NCBI RefSeq assembly: GCF_002088945.1
Contig: NZ_NCSU01000015.1
Coordinates: forward strand, 186,001-250,000
Direction: 5' to 3'
DNA from: Henriciella pelagia
Lineage (GTDB): Bacteria > Pseudomonadota > Alphaproteobacteria > Caulobacterales > Hyphomonadaceae
Length of the DNA stretch: 64,000 nt
Part shown: positions 1 to 64,000 of the stretch, piece by piece
Layout: every line of letters starts with the position of its first letter
How positions within the stretch are numbered: the first letter of the stretch is position 1
The notes under the pieces: generated by a model
The model's database searches: none
What the model was told of the DNA's origin: nothing
Seen by the model: the letters and a program-made list of their open reading frames with translations, nothing else
Made by a program: the position numbers and the translations under genes

Positions 1-2
1 AC

Positions 3-209
3 GAGATGGATTTCACCGCCACGCCCACAGGCTACACCGAGACCGGCGTCCTGTTCCTAAATCCGCACGGGGTAGAGATCGACATTCAGAAGAACAGGTT
101 CGAAACCGTTCCGGAAGCAGGCGAAGAAGTCACCTTGCAGGTAATGAAGATCACCAGCGGCAGCTGCACGCCGGAGATTTACACCGTGGTTGACGACAGC
201 GCCGGTTAG
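3..209 (+). CDS. C-terminal fragment of an unknown protein
   Basis: The reading frame is open from the left edge and ends at a TAG at 207-209, so this is probably the last 68 codons of a gene that begins outside the window; an internal ATG at 6 could in principle be a start but has no upstream sequence to judge. The visible part is acidic and probably beta-rich, with one Cys near its end, and has no motif I recognise. It converges with mutL and its stop overlaps the mutL stop by 4 nt, which supports both frames being real. Confidence 0.55.
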
Positions 210-2113
210 CGCCGCCCGAACAGGCGTTCAATATCGGCGAGCTTGAGTTCGACATAGGTCGGGCGGCCGTGATTGCACTGGCCTGAATAGGGTGTGGCTT
301 CCATCTGGCGGAGCAGCGCGTTCATCTCGTCTGAATTGAGCCTTCGGCCGGCACGAACGGCCCCGCCAGCACAGGCCATATTGCCCATGACATCCTCGAA
401 GCGCTCCTTCAGGGCGAGGCCTTCTTCGTATTCGGCGAAATCATCGGCGAGGTCCTTGATCAGGCTGGCCGCATCCATATTGCCGAAGAGGGCCGGCGTC
501 GCGCGCACGCAAACCGCCCCTGCCCCGAAAGCTTCGATTTCGAGGCCCATCTCGGCCAGTTCCTCAGCCCGGTCCAGCACACGGGTCGCTTCGTCTTCAG
601 CAAGCTCGACGACTTCCGGGATGAGCAGGGCCTGGCGTTTGACGCCGTCGGAGGCCATCTGGGCTTTCATCTGCTCATAGACGAGCCGTTCATGCGCGGC
701 GTGCTGGTCGACAATGACGATGCCGTCGCGCGTCTGGGCGACGATATAGGTCTCGTGTAGCTGCGCCCGGGCAACGCCGAGCGGGAAGTCATGGGTGGCG
801 CCGTCCTGCGGAAGATCGGCCTCCATGCGGACGGACGGGGCGTCGTAGCGCGTCTCGCCCTCAGCCATGCCGGGCGTTGGCGGCGCTGGCTCATAGGCTT
901 GCGGCGAGACCTGCGGACGCGGCGGCGGACTGCCATAAGAGTCGCGAAACAGGCTGGACCGGTCCCATACCGAAGGCTGCGGCAGTGGCGCGTCGCGCTG
1001 GCTCTCCCCTTCCGACTGCATCCGGCCAAGCGCATAGCCTGCGACCGTCGTACTTGCCCTGTGGCCGGCTGCGGCCAGCGAGTGGCGAAGCGAACCGATA
1101 ATCAGCCCGCGCACATTACCGGCATCGCGAAAGCGCACTTCGGTCTTGGCCGGGTGGACGTTCACATCGACCAGCTCCGGGTCGCAATCAACGAAGAGCG
1201 CCGCCATGGGGTGGCGGTCACGGGCGAGGAAATCCTGATAGGCCGCGCGGATGACGCCCGTCAGCATCCGGTCCTTCACAGGCCGGCCATTCACGAAGAG
1301 GTACTGGTAGGAGCCATTGCCGCGATTAAGTGTCGGCAGGCCGGCAAATCCCGAAAGCTGCACACCGTCCCGTTCCGATTCGATAGCGATCGCATTCTCG
1401 CGAAAATCACGGCCCATGATCGCGCCGAGTCGCTCGAGATGACCCTCTGGGGTCGGCTGGTGCGCGGCATAGCGGAACGTGCTGCGGCCATTGCTTTCCA
1501 GCGAGAAGCTGACATCGGCATTGGCCATGGCGAGCCGTTTGACGGCGTCAGTGACGGCCATGGTCTCGGCGCGGTCGGACTTCATGAATTTGAGGCGCGC
1601 GGGCGTCGCATGAAAGAGGTCGCGCACCTCGATTCGCGTACCGGTCTCACCCTTGCCGGTCCATGCGGCGGGCTTCGGCCCTTCGACGCGTCCGGCCTCA
1701 ATAAAGACTTCGGCAGCATCCTCCCCGGCGGCACGCGAGGTGATTGTCATGCGCGACACGCTGGCGATGGAGGGCAGCGCCTCCCCGCGAAACCCCATCG
1801 TATGGATATTGAGCAGGTCGATCATGCCGTCCGCGCCAGGCGCAAGCTTTGATGTTGCATGACGCTCCAGCGCCATCAGCATGTCGGCACCGCTCATCCC
1901 GCAGCCATTGTCCTCTACGCAGATGCGCTTCAGCCCACCATCCTCGATACTGACGGAAATGGCGGTCGCGCCCGCATCAAGCGCATTTTCCACCAGCTCC
2001 TTCACAGCGGCTGCGGGCCGTTCGACGACCTCGCCAGCCGCGATACGATTGACCGCGTCAGGCGGCAGCTGACGGATGACCGGACGGTCTGGAAGGCGCG
2101 CAGAATCAGGCAT
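206..2113 (-). CDS. mutL: DNA mismatch repair protein MutL (endonuclease-type)
   Basis: MutL couples MutS mismatch recognition to strand removal. The N-terminal GHKL ATPase shows NALDAGA (about residues 43-49), DNGCGM (68-73) and GFRGEAL (107-113). A proline-rich linker follows, then a C-terminal dimerisation domain. That domain carries DQHA-x2-E-x4-E from about residue 469 and a late CNHGRP motif, the metal-binding signature of MutL proteins with latent nicking activity, as in organisms without MutH. I chose the ATG at 2113 (635 aa); the frame extends 3 codons further to a TTG. No strong Shine-Dalgarno (SD) sequence is visible. It stands alone, converging with the fragment at the left edge. 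Confidence 0.96.
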
Positions 2114-2183
2114 GAAGGGCAATTGTATCAGGGTTTAGTGGCTGGGTGCACTATTGAGGCAGGTCCCTCCACAGCTGTTGGGT

Positions 2184-2304
2184 GCGTCACCCTCGACCGC
2201 GTCACGCGGTCTGAGGGTCCATCTCCTACCGCAGACGCGGTCGCGTGTGGACGATGCCGGAGATGGGCTCTCAGATGAGCCTGACGGCTCATCGAGAGTG
2301 ACGC
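2184..2304. repeat. Three-hairpin intergenic repeat, copy 1
   Basis: An outer inverted pair gcgtcac (2184-2190) / gtgacgc (2298-2304) encloses three elements in order. Hairpin A has arms near 2189-2201 and 2205-2218 (accctc-gaccgcg against cgcggtctgagggt, one bulge). A central stem is ccatctcc (2219-2226) against ggagatgg (2259-2266). Hairpin C has arms 2268-2281 and 2286-2298. The same plan and the same central stem occur at 60018-60103, so this looks like a dispersed alphaproteobacterial palindromic repeat. It lies between the mutL start and the terminator of the peptidase operon. Confidence 0.7.
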
Positions 2305-2329
2305 GAAGTGGAACCGCCTCACAAAACCG

Positions 2330-2358
2330 AAAAAAGGCGGCCATTTCTGACCGCCTTT
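2330..2358 (-). terminator. Intrinsic terminator of the M16 peptidase operon
   Basis: Arms aaaggcgg (2333-2340) and ccgccttt (2351-2358) form a perfect 8-bp stem with a 10-nt loop. On the minus strand it is followed by a run of six U. It sits 22 nt after the stop of the second M16 gene and would end the ileS-lspA-bamF-M16-M16 transcript. Confidence 0.88.
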
Positions 2359-2380
2359 ATCAATTCCATGTTCAGAGGTC

Positions 2381-3898
2381 TCAGCCGTGATCTGGGTCCG
2401 GCATTGCGTCCGTTTCTTCAGAGTCATGCTCTTCCATGTCGCCGGCATCGTCGAGCGAGACGCTGATGTCGCCATCCTGCGCAAGCGTCGCGGTTTCGGT
2501 GAGGCCTTGAGGCTCTCCGACCACGATGAAGGTGAAGTTTTCCGGCTTCAGATACTTGGCCGCGATGGCATTCACATCGTCCAGCGTGACGGCCTCGACC
2601 AGTGCGTTGCGACGGTCGAAATAATCGACACCCAGCTCTTCAAGACGGACGCTCATCAAGTTCGAGGCGATCTTGGAGTTGCTGTCGAATGAGAGCGGAT
2701 AGGAGCCGGTCAGATACGCCTTTGCATCAGCCAGTTCCGGTTCAGTGATCCCGTTTTCAACGATGTCAGTCATCTGGGTCTTGATCCCGGAGATGAACTC
2801 GCCAACGCTCTCATTCTTGGTCTGGCCGCCACCGCCCCATGTGTTGAGATGGTCACCGGTCGAGACGCCAGTATAGATGCCGTAGGTCAGGCCCTTTGCG
2901 ACGCGCAGATCCTTCATCAGGCGGCTTTCGAAACCGCCGCCGCCAAATGTGTAATTCAGCACATAGGCGGGGAAGAAGTCCGGATTGTCGCGTGCCGGTC
3001 CGGGCGCGGTAAAGGATACAAGGCTTTGAGGCTGTGGCAGGTCGACAACAATCGGCGCGCTTACAGGCTCATTCAGCACCACGTCCTCAATCTCAGCCAC
3101 GTCCGAGCTGTCCGGAAGGCCTGCCAGCGCGGCGTCGAGCAGCGGCGCGAGTTCCTCCGGTGACATGGCTCCAACCGCGGTGACGAGCAGGCCATCGCGT
3201 ACCATCACCTCGTCCTTTCGGGCCGCAATCTGCTCCTGGGAAATAGCAGTGATGCTCTCTTCGCTGGTTTCTCGCGAAAACGGATGATCAGGCATCAGCA
3301 CCTGATTGCGCGCCCGACCGGCGAGATAGCCAGCATTGGTTTCCCGTGTGCGAATGCCGATCAGCTGCTCACGCTTGAAACGCTCAATCGGGTCGGCATC
3401 GAAACGCGGCTCGGTCATGGCAAGCGCGACGAGTCCCATGGCATCGGCGACATTGTCGGTCAGCATGCTGGCTGAACAGAAAGTCGCTTCATCACCAGAC
3501 CCGCATCCGAAGCTCATGTTCAGCTCTTCCATGCGCGTCGCAAAGGCCAGGGAATCAAGCTCGCCAGCGCCTTCATTCATCATGTAGGTCATTGCATCGG
3601 TCAGCCCCTCAAGGCCTTCCGGGTCGGTTGCGGCGCCTGTCTCCCAGGCCATGCGGAGCGCCAGGATGGGGATGGATGGCTCTTCCACCAGCCAGACGGA
3701 AATACCGCCGGGCGTTTCGAATTGCTGGATGCGGGCGAAGTCGCCCTCATGCACCATCACCGTTAGTTCGTCGCTTGGCGTTGTCGCAGCCTCGATGCTG
3801 GTCGATGGGGCCGCGGTTTCTGCCGGTACCTGACAGGCTGCCAGCAGGAGCGCCGCACCAAATACGGCCCCGAAGGCAGGTTTCGTTCTATTCGTCAT
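2381..3898 (-). CDS. M16 peptidase-like lipoprotein, non-catalytic subunit
   Basis: A 505-aa insulinase-family (M16B) protein with a lipoprotein signal ending LLAAC near residue 22. The zinc-binding HxxEH box found in its upstream neighbour is replaced here (GLTDAMTYMMNEG in the equivalent place), so it cannot bind the catalytic zinc. The C-terminal M16 half (GGGFESRLMKDLRVAKGLTYGIY) is intact, as in the inactive partners of heterodimeric M16 enzymes. The start is the ATG at 3898, preceded by an aggaga SD; the frame runs further upstream but that would overlap the previous gene by 68 nt instead of 11. A short acidic, His-ended tail follows the domain. It is probably a periplasmic peptide-degrading heterodimer with the upstream gene. 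Confidence 0.88.
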   Translation of the reverse strand: MTNRTKPAFGAVFGAALLLAACQVPAETAAPSTSIEAATTPSDELTVMVHEGDFARIQQFETPGGISVWLVEEPSIPILALRMAWETGAATDPEGLEGLTDAMTYMMNEGAGELDSLAFATRMEELNMSFGCGSGDEATFCSASMLTDNVADAMGLVALAMTEPRFDADPIERFKREQLIGIRTRETNAGYLAGRARNQVLMPDHPFSRETSEESITAISQEQIAARKDEVMVRDGLLVTAVGAMSPEELAPLLDAALAGLPDSSDVAEIEDVVLNEPVSAPIVVDLPQPQSLVSFTAPGPARDNPDFFPAYVLNYTFGGGGFESRLMKDLRVAKGLTYGIYTGVSTGDHLNTWGGGGQTKNESVGEFISGIKTQMTDIVENGITEPELADAKAYLTGSYPLSFDSNSKIASNLMSVRLEELGVDYFDRRNALVEAVTLDDVNAIAAKYLKPENFTFIVVGEPQGLTETATLAQDGDISVSLDDAGDMEEHDSEETDAMPDPDHG

Positions 3899-5258
3899 CC
3901 TGGCTCTCCTCTTCCGGAAGCAGGTGGGCTTCAATGTAGTTCTTGTCCGCTGCAAGCACGCGGCGAAGGGCTGCGATGGCGTCTTCGGCCGTCACGCTGC
4001 GAATGTCGTCGGGATAATTGAGGACATCAGAAACAGTGCCGCCAATTGCCAGTGTCCGACCATATGTGTTCGCCAGGCTGACCTGGCTGTCACGCTGGTA
4101 AATGGCGCTGGCTGCGAGCGAATTTCTGGAGCGCTCAACCTCTGCATCGGTAAAGCCATTGGCCAGCACATCGGCGACGACTGCCATGTACGCGGCTTCA
4201 AGCTCATCGAGGCTCACGCCGTCTGATGGAGAGGCGGACAAGACGGCAGGCGCTGTGTCATGCAGGGAAAGCCACGCCCCCGCTGACGCGCTGACCGCGA
4301 TTTTCTGCTCTTCGACCAGTGCCTGATACAGGCGGCTGGTTCGGCCGCCACCCAGGACATCAAGGGCAACGTCCAGCGCATAGGCAAAATCCTGGTCCTG
4401 GCTGTATGAAGTGGACAGGTACCAGCGCTCCCATTCGGGCTGACGAACCTTGGGATCGGAATATTCGATCAGCTGGGTCGCCGGCAGCGGCTCGACCTCA
4501 CGCCATCCGCGCGTCGGGACCTCGCCATCCGACTTGGTGATCTGACCATAAGTCCGCTCGGCAAGCGTACGCACTTCGTCCGGGGTCACGTCACCGGCGA
4601 CAACGAGGATGGACTCTGAAGGCGTGTACCACTTCTGATAAAAATCGAGGCCATCCTGCGGGGTCAGCGCACCGACCTCCTCCATCTTTCCGATAACGGT
4701 GATGTTGTAGGGATGGTCCTGATAGAGAGCGCTCATCACCTGCTCCTGCAGGATGACACCCGGATTATTGTCGATGCGCTGGCGGCGCTCTTCCTTGACG
4801 ACATCACGCTCTGAAATGAACGGGCCCTCCGGATCATCATTGATGACAAGGTCCGTCATGCGCTCGGCTTCAAGCTCCATCATCTTTTCAAGATGCTGCT
4901 TGGCGACGCGCTCATAATAGGCGGTGTAATCCCAGCTCGTGAAGGCGTTCAGCTGACCGCCATTACGCTGCACGATGGTCGTGAACTCTTCGGGGCCGAT
5001 ATCGTCGGTTTCCTTGAACATCACATGTTCGAAGAGGTGCGCGATACCGGACTTGCCCGGGTCCTCATCGACAGCGCCGACCTTGTACCAGACCATGTGC
5101 GTGACGACCGGCGCACGATGGTCCGGAATGACAACGACCTCCATGCCGTTCGAAAGCTCAAATGTGGACGGCGTCGCATCGCCATCTGCCGTGTCAGCAT
5201 GGGCAGGAAAGGCTGCAACAATGGCCGCTGCCAGACCTCCCGCGAGAAATGTTCTCAT
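3888..5258 (-). CDS. M16 family zinc metallopeptidase, catalytic subunit
   Basis: A secreted insulinase/pitrilysin-type peptidase with the active-site box HLFEH (about residues 74-78 from the chosen start) and the third metal ligand Glu in VVKEERRQR about 75 residues on. A Sec signal peptide (MRTFLAGGLAAAIVAAFPAHA) precedes it. I chose the ATG at 5258 (456 aa) because a ggag SD lies just upstream; an in-frame ATG at 5276 lacks one. It overlaps the next M16 gene by 11 nt, so the two are probably translated together and pair as active and inactive subunits. The substrate is unknown; periplasmic peptide turnover is the family role. Confidence 0.92.
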   Translation of the reverse strand: MRTFLAGGLAAAIVAAFPAHADTADGDATPSTFELSNGMEVVVIPDHRAPVVTHMVWYKVGAVDEDPGKSGIAHLFEHVMFKETDDIGPEEFTTIVQRNGGQLNAFTSWDYTAYYERVAKQHLEKMMELEAERMTDLVINDDPEGPFISERDVVKEERRQRIDNNPGVILQEQVMSALYQDHPYNITVIGKMEEVGALTPQDGLDFYQKWYTPSESILVVAGDVTPDEVRTLAERTYGQITKSDGEVPTRGWREVEPLPATQLIEYSDPKVRQPEWERWYLSTSYSQDQDFAYALDVALDVLGGGRTSRLYQALVEEQKIAVSASAGAWLSLHDTAPAVLSASPSDGVSLDELEAAYMAVVADVLANGFTDAEVERSRNSLAASAIYQRDSQVSLANTYGRTLAIGGTVSDVLNYPDDIRSVTAEDAIAALRRVLAADKNYIEAHLLPEEESQDDE

Positions 5259-5309
5259 AGTCCTACTCCGGTTCATGTCTGGGCAATCAAATTGGAAATG
5301 GAACGGTAC

Positions 5310-5789
5310 TTACGTCCCCGGAAGCTTGATGCGCTCGCCGCTGCCGCGGGCAATCGAGACCTGGGCATCGCCCGTCGCAGCGTCCTCGACCGACGCGTCT
5401 CCTCGGCTGGAGAGGATGGCGTCTGCATCCTCACGCGATTTGCGGACGATACCGGCCTCTTCATAGTCGATGACGGACCGGATCATCGGATTGACCGCAT
5501 TGGCACCAGCGGCGGCGACAAGCGCGCGTTCCACAGCGCTCGCATCCTGCCCGATCGTCGTGCCGAAGGCTGTTGCCACAGGCGCGCGGCTGGGATCTGC
5601 TTCTGCCGGGACAGTCGTTCCGGCGGTTGGCGGACGCAGGCTGTATTCCGGTGGCACCGACAGCGGGGCTTTGGTCACAACCCGGAACTCGTCCGGTCCT
5701 GGCGAGCCTCCACCACCTCCGAAGACCGAGCACCCTCCGCTTGCAAGGAGCGCCCCCATCGCCGCACTGGTCAGAATTGCCTTTTTCAT
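5310..5789 (-). CDS. bamF: DUF3035 lipoprotein, BamF-type
   Basis: A 159-aa lipoprotein: signal peptide MKKAILTSAAMGALLASGGC with the lipidated Cys at about residue 20, then a Gly-rich linker and the PDEFRVVTKAPLSVPPEY block typical of DUF3035. In alphaproteobacteria this family is named BamF, an accessory lipoprotein of the outer-membrane beta-barrel assembly machine. The ATG at 5789 has a gaggac SD; the longer frame starts with GTG at 5813. It sits directly after lspA, whose product removes lipoprotein signal peptides, and before the M16 genes. Function rests on family assignment from a short conserved block. Confidence 0.78.
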   Translation of the reverse strand: MKKAILTSAAMGALLASGGCSVFGGGGGSPGPDEFRVVTKAPLSVPPEYSLRPPTAGTTVPAEADPSRAPVATAFGTTIGQDASAVERALVAAAGANAVNPMIRSVIDYEEAGIVRKSREDADAILSSRGDASVEDAATGDAQVSIARGSGERIKLPGT

Positions 5790-5816
5790 TGGCGTCCTCA
5801 CTTCAAAAAACACGTT

Positions 5817-6374
5817 CTAAACACCGGTCGCTTCGCCGGTCTCGTTCCGCGACATTAGAAACTGATCGAGAAACAGCAAGACCGCGCCGACAGTAATCCC
5901 AGCGTCTGCAATATTGAAGACCCAGGGAAAGCCAATCGGCCAGTTTGCGATATGAGCCCCGAACCAGGGGCCGGAAAAATCCAGGAAATCGACAACTGCG
6001 CCGAACCGGATGCGATCAATCAGATTGCCAATCGCCCCGCCAATCACCAGCGCCAGCGACAGCGCGGTAAGCCAGCGTTCCGCCCGGAACAGCCAGTAGG
6101 TAAAGCCTGCTGCAATGCCGGTCGTTGCGAGCACCAGCACCCAGCGCATGATGCCATCCGATTGCAGGGTCCCGAAGCTGATGCCCCGGTTCCACAGCAT
6201 TGTAAGATCGAAGACGGAGGACAGCTCAATCTTCCCGCAGGCAACCATGACATCCAGGCACGGCACCGCATTGAAGGCAGGATTGCTGAGGATCAGCCAT
6301 TTTGTGAGCTGGTCCGAGACGATCACGGCGAGAATGACACCGAGCCAGAGCATACGGTTCTGTGCAGTCGCCAT
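5817..6374 (-). CDS. lspA: Lipoprotein signal peptidase (signal peptidase II)
   Basis: A 185-aa inner-membrane aspartic protease with four predicted transmembrane segments. The catalytic-Asp blocks are both present: NLIDRIRFGAVVDF (about 116-129) and FNIADAGITVG (about 152-162). It cleaves the signal peptide from diacylglyceryl-modified prolipoproteins, and several such lipoproteins are encoded nearby (bamF, the second M16 subunit). Its ATG overlaps the ileS stop by one base (TGATG), so it is translationally coupled to ileS. The ileS-lspA order is widespread in proteobacteria. Confidence 0.96.
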   Translation of the reverse strand: MATAQNRMLWLGVILAVIVSDQLTKWLILSNPAFNAVPCLDVMVACGKIELSSVFDLTMLWNRGISFGTLQSDGIMRWVLVLATTGIAAGFTYWLFRAERWLTALSLALVIGGAIGNLIDRIRFGAVVDFLDFSGPWFGAHIANWPIGFPWVFNIADAGITVGAVLLFLDQFLMSRNETGEATGV

Positions 6375-9300
6375 CAGGCAGCGCTCCTTATGGCTTTCAC
6401 CGCCGCCGCATCGCGTGGGGTGATATCCGGATAGGCAGGGTCGGCTGTCGCCGGGTCGAAATATTTCCAGCTACGAGCGCATTTGATGCCGCTCGCCTTC
6501 ACCGGAACGACAGAGACCCCCGTCGTATCTTCCAGGCGATACGCATCAGCAGGTCCCGTCCCGTGGATCAGCGTCGCACCGGACGTAATGAACAAGTCCG
6601 CAGCGCTTTCGCCTTCAAATGCTGCAATGAGGCCCGCATCCTCGATATAGACCTCCGGGGCCGCCTCCAGCGACGCGCCGATCCGCTTTTCGCGGCGCTC
6701 GATCTCCAGCGCGCCCGTCACGACACGGCGGACCTTGAAGATTTTCTCCCAGCGCGATGCAAGCTCCGCATCGAGCCAGCTTGCCGACGTTTCCGGGAAG
6801 GTCAGCAAGTGAACGCTGTCAGCCCGATCTGCGAAATGGCTCATCAGGAAGGCTTCTTCGGTAGTGAACGGCATGATTGGCGCAAGCCAGGTCAATAGCC
6901 GCTCCAGCACCAGGCTCATCACCGTCCGCGTCGCCCGGCGGCGGACATCCGTGGGCGCATCGCAGTAGAGGCTGTCCTTGCGGATATCGAAATAGATGGC
7001 CGACAGGTCCACGCCGCAGAAATTCAGCATGGCGGACATGATGCGTTTATAGTCAAACGTCGCATAGGATTTTCGAACCAGCGCGTCGCTTTCTGCAAGC
7101 CGGTGCAGGACCCATTTTTCGAGCCCCGGCATCTCTTCGCGTGTGACCGCTTCGCTCTCACTATAGCCTTCCAGCGCACCGAGCAGGTAGCGCAGCGTGT
7201 TTCGCAGGCGGCGATAGCTTTCGGCATTCGTTTTCAGGATATCGTCTGAAATGCGAAGATCTTCAGTGAAGTCCGAGCTCGCTGTCCAGAGGCGCAGGAT
7301 CTCAATGCCGAACTGGTCGGCGACCTGCTGCGGCTCGACCGTATTGCCGAGCGATTTGGACATCTTCTTGCCGTCCGCATCAACAATGAAACCGTGCGTC
7401 ACAACCGTCTTGTACGGGGCCATGCCGCGCGTCGCGCAATTCTCCAGAAGGGATGACTGGAACCAGCCGCGATGCTGGTCAGAACCCTCAAGGTAGACAT
7501 CCGCCTGCCCGGTCTGCTCGTCGATGATACCGCGATCGCGAAGCGTGAAAGCGTGCGTCGTGCCGGAGTCGAACCAGACGTCGAGCACGTCATTTACCTT
7601 CTCCCAGCCCGCCGGATCTTCGATTCCATCAAGGAATGTCGCCGCGTCGGCAGAGAACCAGGCTTCAACGCCTTCGGCCGCGATGGCATCAAGGATGCGT
7701 GTGTTGACCTCATTCGCCTTGTCTGCCGGAAGCGCCACCGTGTGCGGTTCACCATCTGGGCTGACCAGCAGCGTGATCGGCACGCCCCAGTTGCGCTGAC
7801 GTGAGATCAGCCAGTCCGGTCGGTCAGCGACCATTGACGTGATGCGGTTGCGAAGCTGCGGCGGCACGAAGGCGGTATCTTCCAGCGCCTTGAGCGCGAG
7901 ATCGCGCAGCGGTGCCGTACCGTCGGAGCCGGCCTGATCCATGGCGATAAACCATTGCGGCGTCGCCCGGCGGATCACAGGGGCCTTGGAGCGCCAGCTA
8001 TGCGCGTCGCGGATCATGGTCACGCCGCGCGAAAGAAGGTTTCCAGCCTCGGTCAGCAGGCGCATGACCTCGGGGTTGGCCTTGCCCTGCTCGCCGCGCT
8101 TCTTGCCAGAGGTACGGATGATATCGAGGCCCTTCAGGGGTTCGGGCAGCTCGTCATGCTCATAGACGCCGTCCTGATTGACGATGTCGCGGATGTCGGA
8201 CGCCTTGTAGCCATTCGCGATCCAGACGAGGAAGTCATCTTCGCCGTGCGCGGGCGCCGTATGCACGAAGCCCGTACCGGCATCGTCGGTGACATGGTCG
8301 CCGGCGAGCATCGGGATGTCGTGCTTGTAGAAGTCGGAGAGCTCGTTCAGCGGGTGGGAAAGACTTGCTATCGTTGAGGGATCAATGTCGGCCAGTCGTG
8401 CAAAGTCGGAGACCTTCGCGGCCTCGAATACATTCGAAGCAAGAGCGTCGGCGATAACAAACTTGTCACCTGGCTTCGCAAACGGTGTGAACCCCAGCTC
8501 TTCCTCACTCATCACGTCCTTCACGACGTAGAGGCCGTAAGTGATGCCAGGATTGAATGAGACGGCCTGATTGGCTGGGATGGTCCAGGGCGTGGTTGTC
8601 CAGATCAGAACAGATGCGTCCATCAGCGCGTCGTAAACGTGTTCGGTATCGACAAGCATCCTGAGTGCTTCAGGATCATTGTCCACATCAAGGCTTGGCA
8701 TTCCGTCGGGAAGATCGAAGTTCACGTCTTTGACAGGGAACTTCACCCAGATCACCGGCACCTTTCGGTCGTGATATTCGACTTCGGCTTCGGCGAGCGC
8801 TGTCCGTTCCACCGGTGACCACATGATCGGCTTGGAGCCGCGCACCAGGCGGCCGGACATGGCGACAGAGAGGAATTCGCGAACCGTGGCCGCTTCGGAA
8901 TCAAAGTTCATGGTGAGGTATGGGTTGTCCCAGTCGCCCTCGACGCCGCAGCGGCGGAAGCCCTGCTTCTGCACCTCGATCCATTTCGCGGCATATTCCC
9001 GGCAGGCGGCGCGGAACTCGTCGCCCGGCACATCATCCTTGCCGCGCCCCTTGGCCCGGAACTCCTCTTCCACCTTCCATTCGATGGGCAGGCCATGGCA
9101 GTCCCAGCCGGGGATGTAAGAGGCATCATAGCCCAGCATCTGATGGCCGCGCACGACAAGGTCCTTGAGGATCTTGTTCATCGCGGTGCCGAGGTGAATG
9201 GGCCCGTTCGCATAGGGCGGGCCGTCATGCAGGATGAAGGGCTTGGCACCGCGCGCCTTCGCATCCTCCCGCATGCGGTCGTAGAGGCGCATCTCGTCCC

Positions 9301-9421
9301 AACGCTCGATCCATTTCGGCTCGGCCTTTGGAAGGCCGCCGCGCATCGGGAAGTCGGTTTTTGGCAGGAAGAGCGTGTCGCGGTAATCGTTGCCCGCGTC
9401 CGTCGTCGTCTCGTTACTCAT
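6374..9421 (-). CDS. ileS: Isoleucyl-tRNA synthetase
   Basis: Charges tRNA-Ile with isoleucine. Class I signatures are PIHLG (residues 74-78, HIGH equivalent) and KKMSKS near residue 685, with the CP1 editing domain between. Length is 1015 aa. The C-terminal tail has KCARSWKY where zinc-containing enzymes have two CxxC pairs: one Cys is kept, the other three are missing, so the usual C-terminal zinc site is not formed. The ATG at 9421 lacks a strong SD. The 5' leader contains nested inverted repeats and a short ORF (separate entries). It is the first gene of the lspA-bamF-M16 run. Confidence 0.97.
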   Translation of the reverse strand: MSNETTTDAGNDYRDTLFLPKTDFPMRGGLPKAEPKWIERWDEMRLYDRMREDAKARGAKPFILHDGPPYANGPIHLGTAMNKILKDLVVRGHQMLGYDASYIPGWDCHGLPIEWKVEEEFRAKGRGKDDVPGDEFRAACREYAAKWIEVQKQGFRRCGVEGDWDNPYLTMNFDSEAATVREFLSVAMSGRLVRGSKPIMWSPVERTALAEAEVEYHDRKVPVIWVKFPVKDVNFDLPDGMPSLDVDNDPEALRMLVDTEHVYDALMDASVLIWTTTPWTIPANQAVSFNPGITYGLYVVKDVMSEEELGFTPFAKPGDKFVIADALASNVFEAAKVSDFARLADIDPSTIASLSHPLNELSDFYKHDIPMLAGDHVTDDAGTGFVHTAPAHGEDDFLVWIANGYKASDIRDIVNQDGVYEHDELPEPLKGLDIIRTSGKKRGEQGKANPEVMRLLTEAGNLLSRGVTMIRDAHSWRSKAPVIRRATPQWFIAMDQAGSDGTAPLRDLALKALEDTAFVPPQLRNRITSMVADRPDWLISRQRNWGVPITLLVSPDGEPHTVALPADKANEVNTRILDAIAAEGVEAWFSADAATFLDGIEDPAGWEKVNDVLDVWFDSGTTHAFTLRDRGIIDEQTGQADVYLEGSDQHRGWFQSSLLENCATRGMAPYKTVVTHGFIVDADGKKMSKSLGNTVEPQQVADQFGIEILRLWTASSDFTEDLRISDDILKTNAESYRRLRNTLRYLLGALEGYSESEAVTREEMPGLEKWVLHRLAESDALVRKSYATFDYKRIMSAMLNFCGVDLSAIYFDIRKDSLYCDAPTDVRRRATRTVMSLVLERLLTWLAPIMPFTTEEAFLMSHFADRADSVHLLTFPETSASWLDAELASRWEKIFKVRRVVTGALEIERREKRIGASLEAAPEVYIEDAGLIAAFEGESAADLFITSGATLIHGTGPADAYRLEDTTGVSVVPVKASGIKCARSWKYFDPATADPAYPDITPRDAAAVKAIRSAA

Positions 9422-9435
9422 TGTCTGATCAGTCT

Positions 9436-9532
9436 CGAATTAGCAGTTGTCCTGGTTTGCAAAGGGATAGCCCCGGCTTCGCCCGACGCCTCTAATCGAA
9501 GCAGGTCATCGCAAAGCCGGGCGGCTAATTCG
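9436..9532 (-). promoter_or_regulatory. Structured 5' leader of ileS (candidate)
   Basis: Two nested perfect inverted repeats are visible: cgaattagc (9436-9444) with gctaattcg (9524-9532), and cccggctt (9472-9479) with aagccggg (9514-9521). A third pair, gcttcg (9477-9482) with cgaagc (9497-9502), overlaps the second and so competes with it. In the ileS transcript the outer 3' arm ends 14 nt before the start codon. Competing stems are what an attenuating leader would show, but no terminator U-run is present, so any control would be at translation. Candidate only. Confidence 0.35.
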
Positions 9533-9547
9533 AATCGCGGAATTCAT
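9506..9547 (-). CDS. Possible 13-aa leader peptide ahead of ileS
   Basis: An ATG at 9547 opens a 13-codon ORF reading MNSAIRISRPALR and ending at TGA. Its two Ile codons (ATT CGA ATT) lie on the 5' arm of the long inverted repeat described for the ileS leader, so ribosome position here could alter that fold. I see no clear SD, and two Ile in 13 codons could be chance. Treat as a weak hypothesis. Confidence 0.22.
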   Translation of the reverse strand: MNSAIRISRPALR

Positions 9548-9624
9548 GGCCGGTTTCGTCATCACGCTTCGGCGTCTAGCAGAGCCTTCCCGCAATGTCA
9601 TCCGTCCGGCAGCAAGTCGCCAGC

Positions 9625-10089
9625 CTACTCTTCGTAGAACATGTCGATGACGGTCGGGACGATCGCGATGAAATTGTCGAAATTGATCTGGATGTTCTCT
9701 TCGGTCATGCCGCCATCAAGGATCACATAGCGCGAAATGCCGAGCGTATTGTCCAGCTTCCAGACACTGACAGCCGCGCGCCGGATATTCGCATCATTGA
9801 TCTTCTCAAAGGTCACAAGATCATTGGCGTCGAAGCGCGCATTCATGTTGATGCCGGTGCAGACTGAGTCCGTGCAGGCCGTACCGGTCAGATAGTAGAC
9901 GATCCCGTCATCGCTCTCTGCGCGAACGGACACATCTCCCGCTTCGCCATAACCCAGGACCTCGTGCCCCTGAGCCTCGACAAATGCCGTCAGCGAGTCC
10001 TCGGTAACAGACGTGATAATATCCGACCCTTGCGAAAAGGCTGGAAGTGAAATCGCGGCCGCAGCCAGCGCGAGTGTCGAAAGTTTCAT
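9625..10089 (-). CDS. Secreted YbjN-domain protein
   Basis: A 154-aa protein with a Sec signal peptide (MKLSTLALAAAAISLPAFSQG) followed by a YbjN-like fold: a beta-rich stretch, the VSVRAESDDGIVYYLTGTAC block, a CxxxxC pair and a C-terminal helical part ending VIDMFYEE. YbjN domains resemble type III secretion chaperones, but no function is established for the exported alphaproteobacterial forms. I chose the second ATG (10089), because the gagggg SD abuts the first ATG at 10095 too closely. It lies between ribF and ileS on the same strand. Confidence 0.7.
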   Translation of the reverse strand: MKLSTLALAAAAISLPAFSQGSDIITSVTEDSLTAFVEAQGHEVLGYGEAGDVSVRAESDDGIVYYLTGTACTDSVCTGINMNARFDANDLVTFEKINDANIRRAAVSVWKLDNTLGISRYVILDGGMTEENIQINFDNFIAIVPTVIDMFYEE

Positions 10090-10158
10090 GAACATCCCCT
10101 CTTAAATGTCTTTTCACTTTGGAAGAGGTCGGGCCGAAAGTCACCCCCGAGGAAATAT

Positions 10159-11079
10159 TCAACCTGAGAGTTTCGCCCTGGCGTCCGCGCAGTCGCGATG
10201 CATCTGCTCGACCATGTCGTCGAGGGAGGAAAAGTGCAGCTCCGGCCTCAGATAGTGATGCAGCGCCACTTCAAGGAAGTGGCCGTAAATGTCGCCCTCA
10301 AAGTCAAAGATATACGCTTCAAGCAGTGGGTCGCGCACGCCAGTGGTGGGCGTACGTCCGAAGTTCGCAACGCCCGGCAACCACCCCCCATCCCGGTCAA
10401 TCCGTACTTTCACCGCATACACCCCGTGACGCGGATGAATAAGGCTGCCGAGGTGGATATTGGCTGTAGGGAAGCCAATGGTGCGGCCCCGCTTTTCGCC
10501 ATGCTCAACCGCGCCATCTGCGATCCAGGCATGGCCCAGCATGGCGGCGGCTTTCTCGGGCTCCCCAGAAATGAGCGCCTCCCGGATCGCTGTCGACGAC
10601 GCCTTGGCGACGTCGACCCCTTCCACGCGGTCAACAATGGTCACATCGAATCCAAGCGACCGGCCAAGCGATGACAGACGCGCGGCGTCGCCCATACGGC
10701 CGCGGCCGAACCTGAAGTCAAAACCCACCGCCACATGGCGCACGCCAAGCCCCTCATGCAGCACGATGCGGCAGAATTCCTCATCCGTCATCGACGCCAT
10801 TTCGGCATTGAACGGCAACTCGTAAACCGCTTCCGCGCCAAGCTCGATCAGGCGCGCATTGCGCCGGGCCGGCCGATAGATGCGGAAAGGCGGATCGTTC
10901 GGCCGGAAGAAGGCGCGAGGTGGCGGCTCGAATGTCGCCACGCCAAGCTGGAGCGCATCGATGCGTGCAGCCTCAATCACCGCCTGGTGGCCGGCATGCA
11001 CTCCATCGAAATTTCCCAGCGCGATGGAATAACCCCGGGCAGCTTCCGGCAGACCGCGAAAGTCGGCAAACACCGCCAT
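10159..11079 (-). CDS. ribF: Bifunctional riboflavin kinase / FAD synthetase
   Basis: Makes FMN from riboflavin and then FAD. The N-terminal nucleotidyltransferase half has GNFDGVHAGH (residues 22-31); the C-terminal flavokinase half has GFPTANIHLG near residue 200. Length (306 aa) is normal. The ATG at 11079 overlaps the stop of the MaoC gene by one base, so the two are coupled. Confidence 0.95.
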   Translation of the reverse strand: MAVFADFRGLPEAARGYSIALGNFDGVHAGHQAVIEAARIDALQLGVATFEPPPRAFFRPNDPPFRIYRPARRNARLIELGAEAVYELPFNAEMASMTDEEFCRIVLHEGLGVRHVAVGFDFRFGRGRMGDAARLSSLGRSLGFDVTIVDRVEGVDVAKASSTAIREALISGEPEKAAAMLGHAWIADGAVEHGEKRGRTIGFPTANIHLGSLIHPRHGVYAVKVRIDRDGGWLPGVANFGRTPTTGVRDPLLEAYIFDFEGDIYGHFLEVALHHYLRPELHFSSLDDMVEQMHRDCADARAKLSG

Positions 11080-11510
11080 CAGGCGTCCTTGCTCGGCACC
11101 ATGACCTTGGCTTCGCCCGCAACAACCGCCTTGTCATTGACGAGACAGGTGATCTTGAGCGTGACCCGGTTTCCGCGCTCGAACATTTCGGTGATTTCGG
11201 CGCGCGCCGTCACAGTGTCACCGATGAACACCGGCCGGCGAAACCGCATTTCCAGATGCGTGAAGATCGCACCCGGGCCGGGAAGGTCATTGCCGAGGAT
11301 GCCGGAGATGTAGCTTGCAGTGAGCGCCCCATGGGCGATGCGCTGCCCAAAGGGCGTGTTTTTGGCGTACTCGTCGTCCATGTGGATCGGGTTGTAATCG
11401 CCCGAAACCTTGGCAAACAAATCAATGTCTTCTTCGGAGATCGTGTGATGCGTCTCGTGCGACATCCCCACGCTCAATTCCTCGAATTTGTAACCGTCCT
11501 TGACGCTCAT
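11079..11510 (-). CDS. MaoC-like (R)-specific enoyl-CoA hydratase
   Basis: A 143-aa single hot-dog-fold hydratase. The hydratase-2 active-site motif is complete: SGDYNPIHMDDEYA supplies Asp and His, followed by FGQRIAHGALTAS. Such PhaJ-like enzymes hydrate trans-2-enoyl-CoA to (R)-3-hydroxyacyl-CoA. I chose the ATG at 11510, with ggag 8 nt upstream; the longer frame begins with TTG. It is coupled to ribF by a TGATG overlap and follows the HAD gene by 55 nt. Confidence 0.87.
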   Translation of the reverse strand: MSVKDGYKFEELSVGMSHETHHTISEEDIDLFAKVSGDYNPIHMDDEYAKNTPFGQRIAHGALTASYISGILGNDLPGPGAIFTHLEMRFRRPVFIGDTVTARAEITEMFERGNRVTLKITCLVNDKAVVAGEAKVMVPSKDA

Positions 11511-11565
11511 CAGCGGTACTCCGATCTTCAAAACCTGTTTCTGTTACATTGCGGCGCTCGCCACG

Positions 11566-12420
11566 TCACCATCTGAGGGCGGGCATCGCCCAGTGGGCTG
11601 TCGTGCCATAGTCGTCGAGCAGGCCAATCAGCTCCTGCTCGAAATCCTCGCTATGCTGGGCAAGTCCGGTGCCAACATAGAGGCCATCATAGCCGTGCAT
11701 GAGGGCACCGCGCATATCGGTGGCCGGGCTGTCGCCGATGCACAGCACGGCATCCGGCGCGGCGCCCCGAATGGCCTCGGCCCGTTCAGCTGCAAGCCGG
11801 TAGATCGCTTTGTGGGGCTTGCCGGGATAAATGACCTGCCCGCCTTCATCCTCATAGATTTCCGCCAGCGCGCCAGCGCACCAGACCAGCTGATCCCCCA
11901 CGCGTACCTTGATGTCCGGATTGGCACAGATCATCGGCAGGCCGCGATCCACGCCCTGCCGCAGGATCTGGCGATAGTCCTCCGGGTCGTCGTTGACCTG
12001 GTCCTGCAGGCCGATGCAAAGCAGTGTTTCGGCTTCATCCGGCTCCACAAAATCGAGGTCGAGGCCCTTATAGAGAAAGGCGTCGCGCTCCCAGCCGGAA
12101 TCGACACCGAGGCGCCATATCTTCTCGTTGCGCCGTCGGCTCAGCTCTTCGCGCGTCGCGTCGCCGGATGAAACGCAATCGTCGAACGCGTCAACCGGCA
12201 CGCCCATCGGCTCGAAATAGGAAATGACCTGCGCCTTCGGGACAGGCGCATTCGTGATGAGGATGACCGTGCCGCCCTGCTGCCTGAACTGGCGCAACGC
12301 ATCGCAGGCCGGAAAGAACGCCTTGCGACCATTATGGATGACCCCCCACACATCGCAAAAAATGGTGTCGTAGCGGGACGCGATCTCGGACAGGCCGGCG
12401 GGGAAGTCTGGTTTTTTCAT
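11566..12420 (-). CDS. HAD-superfamily subfamily IIA phosphatase (TIGR01459 type)
   Basis: A 284-aa HAD hydrolase. Motif I is FCDVWGVIHNG, with the nucleophile Asp at residue 23; motif II is LITNAP; motif IV is GDSPATDMRGA. The DVWGVIHNG variant marks the TIGR01459 group related to NagD and glycerolphosphate phosphatases. The substrate is not known. It is transcribed toward the MaoC and ribF genes, probably in one operon, with the EAL-domain gene 53 nt upstream. Confidence 0.85.
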   Translation of the reverse strand: MKKPDFPAGLSEIASRYDTIFCDVWGVIHNGRKAFFPACDALRQFRQQGGTVILITNAPVPKAQVISYFEPMGVPVDAFDDCVSSGDATREELSRRRNEKIWRLGVDSGWERDAFLYKGLDLDFVEPDEAETLLCIGLQDQVNDDPEDYRQILRQGVDRGLPMICANPDIKVRVGDQLVWCAGALAEIYEDEGGQVIYPGKPHKAIYRLAAERAEAIRGAAPDAVLCIGDSPATDMRGALMHGYDGLYVGTGLAQHSEDFEQELIGLLDDYGTTAHWAMPALRW

Positions 12421-12473
12421 GCGAGAAGCTCAGTAGAGAGGGCGGCGCGAGCGGTCAAACCCTCGCCGTCATC

Positions 12474-13700
12474 TCACCCAAACGCCGACAGCTTTGCCAT
12501 GAAATCAGCAGGCGGTGCTGTCTCTTCCATCAGCGAGGACTTGATGGGCTTGGGCGCACCGAACACATGCCCCTGGCCATAAGGAATCTGGTACTCGAGA
12601 ATCTCGACAACGCTGACTTCCTCTTCGATCTTCTCAGCGACCAGCGTTACGCCGAAACGCGAACAGACAGCCGATACTTCTTCGCCCTGAATGCGGCGCT
12701 GGACATTCGAGACTGGCCTTGGACCGGACGGATTGCGCAGCTGGTCGATGAGGTCGTCGCCCTTCATCTTCACGAAGCGCACGCCAGCATCCTGTAGACG
12801 CGGCAAGTCAATGGCGAGATCGCTCGCATGATCAATCGAGAAGCGGAAACCAAGCGCGGTCAGCTTTTCCATGCTGGCACGCAGTTCGCGGGAACGGTTT
12901 TCGAAACGGTCTGCCGGAATTTCAAAGATCAGCGCACCGGAGAGATCGCGATTGTCGCGCATGAAGTCCAGGAATTGCGGGAAGAAGTGCTGATCCGTCA
13001 GCGAATGGGTGGAAATGTTGCAGAACACACCGACGCGGCGATCCCGTTCCGACAGGCGGCGCACAATCTGCACGCAGCGGAAGAGCAGCATATTGTCGAT
13101 AACGCCCATCAGGCTCGCGCGGCGGGCCGCATCGAGGAACTCTGCCGGCAGGATGAGCGAGCCATCGGGGCGACGAAGGCGCGTAAAGCCTTCATAAAAC
13201 GCAACGCGGCGTTGAGGCAGGGACACGATCGGCTGAAGATGCAGATCCACGCGGCCATCCTGCAGCGCGTCCTTCACACTGCGCAACACCGCGTCTTCCT
13301 GCGGTCTCACATCAGCCGAGCTGGATTCCGAGAGCCGGTTCTCGAAATTGCGCGACAGCCTGTCGATCAGGCCTTCAAGCTGGCGCATCTCCGTCACCAG
13401 CGCGTCGCGGCGCTCTGTCAGCTCATGCTTCAGCGTTGATTCCACGCTTTCGGTGCGTGCTTCAATCATCTCGAGACGCTCTCGGGCAGCAGACTGGGTC
13501 TTTTCCAGTTGCTGGATGCGGTCATCTGCATCCCCAATCTTTGTGACATGCGCGACCAGCAGGTGAAACTGCCCCAGAATCGCAGTGGTTACAGCCCCCA
13601 GAGCGGTCGACACGGGAATGCTGAAACCGGCATAGGAATGCAGGCCGAAGCCGAGCGCAGCTCCAATCGCGACATAGAAAAAGAACAATATTCCAATCAT
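12474..13700 (-). CDS. Membrane-anchored degenerate EAL protein, TipF-like
   Basis: A 408-aa protein with two N-terminal transmembrane segments (about 2-20 and 27-49), a long coiled coil (about 58-125) and a C-terminal EAL domain. The catalytic signature is altered: YEGFTRL stands for YEALxR near residue 170, and FSIDHAS near 289 replaces the DDFG metal site, so the second Asp is lost. The Asn of NIS and the Lys of VKMK are kept. This matches Caulobacter TipF, a c-di-GMP receptor in flagellar assembly that binds rather than cleaves the ligand. TipF identity is inferred from architecture and degeneracy; no flagellar genes lie nearby to confirm it. Confidence 0.75.
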   Translation of the reverse strand: MIGILFFFYVAIGAALGFGLHSYAGFSIPVSTALGAVTTAILGQFHLLVAHVTKIGDADDRIQQLEKTQSAARERLEMIEARTESVESTLKHELTERRDALVTEMRQLEGLIDRLSRNFENRLSESSSADVRPQEDAVLRSVKDALQDGRVDLHLQPIVSLPQRRVAFYEGFTRLRRPDGSLILPAEFLDAARRASLMGVIDNMLLFRCVQIVRRLSERDRRVGVFCNISTHSLTDQHFFPQFLDFMRDNRDLSGALIFEIPADRFENRSRELRASMEKLTALGFRFSIDHASDLAIDLPRLQDAGVRFVKMKGDDLIDQLRNPSGPRPVSNVQRRIQGEEVSAVCSRFGVTLVAEKIEEEVSVVEILEYQIPYGQGHVFGAPKPIKSSLMEETAPPADFMAKLSAFG

Positions 13701-13900
13701 GAATCCGGCAGCCCCAAACTCGTTTAACCTTAACAGCTAGGTGTCAAATGTTAACGAATTGGTAGCAATAGGCCTGATTTGGGACGCTTGCCAATGTTCA
13801 GTGCAGAGTTGCCCACAGCGTGTCACAGAGGACACACTTTCAGATCGCATGCGGATCAAAATGACAAGACGTTTGACTCAGACGCGAACGACGGTAGTCA

Positions 13901-13920
13901 TAAAAGGCGACCCGCGCCTT
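13901..13920 (-). terminator. Candidate intrinsic terminator downstream of the MBL-like lipoprotein gene
   Basis: Arms aaggcg (13904-13909) and cgcctt (13915-13920) with a 5-nt loop. On the minus strand the stem is followed by a short U-rich stretch (ttttat). It lies 90 nt past the lipoprotein stop. The stem is short, so the call is moderate. Confidence 0.45.
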
Positions 13921-13923
13921 GAT

Positions 13924-13991
13924 GTCCGCGGCCAGTTTGGCCGGACGGGGGCGTCTCGGGGGAGACCGGGGTCCTGTCAAGGCAGGACCCC
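13924..13991. repeat. Cluster of three adjacent hairpins
   Basis: In order: gtcc-ggcc / ggcc-ggac with a gc bulge (13924-13946), gtctc / gagac (13953-13957 and 13962-13966), and ggggtcctg / caggacccc (13968-13976 and 13983-13991, perfect 9 bp). Five T follow on the plus strand, but there is no plus-strand gene to terminate. The three-hairpin layout recalls the repeats at 2184 and 60018, though the ccatctcc stem is absent. Confidence 0.5.
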
Positions 13992-14010
13992 GCAGCTTTT
14001 TAAGGCCTGA

Positions 14011-14766
14011 CTATCCGGATATTTTTGTCACCGTCCTGAGCGGCCAGGACAGGTCTGCGGTCTCGTCGTCACACGCAATGACTGTTTCGGTTCGCGGCGC
14101 GGCCTCATACTCCGCCGCAAGCGGTTCGGGACCGGCGCAAGGCTTCAGCACAAGGTCATGCCAGTCGCCGCCCAGATCGCGGTAGCCGACGCGATACGTC
14201 GTGCGTGAGCCGGCCCCGGCCACCCCGACCACCTTGAGATCGCCCGTATCGAACGCCAGCGCATTTGAAATCACCTCAACCCCCGGCTGAAGCAATGCGG
14301 CGTTGAAGCCGCCGCGTGGGGCCCCCTCTTCGACAAAGCTGAGCGCATCGGGCTGTTCGAAAGCGACGTTGAGAGCCTCAAGCATATCGCCCAGCCCCTC
14401 GGGCCCGGCAACCGTCAATGCCGCGGCGCGTCCGGCCCGCCATCCATGGTTCCGCACTTCATCGAGCCCCTCCACATCGCTGGGCATCAGCGAGAACAGG
14501 AAGGCACGATCGAGCCCTGCCAGCCGATCCGGCGACACTTCATTTGAAACGCCGGCAGGCGCACCAAACAAAAGGGACTTGCCGCCAGCGAGCACAAGCA
14601 CGCAGGGACTGCCGCCTGAGCCACCGCATGGCAGGAGGGCAAATTCACTAGCCCCGATGACTACCTCCTCGACCGGCTGCGCCGATGTGGCGACGGCATC
14701 AGTCGAGCCATCGTCGCACGCCGACACTAGCAGCGCGGGCACCATGAGCCAGCCCAACCACCTCAC
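14011..14766 (-). CDS. Lipoprotein with a degenerate metallo-beta-lactamase-like fold
   Basis: A 251-aa lipoprotein: signal MRWLGWLMVPALLVSAC with the lipobox Cys at 17. Residues 56-140 follow the order of an MBL domain (VLVLAGGKSLLFGAPAG, then DRLAGLDRAFLF, SDVEGLDEVRNHGWRAGRA, LTVAGPEGL, LEALNVAFEQPD). Where MBL enzymes have the HxHxDH metal site it reads FLFSLMPSDVEGL (89-101), without any His. It is therefore probably catalytically dead. The start is GTG at 14766, overlapping the FAH gene stop as GTGA; the next ATG would remove the signal peptide's charged end. The fold assignment is by pattern, not alignment. Confidence 0.6.
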   Translation of the reverse strand: MRWLGWLMVPALLVSACDDGSTDAVATSAQPVEEVVIGASEFALLPCGGSGGSPCVLVLAGGKSLLFGAPAGVSNEVSPDRLAGLDRAFLFSLMPSDVEGLDEVRNHGWRAGRAAALTVAGPEGLGDMLEALNVAFEQPDALSFVEEGAPRGGFNAALLQPGVEVISNALAFDTGDLKVVGVAGAGSRTTYRVGYRDLGGDWHDLVLKPCAGPEPLAAEYEAAPRTETVIACDDETADLSWPLRTVTKISG

Positions 14767-15629
14767 AGGGGCTGCCCGCCGATTTCTGCTGTATTCGGTT
14801 CATTGATCACTGGGTTCTCCAATACGCCTACATTCTCGATCTCGACCCGGAAGCGGTCTCCCGCTTTCAGCCATCTGGGCGGCGTATGTCCCGCGCCAAC
14901 GCCGGCGGGCGTACCGGTAAAGATGACGTCGCCGGGTTCCAGAGTGAAGGCAGCGCTCAGATGCGCAATCTGTTCCTTCACATTGTGGATCATGTCACCG
15001 AGCTTTGCGCTCTGGCGCAACTCGCCATTCACATAGCCCTTGATCTCAAGCGCATCGAGATCGCCGACTTCATCGGGTGTCACCAGGGCAGGTCCGAAGG
15101 GCGCGTGCGTATCGAACCCCTTGCCCATGATCATGGTCGGGCTCGCCTTCTGCCAGTCTCGTACAGATGCATCGCACCCGCAGGAAAATCCTGCAACGAT
15201 TTCCATTGCACGCTCGGCTGGCACATGACGACCGCTCTTGCCAATGATGACAACGAGTTCAGCCTCATAGTCGAGCATTTTCGAGACCCGCGGAACATGG
15301 ATCGGATCTCCCGGGCCGGATGCGGCGGTCGCCTGCTTGTTGAACCAGACTTGCACCTGGGGCCTGGGCTTCTCAGCGAAGCTCGCGCTCTCGGCCACGT
15401 GCGCTGCATAATTGAGGCCGATTGCCAGTATCTTTCCGGGCCGCAGAACAGGCTGACGCAGGCGCACCTGGTCCAGCGGAATAGCCGTCCCTGATGTTGC
15501 TGCGTTTTTTTTCGAGGACAAATCCCCAAGAAAATGGCTCAGACAACGAGGTGCGAATTGATAAACCTGTTGATTCTTCAACGGCCCACACCACAATTTT
15601 CCGTCAACCTCGAAGTTCACCCATTTCAT
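14763..15629 (-). CDS. Fumarylacetoacetate hydrolase family protein
   Basis: A 288-aa FAH-fold enzyme. The metal-binding block DYEAELVVIIGK (about 119-130) supplies the acidic ligands, and the GDVIFTGTPAGVG signature is near residue 240. The family cleaves C-C bonds of acylpyruvates or oxaloacetate or hydrates related compounds; the specific substrate cannot be told here. The ATG at 15629 is the only plausible start. It is translationally coupled to the following lipoprotein gene and divergent from the DUF262 gene across 118 nt. Confidence 0.87.
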   Translation of the reverse strand: MKWVNFEVDGKLWCGPLKNQQVYQFAPRCLSHFLGDLSSKKNAATSGTAIPLDQVRLRQPVLRPGKILAIGLNYAAHVAESASFAEKPRPQVQVWFNKQATAASGPGDPIHVPRVSKMLDYEAELVVIIGKSGRHVPAERAMEIVAGFSCGCDASVRDWQKASPTMIMGKGFDTHAPFGPALVTPDEVGDLDALEIKGYVNGELRQSAKLGDMIHNVKEQIAHLSAAFTLEPGDVIFTGTPAGVGAGHTPPRWLKAGDRFRVEIENVGVLENPVINEPNTAEIGGQPL

Positions 15630-15747
15630 TGCTTCGTTGCCTTGCTGCTACACCTCCCCGAAAACGTCCGGACCAAGAGTGTATTCAATGAGTCCACAGC
15701 GCTAATCGGGGCCAAACTAACGTCTACTAAGTCTATCGGGGATATCA

Positions 15748-17406
15748 ATGGATTCAGGGATCAAGTCGCAGACATGCAGCCTTGCAGAACTACTGGCCCG
15801 TGATGTCGAGCTCAAAATGCCCCCATACCAGCGCAGTTATGTGTGGGACGTGGACGAAGTTGGCGAACTTCTCGGAGATCTCAGGACGGCCGCCGCCGGA
15901 CGCCGGCACCACTTCATCGGTGCGATCGTGCTCGTCGATGTCGACGAATACACGTCGCTGGTCGTGGACGGGCAGCAGAGGCTGACAACGCTCACCATGA
16001 TCCTCGCCGTGCTGCGCGACCTGGAAACCGACGAGAAACTGAAGACCAATCTGCATGCACTGATCGGCGATCGTGACAGGGCTCGCAGGGGCGATGACCG
16101 CGCCTGGCGGATGACACTGAACCATGTCGACAACCCCTTCTTTCGTGAGGCGGTACAGGAAGAAGGCGCCACGCAGCGCCGCGACATCGAGACCGAGGAA
16201 TCCTCCAATCACAATCGCTTCCAGACAAATCTCGAATGGCTGGAAAAGCAGATAAAGCCCATGTCTTCTGCCGAACGGCTCTCCCTGTTCGAGACCATTC
16301 GCGACCGCGTCGTCGTCGTGCGCGTGACCGTGCCGAACCGCAATGAAGGCAATGAAGTCTTCCGCGTGCTGAACACGCGGGGCAAGGCACCTAATAGCCA
16401 TGACATCATCAAGACGGAAATCCTGCAAAAAGCGGACGTCCCGCTTGAGGATGCCAACAAATATGCCCGCGAATGGCTGGATTATGAGGCCCAGCTGGGC
16501 GGAAGCGGCCTGAATGAGCTGCTGAACATCATTCGCCAGCTCTACAGCAAGGCCCAGAAGGGCAAGACCTCGGACTTCGCCAAAGTCGTTCTGTCCAAGG
16601 TCGACGCGAAGACATTTCTCGACAAGGAACTGCCCCGCTATGTCGACGCTTATAGGACCGTTCTCAAGGGCGACCCTGACCTCGGCGACAAGAGCGCTGC
16701 GGTCAAGACGGCGCTGGATCACCTCAGGCTCATTGACCATTCCCTGTGGAAAGTCCCCGCGGTCGCCTATCTCTACCACAACTCGCACAAGGAAGATGAA
16801 GCGCTAAAATTCTTTCAGCTGCTGGAGCGGTTCGCATTCGTCATGATGCTGCACATCACCGACCGCACACCCCGCCAGAAGCGCTACACCAAGCTCACCC
16901 AGACAATCCTTGCCGGCAAACCCCTGCTCGACGGCAAAAGCGTCCTCCACTTCTCGAAGGATGACCAGAAAAAGGTTCGTGACCGGCTGAGCGGACGGTT
17001 CGGCAATTTCTCACAGCGCCGGGCCATTGCGCTCCGCCTCAACGCCGCTCTTGAAAATGGCGAAGCCGTCAGTCCCGAAGACGACGCAACGGTCGAACAT
17101 GTGCTCCCGCGCGCCGTGCCGGAAGATTCCTTCTGGAACACGGTCTGGCCAAACGGCCCAGTACAGCGCGAGCTCTGTGAGACAGTCGGCAATTTCGTGA
17201 TTGTCCCCCAGCACATCAACCGCGCGGCTGATCGCAAGGACTTCCGTGAGAAGAAGAAGATCTTCTTCGAACAGGGGGGCCGCATCTTTTCTCTGACGGA
17301 AGATCTCAGAAACCGGCAGAGCTGGACCGCTGAAGATGTGCGCTCGCGCACCGAACAGCTCGTGGACATCCTGATGATGGTCTGGTTCTCGGACCTGGAT
17401 GAATAG
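15748..17406 (+). CDS. DUF262/DUF1524 protein (GmrSD-like, putative defence nuclease)
   Basis: A 552-aa protein with both halves of the GmrSD family. The N-terminal DUF262 part has PPYQRSYVWD (25-34) and VVDGQQRLTTL (72-82); this ParB/Srx-like fold acts as nucleotidase/regulator. The C-terminal DUF1524 part has TVEHVLPRA near 449, a Trp-rich segment, then ETVGNFVIVPQHIN and FREKK, the His-Me-finger nuclease layout. GmrSD-type proteins are modification-dependent (type IV) restriction enzymes against glucosylated phage DNA. The ATG at 15748 has gggga 6 nt upstream. It stands alone, without a methylase or other defence genes. Its target is unknown. Confidence 0.85.
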   Translation: MDSGIKSQTCSLAELLARDVELKMPPYQRSYVWDVDEVGELLGDLRTAAAGRRHHFIGAIVLVDVDEYTSLVVDGQQRLTTLTMILAVLRDLETDEKLKTNLHALIGDRDRARRGDDRAWRMTLNHVDNPFFREAVQEEGATQRRDIETEESSNHNRFQTNLEWLEKQIKPMSSAERLSLFETIRDRVVVVRVTVPNRNEGNEVFRVLNTRGKAPNSHDIIKTEILQKADVPLEDANKYAREWLDYEAQLGGSGLNELLNIIRQLYSKAQKGKTSDFAKVVLSKVDAKTFLDKELPRYVDAYRTVLKGDPDLGDKSAAVKTALDHLRLIDHSLWKVPAVAYLYHNSHKEDEALKFFQLLERFAFVMMLHITDRTPRQKRYTKLTQTILAGKPLLDGKSVLHFSKDDQKKVRDRLSGRFGNFSQRRAIALRLNAALENGEAVSPEDDATVEHVLPRAVPEDSFWNTVWPNGPVQRELCETVGNFVIVPQHINRAADRKDFREKKKIFFEQGGRIFSLTEDLRNRQSWTAEDVRSRTEQLVDILMMVWFSDLDE

Positions 17407-17443
17407 CGGTGGCGAAGCGGGTCAGCCGATCCGCCGCCGCTGT

Positions 17444-18061
17444 CTAGCTGCTGGCAGTCACGCCCTGAGAACCTGACGCATAGGCGCTCGCAAGCTGGTC
17501 CGCGGAAAGCCTCGCAGCGTCAATGGATGACGCGAAATGGACCAGGGCGAGTTCGGCACCAGTCAGGCCCGTATTGCCACGCGCCCCGGCAATCCCGGCG
17601 GCTTCGGAGAAGCTGCGATAGCTTTTCTGCGCGACGACGAGCGCGCTTTCGAAGCTGATCACATCCGCGCGAGAGACTTTCCCCGTCAATAGCAGCTCTT
17701 CGGCCAGGAGATCGAGCTGCTGCAGGGATGTCGCGGCTTGGCGCGCATCTGTTTCGATGGTCCGGAAGACCTCTTCCACGGCAAGGTCACCCGCGCCAAT
17801 CTTGTCGCCATAGCTTGCAGGCGCCCGGTCGGTCTGTTCCGATGCCCCGCCAAACAGGATGTTGGCGAAGTCTGCGAGGCCCTTGGATTCGGACACCCAA
17901 CCCTCAGCTTCGGCGTTTACCTTGAAAGTGGTGGCCGACTCTCGCAATGCAGATTGTTCACTGGCCAAGCTGGTTTCGACAATCGCTTCCTTCGAGACCA
18001 TCGATACGGTCGCGCACCCTGACAGAAGCAGGATTGACAGAGAAGAAAGCACTTTCATCAT
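17444..18061 (-). CDS. Small helical lipoprotein of unknown function
   Basis: A 205-aa predicted lipoprotein: MMKVLSSLSILLLSGC puts the lipidated Cys at 16. The mature part is Ala/Ser/Glu-rich, appears almost wholly helical and has no motif I recognise. I chose the ATG at 18061; an in-frame TTG two codons earlier is less likely. It converges with the DUF262 gene (37-nt gap) and is divergent from pip. It could be a periplasmic helical-bundle protein, but nothing in the context points to a role. Confidence 0.65.
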   Translation of the reverse strand: MMKVLSSLSILLLSGCATVSMVSKEAIVETSLASEQSALRESATTFKVNAEAEGWVSESKGLADFANILFGGASEQTDRAPASYGDKIGAGDLAVEEVFRTIETDARQAATSLQQLDLLAEELLLTGKVSRADVISFESALVVAQKSYRSFSEAAGIAGARGNTGLTGAELALVHFASSIDAARLSADQLASAYASGSQGVTASS

Positions 18062-18187
18062 CGACAACTGACCGCCCGTAAATTACGCAACCCCGCACTG
18101 AGGATTACAGATTGGCCATTACGCGTCCAGACCTTAATCCCATATAGAATTGCAAATGTATGAAGAGGGGGTGAACAAGGGTTATCG

Positions 18188-19144
18188 ATGTTAAAACTTT
18201 ATCCACCAATAGAAGCCCGGAAGACGGGACGACTGAAAGTTACGGACCTCCATGAGATCTACTGGGAGGAATCGGGCAATCCCGACGGCCTGCCAATCAT
18301 TGCGCTTCACGGCGGTCCCGGCGGTGGATCGAACCCTGAAATGCGTCGCTTCTTCGATCCGGAAATCTATCGCATCATTCTGTTCGATCAGCGCGGCTGC
18401 GGTCGCTCCACCCCGCACTCGGAGCTGCGCGAGAATGATACCTGGGCGCTCGTCAGCGACATGGAGGCAATCCGCGAACACCTCGGCATTGACAAATGGG
18501 TTGTCTTCGGTGGGTCCTGGGGCTCCACCCTCTCTCTGTCATATGCGGTCACCCATACCGAGCGCGTCCTTGGCCTGATCCTGCGCGGCATCTTCCTGAT
18601 CACGGACGCCGAGATCCAGTGGTTCTACCAGGACGGGGCGAGCCGCCTCTTCCCCGACGCCTATGACCGCTATGTCGCTCCCATACCGGAGGCGGAACGC
18701 GGTGACCTGCTGCACGCTTTTCACAAACGCCTGATCAGCGACAACCGGCAGGAACGCCTTGCCGCCGCCAAGGCATGGGCGTGTTGGGAAGGTGAGACGA
18801 TCTCCATTCAGGGCCCCTCTTCTCGCCCTGCCAAATTCGAGGAAGACGCTTTCGCTGACGCCTTTGCCCGCATTGAGTGCCACTACTTCGTCAACAAGGG
18901 CTTCTTCGAGGACGATGGCTGGCTGCTCAAGCAGGCGGCAGAGAAGCTGAAAGGTGTTCCGGGCATCATCGTACACGGACGGTACGACGTGGTGACGCCG
19001 CTCTCGACGGCCTGGGCGCTCACCAAGGTCTGGCCGGATGCAGAGCTCCACATCGTCTCGGACGCGGGCCATTCCAGCCTCGACAGCGGCATCATCGACC
19101 AGCTGATCCGCGCCACCCGGAGTTTCGCGAAGAAATTTGGATAG
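18188..19144 (+). CDS. pip: Proline iminopeptidase
   Basis: A 318-aa S33-family alpha/beta hydrolase that removes N-terminal proline. The family signatures HGGPGGG (41-47) and DQRGCGRS (67-74) are present, with Ser110 in GGSWGS, Asp267 in HGRYDVVTP and His295 in DAGHSS as the catalytic triad. No signal peptide, so cytoplasmic. The ATG at 18188 follows a weak aaggg SD. It ends before a bidirectional terminator shared with the transporter gene. Confidence 0.93.
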   Translation: MLKLYPPIEARKTGRLKVTDLHEIYWEESGNPDGLPIIALHGGPGGGSNPEMRRFFDPEIYRIILFDQRGCGRSTPHSELRENDTWALVSDMEAIREHLGIDKWVVFGGSWGSTLSLSYAVTHTERVLGLILRGIFLITDAEIQWFYQDGASRLFPDAYDRYVAPIPEAERGDLLHAFHKRLISDNRQERLAAAKAWACWEGETISIQGPSSRPAKFEEDAFADAFARIECHYFVNKGFFEDDGWLLKQAAEKLKGVPGIIVHGRYDVVTPLSTAWALTKVWPDAELHIVSDAGHSSLDSGIIDQLIRATRSFAKKFG

Positions 19145-19167
19145 GCATCGCGAACTGAAGACCCATG

Positions 19168-19194
19168 AAAAGGGCGCCGCACAGGCGCCCTTTT
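19168..19194. terminator. Bidirectional intrinsic terminator between pip and the NSS transporter
   Basis: Arms aaaagggcgcc (19168-19178) and ggcgccctttt (19184-19194), perfect over 11 bp with a 5-nt loop. T-runs lie on the plus side, and A-runs opposite serve as U-runs for the minus side. It sits between two convergent genes and can end both. Confidence 0.92.
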
Positions 19195-19213
19195 GCTTTT
19201 TCGGAGGCCTCGC

Positions 19214-20629
19214 CTATTCGGCCGGAAGCGGATTGTTCGGCCCGAGAATGCTCGTCATGAAGTCTGGAAGCTGCACATTGTATTGCTGCTGGATCTTGTC
19301 GAAGAAGCCGAAGAACAGGACAAAGGCCAGGAACACCGGCACCGGCCACCGCATCAGGAAGCGCCACACATTCATGATCGTGCCTTCGCCAAGTTCACTC
19401 TCGAGCATGTCGCGCGACAGGATCCATCCAGCGAAAATCACTGCCAGCAATCCGCCGAGCGGCAGTAGGAGATTCCCCGTCAGGAAGTCCACGAAGTCGA
19501 GATAATCAAGCGAGAACACATAGGCCGACCCCACAACGAACAGGATCACACCCATGCCAAGCGAGGCCCCGAACCGGGTGACGCCCTGACGCTCCTCAAG
19601 CCATGATACGGATACTTCCATCAGGGAGATCGAGGAGGTGAACGCGGCAAAGAGCGCGAGGCCGAAAAAGATGACAGCCATGATTTCACCGCCGGGAATG
19701 CTGCCAAATGCAACCGGCATCGACACGAAAAACAGGCTCGGTCCACCGGCCGGGTCGAGACCCGCAGCGAAGACGATCGGGAAGATGGCAAAGCCGGCAA
19801 TCAGCGCAACCATCGTATCAGAACCTGCAACGATGCCTGACGCCCGCGGAATGTGCGTATCCCGCGCCAGATAGGCGCCGTAAGTAATCATCAGGCCCAC
19901 ACCGACACCAATCGAGAAGAAGGCTTGTCCAATGGCTTCGAGGAAGGTGTTGAAGCCCACATCCTCCCATTTCGGGGTCAGGAGAAACTCAGCGGCGGCC
20001 CCGGCATCGCCATTGGCCAGCGAAAAGCCGACGACAACAACCAGCATGATGAAAAAGGCCGGCATGAGTACTGTCGCCGCCCTTTCGATGCCGCCTTTCA
20101 CCCCTCGTCCGACAATCCACACATTGGTGGCAAGGAACAGGGCAAGCAGGAAGAGAATGTACCATTTCGATGCCATGGGATGGGCGCCAATGCCGATCAC
20201 ATCCTCGAAATTCGTGCCAGACGCCTCCGCATTCATGCCGACAAACTTGCCCTGGAGCGCTTGTAGCGTGAACGCGATCAGCCAGGACGAAATGACGACG
20301 TAGAAGCTTAGAATGAATGACGCCGTCAGCGTGCCGACCCAGCCGACAATGCCCCAATTGAGGCTCTTGCCTTCGGCGCGGGCCAGCGACTCGACGCCTT
20401 CGACAGCCGACATGCCGGACTTTCGTCCCATCGCATATTCAGCCATCAGCAATGGCAGGCCCACGAAGGCGACAGAGATCAGATAGATGACGATAAATGC
20501 GCCGCCGCCATTCTCACCCGCCGTGTAGGGAAAACGCCAGAAATTGCCGAGACCGACGGATGAGCCCACAGCGGCCATGATGAAGCCGAACTTTGAGCCC
20601 CATGTCTCTGTCTTGCGACCAATTTCCAT
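19214..20629 (-). CDS. Neurotransmitter:sodium symporter family transporter
   Basis: A 471-aa inner-membrane protein with 11-12 predicted transmembrane segments. The first contains GLGNFWRFPYTAGENGGGAF, the NSS signature at the substrate and sodium site of LeuT-type carriers. The family imports amino acids or related amines with Na+. Substrate cannot be inferred from context. The ATG at 20629 has ggag 7 nt upstream. It lies 81 nt downstream of rodA on the same strand but probably has its own promoter. Confidence 0.92.
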   Translation of the reverse strand: MEIGRKTETWGSKFGFIMAAVGSSVGLGNFWRFPYTAGENGGGAFIVIYLISVAFVGLPLLMAEYAMGRKSGMSAVEGVESLARAEGKSLNWGIVGWVGTLTASFILSFYVVISSWLIAFTLQALQGKFVGMNAEASGTNFEDVIGIGAHPMASKWYILFLLALFLATNVWIVGRGVKGGIERAATVLMPAFFIMLVVVVGFSLANGDAGAAAEFLLTPKWEDVGFNTFLEAIGQAFFSIGVGVGLMITYGAYLARDTHIPRASGIVAGSDTMVALIAGFAIFPIVFAAGLDPAGGPSLFFVSMPVAFGSIPGGEIMAVIFFGLALFAAFTSSISLMEVSVSWLEERQGVTRFGASLGMGVILFVVGSAYVFSLDYLDFVDFLTGNLLLPLGGLLAVIFAGWILSRDMLESELGEGTIMNVWRFLMRWPVPVFLAFVLFFGFFDKIQQQYNVQLPDFMTSILGPNNPLPAE

Positions 20630-20710
20630 ATTTCGCTCCCTCCAGGAAATGATTTTGGCGGGACACTATCCACGGCGGGATAAAGGTCAACGCTTCGCGG
20701 TGTGCAGGGG

Positions 20711-21883
20711 TCAAATTCCCCCCTGAGCGGATAGTCGCTCATTGCGTCCAAGGTGAACCGAAATGATGATGCCGAAACAGGCCATCGTCGTAAACATCAC
20801 CGTCCCGCCATAAGAGACCAGCGGCAAGGGAACCCCCACGACCGGCACGAGACCGAGGACCATTGCCACATTGAACAGGATGAAGAAGGCGACGGTCGCG
20901 ACCGACCCCACTGCGGCGAACCTGCCGAACAGGCTTGTCGAGCGTCCTGCAATGATGAGTCCCCAGGTCAGGATCACACCCCAGATGAGAAGCAGGCCCG
21001 TCGCCCCCAGGAAACCGAACTCCTCGGCGATCACGGTAAGGATGAAGTCGGTATGCTGCTCGGGAATATAGTCGAGCTGGGCCTGCGTGCCTTCCATGAA
21101 GCCACGCCCCTCCCAGCCGCCTGACCCGATCGCGATCTTTGCCTGCTCGATCTGGTAGCCATCATCAAGCGTATTGACGGATTTTCCGGTCAGCTGGGCA
21201 ACGAAGGTGTCGACGCGTTCCTGCTGATAGGGTTCGAGCACAAACTGGTAGACTGGCCATATGCTGAGCAGAGCCGCAATCACTGCGGAAACTATGACAC
21301 GGTACCACAGTCCTCCGAGATAGATCAGCACCCCGCCCGATGCGAAGAGCGCGAGTGTTGTCCCGAAGTCTGGCTGTTTGAAGATCAGTGCGGCCGGCAC
21401 AAGGATCATGAACAGCGGGGGAAAATGAATCAGCAACCGCCCTGACTGGTGGGTGAGATTGTTTTGGTAGTAGCGGGCAAGCGCAAGCGTCAGGGCAAGC
21501 TTCATGAATTCGGAAGGCTGCACATTGACGGGGCCGAGCGGCAGCCAGCGCTGCGCGCCACCCCCGGTCACGCCAAACATCTCCACACCGACCAGCATGG
21601 CCAGGGTCACGAAATAGGCGGGCCAGGCGGCCTGCAGCCAGACACGAATGGGCACCAGGGCCACGACAAACATCAGGGCAAGGGCAATGCCGAAGCGCAC
21701 GGCATGGCGTGCCGGCAGGGCCGCTTCTTCAGGGTTGGTATAGGTTGCGCTGAACAGGGCTGCCGTGCCGATACAGGCGACACAGACCAGCAGCAGCACG
21801 AGCCCCCACGGTATGGCCGCAAGCGTCTTTCCGAAATCGCGGTCATCCATACGGACCGAAGAAGCGCTAGACGTCCAGGCCAT
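20711..21883 (-). CDS. rodA: Rod shape-determining SEDS glycosyltransferase RodA
   Basis: A 390-aa polytopic SEDS protein that polymerises peptidoglycan glycan strands with PBP2 during elongation. Characteristic blocks are QRWLPLGPVNVQPSEFMKLAL, KQPDFGTTL, the periplasmic IPEQHTDFILTVIAEEFGF and VPLPLVSYGGTVM. Its ATG overlaps the mrdA stop by one base. It is the last gene of the mreBCD-mrdA-rodA cluster. Confidence 0.96.
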   Translation of the reverse strand: MAWTSSASSVRMDDRDFGKTLAAIPWGLVLLLVCVACIGTAALFSATYTNPEEAALPARHAVRFGIALALMFVVALVPIRVWLQAAWPAYFVTLAMLVGVEMFGVTGGGAQRWLPLGPVNVQPSEFMKLALTLALARYYQNNLTHQSGRLLIHFPPLFMILVPAALIFKQPDFGTTLALFASGGVLIYLGGLWYRVIVSAVIAALLSIWPVYQFVLEPYQQERVDTFVAQLTGKSVNTLDDGYQIEQAKIAIGSGGWEGRGFMEGTQAQLDYIPEQHTDFILTVIAEEFGFLGATGLLLIWGVILTWGLIIAGRSTSLFGRFAAVGSVATVAFFILFNVAMVLGLVPVVGVPLPLVSYGGTVMFTTMACFGIIISVHLGRNERLSAQGGI

Positions 21884-23802
21884 CAGGGCGCGCCGCGGTC
21901 ATTGCCGCCGGAAGGGCGCCCTGCCGTCTGCTGCCATTTGGCAGCCTTGCGGGAATCGCGGCGGATCGCTTCGGCGAGGATATCCCGCGCGACCGGCGCA
22001 GCCGTACTCGACCCGCCTTCGCCATGCTCCACGACAACCGAGATCGCGTATTTCGGATCGTCTGCAGGCGCATAGGCCACGAACAGTGCATGATCGCGAA
22101 GTTTGCGATCAATCTGGTCACCCTTGAGAACGCCCGAGCGGCGCTCTTCCTCGGTGATGCGCCGCACCTGAGCCGTGCCGGTCTTGCCGGCAAGTCGTGG
22201 GCCGCCAAGGCCGAGATCCCCGGACCGCCAGGCTGTACCGCCCGCCTCTGATGTCACGCCATACATGCCGGCCATCATCCGCTCCATCATCTCCGGGTCT
22301 AGCGGGGCATCTTCCTTGATCGGCTCATCCGGGCGCGGGCCGTCACCAATGATATAGGGCTCGATGATTCGGCCCTTGGCAGCAATACGGGCAGACATGA
22401 GCGCCAGCTGGAGCGGCGTCGTGGCGAGATAGCCCTGCCCGATGCCATAATTCAGTGTCTCGCCTTCATACCAGGGCTCACCGAGCGCTTTGCGTTTCCA
22501 TTCATCATTCGGCACCGTTCCGGCACGCCCGCCCGTCAGGCCGAGCTCCCAGCGCTGGCCGAAGCCGAATTTTTTCGACACTTCCGCGATCTTCTCGACG
22601 CCAACCCGGCGGGCAATTTCGTAGAAGTAGACGTCGCAGCTTCCCTTGATCGCCCAGTGCATGTTGACCGAGCCGTGACCGCCCGCCTTCCAGCAGTGCC
22701 AGGTGCGATTGCCAAAACGGTAATAGCGGTTGCAGTGCACCCGCATTTCAGGATTGATGCCCGCCTCAAGCGCCGCAGTCGCCACCACCATCTTGAAGGT
22801 CGAGCCCGGCGGATACGTGCCGTCATAGGCCTTGTGATAGAGAGGTGAGCGGTCATTCTCACGCAGCTCGTTGTAGTCGGCATATGAAATGCCGTTGACG
22901 AAATCATTGGGGTCGAAGGCTGGCGTGGAGACAAAGGCAAGTATTGCGCCTGTCTCAATGTCGAGCACGACCGCCGCACCGCTTTCCTCGCCAAAGCGCT
23001 CAATGGCCGCCCGTTGAAGCTCCGCGTCCACTGTGAGCCCGATATCCTTGCCCGGCGTTGGTGCGAGATCGTCGCTCTCCAGTTCGCGGATGACGCGTCC
23101 GGCCGCATTCGTTTCGAGCCGGCGGAATCCGGGTTCGCCGCGCAGCCAGGCTTCGGCATGTCGCTCGACACCGGAGCGGCCTGTCCGCATGTCCGGGTGC
23201 TTGAACAGGCGCGTCAGCAGGCGGGTTTCCTCATCCCCGAGATTCTTTGTCAGCCGAGCAAGATCATCCTGGCTTGCCTTGGCGACATAGCCGAGCACAT
23301 GCGCAAAATCGCGGCCGCGCGGATAGGAACGCGTCGCAGCCATATCGACCTCGACACCCGGAATACTCGCCGCGATCAGAGACATGCGCGCAAAGTCCTC
23401 ATAGGACAGCTCGCTGCGGACAATCGTCGACTGGAAGGAGGCCTGCTGGCGCGCCTGACGCGCAATACGCGCCTGCTGTTCCGGGGGCAGGTCGATATGT
23501 CTGGCAATCTCTGACAGGGAGGCTTCGAGATTTGGGGTCTGCTCGCGAATGATGGAGACGCGTCCAGCCTGTCTGTGAGAGGCAAGCGGCACGCCGAACC
23601 GGTCATAGATCGTGCCCCGGCGCGGCGGCGCGAGGTCGAGCTTTACCCCATTCTCCTTTGCGATTTCCATGTAGCGCTGGCCTTCGAACAGCTGCAGCTG
23701 CGCGAGTCGTGCAACGAGACCTGAGAACATTAGCCCGCCTGCGATACCGGTCGCCACAGTGCGCCGGTTCAGGCGATCTTCAAAATCCTTGGGCGAACTC
23801 AT
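21883..23802 (-). CDS. mrdA: Penicillin-binding protein 2 (elongasome transpeptidase)
   Basis: A 639-aa class B PBP with one N-terminal membrane anchor. The pedestal domain starts near PPRRGTIYDRFG. The transpeptidase domain has the nucleophile block PPGSTFK near residue 333, SCD as the SxN-type motif, and KTGTAQ near 540. It crosslinks peptidoglycan together with RodA. The mreD stop overlaps its ATG as ATGA, and its own stop overlaps the rodA start. Confidence 0.96.
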   Translation of the reverse strand: MSSPKDFEDRLNRRTVATGIAGGLMFSGLVARLAQLQLFEGQRYMEIAKENGVKLDLAPPRRGTIYDRFGVPLASHRQAGRVSIIREQTPNLEASLSEIARHIDLPPEQQARIARQARQQASFQSTIVRSELSYEDFARMSLIAASIPGVEVDMAATRSYPRGRDFAHVLGYVAKASQDDLARLTKNLGDEETRLLTRLFKHPDMRTGRSGVERHAEAWLRGEPGFRRLETNAAGRVIRELESDDLAPTPGKDIGLTVDAELQRAAIERFGEESGAAVVLDIETGAILAFVSTPAFDPNDFVNGISYADYNELRENDRSPLYHKAYDGTYPPGSTFKMVVATAALEAGINPEMRVHCNRYYRFGNRTWHCWKAGGHGSVNMHWAIKGSCDVYFYEIARRVGVEKIAEVSKKFGFGQRWELGLTGGRAGTVPNDEWKRKALGEPWYEGETLNYGIGQGYLATTPLQLALMSARIAAKGRIIEPYIIGDGPRPDEPIKEDAPLDPEMMERMMAGMYGVTSEAGGTAWRSGDLGLGGPRLAGKTGTAQVRRITEEERRSGVLKGDQIDRKLRDHALFVAYAPADDPKYAISVVVEHGEGGSSTAAPVARDILAEAIRRDSRKAAKWQQTAGRPSGGNDRGAP

Positions 23803-24359
23803 ACCATGCTCCCCGTCAACGGAACGATACGCCGTCCGAGGTCAAAGACAGGCGCCATCAGCATGTGCATGACATAGGTCACGACCATTGCACTGATCAG
23901 CGGCGACACTTGAACCACATGCCCCGACGCAAAGCTCGCCAGCAACCAGACGAGGCTGAACGCTATGGCATACAGCACCACCGGCGCAGCCATGGAGATG
24001 ATCGGCGCACGTTCGCGATCGAAAGCCCGACTGAAAGCCGCGCTGAGACCAAACACGCTGAGATTGATGAAGCCGAAACAGCCAAGCGGCGCATAGGCGC
24101 TGACATCCTGGGCGACGCCGAGAATGACAAGCAGCACCATCGGGCGAAAGGCGACGCCGCTTCGACCCCAGCCGACCGCCGCCACGAGCGCTGCATAAGG
24201 CCAGACGAGTTCCTGGTCGAAAAGGGATTTCGGCGTCAGCCCGACAATCCCCACCAGGGCGACCATCAGGAACCCGATAATCAGCCGGCTAGTCGGCCCC
24301 GCTTCCCGCCAGAGACGCGAAATTCCAGACACGGCCCCCTGATCACGACGACGAGCCAT
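23799..24359 (-). CDS. mreD: Rod shape-determining protein MreD
   Basis: A 186-aa inner-membrane protein with about five transmembrane segments. MreD sequences are weakly conserved; the call rests on size, hydropathy and its place between mreC (3-nt gap) and mrdA (4-nt overlap). It forms part of the elongasome with MreB and MreC. Confidence 0.88.
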   Translation of the reverse strand: MARRRDQGAVSGISRLWREAGPTSRLIIGFLMVALVGIVGLTPKSLFDQELVWPYAALVAAVGWGRSGVAFRPMVLLVILGVAQDVSAYAPLGCFGFINLSVFGLSAAFSRAFDRERAPIISMAAPVVLYAIAFSLVWLLASFASGHVVQVSPLISAMVVTYVMHMLMAPVFDLGRRIVPLTGSMV

Positions 24360-24362
24360 GGG

Positions 24363-25262
24363 TCAGGGCGCTCCCGGATTCTGCGCGCCTTGCGGTTCTG
24401 CGCCTTCGGACGCCGCGGTTTCCGTTTCTTCGCTGGGCGCTTCTTGCACCGGGAAAGCTTCGGGCGTCGGAATCTTCATGCTCGGCATGAGGCGCACAAA
24501 ACCGCCCTGCGAGTCGCGCATGCCGAACTCGACGCGCAAGGTTCCGCCACGCTGCACGATCTCGCCGACGACAATCCCGCGCGGGAATATGCCGCCCTCG
24601 CCAGACGTCAGGACGCGCTCGCCCAGGATGAAATCGCCGCGCTCTGGAAGGTCTGTCAGCGTGCCAAGATCATCGCGGTCGCCAAACAGGATGGCGCGAA
24701 GGCCACTCGCCTCTCCCATGACGGGGACGCGCGAGTTGAAATCGGTCACCAGCAGCACGCGCGCCGAGCGCTCGCCAAGCTGAACGACCCGCCCCACCAG
24801 TCCGCCTTCATTCTCGGCATACGCCCCCTCCTCGACGCCTTGCAGCCGGCCGGCATTGACGAGAATGGCCTCGCGGAAGGGGCCGTTTGTTTCTGTTGTG
24901 ATGCGCGCTGTCACACCGCGCACAGGTGGCTCACCCATGACATTGAGCATCTCTTCATACGCTTCCAGGCGCGCCGCCATGGAAATGGCCACAGACCGAT
25001 ACCGCGTCAGTTCTCGGACCTGGGCTTCAAGCTCGCGTATACGCGCCTCACGGGCGGCCTTGCCGGTAATCTGATCCCAGAGGCCCGGACGGGCTGAACT
25101 TGCAAGCTGGTCGGCCGCCATCGCGCGTGTCGGGTCGACCATGGCGCGGAGGCGTGGAGAGGTCTGCAGCAACAGAACACCAAACAGGCCGGCAAGGGCA
25201 ATAAAAAGGGCGTATCGCCGCAACGGGCGACCCTTCAGACGCTTTCCTCGCACACGGGCCAT
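24363..25262 (-). CDS. mreC: Rod shape-determining protein MreC
   Basis: A 299-aa periplasmic scaffold. A basic N-terminus and single anchor (about 17-34) precede a coiled coil (about 70-110) and the double beta-barrel domain with the GLVGRVVQLGERSARVLLVTD block. An acidic Glu/Pro-rich tail ends the protein. It links cytoplasmic MreB to PBP2. A hairpin lies in the 85-nt gap to mreB. Confidence 0.94.
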   Translation of the reverse strand: MARVRGKRLKGRPLRRYALFIALAGLFGVLLLQTSPRLRAMVDPTRAMAADQLASSARPGLWDQITGKAAREARIRELEAQVRELTRYRSVAISMAARLEAYEEMLNVMGEPPVRGVTARITTETNGPFREAILVNAGRLQGVEEGAYAENEGGLVGRVVQLGERSARVLLVTDFNSRVPVMGEASGLRAILFGDRDDLGTLTDLPERGDFILGERVLTSGEGGIFPRGIVVGEIVQRGGTLRVEFGMRDSQGGFVRLMPSMKIPTPEAFPVQEAPSEETETAASEGAEPQGAQNPGAP

Positions 25263-25298
25263 GGACGTCCCTTCTGGCCTCCGACCACTCGATTAATC

Positions 25299-25336
25299 CT
25301 GAATTGATCCGGCCGGTTTCGCAACCGGGAATTCAG
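25299..25336. repeat. Hairpin in the mreB-mreC spacer
   Basis: Outer arms ctgaatt (25299-25305) / aattcag (25330-25336) and inner arms ccggtt (25313-25318) / aaccgg (25323-25328) around a tcgc loop, with an asymmetric bulge. No U-run follows on the transcript, so it is not a plain terminator. It could protect or process the mRNA and set the mreB to mreC ratio. Confidence 0.45.
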
Positions 25337-25347
25337 CCTGGCTGTTG

Positions 25348-26451
<1,104 letters not shown>

Positions 26452-26513
26452 TCAGCCCTATACCACAAATGCCGTTTCCACTCCGTTAACGCAAGTGAAA
26501 CACTGTTGACAGA

Positions 26514-26530
26514 TGGAACGCCTCGTTCCA
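26514..26530. promoter_or_regulatory. Palindrome upstream of mreB
   Basis: Perfect inverted repeat tggaacg-cct-cgttcca, 126-142 nt before the mreB start codon. It is of a size and symmetry suited to a dimeric regulator, or a small hairpin. No matching copy seen elsewhere in the window. Confidence 0.35.
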
Positions 26531-26548
26531 TCAGCAAATAGTTCAGTA

Positions 26549-26577
26549 ATGGCGGGGCTTTATGCGAACCCCGCCAT
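26549..26577. terminator. Hairpin between leuA and mreB, possible leuA terminator
   Basis: Perfect 9-bp arms atggcgggg (26549-26557) and ccccgccat (26569-26577) with an 11-nt loop. It lies about 100 nt past the leuA stop. There is no U-run on the minus strand, so termination would need another factor. Confidence 0.4.
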
Positions 26578-26611
26578 CGCCTCGGATTTCATTCCACAAA
26601 CGAAACGTTCA

Positions 26612-26625
26612 CTCCCGATCGGGAG
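26612..26625. promoter_or_regulatory. 14-bp perfect palindrome ctcccgatcgggag
   Basis: Uninterrupted palindrome 56 nt past the leuA stop, next to aacgaaacgttc, which itself contains an aacgtt palindrome. Possible operator for mreB transcription or simply part of the leuA 3' end. Confidence 0.3.
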
Positions 26626-26680
26626 CGATTCATTCTCTGTAAATCATCATTATTGACGCGCGCATCGCGCTTGCAAACAA

Positions 26681-28216
26681 TCAGGCGGCGAGGCGCTTCA
26701 TCCGGCGGGCTTCAAGCTTGTTAAGCGCGTGAATGTAAGCCTTCGCGCTGGCCACCAGCGTATCAGGGTCTGAAGCGCGACCGACAGCCATGATGCCCTC
26801 GCCCTTCAGTCGAACGCTGACCTCAGCTTGCGCATCCGTCCCGCCCGTCACCGCGTGCACCTGATAAAGATCAAGCTTGGCATCGTGCTTGACGATGGAA
26901 CGGATCGCGATGAAGACCGCGTCCACCGGCCCATTGCCTTCGCAACTGGCCGAACGTTCTTCACCATCGACCACAAGCGTCAGATCCGCCGTTTGCGGCC
27001 CCTCAGACCCGGCCACCACACGCAGGCGTTTGAAAGCGACCCGTTCACCCATGGCAGACAGCTGGTCATCCACAAGGGCCAGGATGTCATCATCGAAGAC
27101 GTGCTTCTTCTTGTCGGCAAGTGCCTTGAACCGTTTGAACGCTTCGTTGAGCGAATCCTGATCCAGTTCGTAGCCGAGCGAGTGTAGCTTGTCACGGAAA
27201 GCGTTGCGACCAGACAGCTTGCCCATGACCAGAGAAGACTTGGAGACGCCGACATCTTCCGGCTTCATAATCTCATAGGTCTCGGTGTTCTTGAGCATGC
27301 CGTCCTGGTGGATGCCGCTCTCATGGGCGAACGCATTCTTGCCGACAATGGCCTTGTTATACTGGACGGGAAAGCCGGTAATCCGGCTTACCATCTGGCT
27401 CGCACGGGCCAGGCGTGTCGTATCGATGCCAGTCTCGAAAGGCAGGCTGTCACCGCGCACCTTGAAGGCCATGACGACCTCTTCCAGCGATGCATTGCCG
27501 GCCCGCTCACCAAGTCCATTGATCGTGCATTCAATCTGCCTTGCGCCATTCGCCGCGCCAGCGATCGAGTTCGCCACCGCAAGGCCGAGGTCGTTATGGC
27601 AATGGGTTGACCAGATCACCTTGTCCGAGTTCGGGATATTCTCCCGAAGGCTACGGATCAGCGCGCCATATTCATCGGGATGCGAATAGCCAACCGTATC
27701 GGGCACATTGATTGTGGTGGCGCCGGACGTGATGGCCGCGTCAATGCATTTGCACAGGAAGTCGAACTCTGTCCGCGTTGCGTCTTCCGCGCTCCATTCG
27801 ACATCGTCGACGAGATTGCGCGCCTGCGCCACAGAACGGCCAACTGCTTCCAGTACCGCGTTCGGCCCCATTTTCAGCTTGTGCTTCATGTGCACCGGGC
27901 TGGTCGAGATGAAGGTGTGGATCCGCGGGCGAGCCGCCGCACGCACAGCCTCTCCGCAGCGCTCGATATCGCCGGGAGTCGACCGTGCCAGGCCCGTGAT
28001 CACAGAGGATTTGGAACGCCGTGCTATTTCCTGCACAGCCTTGAAATCACCTTGCGAGGAAGCGGGAAAGCCAGCCTCGATAATATCGACACCCATCGTT
28101 TCAAGCAGGTCGGCAAGATCCAGCTTTTCCTTGTGGGTCATGGACGCGCCCGGCGATTGCTCGCCATCGCGCATTGTCGTGTCAAAAATCAGAATTCGGT
28201 CTTTATCGGTCGTCAT
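26681..28216 (-). CDS. leuA: 2-isopropylmalate synthase
   Basis: First committed step of leucine synthesis: 2-oxoisovalerate plus acetyl-CoA gives 2-isopropylmalate. DRILIFDTTMRDGEQSPGASM opens the TIM barrel and STHCHNDLGLAVANS carries the metal-binding His residues; the C-terminal LeuA allosteric domain for leucine feedback follows (RVVAGSEGPQTADLTL onward). I chose the ATG at 28216 (511 aa, standard length); the longer frame is leader sequence. A Leu-rich leader ORF and a stem covering the start lie directly upstream. Confidence 0.96.
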   Translation of the reverse strand: MTTDKDRILIFDTTMRDGEQSPGASMTHKEKLDLADLLETMGVDIIEAGFPASSQGDFKAVQEIARRSKSSVITGLARSTPGDIERCGEAVRAAARPRIHTFISTSPVHMKHKLKMGPNAVLEAVGRSVAQARNLVDDVEWSAEDATRTEFDFLCKCIDAAITSGATTINVPDTVGYSHPDEYGALIRSLRENIPNSDKVIWSTHCHNDLGLAVANSIAGAANGARQIECTINGLGERAGNASLEEVVMAFKVRGDSLPFETGIDTTRLARASQMVSRITGFPVQYNKAIVGKNAFAHESGIHQDGMLKNTETYEIMKPEDVGVSKSSLVMGKLSGRNAFRDKLHSLGYELDQDSLNEAFKRFKALADKKKHVFDDDILALVDDQLSAMGERVAFKRLRVVAGSEGPQTADLTLVVDGEERSASCEGNGPVDAVFIAIRSIVKHDAKLDLYQVHAVTGGTDAQAEVSVRLKGEGIMAVGRASDPDTLVASAKAYIHALNKLEARRMKRLAA

Positions 28217-28217
28217 G

Positions 28218-28296
28218 GTCTGGCCTGTCTGGAAAACTTGGGACTGGTACTGGGTGTGTACGAGGCTTGAAGTGTTCCCCTGACCAGGCGCCAGAC
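28218..28296 (-). promoter_or_regulatory. leuA leader stem that would cover the ribosome-binding site
   Basis: On the transcript, gtctgg-cg-cctg (28285-28296) can pair with cagg-ccagac (28218-28227): ten base pairs with a 2-nt bulge. The 3' arm ends 1 nt before the leuA ATG and contains its only SD-like bases (cagg). The 5' arm begins just after the leader ORF stop. There is no U-run, so the expected mechanism is translational rather than terminator-based attenuation. Confidence 0.45.
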
Positions 28297-28298
28297 GA

Positions 28299-28376
28299 CT
28301 AGTGTCCGGCGGCAACCGGCCAGGGGCCGGTAAGCAGCAGGGTGGTAAGCATCAGCAGGGGCAATTTCTTGCGCAT
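28299..28376 (-). CDS. Leucine-rich leader peptide ahead of leuA (candidate leuL)
   Basis: A 25-codon ORF from ATG at 28376 to TAG at 28299, starting 8 nt after the VTT gene stop and ending 82 nt before leuA. Seven of 25 residues are Leu, in the blocks KLPLLML and LLL. Stalling at scarce Leu-tRNA would place a ribosome just upstream of the stem that masks the leuA start. The sequence also resembles a short signal peptide (two Lys, hydrophobic core, AAG end), so a tiny secreted peptide is the main alternative. No strong SD is visible. Confidence 0.5.
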   Translation of the reverse strand: MRKKLPLLMLTTLLLTGPWPVAAGH

Positions 28377-28383
28377 GGCGAGA

Positions 28384-29127
28384 CTAATCCGTGTTCTCGC
28401 CCCGAGTGTCAACCGGTTCAACTACGTCAACCGCAATAATCTTGCCCGCACGGCGCCGTTGACGCGCATAAAGCCATACCGCCGCAAAGACGAGGGTCGC
28501 CGCAGCCGCGAGTCCCGCTGCCAGCAATGGCGAACCGCTGAGCGCCGCCATCAGGCTCTGGCCCGCAAACGTGACCAGCAGGATCTTCGGAATGACGCCC
28601 AGCGCCATGCCCGAGAGAAAGGCAAGAAAGTTGGCACGCACGGCACCGAACGCCATGTTCACGATGAGGAATGGCCCCGTCGGCACATTTCTCACAATGG
28701 CACTGGCGGCGAAGGCATTGCGCGTGACGAATTCGGTGAATTTCTGCGTCCGACGGCCCGACAGGCGCGCCACGGCGGCCTCTCCACTGAACCGTCCAAG
28801 CCAGAAAGTGATGGCCCCGGAAACAAGCGTCGCCACCCAGGAGTAGAATGCCCCATACACTGGCCCGAACGCGACGACGGCGGCACCGATGAGCCCGAAT
28901 TGCGGAATTCCGACAAAGGCTGCACCGCAGAAAAGCGCGATCACGGCCGGCAGGGCCCAGGGTGTGTCGGCGAGTGCCTGCATCTGGGCAATGAACTGCT
29001 CAAGCGAGCCGAGCACGCCCGTCTTGCCGAGAATGAACAGCCCAATCACGCCCGCGCCGAGCGCGAGGCCGAACCACAGCGCCTTGCGGGAACGGCGCGC
29101 GGGAAGAGATGGACTCTCGGGCTGCAT
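28384..29127 (-). CDS. TVP38/TMEM64 (VTT/DedA-like) membrane protein
   Basis: A 247-aa inner-membrane protein with about six hydrophobic segments. The VTT-domain core is visible: AAFVGIPQFGLIGAAVVAFGPVYGAFYSWVATLVSGAITFWLGRF followed by a NVPTGPFLIVNMAFGAV re-entrant region. The family includes lipid scramblase-like and DedA proteins; substrate here is unknown. It lies upstream of the leuA leader on the same strand and could contribute transcripts to leuA. Confidence 0.83.
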   Translation of the reverse strand: MQPESPSLPARRSRKALWFGLALGAGVIGLFILGKTGVLGSLEQFIAQMQALADTPWALPAVIALFCGAAFVGIPQFGLIGAAVVAFGPVYGAFYSWVATLVSGAITFWLGRFSGEAAVARLSGRRTQKFTEFVTRNAFAASAIVRNVPTGPFLIVNMAFGAVRANFLAFLSGMALGVIPKILLVTFAGQSLMAALSGSPLLAAGLAAAATLVFAAVWLYARQRRRAGKIIAVDVVEPVDTRGENTD

Positions 29128-29195
29128 CGCCGCTCCTTTGATTTAGACCGCCCGGATCGTCAAGCACGACCGGCAGGTCACGCGCGCAAGCGGGC

Positions 29196-30014
29196 CTACG
29201 CTGCCGGCTTCTCGAACTTGATCATGAACTGGTCGGTTGTGCCGCGAACCTTTTCGTCGAAGACATTGACCGTGAGGTCGTCCTCGGGATTGTCGAACAG
29301 GTCGCTTTCGGCCACCACGACAAAGCCTGCCTCGGTCGCAAGGTCCTTCACGATCTGCGGGTCTATCCGGTGCGTGTCGCCGCCGGTTGTTGCAGGCGAT
29401 CCTGCCGGGGCAGTGTGATCGATCACCACAAACGTCCCGCCCGGTTTCAGCACGCGAAAGATTTCAGGTAGCGAGTTGTCGGGATTGGTCACCAACTTGG
29501 TACCGCTTTCGGGCGTATACCAGAGCTCGTGCGGCCCCTGGAACCAGGTCACAACGTCGACCGATGCATCATCCAGCGGCATCTCGTCAAAATTGACCTT
29601 CAGGTATTCGACATTATCCAGCCCTTCGAGGCGGGTTTCCAGACTGTTGCCGAGAAAGGCGTCGAACGCCGCCGGATTCTGCATGTAGAGCTTCGCGTCA
29701 TCGGTGAGGTAGCGCGAAAAAATCTCGGTAAAATATCCACCCCCGGCTTCCAGCTCGAGCAGAGTGTCGTCCGGCTCCAGACCGATGAATTCGACCACTG
29801 CCGCCGGATGGCGCATGGCATCGCGTTCGATATCGGTGTCCGGTCGCGCATCATTGACGATGGCGGCGTTGAGGCGCGCAGCGTCCGCACTCACCGTTTC
29901 GGCAACGGGCGGCATTGGCACATCGACCGGCGCGAGCCCGGCCTCCGTCTTGGTCGCCGCACAGGCCGAGGCCAGCAGCAGCATGGCCGCACCCGTCATC
30001 AATCTTAACGTCAT
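29196..30014 (-). CDS. Exported methyltransferase-like lipoprotein
   Basis: A 272-aa protein with a lipoprotein signal (MTLRLMTGAAMLLLASAC, Cys 18) followed by a class I SAM-methyltransferase fold. The glycine motif is LLELEAGGGYFTE near residue 86, and the later strands (VDVVTWFQGPHELW, IFRVLKPGGTFVVIDH) are in the normal order. It resembles the predicted methyltransferases of COG4798, many of which also carry signal peptides. SAM is not known to be present in the periplasm, so the reaction is unclear. The ATG at 30014 has a ggagga SD. Confidence 0.75.
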   Translation of the reverse strand: MTLRLMTGAAMLLLASACAATKTEAGLAPVDVPMPPVAETVSADAARLNAAIVNDARPDTDIERDAMRHPAAVVEFIGLEPDDTLLELEAGGGYFTEIFSRYLTDDAKLYMQNPAAFDAFLGNSLETRLEGLDNVEYLKVNFDEMPLDDASVDVVTWFQGPHELWYTPESGTKLVTNPDNSLPEIFRVLKPGGTFVVIDHTAPAGSPATTGGDTHRIDPQIVKDLATEAGFVVVAESDLFDNPEDDLTVNVFDEKVRGTTDQFMIKFEKPAA

Positions 30015-30129
30015 GTCTTCCTCCAACTTGCCCCATCCGGAGCACTCATCCTGGGTCTGCACGCCCCGCCCCATACTGGACCGACCCAGCGCATTTCACC
30101 AGAGGAAATAAGGGCCGTGCACCGCAGCT

Positions 30130-31101
30130 TCAGGCCTTTGCCAGCATGGCCTCGCTCATCTCCCACAGCCGGTCCGCACCTACCTCATCCGTGATCCATT
30201 CACGGGCATGTTCCCAGCGTTGGCTGCTTTCGTTGGCAAGCTGGGCAATGTCGCAATTCTCGCAATACTCGCCGCCCCGCCCCTCCAGACTTGGCGATGT
30301 CGCAGCCCACACAGTGGTAGATGCCCCCTGCTCGGGTGTCTTGAACATCGCCTGCACCGCTTCAGGGATCGTCCCGTCGGCATTTTTCCAGCCCAGCGCG
30401 ACCATCTCTTCTTCCGGCAGGTAGCGCTGCAGCGGCGTGAAAATGCCGCCCGGATGAACCGAAAAGGCCGTCACACCCTTGTGCTTCCACCTGCGGTCAA
30501 TCCCGTTGGCAAACAGGGCATCCGCGGACTTCGCCTGGCCATAGGCTTCCCATTTGTCATAGTTGCGGGTCTCATAATTCGGATCATCCCAGATCACATC
30601 GCTGCGCGCATGCCCTATGGATGACAGGCTGACGATCCGCGTGCGTTCGGCACGGTCGATCGCAGGTTCAAGCGCGAGCGCCAATGCCATATGCCCTAGA
30701 TGATTGACCCCAAACTGCGCCTCCCAGCCCGGCCCCACCCGGCTGAGCGGGCACGCCATGATCCCCGCATTGTTGATCAGGATGTGAAGCGGGCGCTCAG
30801 ACGCAACGTAATCGGCAGCAAAACGCCTCACGCTTGCAATATCTGCGAGATCCATCTCGGCTACGGCGATCATTTGCGGAATGTCCGCCAGCGTCGCTTT
30901 TGCCACGTCGAGACGCCTCGCTGGCACCGTCACATGCGCGCCTGCCCCGGCCAGCGCACGCACCGTCTCCAGGCCGATGCCGCTATATCCTCCCGTCACG
31001 ATGGCGTTCACGCCGGTGAGGTCGATGCCTTCGACAACGTCTTTCGCCGTGCTCTTGGCATGAAAACCCGATCCGATCGGGGCCTGATCCTTCGCGGTCA
31101 T
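30130..31101 (-). CDS. Short-chain dehydrogenase/reductase, retinol dehydrogenase-like
   Basis: A 323-aa extended SDR. TGGYSGIG (about 35-42) binds NAD(P), NNAGIM marks the core, and SLSSIGH plus YGQAK supply Ser, Tyr and Lys. The C-terminal extension after HPGGIFTPLQRYLP resembles the WW-oxidoreductase/retinol dehydrogenase-like branch. I chose the ATG at 31101; upstream codons in frame do not look like protein. Substrate unknown. Divergent from the Sel1 gene across 125 nt. Confidence 0.85.
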   Translation of the reverse strand: MTAKDQAPIGSGFHAKSTAKDVVEGIDLTGVNAIVTGGYSGIGLETVRALAGAGAHVTVPARRLDVAKATLADIPQMIAVAEMDLADIASVRRFAADYVASERPLHILINNAGIMACPLSRVGPGWEAQFGVNHLGHMALALALEPAIDRAERTRIVSLSSIGHARSDVIWDDPNYETRNYDKWEAYGQAKSADALFANGIDRRWKHKGVTAFSVHPGGIFTPLQRYLPEEEMVALGWKNADGTIPEAVQAMFKTPEQGASTTVWAATSPSLEGRGGEYCENCDIAQLANESSQRWEHAREWITDEVGADRLWEMSEAMLAKA

Positions 31102-31226
31102 CTGACGATCTCCCAATACTATTGCTATCGTTATCGACCGAACCCTGCGCCTTCGGGCTTGGACTGGCAAGCCCGACTGCATAAGACGTCTGAATTCAGT
31201 CAAATTTCACCGGTCTACTGGCTGGC

Positions 31227-31841
31227 ATGAAACGGAAACAGATGATGACACGCCGCCCTCTAGCCATTGCTGCCGCCCTGCTCGTCGGGCTTTCCTTCTC
31301 GGTGCCCGCTTCGGCCCAGTTCGGGCGCGAAGAGATCGCCCGCCCCGACGCCGATGAGCTCTACGCCGACCGCGCCGTCGAGAAAGGCTGGTATGACGAT
31401 GCGATCGAGCGTTATCAGACCGCCTGCAAGGACACGTCCCGGCAGACCGCCGTCTGGGCCCGCAACTGCCGCAAGCTCGCTGACATCTACCGCAAGGGCC
31501 AGGGTGTAAGACAGGACTATCCAAGGGCGCAGTCCCTGTACCACAGGGCCTGTTTCGAGGGAGATGACGCGGTCGCCTGCAGCCAGCAGGCCCATGTGTC
31601 CTTCAAGGGCAATGATGGCGACGTCGACCTGCCCTATGCCCGCAAGCTCTATAAGGCAGCGTGCGACCTTGGTGACCAGACCGCATGCGCGGGCTATGGC
31701 TCGATGCTGTATCGCGGACAAGGGGGTCCCATGCAGCGCACAACAGGCAAGCAGTACATCCAGAATGCCTGCGCCGCGGGCGATGAATGGGCCTGCGAAC
31801 GCGCACGCGGCTTCGGCCTGCCAGAACGTCAGGGGCTGTAG
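31227..31841 (+). CDS. Secreted Sel1-like repeat protein
   Basis: A 204-aa exported protein: basic start, hydrophobic core and a likely cut after PASAQ (about residue 31). The mature part has helical Sel1/TPR-like repeats with paired Cys (CKDTS, ARNCRKLADIYRKGQGV, ARKLYKAACDLGDQTACAGYGSMLYRGQGG), a pattern seen in HcpA-type beta-lactamase-like repeat proteins. Sel1 repeats mediate protein contacts; the partner is unknown. The ATG at 31227 is followed by ATGs at 31242 and 31245 that could also serve as the start. Confidence 0.75.
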   Translation: MKRKQMMTRRPLAIAAALLVGLSFSVPASAQFGREEIARPDADELYADRAVEKGWYDDAIERYQTACKDTSRQTAVWARNCRKLADIYRKGQGVRQDYPRAQSLYHRACFEGDDAVACSQQAHVSFKGNDGDVDLPYARKLYKAACDLGDQTACAGYGSMLYRGQGGPMQRTTGKQYIQNACAAGDEWACERARGFGLPERQGL

Positions 31842-31949
31842 AAAAGCAGCGCAACCGATCCAGAGAACCCAATCATAACTTGAAAGATTACATGAAATTT
31901 CCGCTTTGACGTTACGCCGGTCTTCGCACTCATCTGATACTGATTTGTC

Positions 31950-32726
31950 ATGCCGACGAATCTTCAACTCCTGAGAGCGAGTACCGGCGCTGTCATGCGG
32001 GCGCTGATGTTCTTCGGCTTTATCATGGTCACAGCCCTGTCTCTGGTCACCATTTTTGCAGTGAGTCTGACAGCTTTTGGCGGCATTCCTGCAGACCGGA
32101 CCGAGTTTCTGTTTACCGTGCTCGCCATTTCCACATGCGTTGCGGCGCCGATGGGCGCCATGGCCGCACAAAACCAGTACCATCTCGACCGGTACCACTC
32201 CACGTTGCACGCCATGGCCTCAACCGATCCGCTTACCGGGCTGTTCAATCGCCGTTCCTTCGAGAATTTCGCCAATGAAGAGATCGAGCGCATGCAGCGC
32301 ACCGGTCATCAGTCCAGCATCGCAATCTTTGATCTCGACCACTTCAAGGCCTTTAACGACACCCACGGCCACAGCTTTGGTGATCAGGTTCTCGTGCAGG
32401 TCGCCGCAATCAGTCACGCCCAGCTCCGCGGCCCATTTGACCGGCTCGGACGCTGGGGCGGCGAGGAATTTGTCGTCCTGCTTACCAATCTGTCTCCCCG
32501 TCAGGCGGATGCTGTGTGCGAGCGGCTGCGCAAACGGATTGAGGCGGCCAGTATGGTCTTCAAGAACAAGTCATCCAATGTCACTGCAAGCTTCGGGGTG
32601 GCGAGCCTTGATGCCAGTATGGGCCTTGCGGCCAGCCTCGAGCAGGCCGACGAAATGCTCTACCGCGCGAAAAGAGATGGCCGAAACAAGGTTGTATCGG
32701 CAGTCATGCTCCGCCGAGCGGCCTGA
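31950..32726 (+). CDS. Membrane-bound GGDEF diguanylate cyclase
   Basis: A 258-aa protein with two N-terminal transmembrane helices (about 16-40 and 53-73) and a complete GGDEF domain: DPLTGLFNRRSF, FDLDHFKAFNDTHGH, GRWGGEEF and YRAKRDGRN. GGEEF is an active-site variant that supports c-di-GMP synthesis. The RxxD inhibitory site is absent (GPFD at that place), so product inhibition by that route is unlikely. No sensor domain beyond the membrane part. The short spacing suggests it may share a transcript with the monooxygenase gene downstream. Confidence 0.9.
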   Translation: MPTNLQLLRASTGAVMRALMFFGFIMVTALSLVTIFAVSLTAFGGIPADRTEFLFTVLAISTCVAAPMGAMAAQNQYHLDRYHSTLHAMASTDPLTGLFNRRSFENFANEEIERMQRTGHQSSIAIFDLDHFKAFNDTHGHSFGDQVLVQVAAISHAQLRGPFDRLGRWGGEEFVVLLTNLSPRQADAVCERLRKRIEAASMVFKNKSSNVTASFGVASLDASMGLAASLEQADEMLYRAKRDGRNKVVSAVMLRRAA

Positions 32727-32789
32727 GAGTCGCGCCCGACACACCAGCTTGTGATTGCGGAGGAAGCATGGGCTCCTACATTGGAGTGG

Positions 32790-33800
32790 ATGATTCCGTT
32801 TTCCGTCCTTGATCTCGCCCCCATTGTTGAAGGCAGCACTGCTCAGGATGCCCTTGCACGGGCCCGCCGGCTTGCGACGCATGCCGACCGGCTGGGTTAC
32901 AATCGCTACTGGCTCGCCGAGCACCATAACATGCCAGGCATCGCCAGCGCCGCCACGGCCGTCATGATTGCTCATGCAGGCCAGGACACTCAGAAGATTC
33001 GTCTCGGTGCCGGCGGCATCATGTTGCCGAACCACGCGCCCATCATGGTGGCCGAACAGTTCGGAACCCTCGAAGCGATCTATCCCGGGCGGATCGACCT
33101 CGGCCTTGGCCGCGCACCGGGCGGTGACCAGGCGGTCGCCCATGCGCTGCGCCGCACCCTTGTCGGCGGCGAGGACCGGTTCCCGAAAGAGGTCGTTGAA
33201 TTGCAGGCCTGGTTGGGAGAGGTCCAGCCGGGACAGCGTGTCCAGGCCGTGCCCGGCGGCGGAACCAATATCCCGCTCTGGATCCTCGGCTCATCCACTT
33301 TCGGCGCGCAGCTCGCCGCCCATCTCGGCCTGCCTTACGCATTCGCGTCGCACTTCGCGCCGCAGCAGATGGAGCGCGCCATCCAGATCTACCGTGAAAC
33401 CTTCCAGCCCTCAGAACAGCTGAAGACGCCCCATGTCATGCTCGGTTTCAACATGATTGCCGCTGACACCGATGAGGAGGCGCACCTGCTCGCTTCGTCG
33501 CTGCGCCGGACTTTCGTCAATCTTCGACGCGGCACACCGACCCGTCTTGCACCACCGGACCTGTCCTTCGACGAGGAGATCCTGCCGCATGAACGCATCA
33601 TGCTTGAGACGATCCTGTCCTGTTCGGCGGTCGGATCCGCGCAAACGGTAAAGGCGAAGCTTGAGGACTTCATCGGGCGGACGGGCGCCGACGAACTCAT
33701 CCTGTCCGCACACATATTCGATGAGACCGCCCGGCACCGCTCTTATGAGATCGCCGCCGAGGTGCGAGAAAGTCTGACGCCGGCCAAGGCCGCCGAATAA
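32790..33800 (+). CDS. Luciferase-like monooxygenase (YhbW/MsnO8 type)
   Basis: A 336-aa flavin-dependent TIM-barrel protein. Family blocks are [13 protein letters not shown] at the start, [59 protein letters not shown] and the late LYG-like region. I chose the ATG at 32790, where family members usually begin; the frame also opens with GTG at 32751. Such enzymes oxidise unknown substrates with FMNH2 and O2. Confidence 0.87.
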
Positions 33801-33862
33801 AAGGCACCACTCAAAAAACGTGACTGGTCTTCTCGACCAGCACCGATTAAACGGGCCGACCG

Positions 33863-34783
33863 ATGTTGACCCGCTTTTTCGCCGCTCCCGTGTTCATAGC
33901 CGTCATTGCGATTGCGATGGGAACAGGCATTGATGCTCTGGTGAAAGGTGTCGCCCCCAATGCCGGCCTTCATCACCTGCTAGCCTGGCGATTCCTGTTT
34001 GGCGGGATCATTGCTTTTGCGGTGTTCAAGGCCAAGCGCAGGCCAGCCCCAAAGGCCGAAGCTATCCGTTTCCACACAATCCGCGGCCTGCTGCAGCTGT
34101 TTTGTGCATTCACCTTCTTCTACGCCCTGACCCAGCTGCGCCTCGCCGAAGCCACTGCCCTCGGCTTTACCGCCGCCCTCATGGTGGCGCCGGTCGCCCG
34201 CATTGTCATTGGTGAGAAGATCAGTCCGGTAGCTGTGGCCGCTGCGCTCATCGGGTTTCTCGGCGTACTGCTCGCCGTGACCGGGTCGGGCGCAGGCAAC
34301 GATCTCGCGGACGGCAAGAACCGGACACTCGGCCTCATCGCCCTGTTCTCATCCACGATCGGCTATGCCTTTGTGCTCGTCTTCCTGCGGATGCGCGCCA
34401 CGAAGGAAGACGCGACAACTATTGCCATGTTTACCAATGTCGTGCCCGCCATCGCACTGCTTCCAATAACCTTCGGCTTTTTCGGCTTTCCGGTGCTGGC
34501 ATCGCTACCGGTCTTTCTCGCGCTTGGCGCAGCGGGCTATTCGGTCTGGTTCCTGATGACGCTGGCTTACGCCAAGGCACCGGCTCAGCAGCTCGCGCCC
34601 ATTGAGTACACCGCCCTCATCTGGAGTGCGGTCCTCGGCCTCATTTTCTTCGATGAGTGGCCGGGCTGGCAGCTCTGGGCGGGCGCCGTTATCATCATCA
34701 CAAGCTGTATGATTGTCGCCTTCGAAGGACGGTTCCGCACGCGTCGGCAGGCTGGGCTGCCGGCGAGCGATATTCCAGAGTGA
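33863..34783 (+). CDS. EamA-family drug/metabolite transporter
   Basis: A 306-aa inner-membrane protein with ten predicted transmembrane helices as two EamA repeats. The second repeat includes PVFLALGAAGYSVWFLMTLAYAKAPAQQLAPIEYTALIWSAVLGLIFFDEWP. The DMT superfamily exports metabolites or amino acids; substrate cannot be told. It converges with eda, leaving one base between the stops. Confidence 0.88.
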   Translation: MLTRFFAAPVFIAVIAIAMGTGIDALVKGVAPNAGLHHLLAWRFLFGGIIAFAVFKAKRRPAPKAEAIRFHTIRGLLQLFCAFTFFYALTQLRLAEATALGFTAALMVAPVARIVIGEKISPVAVAAALIGFLGVLLAVTGSGAGNDLADGKNRTLGLIALFSSTIGYAFVLVFLRMRATKEDATTIAMFTNVVPAIALLPITFGFFGFPVLASLPVFLALGAAGYSVWFLMTLAYAKAPAQQLAPIEYTALIWSAVLGLIFFDEWPGWQLWAGAVIIITSCMIVAFEGRFRTRRQAGLPASDIPE

Positions 34784-34784
34784 G

Positions 34785-35426
34785 CTAGAGGCTGCGCCCG
34801 ATCTTGACCGCTTCACGGGCCTTTTCAGTAATTGCCGCCCAGTCGCCCCGTGCCATCTCGTCCTTCGTGGCAATCCACGAACCGCCCACGGCGATGACAT
34901 TCGGCAGGGAGAGGTACTCGCCAGCATTCTGCGGGGTGATGCCACCGGTTGGCATGAAATCGATATGCGGCAGGGGACCGGCCAGCGACTTCAGGAATTT
35001 CGCTCCGCCTGCCGCTTCTGCCGGGAAGAATTTCAGGACACCATAGCCCTCGTCGAACCGCGCCATCGCTTCGCTCGCCGAAGCGACGCCCGGCAGGATG
35101 ATGCCGTCATGGCTGGCCAGCGCATCAAGCAGCAGCGGCGAGGTACCCGGTGTCACAAGAAAGTCAGAACCGGCCTTCAGGGCCGCATCAACATCGCCCT
35201 CGGAGATGATGGTGCCCGCGCCAATGAGAAGGTCCTTTTCGGCCTCACCCATACGGCGAATGACGTCCAGGGCAGCGGGCGTGCGCAGCGTGATCTCCAC
35301 ACTCGTCATACCGCCCTTGATCAGCGCTTCTGCCAGCGGTTCGGCATGATCCGCGTCATAGACGGTGAGCACCGGAACGATCGGCGCGGCTTCGATTGCC
35401 GCCCGGAAGGCTGTCATGGTTTTCAT
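34785..35426 (-). CDS. eda: 2-keto-3-deoxy-6-phosphogluconate aldolase
   Basis: Splits KDPG into pyruvate and glyceraldehyde 3-phosphate, the last step of the Entner-Doudoroff pathway. A 213-aa class I aldolase with VEITLRTPAAL, GAGTIISEGD, the Schiff-base Lys in VLKFFPAEAAGG and GGITPQNAGEYL. The glk stop overlaps its ATG (ATGA). It ends the zwf-edd-glk-eda operon. Confidence 0.96.
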   Translation of the reverse strand: MKTMTAFRAAIEAAPIVPVLTVYDADHAEPLAEALIKGGMTSVEITLRTPAALDVIRRMGEAEKDLLIGAGTIISEGDVDAALKAGSDFLVTPGTSPLLLDALASHDGIILPGVASASEAMARFDEGYGVLKFFPAEAAGGAKFLKSLAGPLPHIDFMPTGGITPQNAGEYLSLPNVIAVGGSWIATKDEMARGDWAAITEKAREAVKIGRSL

Positions 35427-36403
35427 TCGTCACGTCCTTCGTCGAAATAGAGGGCCGCTGCACCGACTAGCGCAGCCTCGCCAGCAAGCAAGAGGCGAAC
35501 CGAAATAGGTGGCATGTAATCGCTCATGGGTCCGCGTTGCATGAAGCGTTCCAGCGCTTCCGGCGCGAGTAGCCATTCCTCAAGGCGCTCTGCCACACCG
35601 CCCGTGATCACAACGCCGCCGCGGGTGCCGTTCATCAGCGCCGCATCGCCCAGCGCGTACAGCGTCCCTCGCGCACGGATTTCGCAGATATCGCGGCAGA
35701 TCCGGTCACCCTGCCGTGCCAGGTCCAGCATGTCGCCGGGTTGGATTTCGGTCCATTCCACCCCGTCAATCGCGCACAGGGCCTGGTGCACCGCATTCAG
35801 ACCTGAGCCCGATAGCACAAGCTCGCGCGAGACGTAGCCGTGGGTTTCGAGCAGCTTTTCGTACAGTGCCCATTCGCGTTCATTGTAAGGCGCAAAGGCG
35901 GCATGCCCGCCCTCACCAGTCAGCACGCGCCAACCGGTGCGACCGACAGGAATGAGCGTTGCCATTCCGACACCCGTCCCGGGGCCGGAAACGAGGATCG
36001 GTTCGCGGCCATCATCCTCGGCGTCACCGGGATGGATCACGCGGAACGCGCTGTCCGGCAATTCGGGAATGGCGCGGGCCATGGCGGCATAGTCGTTGAC
36101 CAGCTGGACGCGTTTCAGGTCGCACACATCGGCAAGCCGCCGCGCATCCACCGTCCAGTCGCGATTGGTGAGCTTGACCACACCGTCTTCAACCGGCCCT
36201 GCAATCGCAATCAGCGCCTGTTCGGGCTTCTTGTGACCGACTTCCTTGCAATAGGTTGCAAGCGCGAGGTCGAAGCTTTCAAAGTCGTCGCCGGGCATGA
36301 CGGACACATCCGACACCACCGGATGACCGGCAAAGCCGCGGCGCGCCAGGGCAAATCGAACATTGGTGCCCCCAATATCGCCAACGAGAACCGGCTCGCT
36401 CAT
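35423..36403 (-). CDS. glk: Glucokinase
   Basis: A 326-aa ATP-dependent glucokinase. LVGDIGGTNVRFAL (about 5-18) is the phosphate loop, and VSGPGTGVGMATLIP and EGGHAAFAP fit the proteobacterial Glk family. It phosphorylates glucose at the entry to the Entner-Doudoroff route encoded by its operon. Both ends overlap neighbours by 4 nt (ATGA). Confidence 0.95.
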   Translation of the reverse strand: MSEPVLVGDIGGTNVRFALARRGFAGHPVVSDVSVMPGDDFESFDLALATYCKEVGHKKPEQALIAIAGPVEDGVVKLTNRDWTVDARRLADVCDLKRVQLVNDYAAMARAIPELPDSAFRVIHPGDAEDDGREPILVSGPGTGVGMATLIPVGRTGWRVLTGEGGHAAFAPYNEREWALYEKLLETHGYVSRELVLSGSGLNAVHQALCAIDGVEWTEIQPGDMLDLARQGDRICRDICEIRARGTLYALGDAALMNGTRGGVVITGGVAERLEEWLLAPEALERFMQRGPMSDYMPPISVRLLLAGEAALVGAAALYFDEGRDE

Positions 36404-38238
36404 GCCCTCAAGCTTCCCGGCAGGAAGAAGTCGAACAGGCTACCGCCGGATTCCGGCCTGTCGGCATTGTCCCGGAAAGCGGAGAAGAGTTCGCGGCCAA
36501 GCCCCTGCCCTGAAATGTTCGGGCGGAATTGAGCAGGTTCTCGGGCTTCGAAGACGGTCGGGTCAATATCGACGTCGAGACGTCCCGTCTCTGCATCGAG
36601 CGTAATGACATCGCCGTCCTGAACGCGCGCCAGAGGGCCACCACGGGCCGCCTCCGGCCCGACGTGTATCGCTGCCGGGATCTTGCCGCTCGCGCCGGAC
36701 ATGCGCCCATCGGTGACAAGCGCGACGCGAAAGCCCTTGTCCTGCAGCGCGCCCAGCGCTGGCGAGAGCGCGTGCAGCTCAGGCATGCCATTTGCCGCTG
36801 GCCCCTGGAAACGCACGACCGCGACAACGTCCCTGTCGAGTTCGCCAGCCTTGAACGCCTCCTTCAGCGCCTCCTGGCTGTCGAAGACGCGGGCGGGCGC
36901 TGTGATCACCCGTCGATCCTGCTTGACGGACGACACCTTGATCACGCCGCGGCCCAGTGGCCCCTGCAGCATGCGCAGGCCGCCTTCGGCCTGGAACGGA
37001 TCGGAGACCGGCCGCACAATATCCAAGTCGCCGCTCGTCATGGGGGCGTCGCGGAAAGCGAGCTTGCCGCCATCGAGCCAGGGCTCTTTCGCGTGCTCGG
37101 CAATCGGGCCCATCACGCCTTTCGCCTCCGCATTCATCAGGCCTGCATCCAGCAACTCACGCATCACAAAGCTCATGCCGCCAGCTGCCTGGAAATGGTT
37201 CACGTCCGCCGGGCCGTTTGGATAAATCCGGCAGAGAAGTGGAGTGACTGAGCTTACGTCCTCAAAGTCTTCAAGCGTGATCTGATAGCCCGAGGACGCC
37301 GCCATGGCCGGGATGTGTAGCGCGTGATTGGTCGAACCACCCGTCGCCATCAGGCCAACGAGGGCATTCACCCAGCTCTTCGCGTCAATCATTTCGCCCA
37401 TAGGCGTGTAGTCGCGCTTGATCGTCAGCGCGACAGCCCGCTCCACCGACGCCCGCGTCAGCGCTTCTCTCAATGGCGTGCCCGGATTTTCGAACGCGGC
37501 GCCGGGAAGATGAAGCCCCATCACTTCCATCAGCATCTGGTTGGAGTTGGCCGTGCCATAGAAGGTACAGGTGCCGGGGCTGTGATAGCTCTCGGATTCT
37601 GCTTTGAGGAGTGCGTCCCGCCCAACCTTGCCGAGCGCATACTCCTGCCGGATGCGCTGCTTTTCCGGATTCGGCAATCCGGATGGCATCGGCCCGCCCG
37701 GAACGAAGACATGCGGCAGCCAGCCAAAGCGCAGCGCCGCAATCATCAGGCCCGGAACGATCTTGTCGCAGATGCCGAGATGCAGCGCGCCATCGAACAT
37801 GTCATGACTGAGCGAGACGGCCGAGGCGAGCGCAATAACATCGCGGGAAAAGAGCGACAGCTCCATCCCCTCCTGGCCCTGGGTGACGCCGTCGCACATG
37901 GCCGGCACGCCACCTGCCACCTGCGCCGTCGCATTCACCTTGCGGGCTGCGTCGCGGATGATCTCGGGATAGTGCTCATAGGGCGCATGCGCCGAGAGCA
38001 TGTCATTATAGGCGGTGATGATGCCGATATTCGGCCAGCTCGCGCCGAGGAGCTGCGTCTTGTCGATGACGGCGCAGCCCGCAGAAGCATGGGCAAGGTT
38101 ACCGTCAGCCAGCTTCTCGCGCGCGAACCCGCTCGGTTTGCGGGACCGGATCAGGTCCAGATAGGCCGCTCGCGTCTCGGCCGAACGCGCTTCGATCCGC
38201 TCGGTGACGTCTTTCAGCTTGGGGTGCAGGTTCGTCAT
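36400..38238 (-). CDS. edd: 6-phosphogluconate dehydratase
   Basis: Converts 6-phosphogluconate to KDPG. A 612-aa IlvD/Edd-family protein; Cys residues for the [4Fe-4S] cluster lie in [17 protein letters not shown] and the [10 protein letters not shown] block, with [19 protein letters not shown] near the C-terminus. The ATG at 38238 overlaps the zwf stop as ATGA; the longer frame starts with GTG. Third-position GC and spacing match its operon partners. Confidence 0.96.
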
Positions 38239-39704
38239 TTTCCATTGCTCCACCAGTCGCGCCCATCCTCGCGCAGCAGCATGCGCGCTTCAACCGGCCC
38301 GTCCTCGAGGCCGGCCGAGTAGGAATAGATGGGCGTCTTGGAATCAGCCCAGGCGTCGAGCAGACCATCCACCCACTCCCAGGCTTCCTCGACTTCCTCG
38401 CGCCGCATGAATAGTGCAAGGTTGCCCCGCACCACATCCATGAGCAGGCGCTCATAGGCATCTGGATACCGGACCTGGAAGCTCTCTGCATAGGACAGGT
38501 TCAGAGGAAGCGATTGCACGCGAAGGCCGCCCGGTCCCGGCTCCTTGATCTGGACGTAAAGCTGAACGCCTTCGTCTGGCTGAAGACGAATAATCAACCG
38601 GTTGGATTGGGCCTGCTCCTCGCCGAACATGGCGTGCGGGGCCTCGCGGAACTGCACCACGATCTCGGAATGACGAGAGCGCATCCGCTTTCCTGTGCGC
38701 AGGTAGAAGGGCACCCGCGCCCAACGCCAATTATCGACCCAGGCCTTGATCGCGACGAAGGTCTCAGTGTCGCTTTCGCCGTCTTCGAGCTCTTCGAGAT
38801 AGCCTTTGACCTGCTTGCCATCGACGGTACCGGCCCCGTACTGGGCACGAACCGTCTCGCCATCGACGCATTTGGCGGTGAGAGGCCTTAGCGCGTTCAG
38901 GACCTTGATCTTCTCGGTGCGGATCTCGTCCGCCGACACCGAATTCGGCGGCTCCATGGCGATCAGGCAGAGCAGCTGCAGGATATGGTTCTGCACCATG
39001 TCACGCACCGCGCCAGCCGAGTCATAATAACCAGCCCTGTCACCAACCCCGACACTTTCAGAAACGGTGATCTGGATGTGATCGATTGCCGTGCGGTTCC
39101 ACAGCGGCTCGAACAGCGTATTGCCAAAGCGCAGGACAAGAAGGTTCTGGACCGTCTCCTTGCCGAGATAATGATCAATCCGGTAGATGCGGTCTTCCGG
39201 GAAAACGGCGCCGACGCCCGCATTGATTTCGCGGGCCGATTCCAGATCGGTGCCGATAGGCTTTTCAAGGACAACACGCGCATCGCCCTTTGCAAGGCCG
39301 GCCTTGCCGATGGCCTCACAGATCGGGACATAGATTTTCGGAGTCACCGCGAGGTAAAAAATCGTCGGACGGTCTTCTGTGCTCAGCGCATTGGCCAGGG
39401 CTGCCCAATCGGCGCCTGGGTCGGTCGCATCCATGCCGACATAGGAGAGCATCTTCTCAAAGCCCTTCCAGTCATCCAGCTTGAAGTCCTTTCCGGCCGA
39501 TGCCTTGCAGGCCTTCAGCGCAAACTCGCGAAAGGCCTTATCGGTCATCTCTGACCGGGACACACCGACAAGGCGGGAATCGTCCGGGATCTGTCCATCA
39601 AGATACCGGTGATACAACGCCGGCAGGAGTTTTCTTTGTGAAAGGTCGCCCGTACCGCCGAAAATAACGATATCGAACGCGTCTACGGGAATGAACTTCG
39701 CCAT
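38235..39704 (-). CDS. zwf: Glucose-6-phosphate 1-dehydrogenase
   Basis: Oxidises glucose 6-phosphate to 6-phosphogluconolactone. A 489-aa protein with VIFGGTGDLSQRKLLPALY at the nucleotide-binding start and RIDHYLGKETVQN near residue 178 holding the catalytic His. I chose the ATG at 39704, giving the usual length. It leads the operon; a perfect inverted repeat lies about 140 nt upstream. No 6-phosphogluconolactonase gene follows, though one is often found in this position. Confidence 0.97.
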   Translation of the reverse strand: MAKFIPVDAFDIVIFGGTGDLSQRKLLPALYHRYLDGQIPDDSRLVGVSRSEMTDKAFREFALKACKASAGKDFKLDDWKGFEKMLSYVGMDATDPGADWAALANALSTEDRPTIFYLAVTPKIYVPICEAIGKAGLAKGDARVVLEKPIGTDLESAREINAGVGAVFPEDRIYRIDHYLGKETVQNLLVLRFGNTLFEPLWNRTAIDHIQITVSESVGVGDRAGYYDSAGAVRDMVQNHILQLLCLIAMEPPNSVSADEIRTEKIKVLNALRPLTAKCVDGETVRAQYGAGTVDGKQVKGYLEELEDGESDTETFVAIKAWVDNWRWARVPFYLRTGKRMRSRHSEIVVQFREAPHAMFGEEQAQSNRLIIRLQPDEGVQLYVQIKEPGPGGLRVQSLPLNLSYAESFQVRYPDAYERLLMDVVRGNLALFMRREEVEEAWEWVDGLLDAWADSKTPIYSYSAGLEDGPVEARMLLREDGRDWWSNGK

Positions 39705-39840
39705 GTGCCCCAGCGTGATTGCGGTTGCGCAGCCGGGCCAAGCCACAGCGGCAACAACCAGTTTCGATTGCTTGCACGCTCAGCTTCTAATGCGAGAACT
39801 TGTCGAGGTCTACCGAAAACCTTGCCCATTTTTGCATTGA

Positions 39841-39860
39841 GATTGCATGATTTTGCAATC
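39841..39860. promoter_or_regulatory. Candidate operator upstream of zwf
   Basis: Perfect inverted repeat gattgca-tgattt-tgcaatc in the 179-nt spacer between zwf and the DUF3617 gene. A further ttgcatt lies just to its left and an aatgc-type half-site nearby. The size fits a dimeric sugar-responsive repressor controlling the zwf operon, but I cannot name the regulator. Confidence 0.4.
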
Positions 39861-39883
39861 CTGATCACGCAATACTTGCTGAT

Positions 39884-40297
39884 CTAGCTGCATGTGGGCC
39901 GCAATTTTTTTGCAGACGCCGACACAATTACCGGAACCTGGCTTTCGATCGTGCCGGTCCAGCCCGTCGCGCGCAGTGTCGCCTGCCCCCCCTGAACGCT
40001 CACCGTGCCATCCAGCTGGCCTTGTGGCCCACCCGTGCAGCTTAGCGTGAAAGCGTAGGTGCTGGCGTCATAAGTGCCATCGGTGACGGTGCAGTTGGGA
40101 TTGATGTCGTTCAACAGCTCTTCGAAGCTCGCCGAGGCCTGCTGACCTTTGATGCAGTAATTGCCCTTGTCGACAATCGGCATGATGCCGAGCGTCGCGG
40201 TCGCCTGATAGGACCAGAGGCCTTCGGTCACTTCCGGTTCGGCCAGGGCGGCAGAAGCGGTGATCAGACAAGCGGCGGCGGTCAGTGTGTATTTCAA
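39884..40297 (-). CDS. Secreted DUF3617-like small protein
   Basis: A 137-aa exported protein with a signal peptide ending SAALA and a mature part with EPEVTEGLWSYQATATLG, YCIKGQQA, and further Cys residues that could pair. This resembles DUF3617, whose function is unknown. The start appears to be TTG at 40297, with a strong gggag SD 6 nt upstream and the signal sequence directly after; there is no nearby ATG, and the longer frame starts with GTG without a signal-like end. Confidence 0.65.
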   Translation of the reverse strand: MKYTLTAAACLITASAALAEPEVTEGLWSYQATATLGIMPIVDKGNYCIKGQQASASFEELLNDINPNCTVTDGTYDASTYAFTLSCTGGPQGQLDGTVSVQGGQATLRATGWTGTIESQVPVIVSASAKKLRPTCS

Positions 40298-40502
40298 GGC
40301 AGGCTCCCTACAAGGTTGAGCAGCAATAAAGGTGCAATGCCCCACCCATGCGATCTAGCCAGCAATTCACGGCGAAATCGTGACCTGGGGACAAGCCCCG
40401 CTGCTCCGGTCGCATTACAGGAGAGCCGCATCGCGGACCTTTCGGCCGACTTGCGCGTAACTCTCATGCACACCGCAACATACGCCAGAAGGGACAACGA
40501 GC

Positions 40503-43502
<3,000 letters not shown>

Positions 43503-43506
<4 letters not shown>

Positions 43507-44204
43507 TCAGCGGCTCTCTCATATTCTTCTTCAGGCTCGCCCGGCCGCTCGAAATCGAGCTGCGGACGGCGCGCCTTGAGGCGGTTCTTGATCGACGAGG
43601 CGCTGCGGATGGCATCCTCGCGGTGCGCCTTGCGCTGTCTGTCATAACGCCCAAGGATCATGTCGCGCCTGCGCGGATCTGTATGTGCTTGCAGCTCGGA
43701 CACGACCAGCCGGCGGCAATCGTCAACAAAGTTGGCAGAGTTCTCACCGGTTGGCCCACCATCGCGCGTGAGGGCTTCAAGCTCGTAATAGGCAAAGACG
43801 AGCGCATCGAGAATCGGCGGCCGGTGTCCTCTATACGCCCCTTCCTTCTCTGCGCCTTTCCCGTCCGGATCGACATTTGGAAAGAACATGCGGCCTCTCT
43901 CGATCATGGAGGAGAGGTTCATCAGCAGGTTCACCTTGTTATTGTTAAAGGCCTGGTCATTGGCCTGCGCCCGGCGCGTGCGCGCGAACATTGAAATCCG
44001 GCCCAGGATATCGATGACCTGAGCGCCCCATTCGAGGCTTGCACTATCGACGTGCATGCGAAGGGTCTCGACGCGGATCTTCTCCTGCCGCCGGGTTTCA
44101 AGATGCGAGGCAATCGCGCCGATCACCGCAAAGATTGCCGAACCCACGGTGACAATAAGCGTCCAGTTGTTCGAGGCAGAATCCATAATGCTGCTGAGGT
44201 CCAT
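43503..44204 (-). CDS. Unknown single-pass membrane protein within the ilv operon
   Basis: A 233-aa protein with one N-terminal transmembrane helix (about 14-34, NWTLIVTVGSAIFAVIGAIA) and a charged, mostly helical cytoplasmic part. It has Arg-rich stretches and an acidic end, and I recognise no domain. It begins 28 nt after ilvB and overlaps ilvN by ATGA, so it is co-transcribed and translationally coupled to the regulatory subunit. The start is the ATG at 44204; a GTG directly precedes it. A link to branched-chain synthesis is suggested only by position. Confidence 0.7.
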
Positions 44205-44232
44205 CACACTATTCCCGGATGTAAGCTGATAA

Positions 44233-46011
44233 TCAGACTAGCTTACGACCTTCCGCATCAATTTCATCCCCGGAAATGCTGCCGACGATCATCTCATTGT
44301 GCGCTGCACCTGACGGGATCATTGGCAAGCAGTTCTCGGCCTTTGTCACCAGACAGTCGAAGACGACCGGCCCCGGATGCCCAATCATTTCCATGATCTT
44401 CTGATCAAGTTCAGCCGGGTCGGAGCACTGGATGCCATGCGCCCCGTACGCTTCGGCCAGTTTCACGAAGTCGGGAAGGCTTTCCGAATAGGAATGGGAA
44501 TAGCGCTCGCCGTGCAGCAATTCCTGCCATTGGCGCACCATGCCCATCCACTCATTGTTGAGGATGAAGATCTTGATCGGTAGCTTGTGCTGCACGGCGG
44601 TGGAGACCTCCTGCATCACCATCTGGACCGAGGCTTCACCGGCAATATCGATGACGAGGCTCTCTGGATGCGCAGCCTGGATGCCGACAGCAGCCGGCAG
44701 GCCGTACCCCATCGTGCCGAGCCCGCCTGATGTCATCCAGCGGTTCGGCTCCTCGAAATGGTAATGCTGGGCCGCCCACATCTGGTGCTGGCCAACTTCA
44801 GTCGAGATATAGGTGTCGCGATCCTTGGTTAGCTCATAGAGCCGTTCCACCGCATATTGCGGACGGATCGAGCCATCATTGGCGGGATACGAAAAACAGT
44901 CGCGCTCACGCCACTTGTCGATCTGGCCGCGCCAGTCTTCAAGGTCAGGTTTTGCGCCCTTGATTTTCTTCCAGCCCGCGAGCAGCGCCTTCAGGGCCTC
45001 CTTGCAGTCGGCAACAATCGGCACGTCAACGCGGATGATCTTGTTGATCGAGGACGGGTCGATATCGATATGGATCTTCTTCGAGCCGGGCGAGAAGGCC
45101 GATACCTTCCCCGTCACCCGGTCGTCGAAACGCGCCCCGACGCAGATCATCAGGTCACAATCATGCATGGCATTATTGGCCTCATAGGAGCCGTGCATGC
45201 CGACCATGCCGAGCCAGTCCTTGTGGCTGGCCGGGAAGGCGCCGAGCCCCATCAGCGTCGAAGTCACTGGAAAACCTGTGGCCGCCTGAAGCTCGCGCAG
45301 CAGCGCCGATGCCTCCGGGCCTGAATTGATGACGCCGCCGCCAGTATAGAATACGGGTCGGCGCGCGGCTTTCATCAGCGCCAGCGCATCCTTGATGGCA
45401 TGCGCGCTTGGCTCCGTCTTCGGCTGATAGGTCGGCTTGTGAACGCCTTCCTTGCCGATATAGCTGCCCGTCGCGAACTGAATGTCCTTCGGAATGTCGA
45501 TGACAACAGGTCCCGGCCGCCCGGACGTCGCAATCAGGAAAGCCTCATGGATGGTGCGCGCCAGATCATCAACATCCGTGACAAGGTAATTGTGCTTGGC
45601 GCAGCAGCGCGTGATGCCGACCGTGTCGCACTCCTGGAACGCATCGGTCCCGATGAGATGGGTCGGCACCTGGCCCGTGATCACGACCATCGGGATGGAA
45701 TCCATCATCGCGTCCGTAATCGGCGTGACCATGTTCGTTGCGCCCGGCCCGGAGGTCACCAGCGCAACCCCCGGCTTGCCGGTTGAGCGGGCATAGCCCT
45801 CAGCGGCATGACCTGCACCCTGCTCATGGCGAACGAGGATGTGCCGGATCGAGTTTTCCGAGTAAAGCGCGTCATAGATGGGCAGGACAGCGCCGCCCGG
45901 ATAGCCGAACATCGTATCGACACCCTGCTCCTTGAGCGCCTCGATGACGATCTGTGCGCCGGTCATTGTGCGGGCTTTCGTCTCTGTCTGCTTCAAAGTC
46001 TGGGTAGTCAT
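44233..46011 (-). CDS. ilvB: Acetolactate synthase large (catalytic) subunit
   Basis: ThDP-dependent condensation of two pyruvates, or pyruvate and 2-oxobutyrate. A 592-aa protein with GYPGGAVLPIYD and the catalytic Glu of HEQGAGHAAEGYARSTGKPGV near the start, and the ThDP-magnesium motif DIAGEASVQMVMQE...NNEWMGMVRQWQ. GEAS instead of GDGS is common in alphaproteobacteria. I chose the ATG at 46011; upstream codons belong to the attenuator. Expression is expected to respond to branched-chain amino acids through the leader. Confidence 0.96.
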   Translation of the reverse strand: MTTQTLKQTETKARTMTGAQIVIEALKEQGVDTMFGYPGGAVLPIYDALYSENSIRHILVRHEQGAGHAAEGYARSTGKPGVALVTSGPGATNMVTPITDAMMDSIPMVVITGQVPTHLIGTDAFQECDTVGITRCCAKHNYLVTDVDDLARTIHEAFLIATSGRPGPVVIDIPKDIQFATGSYIGKEGVHKPTYQPKTEPSAHAIKDALALMKAARRPVFYTGGGVINSGPEASALLRELQAATGFPVTSTLMGLGAFPASHKDWLGMVGMHGSYEANNAMHDCDLMICVGARFDDRVTGKVSAFSPGSKKIHIDIDPSSINKIIRVDVPIVADCKEALKALLAGWKKIKGAKPDLEDWRGQIDKWRERDCFSYPANDGSIRPQYAVERLYELTKDRDTYISTEVGQHQMWAAQHYHFEEPNRWMTSGGLGTMGYGLPAAVGIQAAHPESLVIDIAGEASVQMVMQEVSTAVQHKLPIKIFILNNEWMGMVRQWQELLHGERYSHSYSESLPDFVKLAEAYGAHGIQCSDPAELDQKIMEMIGHPGPVVFDCLVTKAENCLPMIPSGAAHNEMIVGSISGDEIDAEGRKLV

Positions 46012-46056
46012 GATCTGGCTCTTCAAGGGTTCAGGTTTCAGTTCGCGCGAGCTGAT

Positions 46057-46085
46057 AAAGAAAAAGGGCCTCGTTTGAGACCCTT
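46057..46085 (-). terminator. ilv attenuator terminator
   Basis: On the transcript aagggtctc pairs with gaggccctt (46077-46085 with 46064-46072; one G-U pair) around an aaac loop, followed by a U-rich run (plus-strand aaagaaaaa, 46057-46065). It lies between the leader peptide and ilvB, 45 nt before the ilvB ATG, as an attenuator does. Confidence 0.85.
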
Positions 46086-46092
46086 CCATACG

Positions 46093-46129
46093 CACCCGCG
46101 CCGACATCTTTTGACGTCAGTCACGGGTG
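46093..46129 (-). promoter_or_regulatory. ilv leader hairpin overlapping the leader peptide stop
   Basis: Outer arms cacccg (46093-46098) / cgggtg (46124-46129) and inner arms gacatc (46103-46108) / gacgtc (46113-46118, one wobble) with a tttt loop. It covers the last codons and the stop of the leader peptide, where a pause or protector hairpin is expected. An alternative antiterminator pairing with the terminator arm is not obvious by eye. Confidence 0.6.
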
Positions 46130-46162
46130 GCTAATAAGTACGACGACCTTCTGCTTGCGCAA
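46121..46162 (-). CDS. ilv leader peptide
   Basis: A 13-codon ORF reading MRKQKVVVLISHP, with TTG as start and TGA as stop. A consensus ggagg SD lies 8 nt upstream (46171-46175). The Val-Val-Val-Leu-Ile run holds all three branched-chain amino acids in five consecutive codons, right before the leader hairpin and terminator. This is the layout of ilv attenuation: scarce charged tRNA stalls the ribosome and lets ilvB be transcribed. Too short for routine gene finding. Confidence 0.82.
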   Translation of the reverse strand: MRKQKVVVLISHP

Positions 46163-46206
46163 GGCTGTTTCCTCCAAAACGAGTTGGGGGCATAACCTGC
46201 CTCCGC

Positions 46207-47136
46207 CTAGCGGTCAACCTCCTTGTAAAGGGCAGAAACAACCCTCATCCGCGTTTTGAGGTCAGCGCCCGGAATTCTCGGCCAAAATGGAAACTGGCGC
46301 CCGATCCAGGTAAACTGTCTTTTCGCATAGCGGCGCGTGTCGCGCTTGGCGTTTTCAGCGGCCATGGTCGAATTGATCTCGCCGCGAATGAAGGCGGACA
46401 GCCACGGCATGCCATGCGCTTTCATCGCCGGCAGGTCGGGATCGACATTCAGGCGCACCAGCTCCCTGGCCTCTTCCATCGCACCTTCCATCAGCATGCC
46501 TTCGAACCGCTTGTCGATCCGCGCATAGAGCTTCGCCCGCGGCGGCGTCAGCGCGACGCCGAGCCATTCATCAGGGTTCAGCACCGGATTTGACCGATTG
46601 CTCTGGAAACTGGTCAGGGATTTTCCCGTTGCCAGCCACACTTCATAAGCCCGCATAAGGCGCTGACGGTCATTGTCCTCAATGCGACGCGCGGCATCCG
46701 GATCGACAACCTGCAGGCGCACCTTCAGTCCGCGCACACCATCAGCCTTCAGGATGTCCATGACCTCATGGCGAACATCCTCAGGCACCGGCGGAATCTC
46801 CGACAGGCCTTCTGTCAGCGCCAGGAGATAAAGCCCGGTTCCACCGACGACGACAGCCGTCTTGCCCCGCTTCTGGATATCCTCGATCACCGGGCGGACC
46901 TGTTCGAGCCACTGGCCCGTCGAAAAGCGCTCGCTCGCCGGCACATGACCGAACAGGTGGTGCGGCACATCGGCCATCTCTTCTTCATCGGGACGGGCTG
47001 AAATCACCTTCAGTTCCCTGTAGACCTGCATTGAGTCGGCATTGACGATTTCGCCATTGAGCTTACGCGCAATCTCGATGGAGAGTTCTGTCTTGCCGCT
47101 TGCAGTCGGGCCGTGGATCAGGATTGCAGGTCTCAT
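46207..47136 (-). CDS. miaA: tRNA dimethylallyltransferase
   Basis: Adds a dimethylallyl group to A37 of tRNAs reading UNN codons. A 309-aa protein with the P-loop HGPTASGKTEL (7-17), NADSMQVYRELKV and the DVPHHLFGH block. I chose the ATG at 47136; the frame extends upstream across the serB promoter region without sense. It reads toward the ilv leader and is divergent from serB (53 nt). Confidence 0.95.
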   Translation of the reverse strand: MRPAILIHGPTASGKTELSIEIARKLNGEIVNADSMQVYRELKVISARPDEEEMADVPHHLFGHVPASERFSTGQWLEQVRPVIEDIQKRGKTAVVVGGTGLYLLALTEGLSEIPPVPEDVRHEVMDILKADGVRGLKVRLQVVDPDAARRIEDNDRQRLMRAYEVWLATGKSLTSFQSNRSNPVLNPDEWLGVALTPPRAKLYARIDKRFEGMLMEGAMEEARELVRLNVDPDLPAMKAHGMPWLSAFIRGEINSTMAAENAKRDTRRYAKRQFTWIGRQFPFWPRIPGADLKTRMRVVSALYKEVDR

Positions 47137-47189
47137 CACGGAAAGCGTAGAGAGTTTAGCAAGCGACGTTAAGTCAGGAGATGGCGTAA

Positions 47190-48119
47190 ATGGATGAAAA
47201 AACTTCAGATTATAGCCACGTCGCGACGATTGTGGCGGCGAGCGATGCAAGCCGCCAGACCCTTGCAGACCGCCTCGATACGGTCCTGCGCGCCAGCGGC
47301 ACCGTCCATGTTGCCCCCGTCCGCCTGCTGAGCGGCGACAACAAGTTCATCGCGCTAGAGCAGGCTGTGAATTCCGGCGACGCGGCAACATTGCGCCGGT
47401 CCCTCGAAGATGAGTTCGAAGGCATTGCTGACGTGTGCGTCACGCCGACCCGCAACCGGCGCAAATCCCTCCTGATTTCGGACATGGACTCCACCATCAT
47501 CCAGCAGGAATGCCTCGACGAACTCGCTGATTTCGCAGGCCTCAAGGCGGAAATCTCCGCCATCACGGAGCGCGCCATGGCCGGTGAGCTCAATTTCGAG
47601 GAGGCTCTTCGCGAACGTGTCGCCATGCTGAAAGGCCTCGACATTACCGCCCTCGAAAAATGCCATGCCGAACGCATTACCTTGATGCCGGGGGCCCGCA
47701 CGCTGGTCGAGACCATGAAGGCCGATGGTGCCCATTGCGTGCTGGTATCAGGCGGCTTCACCTTCTTCACCTCCCGCATCGCCAGGGCTGCCGGCTTCCA
47801 CTCCGATCAGGGAAATACCCTCCTCGATGATGGACAAACCCTGACCGGGAAAGTGGGCGAGCCCATTCTCGGGCGCGAGGCAAAGCTGGCGGCGCTCCAG
47901 ACCGAAGCGGCAAGACTGAACCTCAAACCATCGGACACGCTGGCCATGGGTGACGGGGCCAATGACCTTGCCATGATCGAAGCGGCCGGTCTCGGCATCG
48001 CCTACCGTGCCAAGCCTGTCGTGGCGGCCGCCGCCGATTGCGGCATCTCTGTCACGGATCTGACGGCCGCGCTCTATTTTCAGGGCTATTCCGACAGCGA
48101 AATCGTCTGGGAAAACTAG
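47190..48119 (+). CDS. serB: Phosphoserine phosphatase
   Basis: Last step of serine synthesis. A 309-aa HAD enzyme with an N-terminal ACT-like regulatory part (1-90) and motif I SDMDSTII (nucleophile Asp98 and Asp100), motif II SGGFTFF and motif IV MGDGANDLAMI. The ATG at 47190 has aggag 9 nt upstream. It converges with pheA; the stops overlap. Confidence 0.95.
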   Translation: MDEKTSDYSHVATIVAASDASRQTLADRLDTVLRASGTVHVAPVRLLSGDNKFIALEQAVNSGDAATLRRSLEDEFEGIADVCVTPTRNRRKSLLISDMDSTIIQQECLDELADFAGLKAEISAITERAMAGELNFEEALRERVAMLKGLDITALEKCHAERITLMPGARTLVETMKADGAHCVLVSGGFTFFTSRIARAAGFHSDQGNTLLDDGQTLTGKVGEPILGREAKLAALQTEAARLNLKPSDTLAMGDGANDLAMIEAAGLGIAYRAKPVVAAAADCGISVTDLTAALYFQGYSDSEIVWEN

Positions 48120-48973
48120 CGGGCCAGCTTGTAGCGGTCCGCATGCCCCGGAAATACGCCGATAATCTTCAGCGAAGTAGAGAAGAAGCCAAGCTCCTCC
48201 AGCGCGAGCTGGACGGGCCGCTCATCCGGATGGCCTTCAATCTCGGCATAAAATTGCGTTGCCGTGAATGAACCGTCGATCTGGTAGCTCTCCAGTTTGG
48301 TCATGTTGACGCCATTGGTCGCAAAGCCGCCCATCGCCTTGTAGAGCGAAGCAGGAATATTGCGGACCTGGAACAGGAAGGCCGTCACGGTCGGCCCGTC
48401 GCCAGCATCATGCTCGACGGGATCCGGCGCCATGATGACGAAACGCGTTGTGTTGTGATCGGCATCTTCAATGTTACGCGCCAGGATTTCGAGGTCATAC
48501 ACTTCGGCGGCCAGTTCCGGCGCAATCGCGGCGACGCTCGGATCGCCCGTCTCGGCAACGATGCGCGCAGCGCCGGCCGTATCGGCAGCAATGACAGCAT
48601 CAATGCCGTGCTCGCGCAGGAAGCGCCGGCACTGGCCGAGCGCCATGATGTGTGAATGCGCGGTCTTGAGGTCACCAATGGTCGTACCCTTCAGGGCCAT
48701 CAGTTGGAACCGGATCGGCATGAAATGTTCGGCGATGATGTGCAAATTCGTGCCCGGCAGAAGGTGATGGATGTCGCCCACCCGGCCCGCAATCGTGTTC
48801 TCGACCGGGATCATGGCGAGGTCGGCATCGCCTCTTTCCACGGACGAAATGACATCTTCGAACGTCTTGCAGGCGACAGGCTCCATGCCCGGATAGGTTT
48901 CGCGGCAGGCAATGTGGGAATTGGCCCCGGGCTCTCCCTGATAGGCAATGCGCCCCTTGATCTGGTCTGACAT
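48116..48973 (-). CDS. pheA: Prephenate dehydratase
   Basis: Converts prephenate to phenylpyruvate for phenylalanine synthesis. A 285-aa monofunctional enzyme without a chorismate mutase domain. IPVENTIAGRV and the catalytic NTTRF (174-178) mark the PDT domain; a C-terminal ACT domain (about 195-285) with ATNGVNMTKLESYQ binds phenylalanine. I chose the ATG at 48973; the frame otherwise begins with TTG. I looked for a Phe-rich leader upstream and found none. Confidence 0.95.
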   Translation of the reverse strand: MSDQIKGRIAYQGEPGANSHIACRETYPGMEPVACKTFEDVISSVERGDADLAMIPVENTIAGRVGDIHHLLPGTNLHIIAEHFMPIRFQLMALKGTTIGDLKTAHSHIMALGQCRRFLREHGIDAVIAADTAGAARIVAETGDPSVAAIAPELAAEVYDLEILARNIEDADHNTTRFVIMAPDPVEHDAGDGPTVTAFLFQVRNIPASLYKAMGGFATNGVNMTKLESYQIDGSFTATQFYAEIEGHPDERPVQLALEELGFFSTSLKIIGVFPGHADRYKLAR

Positions 48974-49200
48974 GGCTGGCGACCCCAAAAAGCACCCGCA
49001 CTATTCCATCGCGAAGCAGAATGAAAGTGGCGAGGGTTCGCAGGGCTGGAAAGGTGATGGTCACGCATACGATTCAGCTGCGCCGTTTCGCCGCTGTTAT
49101 GGCGGGCGCAAAGTCCAAGACATCCCGTTATATTGCCACCGACTCGATAGCGTGCCAGAAGGCCCGCGAACCAACATAACGACGTTAAAGGATGATCCCT

Positions 49201-50031
49201 ATGGGCGATCTCTTCTGGAACAAGGTCTTCGGTGCCCTGCTCGCAGTGGCACTCGGCGTAATGGGCCTGCGCGTTCTTTCAGATACCGTATTCTCCTCCG
49301 GCCATGGTGGAGGCGACCATCACGGCGAAGAAGAAATGACGCTGAATGACTGGGCCCACAGCCGCTTCGCTTACTATACCGAAATCGCCGAAACGGGCGG
49401 TGGCGGTAGCGAGCCAGAGGAAGTCTATGACCTTGGCGCGCTGCTGGCTTCTGCCGATGCCGCATCCGGTGAGCGGGCCTTCAAGGCAAAATGCTCGACC
49501 TGTCACACCATCGATCAGGGCGGCGCGAGCGGAACCGGCCCCAACCTGTACGGCGTCGTTGGCGCGACCCACGCCCATTCGGCGTCTTTTGGATATTCCT
49601 CCGCCATGCAGGCCACCGCTGGTGAGCCGTGGACATATGAAAATCTCGACCACTGGCTGGAAAATCCGAGCGCCTATATCCGCGGCACCTCGATGGCTTT
49701 TGCTGGCCTGCGCCGCGACGACGAACGCGCCGACGTTCTTGCCTATCTCGCAGCAAACTCACCGAGCGCGCCTGCCTTCCCGGAACCGCTGCCTGAAGAT
49801 GCTGGCGATGAAGCCGCAGAAGGTGAAACCGAAGAGGCATCTGCAGAAGCCGGTGAATCTGGCGCGGTAGACGCGGCCGTCACGACTACCGAAGAAGAGA
49901 TTACGACCGAACCGGCAGAGGCCACGGGCGTGATCGAAACAGTCGACATGATTGACGATACCGATCAGCCCGAGGGCAATGAAGGCGAAGTCGAACTTGC
50001 CCCTGCCCCTGCGGACGTCGAAGAAGAGTAA
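49201..50031 (+). CDS. Membrane-anchored c-type cytochrome (CycM-like)
   Basis: A 276-aa class I cytochrome c with an uncleaved N-terminal anchor (about 8-27). Haem is held by CSTCH (98-102) and the axial Met is in RGTSMAF (Met165). This matches CycM/c552-type carriers between the bc1 complex and terminal oxidase. A strongly acidic C-terminal tail of about 80 residues (Glu, Ala, Thr, Asp) follows the domain. I prefer the ATG at 49201, with aagga 8 nt upstream, over that at 49192. It converges with the NlpC gene. Confidence 0.9.
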   Translation: MGDLFWNKVFGALLAVALGVMGLRVLSDTVFSSGHGGGDHHGEEEMTLNDWAHSRFAYYTEIAETGGGGSEPEEVYDLGALLASADAASGERAFKAKCSTCHTIDQGGASGTGPNLYGVVGATHAHSASFGYSSAMQATAGEPWTYENLDHWLENPSAYIRGTSMAFAGLRRDDERADVLAYLAANSPSAPAFPEPLPEDAGDEAAEGETEEASAEAGESGAVDAAVTTTEEEITTEPAEATGVIETVDMIDDTDQPEGNEGEVELAPAPADVEEE

Positions 50032-50034
50032 GGC

Positions 50035-50886
50035 TCAGGCGGCGCTCAGCCAGCCGGGCACTTGCAATCTGTCCGAATAGACACTGATGCGGCGGGCCCC
50101 TATGGGCTCGCCGTATTGCTTTGCAATCCTCTGGATCGCCCCCGATAGCGGCTCTGCCTCCACGGTCATGTGATAGGCATTTGAGTGCAACACGGTGGAG
50201 TCATCCAGCATGATGCCGACATGGCCTTTCCAGAAGATCAGGTCATTGCGCTGCAGGGCGCCAGCCGCCTTCCAGTCGGCGATCGGAATGCCGCTCCAGG
50301 CAAATTGCATGTCGCTATCGCGTGGCAGGCTGACACCGCAAGCGTCGAACGCGGCGCGCGTCAGGCCCGTACAATCGATCCCCTTGCTGTCACAGCCTCC
50401 CCACAGATAAGGCGTGCCGACAAATCGCGCGGCGACCTCGGCCGGGTCTGTTTCGAGATGCTCCAAAGGCACGATATGCTGATGCGGCACCCAGAGGCCG
50501 CCATCGATCTCGGCAAAGCCGTCCACGAACTGGATCACGCGAACACGCGCCCCCATGGGCAACTGTATCCGCATTGATGATTTCAGATCGGCCTTCGCAT
50601 AGGCATGGCTCTGCAACGCTGAGATGCGGTGTGTCGGCTTGCTGTCCGTGCGTGCGAGATCGGCGAGCAGGATCCAGCCGACATACCGGTCGCGGTGCAG
50701 CTGGGCGAGGCCGAACTCGCCCACGCGCTCATAGATGCCGAGCGTTTCGCCATACAGCGCCTGCGTCACCATTTCGGAGTCAAAGCGGGGTTTCGAGCGG
50801 ACTGGGGCAAGTCCCGCGCTAACAGTCACCGTTGAAAGCAAGGCGCCCTGAGTAATCGTCAGGCGCTCATCATTATAGTCCGGCAC
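50035..50886 (-). CDS. SH3b and NlpC/P60 cell-wall peptidase
   Basis: A 283-aa protein with N-terminal SH3-like repeats (about 20-140) and a C-terminal NlpC/P60 domain. The catalytic residues are Cys172 (GIDCTGL), His222 (KGHVGIML) and a third polar residue at His234. Such dipeptidyl peptidases cut peptidoglycan peptides, often tripeptide turnover products. No signal peptide is visible, so it may be cytoplasmic. The start is GTG at 50886 with gaggga upstream. The MarR gene ends 17 nt before it. Confidence 0.9.
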   Translation of the reverse strand: MPDYNDERLTITQGALLSTVTVSAGLAPVRSKPRFDSEMVTQALYGETLGIYERVGEFGLAQLHRDRYVGWILLADLARTDSKPTHRISALQSHAYAKADLKSSMRIQLPMGARVRVIQFVDGFAEIDGGLWVPHQHIVPLEHLETDPAEVAARFVGTPYLWGGCDSKGIDCTGLTRAAFDACGVSLPRDSDMQFAWSGIPIADWKAAGALQRNDLIFWKGHVGIMLDDSTVLHSNAYHMTVEAEPLSGAIQRIAKQYGEPIGARRISVYSDRLQVPGWLSAA

Positions 50887-50903
50887 ACCAGGTCCCTCGT
50901 CCG

Positions 50904-51284
50904 TCAGGCCGCTGCAGTTTTCCGGTCCACCATGGGTCGACCGACATCCTCGCCGGCCTCCGCTGCAACAATCAGGCCAGCATAGTCGCGCAACCAGTCC
51001 ATTCCCTCAACTGTACGCTCCAGGATCACACTACGCAGGTCATTTTGGTCTTTTTGACGGCGAACAAAGCCAATCTTTTCTAGTGCGTCGATTGCACGTG
51101 TCACAGCAGGCTTTGCCAGGTTGAGATCAGCGGCCAGTCCGCGAACCGTGTGCGGACCAGGCTGGAGGGCGATGGTCATGAAGATCGCCTTCTGGCGGGC
51201 TGTCATGTCACCGTCACTGGTACGAACATAGGAGCACATGGCACGCCGCCAGAGATCGAGGGCTTTGCGTTCCGTGAGGGCCAT
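50904..51284 (-). CDS. MarR-family transcriptional regulator
   Basis: A 126-aa winged-helix protein. The recognition part is TVRGLAADLNLAKPAVTRAIDALEKIGFVRRQKDQNDLRSVIL, including the DxRS/R wing. It is likely a dimeric repressor; the effector is unknown. I chose the ATG at 51284, with ggag 8 nt upstream; an ATG at 51308 and a GTG at 51311 are alternatives. It probably shares an operon with the NlpC/P60 gene. Confidence 0.85.
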   Translation of the reverse strand: MALTERKALDLWRRAMCSYVRTSDGDMTARQKAIFMTIALQPGPHTVRGLAADLNLAKPAVTRAIDALEKIGFVRRQKDQNDLRSVILERTVEGMDWLRDYAGLIVAAEAGEDVGRPMVDRKTAAA

Positions 51285-51380
51285 GGCATTCGCTCCGATT
51301 CGTTTCATCACCGAATCGGATGAGAATCTGATTTGGAAGACTCGTAAAGAGTCAACAGCCAGACAAAATGAATCGCGACT

Positions 51381-52844
51381 CTAGCGGTCCGGTTCGACCG
51401 TGAAGAACATGGTCTGACCTGCACGATACACCCTTACGAGAAGGCCGCGCCCTGCCGGAGCCTTGTCGGGCTCCAGCGCCGCATAGGCGTCATCGAGGCT
51501 GGAAATCTTCGCAAAGCCCATCTCGGTGATCACGTCACCCTTCTGCAGCTTTCCGAAGCTCGGACCTTTGGCCGATACTGAATTCACCAGCACGCCTGCA
51601 ATGTCGCGCGCAATGCCATAGCGCCGGCGCGCATCGTCATCGATTGCTTTCAACTCCGCCCCTAGCGGGTTCTGCGCCAGCGCATTCTCCGGCAGCGGCT
51701 CACGTTCCGGAGCGTCGACACCGCTCTCCAGTTCACCAATCGTGAAGCTTACCGTGCGGCGCTTTCGGTCACGAATGATGTCGACATCAACCTCTTTATT
51801 GATCTCGGTTTCGGCGACGACGCGAGACAGGCCCCGCACATTCTCCACCGTCTTGCCGTCGAACTGCAGGACGAGGTCGCCAACTTCAAAGTCCGCGCTG
51901 GCGGCGGGCCCATCCTCATCAATCGATGTGATGATCACGCCTTTCGGTTCATCGATGCCGTATGCATCCGCAATGCCCTGGTCGATGCCCTGCACATTCA
52001 CACCGAACCAGCCGCGGCGTGGTTTTCCGTATTTCTGGATCTGCCCGGAGACCTGCTTGACGAGATTGGACGGAATGGAAAAGCCGAGGCCCACAGACCC
52101 GCCGGTCGGGGAAATGATCGCCGTGTTCACGCCAATGACCTCGCCATTGAGATTGAAAAGCGGGCCGCCCGAATTGCCGCGATTGATGGCCGCGTCCGTC
52201 TGGATGAAGTCGTCATAGCGGCCAGACTGGATGTCCCGGTTACGGGCCGAGATGATGCCCGCAGAGACCGATCCACCGAAGCCGAACGGGTTGCCGATGG
52301 CCATCACCCAGTCACCGACTTCCGCCTTGTCACTGTCTGCGAAGTCGACATGAGGCAGCGGATCATCGCTCGTGACCTTGAGAACGGCGACATCGGTTTC
52401 GGGGTCCGTCCCGACAAGCTCAGCCTTCAGGGTACGCCCCGAATTGAAGACGACATTGATCTCGTCTGCATTCTCGATGACGTGGTTGTTCGTGATCACG
52501 ATACCGTCCGGTGAGACGAGGAACCCCGAACCAAGCGAACCTTCGCGGCGAAACCCGTCCGGGTCACGGCCAAAGAACTCATTAAACCGCTCGAGCGGAG
52601 ACCCATCGGGAAATTCCGGCAGGCCTTCGGGCGCAATCGTCTGGCTTGTCGTGATGTTCACGACGGCCGGCATCAGGCGCTTGGCCAGACGGGAAAAGGA
52701 TTCCGGTGCCTGTTTCTGATCAATGACGGAAACACTGTCGGACAGGGACGCATCGGACTGCGCCAGGCGCTCGGTCTGCGCGGTTGCGGTCAGCAGCATG
52801 GAGCCTGCAACGCCAGCCAGAAGCGATATGGCACTACGTTTCAT
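51381..52844 (-). CDS. degP: DegP/HtrA-family periplasmic serine protease
   Basis: A 487-aa Do-like protease that degrades or refolds damaged envelope proteins. A signal peptide leads in; the trypsin-like domain has His121 (TNNHVI), Asp151 (ETDVAVL) and Ser225 (NRGNSGGP); two PDZ domains follow (about 275-365 and 400-480). The ATG at 52844 has a ggagg SD. It follows hflK, hflC and a DUF2065 gene on the same strand, a common alphaproteobacterial quality-control cluster. Could also be called degQ or mucD. Confidence 0.95.
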   Translation of the reverse strand: MKRSAISLLAGVAGSMLLTATAQTERLAQSDASLSDSVSVIDQKQAPESFSRLAKRLMPAVVNITTSQTIAPEGLPEFPDGSPLERFNEFFGRDPDGFRREGSLGSGFLVSPDGIVITNNHVIENADEINVVFNSGRTLKAELVGTDPETDVAVLKVTSDDPLPHVDFADSDKAEVGDWVMAIGNPFGFGGSVSAGIISARNRDIQSGRYDDFIQTDAAINRGNSGGPLFNLNGEVIGVNTAIISPTGGSVGLGFSIPSNLVKQVSGQIQKYGKPRRGWFGVNVQGIDQGIADAYGIDEPKGVIITSIDEDGPAASADFEVGDLVLQFDGKTVENVRGLSRVVAETEINKEVDVDIIRDRKRRTVSFTIGELESGVDAPEREPLPENALAQNPLGAELKAIDDDARRRYGIARDIAGVLVNSVSAKGPSFGKLQKGDVITEMGFAKISSLDDAYAALEPDKAPAGRGLLVRVYRAGQTMFFTVEPDR

Positions 52845-52917
52845 GAGGGGGCCTCCATTACGATCCGATGACATAGTCATCAACAACTATGGCGCTTCGC
52901 GGGCAAAGCGCAACGGA

Positions 52918-53115
52918 TCAGAAGAAACGGATGGCAGCGTAGAACAACACCAGACCGAGAATGGCAGACCAGATGCCGCCACTGCGGATATTTTCGACAG
53001 GAAGCTGTGAGAGCCACTCGCCCATCCGCTTCATGACATCGGGTGCTGCGGCATAGAGAATGCCTTCAATCGCAAACCACAGGCCGAGCGCGGCAAGGAG
53101 AATCTGCCAGGTCAT
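52918..53115 (-). CDS. DUF2065 small membrane protein
   Basis: A 65-aa protein with two transmembrane helices (about 3-22 and 45-64) around a short loop with KRMGEWLSQLP. This matches DUF2065, often found beside hflC and degP. Its role is unknown; position suggests a link to membrane protease control. ATG at 53115. Confidence 0.82.
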   Translation of the reverse strand: MTWQILLAALGLWFAIEGILYAAAPDVMKRMGEWLSQLPVENIRSGGIWSAILGLVLFYAAIRFF

Positions 53116-53142
53116 GGCGCGCTTCTCCCTGCCACGATCACA

Positions 53143-54039
53143 TTAGCGTCGCTGGCCGCTGTTGCGGGCCTGGTCGATGAAGTCATTGCACAGACCAAGC
53201 TGATTCGGCGCGACCACAACCCGCGTGCCCTCGGTGAAGGCCTGTTCACAGGCGATCAGGGCGCGCTGAAACCGGAAGAATTCCGGATCCCGCTCATAGG
53301 CTTCGGCATAGATCTCATTGCGTCGGGCGTCGCCCTCGCCGCGGATCTCTTCTGACTGCTGACGCGCTTCGGCGAGCAGGACGGTCCGCTGGCGCTCAGC
53401 CGTCGCGCGGACCAGACGGGCGCGTTCGTCACCTTCGGCGCGTATCTGCTCGGCTTCCTGGTTACGGGTGGCTTCCATCCGGCTGAAGACCCGCTCGGAG
53501 ACATCGTCCGGCAGGTCGGCCCGGCGGATACGCACATCGATGATCTGGATACCCCGGCCGGCAATCGCTGCAGCAAGGTTGTCGCGGATCTCATCCATCA
53601 GCTCCGAACGCTGACCGGAAATGATTTCCTCCGGAAGCCGGGACGCAAGTGCGTTACGGATAGCCGCGTCGGTAAAGTTCAGCAGCTGGTTTTCAGCTTC
53701 ACGCTGCGTATTGAGACGCTGATAGAAGGCCAGCGGATCAGAGATCTGCCAGCGCACGAAGGCATCAACGATCAGCTGCTCCTGGTTGGACGCATAGGCT
53801 TCGATGTTCGGCACATCGAGGCCGAGATTTCGCTTCTCGTAGATGACAACATTCTGCAGCAGCGGGATCTTGAACTTCAGGCCCGCTTCTTCCGTGCCAG
53901 GCTCATTATAGGCTTCAACGGCGCGGCCAACCTGCAGGAGCAGGGCCTGCTTGCGCTGGTCGACGATGAAGAACGAATTGAACGCGACGATCAGCACGAG
54001 AACGATCGCGACAATGCCAATTATTCCAAACGGTTTCAT
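53143..54039 (-). CDS. hflC: HflC, SPFH-family modulator of FtsH
   Basis: A 298-aa band-7/SPFH protein with an N-terminal membrane anchor (about 5-24) and the SPFH domain (VDQRKQALLLQVGRAV, VYEKRNLGLDVPNIEAYASNQEQLIVDAFVRWQI). A long charged coiled coil (about 180-260) follows. With HflK it forms a large complex around the FtsH protease. Two bases separate it from hflK. Confidence 0.95.
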   Translation of the reverse strand: MKPFGIIGIVAIVLVLIVAFNSFFIVDQRKQALLLQVGRAVEAYNEPGTEEAGLKFKIPLLQNVVIYEKRNLGLDVPNIEAYASNQEQLIVDAFVRWQISDPLAFYQRLNTQREAENQLLNFTDAAIRNALASRLPEEIISGQRSELMDEIRDNLAAAIAGRGIQIIDVRIRRADLPDDVSERVFSRMEATRNQEAEQIRAEGDERARLVRATAERQRTVLLAEARQQSEEIRGEGDARRNEIYAEAYERDPEFFRFQRALIACEQAFTEGTRVVVAPNQLGLCNDFIDQARNSGQRR

Positions 54040-54041
54040 GT

Positions 54042-55175
54042 CTAGCGGCCCTGATTGTTGCGGTTGACGCTATCAAGCGGGAGATACGGCACAGCGCCGG
54101 CATCATTGTCGAGAATGAGCTTGTCGCTGCGCTCCAGGATGCGTTCCATGGTTTCGAGATACATACGCTCACGGGTCACCTGAGGCGCCTGCTGATACTC
54201 TGCCAGGATCTGCTTGAAGCGATTGGCCTGACCGGTCGCATCCGCGATCACCTGGTCGCGGTAGGCTTCGGCATCCTGAAGGATCTGCTGGGCCGCACCA
54301 CGGGCACGCGGGATGATGTCATTGGCGTACTTGTTGGCTTCCTGAACGGCGCGTTCGGCGTCCTGGCCAGCATTGACCACGTCGATAAACGCATCGCGAA
54401 CCTGGGCTGGCGCCTGGGCCTGCTGAATCTCGACGTTCTGGATCTGCACACCGGCCCGATAGTCGTCGAGCAGGGCCTGCAGCTGTTCACGTACCTGGAC
54501 CTGAAGGTCGTTCCGACCCGTGGTGATCACGTCATTGAGGTTGGACTTGCCGACCACTTCACGCATCACGCTTTCTGCGGCCGCTTTTACCAGCGGTGCA
54601 CCGGCATCGATGTTTAGGATGAAATCTTCAGGGTCTTCGTCGTCATAATACCAGAACACGCGGAACTGCACGTCGACGATATTCTCGTCGCCCGTCAGCA
54701 TTAGCCGCTCATCATTGTTCTGGCCGATCTGGGTCACCTGCTGCTTCTCGGACGGCATGATCTCATGCGTCTCGATCGGGGCTGGCATGTGAACATGAAG
54801 GCCCGGCGGGAAGTTCTTCTGCCACTGGCCAAAGCGGAACACAGCAGCGCGCTCCCCTTCGTCAACAACCACGACACCGGTACCGAGCCATGCGATCACG
54901 GCGACCAGTCCGAGCAGGGCGAAGCTGAACGGCCCGAGGCTCTGCCCGCCGCCACCGCGGCGGCCCCCGCCATTTCCGCCACGTCCTCGGCGGAACCGTT
55001 CCTGCATCCGGCGCATCTGTTCTTCGAGGTCGGGGCGATTGCCGCCTCCCCCGCCGCCGGATCCACTTCCTCCCGGGCGAGACCAGGGCGAGTCAGACTT
55101 TTTTTCGCCAGACCCCCACGGGCTGCCATTCCCCTTGGACGGGCTGTCGCCGTCCTTGTTCTCATTCCAGGGCAT
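54042..55175 (-). CDS. hflK: HflK, SPFH-family modulator of FtsH
   Basis: A 377-aa partner of HflC. The N-terminal cytoplasmic part is Gly/Arg-rich (PGGSGSGGGGGGNRPD, RRGRGGNGGGRRGGGG), then one membrane helix (about 80-100), the SPFH domain (VVVDEGERAAVFRFGQWQ, DENIVDVQFRVFWYYDDEDP) and a helical tail. The ATG at 55175 follows ggagggg. It is divergent from mrp across 90 nt. Confidence 0.95.
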   Translation of the reverse strand: MPWNENKDGDSPSKGNGSPWGSGEKKSDSPWSRPGGSGSGGGGGGNRPDLEEQMRRMQERFRRGRGGNGGGRRGGGGQSLGPFSFALLGLVAVIAWLGTGVVVVDEGERAAVFRFGQWQKNFPPGLHVHMPAPIETHEIMPSEKQQVTQIGQNNDERLMLTGDENIVDVQFRVFWYYDDEDPEDFILNIDAGAPLVKAAAESVMREVVGKSNLNDVITTGRNDLQVQVREQLQALLDDYRAGVQIQNVEIQQAQAPAQVRDAFIDVVNAGQDAERAVQEANKYANDIIPRARGAAQQILQDAEAYRDQVIADATGQANRFKQILAEYQQAPQVTRERMYLETMERILERSDKLILDNDAGAVPYLPLDSVNRNNQGR

Positions 55176-55265
55176 TGCCCCTCCTTCACGACTGTCAGTC
55201 TCTGGCCATATAGGTTTTGCAGAGATATGTGCACCCTAGAAGCGCTGCATCAAGGAGCAAGCCGC

Positions 55266-56435
55266 ATGTTTCGTGGCAAATCGCGACAAACCGACAAGCT
55301 GGACACCCGAATCCGGGAGGCCCTTGGCAATCCCGAATGGCTACAGGGCATCGCGGTGAAGCCCGATGGCGCCGTCACGCTCGTCATCGACGCCGACCCG
55401 AACGCACTGGACGCCTCCGAAGCGCGGCGCGTCGAGGCAGAGGCACGCGCAATGAACGTGAAGGGCGTGACATCGGCCCGCGCCATGCTGACTGCAGAAC
55501 GCACGCCCAGCTCAGCTCACACCCATTCCGAGCCACAACAGCGCCCCGGCACGCAGCGGGTTCGCAAGGGCGCCCGCCTGTCAGACGAAGCCATTTCCCA
55601 GGGCCAGCCAGGCACGCCCGCAACAGACAGGATTCCCGGAATTTCCCGCATTCTCGTTGTCGCCAGCGCCAAGGGCGGCGTCGGAAAATCGACCGTCGCG
55701 GTCAATCTTGCCGCGGCCTTCGCAAAACAGGGCCTGCGCACCGGTTTGCTGGACGCCGATATTTACGGACCGAGCGCGCCAACCATGCTCGGCACCTCCG
55801 GCGAAGCACCCCAGACAAACGCCGATGGTAACCTTGTTCCGGTCAAGGCGCATGGCATTGATTCGCTCTCCATCGGCTATCTGTCAGACCCGGACGCCCC
55901 AATGATCTGGCGCGGGCCCATTGTCATGTCCGCCATAACGCAGATGCTCAATGACGCAGCCTGGGGCACGCCGGACGACCCCCTCGACCTGCTCATCATC
56001 GACACCCCGCCTGGCACGGGCGATGCTCAGCTGACCATTGCGCAGCGCGTCCCGGTGACGGCCGCCGTCCTCGTGACCACACCGCAGGAAGTCGCCCTGG
56101 CGGACGTTCGGCGCGGCGCAGCCATGTTCTCGAAAACCGCTGTTCCCGTGCTCGGTGTCATCGAGACCATGAGTTGGTTCGAAGACCCGACAGGCGCCCG
56201 TCATTACCTCATGGGTGAAGGCGGCGGGCAGAAAATCGCTGATGCGCTCGGCCTGCCGCTTCTCGGCCAGTTGCCAATGCTAAGCGAAATCCGTGAAGGC
56301 GGAGACTCAGGCAAGCCGGCCGCAGCCGGTAATGGTTCTGCCGCCAACCTCTTTCACGAAATCGCACGCAGCGTCGCTCTGAATCTCGACAGCCTGCAAA
56401 CCAAGGCCCCTCCCCGCATCATTTTTGAGGACTGA
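55266..56435 (+). CDS. mrp: Mrp/ApbC/NBP35-type iron-sulfur carrier ATPase
   Basis: A 389-aa P-loop protein. A short N-terminal DUF59-like domain (about 10-80) and a variable linker precede the deviant Walker A SAKGGVGKST (134-143). IIDTPPGTGDAQLTI is Walker B. The CxxC often found after the VIENMS block is absent (VIETMSWFEDPTGARHYLMGEGGG), a feature I associate with alphaproteobacterial versions. It is thought to load Fe-S clusters on target proteins. I chose the ATG at 55266, with aaggag 8 nt upstream; the open frame runs far further upstream, antisense to hflK. Confidence 0.93.
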   Translation: MFRGKSRQTDKLDTRIREALGNPEWLQGIAVKPDGAVTLVIDADPNALDASEARRVEAEARAMNVKGVTSARAMLTAERTPSSAHTHSEPQQRPGTQRVRKGARLSDEAISQGQPGTPATDRIPGISRILVVASAKGGVGKSTVAVNLAAAFAKQGLRTGLLDADIYGPSAPTMLGTSGEAPQTNADGNLVPVKAHGIDSLSIGYLSDPDAPMIWRGPIVMSAITQMLNDAAWGTPDDPLDLLIIDTPPGTGDAQLTIAQRVPVTAAVLVTTPQEVALADVRRGAAMFSKTAVPVLGVIETMSWFEDPTGARHYLMGEGGGQKIADALGLPLLGQLPMLSEIREGGDSGKPAAAGNGSAANLFHEIARSVALNLDSLQTKAPPRIIFED

Positions 56436-56440
56436 CCGAC

Positions 56441-56785
56441 ATGCCGAAGGATATTCTATACCTGCTGACCCCGGGGGAAGACCCGGCCTATCCAGGCGAG
56501 ACTTTCTACTGCCCGCCCTGCGCGATGGTCGAAGGCGTGCTTGCATCATTCCCGGAGCTTGCAGCAAAGCTGGATGTGCGCCGTGTAGATTGGCCACGTC
56601 CGCGCAAGGAAGTCGTGGCGGTTGTAGGCGAGGAAAACCAGTCACTTCCAATGCTGCTCCTGGAGGATGGCACGTCTTCGCAACACCAGACCGGCACCCA
56701 CCGGGGCCGCGCATTCATCAATGAGCGCGATGACATCCTTGCTGCACTGTCCGAACGGCACGGATTTCCCAAGCCGCACCCTTAG
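56441..56785 (+). CDS. DUF3088-like thioredoxin-fold protein
   Basis: A 114-aa small protein starting 5 nt after mrp. A thioredoxin-like start with FYCPPCAMVEG (CxxC near residues 24-27), then a central LPMLLLEDG strand that is the cis-Pro-like region. This fits DUF3088. The CxxC and coupling to mrp suggest a redox or cluster-related role, which is inference. Confidence 0.75.
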   Translation: MPKDILYLLTPGEDPAYPGETFYCPPCAMVEGVLASFPELAAKLDVRRVDWPRPRKEVVAVVGEENQSLPMLLLEDGTSSQHQTGTHRGRAFINERDDILAALSERHGFPKPHP

Positions 56786-56788
56786 GCC

Positions 56789-57697
56789 TCAGGCGTTGAA
56801 GTTCAGCCTGAGACCGGCTTCCGGCCAGCGGCACTTGATGAGCTTTCCGGTGCCAGACAGCGTGACATAAGCATCCATCATATCCTCGCCGCCGAAAGCG
56901 ATATTGGTGACGAACGGGTCAGGCAGCGCGATGTGGGAATGCTCTCCATTCGGCTGCACGGTTGTGATCCCGCCTTTGATAATGGACGCCACGCAAACAT
57001 TGCCCGCCGCTGAGATGGCGAGGCTGTCGAAATAGCGAAGGTCCGGCATGCCGGCGACCACCCGGCCCTTGGAAAACGGTGTCGCCTGTCTGGCAACGCC
57101 GGGGCTCTCAAGGTCATAGGCCCAGACCCGGCCGGTCATCGTGTCGGCAAAATATAGTGTGTCCTCATCTGGAGACAGGCCAATTCCGTTCGGCGAAATA
57201 TGATTGTAGTCAAGCTCCTCAATACGGTCCGACCCGGCAGCCATGAAATAGATCCCGCCCGTATCGCGATGGGTTGAATAGGTCTTCCCAAGATCGGTGA
57301 AATAGAGGTTTCCCGCCTTGTCGAAGACAAGATCATTCGGCCCTTTCAGGGGCCGCTCGCCGCAATGGGTCGCGACCACCTCCACTTTTCCGGTCGAAAG
57401 GTCGATCCGCTCGATCCGGCCGCCAGAATAGTCTTTCGGGCAATGTCCCGGTATCAGAAGACCGTCGCGTTCGTGATAGAGAAACCCGCCATTATTGGTG
57501 CACCACAGCGCGCCATCGGGCCCTATCGCAAGGCCGTTGGGGCCCCCGCCCGGCTCTGCCACCGTCTCCGTCCTGCCGCCAGCCCAGCACCGCGTGATCT
57601 TCTTGCTCTCAATCTCGACGACGATCACCGAGCCGTCGGACATGACAACTGGGCCTTCGGGAAAGCGCAATCCATCTGCGAAGATTTCAAAGTCCAC
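56789..57697 (-). CDS. SMP-30/gluconolactonase-family hydrolase
   Basis: A 302-aa six-bladed propeller enzyme. The divalent-metal residues are visible: Glu in RFPEGPV (14), Asn in ISPNGIGLSPDEDTLYFADT (about 170) and Asp in RYFDSLAI (about 220). The family hydrolyses sugar lactones. It could supply the missing lactonase step for the zwf-edd route, though that is speculation. The start is GTG at 57697 with aggga upstream. It converges with the DUF3088 gene. Confidence 0.88.
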   Translation of the reverse strand: MDFEIFADGLRFPEGPVVMSDGSVIVVEIESKKITRCWAGGRTETVAEPGGGPNGLAIGPDGALWCTNNGGFLYHERDGLLIPGHCPKDYSGGRIERIDLSTGKVEVVATHCGERPLKGPNDLVFDKAGNLYFTDLGKTYSTHRDTGGIYFMAAGSDRIEELDYNHISPNGIGLSPDEDTLYFADTMTGRVWAYDLESPGVARQATPFSKGRVVAGMPDLRYFDSLAISAAGNVCVASIIKGGITTVQPNGEHSHIALPDPFVTNIAFGGEDMMDAYVTLSGTGKLIKCRWPEAGLRLNFNA

Positions 57698-57774
57698 GGC
57701 GGTGCTCCCTTTATGTTTTCAGGGACACTCGCGCGGGCCTGGCAGGCTGGCAAGACGCTCCGCCGCGTCAGGGG

Positions 57775-58299
57775 TCAGAGTTCCGGACGCTCCAGGATGC
57801 GAAACACGAAATTATATTCGTTTTTCTCATCCTGCTCCTGCGAAGAACGTCCTGCTTCGGCGAACTCTTCTTCGTCGAACTCTGGGAACCTCACATCGCC
57901 GTCAATCTCGGTATCAACATCGGTGACGTAGAGCCGGTCTGCCATCGGAAGCGCCTTCTCATAGAGCGATGCGCCACCAATGACGAACACTTCGCTTTCG
58001 CCCTCCCTGGCGGCGATTGCCTTGGCAGCGTTTACGGCGGCATTGAAGCTCGAATAGACGCGCGCTCCTTCCGCTTCATAGGCCCAGTCGCGGGTCAGAA
58101 CGATATTGGCACGGCCCGGCAGCGGCTTTTTCGGCAGGCTTTCCCAGGTCTTCCGGCCCATGATGACCGGCTTTCCAGACGTGGCTTTCTTGAATATGGC
58201 AAGGTCCGCCGAAAGCCGCCATGGCAAATCACCATCCTTGCCGATCACGCCATTCTTTGCGCGCGCTACGATGATGGATAGCCTGACATTGGTTGGCAT
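57775..58299 (-). CDS. folA: Dihydrofolate reductase
   Basis: A 174-aa type I DHFR reducing dihydrofolate to tetrahydrofolate. LSIIVARAKNGVIGKDGDLPWRLSADL contains the Asp-equivalent and Trp of the active site, with VIMGRKTWESLP and VIGGASLYEKAL. It supports thyA, encoded 1.8 kb away. Divergent from the VUT gene. Confidence 0.95.
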   Translation of the reverse strand: MPTNVRLSIIVARAKNGVIGKDGDLPWRLSADLAIFKKATSGKPVIMGRKTWESLPKKPLPGRANIVLTRDWAYEAEGARVYSSFNAAVNAAKAIAAREGESEVFVIGGASLYEKALPMADRLYVTDVDTEIDGDVRFPEFDEEEFAEAGRSSQEQDEKNEYNFVFRILERPEL

Positions 58300-58429
58300 A
58301 CAGCGCTGCCTCCATTGGTGTTCCGCTTACTGATGCAGCAGCTGAATAATTGTCCACCCGACTCTGTTCTTCCGGTATCCTATCGACTAGTTCAATAGCA
58401 CGCGCACTCAGGCAGAAGAGATTCAACTC

Positions 58430-59134
58430 ATGATGGACATCTTGAACGGACTGGTCTCTGCGCTCACAAATGACCAGCCCGGACATTTGCCGCGGGTGCT
58501 GATCGGGCTCAGCATAACTGTCGGCCTCATCTACTATTTCAAGGGCCGCTTCTGGGCCTTGCTTTACTTCGCCACAATCCCGTTTCTGAACTGGTCGTTC
58601 GGCATCATTGATCCCTGGGCGATCGCCCAACCCAACGACTTGTTTGAAAAAGGGATAGAGCTTCACCCGCTGACAATGGTGACGGGTCTCGTCTTCGTGT
58701 TCCGGGATTTTGTCCAGCGCGGCATGGGGCACAAGGTGCTGATCGTCATGGCACTCGCCATCGCCTGGTCATTCTACTATGCGTGGCCGGTCATCGCGCT
58801 TGCATCAGGCATTGCATTTGCAATTTCAGAAATCACCGACTGGTTGATTTTTACCTTCACCAAGTATCGGCTGTCCACGCGAATCATCCTGTCCAGCGCT
58901 GTTGCGGCGCCGGTCGATACAACGATCTTCCTCTATGGCGCTGACCTTGCCCGCCAGATGCGGCTCGGAGACGAGCCCGGCAACATGCTCCACTGGGCGA
59001 ACTGGGTTGTGTTCATTATCGGCAAGATGGTCGGCGCAGTGATTGTCTCCTGGATGATCCGCCAACGCGAGGAAGCCGGTGAGATCGACCCCTATGATGA
59101 TGACGGCTTCAAGCCGGAAACTGCCAAGGCCTGA
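58430..59134 (+). CDS. VUT-family transporter (YhhQ-like, putative queuosine-precursor importer)
   Basis: A 234-aa inner-membrane protein with about six transmembrane helices. ALASGIAFAISEITDWLIFTFTKYRLSTRIILSSAVAAPVDTTIFLYGA matches the VUT/DUF165 core. In E. coli YhhQ of this family takes up preQ0/preQ1 for queuosine. I looked for a preQ1 riboswitch upstream and saw none. The ATG at 58430 follows an agaag SD. Confidence 0.78.
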   Translation: MMDILNGLVSALTNDQPGHLPRVLIGLSITVGLIYYFKGRFWALLYFATIPFLNWSFGIIDPWAIAQPNDLFEKGIELHPLTMVTGLVFVFRDFVQRGMGHKVLIVMALAIAWSFYYAWPVIALASGIAFAISEITDWLIFTFTKYRLSTRIILSSAVAAPVDTTIFLYGADLARQMRLGDEPGNMLHWANWVVFIIGKMVGAVIVSWMIRQREEAGEIDPYDDDGFKPETAKA

Positions 59135-59202
59135 CCTCACGGCACGGTTTCCAACGCGGGTTTGACAGCTATTCTCCCTCAAAACCTTAAGGGAGGACAT
59201 CC

Positions 59203-59988
59203 ATGAAACTCGGTGCAAATACCCCCGCTATCGTCACTGGCGGCGCGTCCGGCCTCGGCCGTGCAAGCGCTGAAGCGCTCGCCGCGAAAGGCGTGAAAGT
59301 TGCCATCTTCGACATTCAGGAAGACAAGGGTGAGGAGGTGGCCAAAGCCATTGGCGGCATCTTCTGCAACGTCAACATCCTCGATGAGGCCTCCTGTGAA
59401 GCAGGGTTTGCCAAGGCTCGCGAGGCCCACGGACAGGAGCGGATCACTGTCCACTGCGCCATGACATCCGGACGCGGCAAGACCCTCGCCTTCGACAAGG
59501 AAACGATGAAATACAAGCGCACCTCGACCGAGATGTATGATCGCGGCGCGCAGGGCATCCTGGTTTCGTCCTACCGCATCGCGTCCATGTCTGCCGAAGG
59601 CATGGCAAATTCCGAACCGCTGAACGAGGATGGCGAACGCGGCTCGATCACGCTGACAGCTTCCGTAGCCGCGCAGGACGCCCAGATCGGCCAGGTGATC
59701 TATGGCTCCTGCAAGGCCGGCGTGAACGGTCTCGTCCTGCCCATGGCGCGCGACATGATGGATGTCGGCATCCGCGTAAACTCGATCATGCCGGGCATCT
59801 TCGCAACACCGCTCATGCTGGGTGCCCCCGAAAAGGTGCTGAACAGCCTCGCAGCCTCCGTCCCCTTCCCCAAACGCCTCGGCAATCCGGAAGAGTTTGG
59901 TTCACTCGCGGTCGAGATCGCGAGCAACACCTATCTCAATGGCCACAATTTCCGCCTCGACGGCGCGATCCGGATGGCGCCGCGGTAG
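59203..59988 (+). CDS. Short-chain dehydrogenase, 3-hydroxyacyl-CoA dehydrogenase-like
   Basis: A 261-aa classical SDR. TGGASGLG (13-20) binds NAD, catalytic Tyr/Lys lie in VIYGSCKAGVNGL and Ser in TLTASVAAQ. The usual NNAG block is replaced by HCAMTSGRG. It resembles the type II hydroxyacyl-CoA dehydrogenase (HSD10-like) branch. The ATG at 59203 has a gggagga SD. A repeat element follows. Confidence 0.85.
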   Translation: MKLGANTPAIVTGGASGLGRASAEALAAKGVKVAIFDIQEDKGEEVAKAIGGIFCNVNILDEASCEAGFAKAREAHGQERITVHCAMTSGRGKTLAFDKETMKYKRTSTEMYDRGAQGILVSSYRIASMSAEGMANSEPLNEDGERGSITLTASVAAQDAQIGQVIYGSCKAGVNGLVLPMARDMMDVGIRVNSIMPGIFATPLMLGAPEKVLNSLAASVPFPKRLGNPEEFGSLAVEIASNTYLNGHNFRLDGAIRMAPR

Positions 59989-60017
59989 CGGCGCTTAACG
60001 CTGGCAATCATGCGCTT

Positions 60018-60103
60018 TCCCACGGCTTGTCCGTGGGATCCATCTCCAGGCCTAAAACAAGGATGCAACGATGGGAGATGGGCACCACGGGCAGGCCGTG
60101 GTG
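60018..60103. repeat. Three-hairpin intergenic repeat, copy 2
   Basis: Hairpin A: tcccacgg (60018-60025) / ccgtggga (60031-60038). Central stem: ccatctcc (60040-60047) / ggagatgg (60074-60081), the same sequence as in copy 1 at 2219-2266. Hairpin C: caccacgg (60083-60090) / ccgtggtg (60096-60103). The unit is flanked by the direct repeat atgcgct (60010-60016 and 60104-60110). It sits between the convergent SDR and thyA genes. Confidence 0.72.
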
Positions 60104-60145
60104 ATGCGCTACTGAGATTTCAGCGAGAAATACCGAAAGTTCGCC

Positions 60146-60940
60146 CTAGACGGCTACAGGCGCCTTGATGTGCTTGTGCGCTTCGTAGCCAACAAGTTCG
60201 AAATCATCATATTCCCATGAAAAGAGATCGGTCTTCTGCGGGTTGAGGATCATCTGCGGCGGCGACAGCGGCTCACGCGTGAGCTGCAGCTTCGCCTGTT
60301 CGACATGGTTTGAATAAAGGTGCGCATCGCCAAGCGTGTGGACGAACTCGCCAGGCGTCAGCCCCGTCGCCCGAGCCATCATCAGCGTCAGCAGCGCATA
60401 GGAGGCGATGTTGAACGGCACGCCGAGGAAGATATCGGCTGAGCGCTGGTAAAGCTGACAGTTGAGCTTGCCATCCATGACGTTGAACTGGAACAGGCAG
60501 TGACACGGCGGCAGCGCCATCTCGTTCACATCCGCCGGATTCCAGGCCGACACGACGAGTCGGCGGGAATTCGGATTGGTCCTGATCTCGTTGAGCACCC
60601 ATTCAATCTGGTCGATCACGCGCCCGTCAGGAGCCGCCCAGGAGCGCCACTGCTTGCCATAGACCGGCCCGAGGTCGCCATTCTCATCGGCCCACTCATC
60701 CCAGATCGAGACTCCATTATCCTTCAGGTATTTGATGTTGGTATCGCCCTTGAGGAACCAGAGCAGCTCGATGATGATCGAGCGCAGATGCAGCTTCTTG
60801 GTCGTCAGCAGCGGAAAGCTGTCTGCCAGGTCAAAGCGAAGCTGCCGACCGAAAACACCATATGTCCCCGTCCCGGTCCGGTCCCCGCGGACCGTTCCAT
60901 TGTCGAGCACATCCTGAAGCAGATCGAGATACTGACGCAT
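60146..60940 (-). CDS. thyA: Thymidylate synthase
   Basis: Methylates dUMP to dTMP using methylenetetrahydrofolate. 264 aa with the catalytic Cys146 in [15 protein letters not shown] phosphate loop at 21-26 and the [18 protein letters not shown] folate-site block. I chose the ATG at 60940, giving the standard length; further upstream codons in frame do not look like ThyA. Confidence 0.97.
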
Positions 60941-61146
60941 GGCTCCATCAATGCCGACTCGACGGCGCAAGTCCAGATGCCGGCTCAGCGTTTCCCCAGT
61001 TTTTTGCGGACCAACTGCCCTGCCGGACGGCATGGTTAACCACGTCTCAACCCAGGTCGGAAAACTTGCCCTGTCCTCTCAGCGTCCGGGAAATCGTTCA
61101 GCCGCTATGATGGTGGGCTGAATTCCAAAGTGGTACGGGTGAGAGC

Positions 61147-62424
61147 ATGAGGACTGCGCCAGCAGGCAGCGCAACAAGGCGAGCGTGGACGGTCCCAAGA
61201 CAGTTTTCCCGCAACATATACGGAAACATCGCCCCAATCGCGGCGCTGACCGCGCTTCCGATCTTTGGGGTTATTGCCCTGACGCTCGACGCGCGCAACG
61301 TCATCAACACCAAGTCTGCCATGCAGATTGCTGCGGATGCGGCAACGATCATGGCAGCAATCGAGTTGCTGGAGGAAGGCACGAATGAAGAAGTGAAGAA
61401 CGTCGCCGAAGTTGCCATGCAGCAAAAAGTGCGGATCGAGGGCGAGGGCTTGGTCTGCTCGCTCGACACCTTCACCATCGCGGATACGCGAGACGAGGTT
61501 ACGATTGGCTGGCAGTGCGACGAGCCGTCGGCTGTCTCTGGCGCAATTGGCAAGGATTCCATGCGCTTCCTCGTTTCCGCGACCGCGAAATTCCTGCATG
61601 GAATGGATGGCTGCGTGCTGGCGCTCGGCGAGCATAACTGGACCGGGGTTTCGGTTACCGGGTCGGCGGACGTCCAGCTCGACAGCTGCGCCGTCATATC
61701 CAATTCCCGCAAACCGCAAAGCATCGATATGGGCGGCTCAGGGGCATTAACCGCGTCATGCGCCTATGCGGCGGGCGGCATTCAGAACCCCGGCACCATC
61801 GACACGACACAGTGCCTCTCGCCTGTGCCTTATGGCCGCCCGACACCGGACCCGTATGCAGACCTGGAAATGCCGGATGACTGGGAATCCTGGCCCTGCC
61901 TCACACCGGTAAAGACTGGAAAGGACTCGCTCTACATGCCGAGCGGCAGGTATTGCAATCACGTTTCGGCCAAGGGCGAGCTCGAGCTGGAAGCGGGCGG
62001 GAACTTCGTCTTCGATGGCGCTGACCTTCGCACAAAGTCAGCCTGGGCAGAGCTTCGCGGCGACCAGGTGACACTGTTCTTCACCGATAATGCCGAGTTC
62101 GAGAATGCAAATGGCGGCAAGGTCCACCTAACTTCCAAGTCCGATGGACCATATGCCGGTGTCCTGATGTATGGAGACCGGGATGCCATGTCCCCGGCCA
62201 TCGACATCAAGATTAATGGCAATATCAGCTCCCGTTTCGAAGGCGCGATCTACTTTCCGAACAATGACCTGACCTTTGTCGGAGGCGCATCCCTGGACTC
62301 CGAATGTACGCAGCTGATCGCCGATACCGTCACCTTTTCCGGCAATTCGGGCATCAAGGCCAATTGCGAAACGCTCGGGGCGCGCCAGTTCGGAAATATC
62401 AGCGATGTGCTCCTGACCGAGTAA
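61147..62424 (+). CDS. TadE/TadG-like pilus-assembly protein
   Basis: A 425-aa protein with one N-terminal membrane helix (about 30-50) and the TadE/TadG start: NIAPIAALTALPIFGVIALTLDARNVINTKSAMQIAADAATIMAA. A Cys-rich extracytoplasmic part follows, ending in a repetitive beta-rich segment (VTGSADVQLDSCAVISNS, GNISSRFEGAIYFPNNDLTF) that may be a beta helix. It is probably part of a Tad/Flp pilus or secretion apparatus with the next gene, 118 nt downstream. Confidence 0.75.
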   Translation: MRTAPAGSATRRAWTVPRQFSRNIYGNIAPIAALTALPIFGVIALTLDARNVINTKSAMQIAADAATIMAAIELLEEGTNEEVKNVAEVAMQQKVRIEGEGLVCSLDTFTIADTRDEVTIGWQCDEPSAVSGAIGKDSMRFLVSATAKFLHGMDGCVLALGEHNWTGVSVTGSADVQLDSCAVISNSRKPQSIDMGGSGALTASCAYAAGGIQNPGTIDTTQCLSPVPYGRPTPDPYADLEMPDDWESWPCLTPVKTGKDSLYMPSGRYCNHVSAKGELELEAGGNFVFDGADLRTKSAWAELRGDQVTLFFTDNAEFENANGGKVHLTSKSDGPYAGVLMYGDRDAMSPAIDIKINGNISSRFEGAIYFPNNDLTFVGGASLDSECTQLIADTVTFSGNSGIKANCETLGARQFGNISDVLLTE

Positions 62425-62548
62425 CCTGTCTGGCGCGCGTCAACCCTTAACAAAGCCTTGTAGCAAAGGTAGAAAACCGCTGGTGCGGTTAAGCGTGAAA
62501 TTCATCCCAAGCAGCTAGTTTCATGTCAAATAAGCTGGAGCCATGACC

Positions 62549-64000
62549 ATGTCTGGGTTGGGATTAACCAAAAAATACCGCACTGATAAGCGCGCCAACG
62601 TCTCAATGATTTTTGCCCTGACGATGATCCCCATCATCGCCGTTGCCGGCTTCGCCGTCGACCTGCAGCTTGCCTTTTCCAAGAAGGGCAAGATCCAGCA
62701 TTCGATCGATTCTGCTGTTCTGGCGGGCGCGCGCATGCTGCAGGGGACCGACAGCAAGAGCGATGTCCGCAAGCATACACGCGCCTATTTCGAGGCCATG
62801 ACCGACGGCGAAGGCGGCGGCCTGACCTGCGATGCACTCGCCATCGAATTTGTCGATGACGAGAATATTGAAGCCTCAACGACCTGTTACCAGCCGACCA
62901 CGCTTTCCCGCGTGATCGGGCAGGAACGCGTAAAGTTCACTGTCGAAGCGGCCGCCACCTATGGCATCAGCAAGCTCGACGTCGCGTTCGTCTTCGACAT
63001 CTCCGGCTCGATGGGCTGGGGCACCAAGCTCTGGGACCTCAAGGTCGCGGCAAAGGACGCTGCAGACATCCTGTTGCCTGAAGAAGGGTCGGCGGGGGAA
63101 GGCGAGGTGCGCATTGCCATGGTGGCCTATAATTCCCAGGTGGATGCAGGTGACTATTTCGAGGAAGTCACAGGCCTCAAACCCAAGCGGGACTATACGG
63201 CCATCAACAACACCCGCAAGCGTGAGACCTATACTGAACGGGAAGAGGTGTGCGGCGTCGTCTGCACGAAGTACAGAGGGAACAGCAATAACTGCAGAGA
63301 ATGGGATTATAGCTGCAGGGTTGAGGACGTCGAAAAAACGAGGTGGGTTGATACGCAGGAAACGGTCACCAAGACGCTCAATTCAACCTGCGTCTGGGAA
63401 CGCGAAGGCGAACACGCTTTCAGCGATGTCCAGCCCGACCAGGACAATGACCGACTGAATGAAGTTCCCGAATCATCCTGGAATGCCAGCCAGACGAGCA
63501 ACAATTCCGAAGGCTTCCTGACCGCTGGTTACGCCTATTGGGATGATGACAGGGACAGATGGTACACAACCGGCACCTCCTGCCTCAATGTGGAACCATT
63601 CCCGCTCGACGACGACCTTGATGATGTGGAAGATTACATTGATGATCTCTACGTGAATGGCGGCACAGCAGGCCACCAGGGTATCGAATGGGGCTGGTAC
63701 CTCATTTCGGAACGCTGGAGCGATGTCTTCGATGGAAAATCAACGCCTCTGGCATACGATGAGCCGGATTCCATCAAGGCCATGATCATCATGACAGATG
63801 GCGAGTTCAACCAGCAGTTTCACAACGGCCAGGGCGACTCGGTGGAACAGGCCAAGAAGCTGTGCGACGCCATCAAACAGGAAGACATCGTGATTTATAC
63901 CGTCGCCTTCGAAGCGCCGCCCGCTGGTGAAGAAGTGCTGGAGTACTGCGCATCGGGGGTCGAATTCTCGTTCAAGGCTTCAAACGGTCTTGAACTGAAG
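62549..64000 (+). CDS. TadG-like VWA-domain protein (3' end outside the window)
   Basis: 484 codons open to the right edge without a stop. The same TadG-type start as the previous gene (NVSMIFALTMIPIIAVAGFAVDLQ, about 17-40) leads to a von Willebrand A domain with the MIDAS residues in FDISGSM (Asp150, Ser152, Ser154) and MTDGE near 415. Between these lies a long Cys-rich, acidic insertion (about 200-380, including EVCGVVC). I chose the ATG at 62549 because ggag lies 8 nt upstream; an ATG two codons earlier is possible. TadG proteins work in pilus anchoring or assembly. Confidence 0.85.
   Translation, partial: MSGLGLTKKYRTDKRANVSMIFALTMIPIIAVAGFAVDLQLAFSKKGKIQHSIDSAVLAGARMLQGTDSKSDVRKHTRAYFEAMTDGEGGGLTCDALAIEFVDDENIEASTTCYQPTTLSRVIGQERVKFTVEAAATYGISKLDVAFVFDISGSMGWGTKLWDLKVAAKDAADILLPEEGSAGEGEVRIAMVAYNSQVDAGDYFEEVTGLKPKRDYTAINNTRKRETYTEREEVCGVVCTKYRGNSNNCREWDYSCRVEDVEKTRWVDTQETVTKTLNSTCVWEREGEHAFSDVQPDQDNDRLNEVPESSWNASQTSNNSEGFLTAGYAYWDDDRDRWYTTGTSCLNVEPFPLDDDLDDVEDYIDDLYVNGGTAGHQGIEWGWYLISERWSDVFDGKSTPLAYDEPDSIKAMIIMTDGEFNQQFHNGQGDSVEQAKKLCDAIKQEDIVIYTVAFEAPPAGEEVLEYCASGVEFSFKASNGLELK

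Follow-up and report, generated by a model that had tools for sequence, protein, structure and literature searches.

The region that precedes ilvB on the minus strand of the Henriciella pelagia window (the whole stretch of 64,000 nucleotides that was analysed) is most probably an attenuator that makes transcription of the ilvB operon depend on translation of a leader peptide, in response to charged branched-chain tRNAs. On the strength of the comparisons described below, we give this reading a probability of about 0.88. A preliminary description of this DNA had already proposed an ilv attenuator before ilvB, and the conservation and covariation of its leader peptide, of a hairpin over the leader stop codon (P) and of an intrinsic terminator (T) support that proposal. 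The comparative analysis establishes, at the level of sequence, a leader open reading frame (ORF) with a biased choice of codons, together with P and T, both of which are conserved and covary. Stalling of the ribosome, readthrough of the terminator and the direction of the response would follow by analogy with the homologous ilvBN leader of Caulobacter. Judged by its sequence, the Henriciella element belongs with the alphaproteobacterial ilvB leaders already described; we do not file it as a canonical trp-type attenuator because an antiterminator was tested for and not found.

Leader peptide and control codons

The leader ORF (46121-46162, minus strand) is located 110 bp before ilvB and contains 13 codons, which by direct reading specify Met-Arg-Lys-Gln-Lys-Val-Val-Val-Leu-Ile-Ser-His-Pro (MRKQKVVVLISHP). 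It begins with TTG at 46162-46160 and finishes with TGA at 46123-46121. A Shine-Dalgarno sequence, GGAGG (46171-46175, minus strand), is placed 8 nt before the TTG, and GAGGAAAC at this site is nearly invariant in the alignment of the homologues. The control codons GTC GTC GTA CTT ATT (V V V L I; 46133-46147, minus strand) correspond to a run of branched-chain amino acid (BCAA) codons at the matching place in the homologues, and such a run occupies the equivalent site in nearly all Hyphomonadaceae ilvB leaders. Direct reading and homologue alignment thus bear out the short TTG ORF with its Shine-Dalgarno sequence and VVVLI run that had been described.

It had also been claimed that five adjacent BCAA codons in so small an ORF are improbable by chance, and the counts agree with this. 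When both strands of the window were searched for ORFs of 8-40 codons with a Shine-Dalgarno sequence and at least five consecutive V/L/I codons, the leader was the only one. In 40 order-2 Markov windows, simulated from the 64 kb window alone, ORFs with a Shine-Dalgarno sequence and a V/L/I run appeared at 0.225 per window, and none of them was followed by a terminator. As regards codon choice, GTA accounts for 59% of the Val codons in Hyphomonadaceae leaders compared with 5.5% in the genes of the window, which served as the sole codon-usage reference; ATT is likewise favoured over ATC in these leaders, and CTC or CTT over CTG. This bias is what one would expect if the codons had been chosen to sense charged tRNA.

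An NTG codon occupies one aligned start position in all 56 homologues compared (21 GTG, 21 TTG and 14 ATG). Since the position is common to all of them, comparison indicates that the TTG is the real start. The preliminary description had regarded this start as unusual, a view that we could not maintain: as far as the alignment can tell, TTG is odd only against ordinary genes and is ordinary among the ilvB leader homologues.

Operon and putative promoter

Three genes of branched-chain amino acid synthesis follow the leader on the minus strand. They are ilvB, for the large subunit of acetolactate synthase (44233-46011; NCBIfam NF006581 and TIGR00118, both over cut-off), ilvN/ilvH, for its small subunit (42955-43506; TIGR00119, over cut-off), and ilvC, for ketol-acid reductoisomerase (41882-42898; TIGR00465, over cut-off). 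The operon is unusual in being interrupted, after ilvB and before ilvN, by an ORF of 234 aa (43503-44207, minus strand); this ORF had no NCBIfam match and a single Pfam match below cut-off (E 0.1). On the other side, the tRNA modification gene miaA (46207-47250, minus strand) ends directly before the attenuator.

The probable promoter of the leader combines a -35 element TTGACC (46212-46217, minus strand), inside the 3' end of miaA, and a -10 element TATGCC (46189-46194, minus strand), beyond the miaA stop in this genome, with a spacer of 17 nt (TTGACC-17-TATGCC, 46217-46189). The pair came from the alignment of 23 homologous upstream regions, in which TTGAC is conserved and TTAT is invariant; a strict sigma-70 scan called no promoter. 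It should be noted that the conservation of the -35 element is ambiguous as promoter evidence, because the same bases also encode the MiaA C-terminus. In relatives, the stretch before the leader repeatedly contains sequences that resemble this C-terminus. The start of transcription would lie some 20 nt ahead of the leader ORF.

Hairpin P, terminator T and their conservation

Hairpin P (46093-46129, minus strand) covers the leader stop codon and resembles a pause or protector hairpin. Folding, covariation and geometry agree on it, and its 5' arm starts after the control codons. Terminator T (46057-46086, minus strand) has a stem of 46086-46077 with 46072-46063 and a U-tract at 46065-46057, and it was recovered by folding, conservation and covariation. 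The leader region folds better than 200 of 200 shuffled sequences (z -4.9). The hairpin over the stop codon (46093-46129) and the U-run terminator, followed by ilvB, had been noted before, and sequence and folding confirm all three. A further helix, P0, is tentative: its 5' strand would be TGCGC in the start region (46157-46161, minus strand), which could pair with GCGTA at 46093-46089. We did not retain it, as the compensation seen (GTG/CAC and ATG/CAT) is suggestive and partial, the segments are GC-repetitive and shifted in register, and the helix is absent in one clade.

IlvB was present in 100 of 105 Hyphomonadaceae genomes, and 80 more named ilvB loci were taken from other genomes, mostly of Alphaproteobacteria. 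Most of the ilvB upstream regions contain a short ORF with a V/L/I run that ends about 100-175 nt before ilvB. In one Henriciella clade it starts with TTG and encodes MRxQxVVVLISxP; in another it starts with ATG and encodes MRPTVVLVIRHLR. The Hyphomonas product is MRTSLVLVIRHP, from GTG, and that of Rhizobiales is ..ILVVGRRMGKAV, from ATG. By a simple rule, 135 of 157 leaders also have a terminator, usually 25-46 nt past the leader stop. The layout of leader peptide, P and T is kept at nearly all ilvB loci of the Hyphomonadaceae, among them those of Henriciella and Hyphomonas, and it is widespread in further Alphaproteobacteria, Caulobacter included. Some homologous ilvB loci had no leader peptide or no terminator by these simple criteria. 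In Parvibaculum, the ilvB upstream regions (L048, L073 and L094) had no BCAA leader ORF by the criteria used, and regulation may differ there.

A covariance model was built from 30 Hyphomonadaceae leaders, with no Caulobacter sequence among them. It finds a single copy in the genome from which the window comes (E 4e-23), has a match in 84 of the 235 good genomes that represent the order, and recovers the ilvB leader of Caulobacter sp. Root655 (locus L047, E 4e-8). In the alignment fitted to this model, which therefore leans towards it, 11 of the 17 base pairs of P and T have changes on both sides and 95.6% of the cells are paired; double changes are already present at 8 of the 17 pairs in an unfitted MAFFT alignment. 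None of 500 shuffles reached the observed covariation. Four of five measures exceed every shuffle, and the number of pair types does not. When the structures were slid along the alignment, the paired cells fell to about half. Close relatives therefore keep both the BCAA codons and the terminator, with compensatory changes in P and T, as the preliminary description requires.

A base-paired antiterminator was not found

The preliminary description had spoken of a complete attenuator. The leader peptide, the hairpin and the terminator stand, but the word is too strong if the definition includes a base-paired antiterminator. To model stalling, the RNA downstream of a ribosome placed on each control codon was folded, and T was compared with the best structure lacking T, the difference being called the gap. 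For the Henriciella leader the gap was 14.7 kcal/mol with the ribosome stalled, 13.3 with the ribosome released and 14.0 with the ribosome at the stop codon, so that the modelled stall does not destabilise T. Among 82 Hyphomonadaceae ilv leaders, the shift caused by stalling had a median of 1.75 kcal/mol and a maximum of 5.7. The same computation gave shifts of 6.6-13.8 kcal/mol in ten rhizobial trp attenuators and of 0.2-3.2 kcal/mol for the ilv leaders that these ten genomes carry (Mann-Whitney p 9e-5). In the E. coli controls thrL, ilvL, hisL and trpL, the gap was 6.5-11 kcal/mol smaller with a stalled ribosome than after release; ivbL shifted little by this measure and by 16 kcal/mol relative to a ribosome at the stop codon. 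It should be mentioned that these are thermodynamic single-strand models without kinetics, from which a short or transient antiterminator could escape.

Direct searches for pairing agreed with the folding. An upstream partner of the terminator 5' arm, of at least 5 bp with at least 3 GC, was found at no site in more than 8 of 56 sequences, compared with 56 of 56 for P and for T. A duplex search against the 5' and 3' arms of the terminator (T5 and T4) gave no excess over shuffles, the complementarity being in fact weaker (mean z +0.65 and +0.89). In some sequences the 3' arm of P can pair with T4 (2:4), a pairing that is lost where P changes from CGGGTG to CGGATG, and pairings of the Shine-Dalgarno region with T are scattered, without conservation. 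The rhizobial trpE leaders (..WWWAR; L190-L199, ten genomes) show a clear stall-dependent shift by the same computation, and in most of them a GGCGGC-like segment close to the stop codon of the leader is able to pair with the terminator.

In these models, then, the Henriciella leader has no base-paired antiterminator, and none is consistent among its ilvB leader relatives. The lack of an obvious antiterminator had been noticed before and called unusual. The folding and pairing tests confirm the absence, yet it is common to the Hyphomonadaceae ilvB leaders. The element does have two parts of a canonical trp-type attenuator, namely a leader ORF that combines a Shine-Dalgarno sequence with consecutive regulatory codons, and an intrinsic terminator before the first structural gene; the mutually exclusive antiterminator, recovered in the positive controls, was not found.

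From ribosome position to terminator

In the ilv leaders, the median distance to the start of P is 14-17 nt from the first BCAA codon and 4-6 nt from the last, and P and T are separated by a median of about 5 nt. A ribosome on the first control codon would reach just the base of P, one on the last control codon would invade it, and one at the leader stop codon would melt it. From its start past the control codons and its end close to T, P would be the element whose state follows the position of the ribosome. Since no base-paired antiterminator was found, the link between the stall and T must be weak, transient or non-canonical. We tentatively suggest, at odds clearly below even, that the alphaproteobacterial ilvB leaders form a class of attenuators without a base-paired antiterminator, in which the position of the ribosome would reach T via P, either by crowding or by an action of P on RNA polymerase.

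The canonical trp-type arrangement, in which the P 3' arm (strand 2) or another segment pairs with the T 5' arm (strand 3) upon stalling through short or kinetically favoured pairings, appears doubtful. The overall layout and the length resemble those of trp leaders, and short complementary segments do exist, such as the 4 bp ACCC/GGGT in the Henriciella leader. The pairing searches and the small stall shifts described above argue against it, and so does the geometry: the first hairpin of trp leaders contains or abuts the Trp codons, unlike P.

A second possibility is crowding: while stalled on the control codons, the ribosome would be parked against the folded P, some 20 nt or less from T, and would impede the folding of T. 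After moving on to the stop codon, it would melt P, sit farther from T and then leave. The position of P and the short spacers between P and T suit this explanation. In E. coli, moreover, ribosomes close to an intrinsic terminator repress termination, an effect that disappears at distances above about 27 nt (PMC4824070); in the Henriciella leader, the linear distance from the stop codon to T is 34 nt. The unpaired distance between ribosome and T, however, differs little between the two states in Hyphomonadaceae (medians of 20.6 nt for the stalled ribosome and 25 nt for one at the stop codon) and hardly at all in other Alphaproteobacteria (21.5 and 23 nt), and the values of the trp controls are similar. 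We consider this explanation unlikely.

Alternatively, P may act on RNA polymerase itself, as a hairpin that causes pausing or, in cis, antitermination, and the ribosome would then have its effect only by allowing or preventing the formation of P at the exit channel. P is long, stable (median about -30 kcal/mol) and covarying, and it ends close to T; in trp leaders, the 1:2 hairpin causes pausing. This explanation seems improbable. A constitutive leader terminator without amino-acid regulation, the short ORF being a chance occurrence or a relic, is very improbable, given that an ORF with rare BCAA codons and a Shine-Dalgarno sequence is conserved across Hyphomonadaceae and beyond, that no simulated ORF came with a terminator, and that regulation has been reported in Caulobacter.

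Under the favoured reading as an attenuator, the ribosome would initiate at the TTG and read VVVLI, a run for which Hyphomonadaceae leaders often use rare codons such as GTA. With sufficient Val, Leu and Ile, the ribosome would complete the leader and depart, and T would end transcription before ilvB. If Val, Leu or Ile were scarce, the ribosome would stall on the control codons and more polymerases would pass T. For annotation, this provides the probable regulatory logic of branched-chain amino acid synthesis in Henriciella. If the absence of an antiterminator holds experimentally, these leaders would represent a widespread variant of attenuation that reads the position of the ribosome without an alternative RNA fold.

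Comparison with known systems

The Henriciella element shares a leader ORF of regulatory codons and an intrinsic terminator before the operon with the trp, thr, his, ilvGMEDA and ilvBN attenuators of E. coli and with the rhizobial trp attenuators. These E. coli attenuators and the rhizobial trp attenuators have a stall-dependent antiterminator by the same computation, while the alphaproteobacterial ilv leaders do not. The E. coli pyrBI attenuator responds to UTP by coupling and not to amino acids by stalling. PMC4824070 discusses it as an example of a leader terminator that is repressed by a nearby ribosome. The ilvB-II motif of Corynebacterium (PMC10272879) is also similar, with a BCAA upstream ORF (AUG, GUG or UUG), a hairpin P1 and a terminator P2 before ilvB. 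It comes from another phylum, and a putative antiterminator pairing is drawn for ilvB-II.

The preliminary description had compared the element with the branched-chain leaders of enterobacteria. Attenuation as such stands, and the alphaproteobacterial ilvB leaders, as far as the cited accounts describe them, offer a fitter comparison. An ilvBN leader of Caulobacter with tandem Ile and Val codons (the ivlL leader) is described as an attenuator in the passage of PMC4117421 that cites Tarleton, Malakooti and Ely 1994. The Henriciella element resembles this Caulobacter crescentus attenuator, as described there, in taxonomic order, in gene and in having a BCAA leader peptide followed by a terminator; it differs in the sequence of the leader peptide and in its TTG start. 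The leader ORF of Caulobacter sp. Root655 is MRNTMIVLMERPFTA, from GTG. The alphaproteobacterial ilvB leader peptide is given as previously described where PMC1273637 cites Vitreschak et al. 2004, and the Henriciella element is like the ilvB/ilvIH leader attenuators mentioned there in its leader peptide and its position before ilvB.

Finally, the Rfam family RF02502 (Atu_C8), a Rhizobiales "sRNA", covers the ilvB leader peptide, P and T at three Rhizobiales loci (L068:2816-2938, L072:2825-2944 and L059:2831-2952; 100.9-123 bits). The Henriciella window gives a full-length match to this family, at 20 bits, which falls short of the gathering score (50). The Atu_C8 "sRNA" is probably the terminated transcript of an attenuator, and this Rhizobiales sRNA of Rfam coincides with the ilvB attenuator leader.
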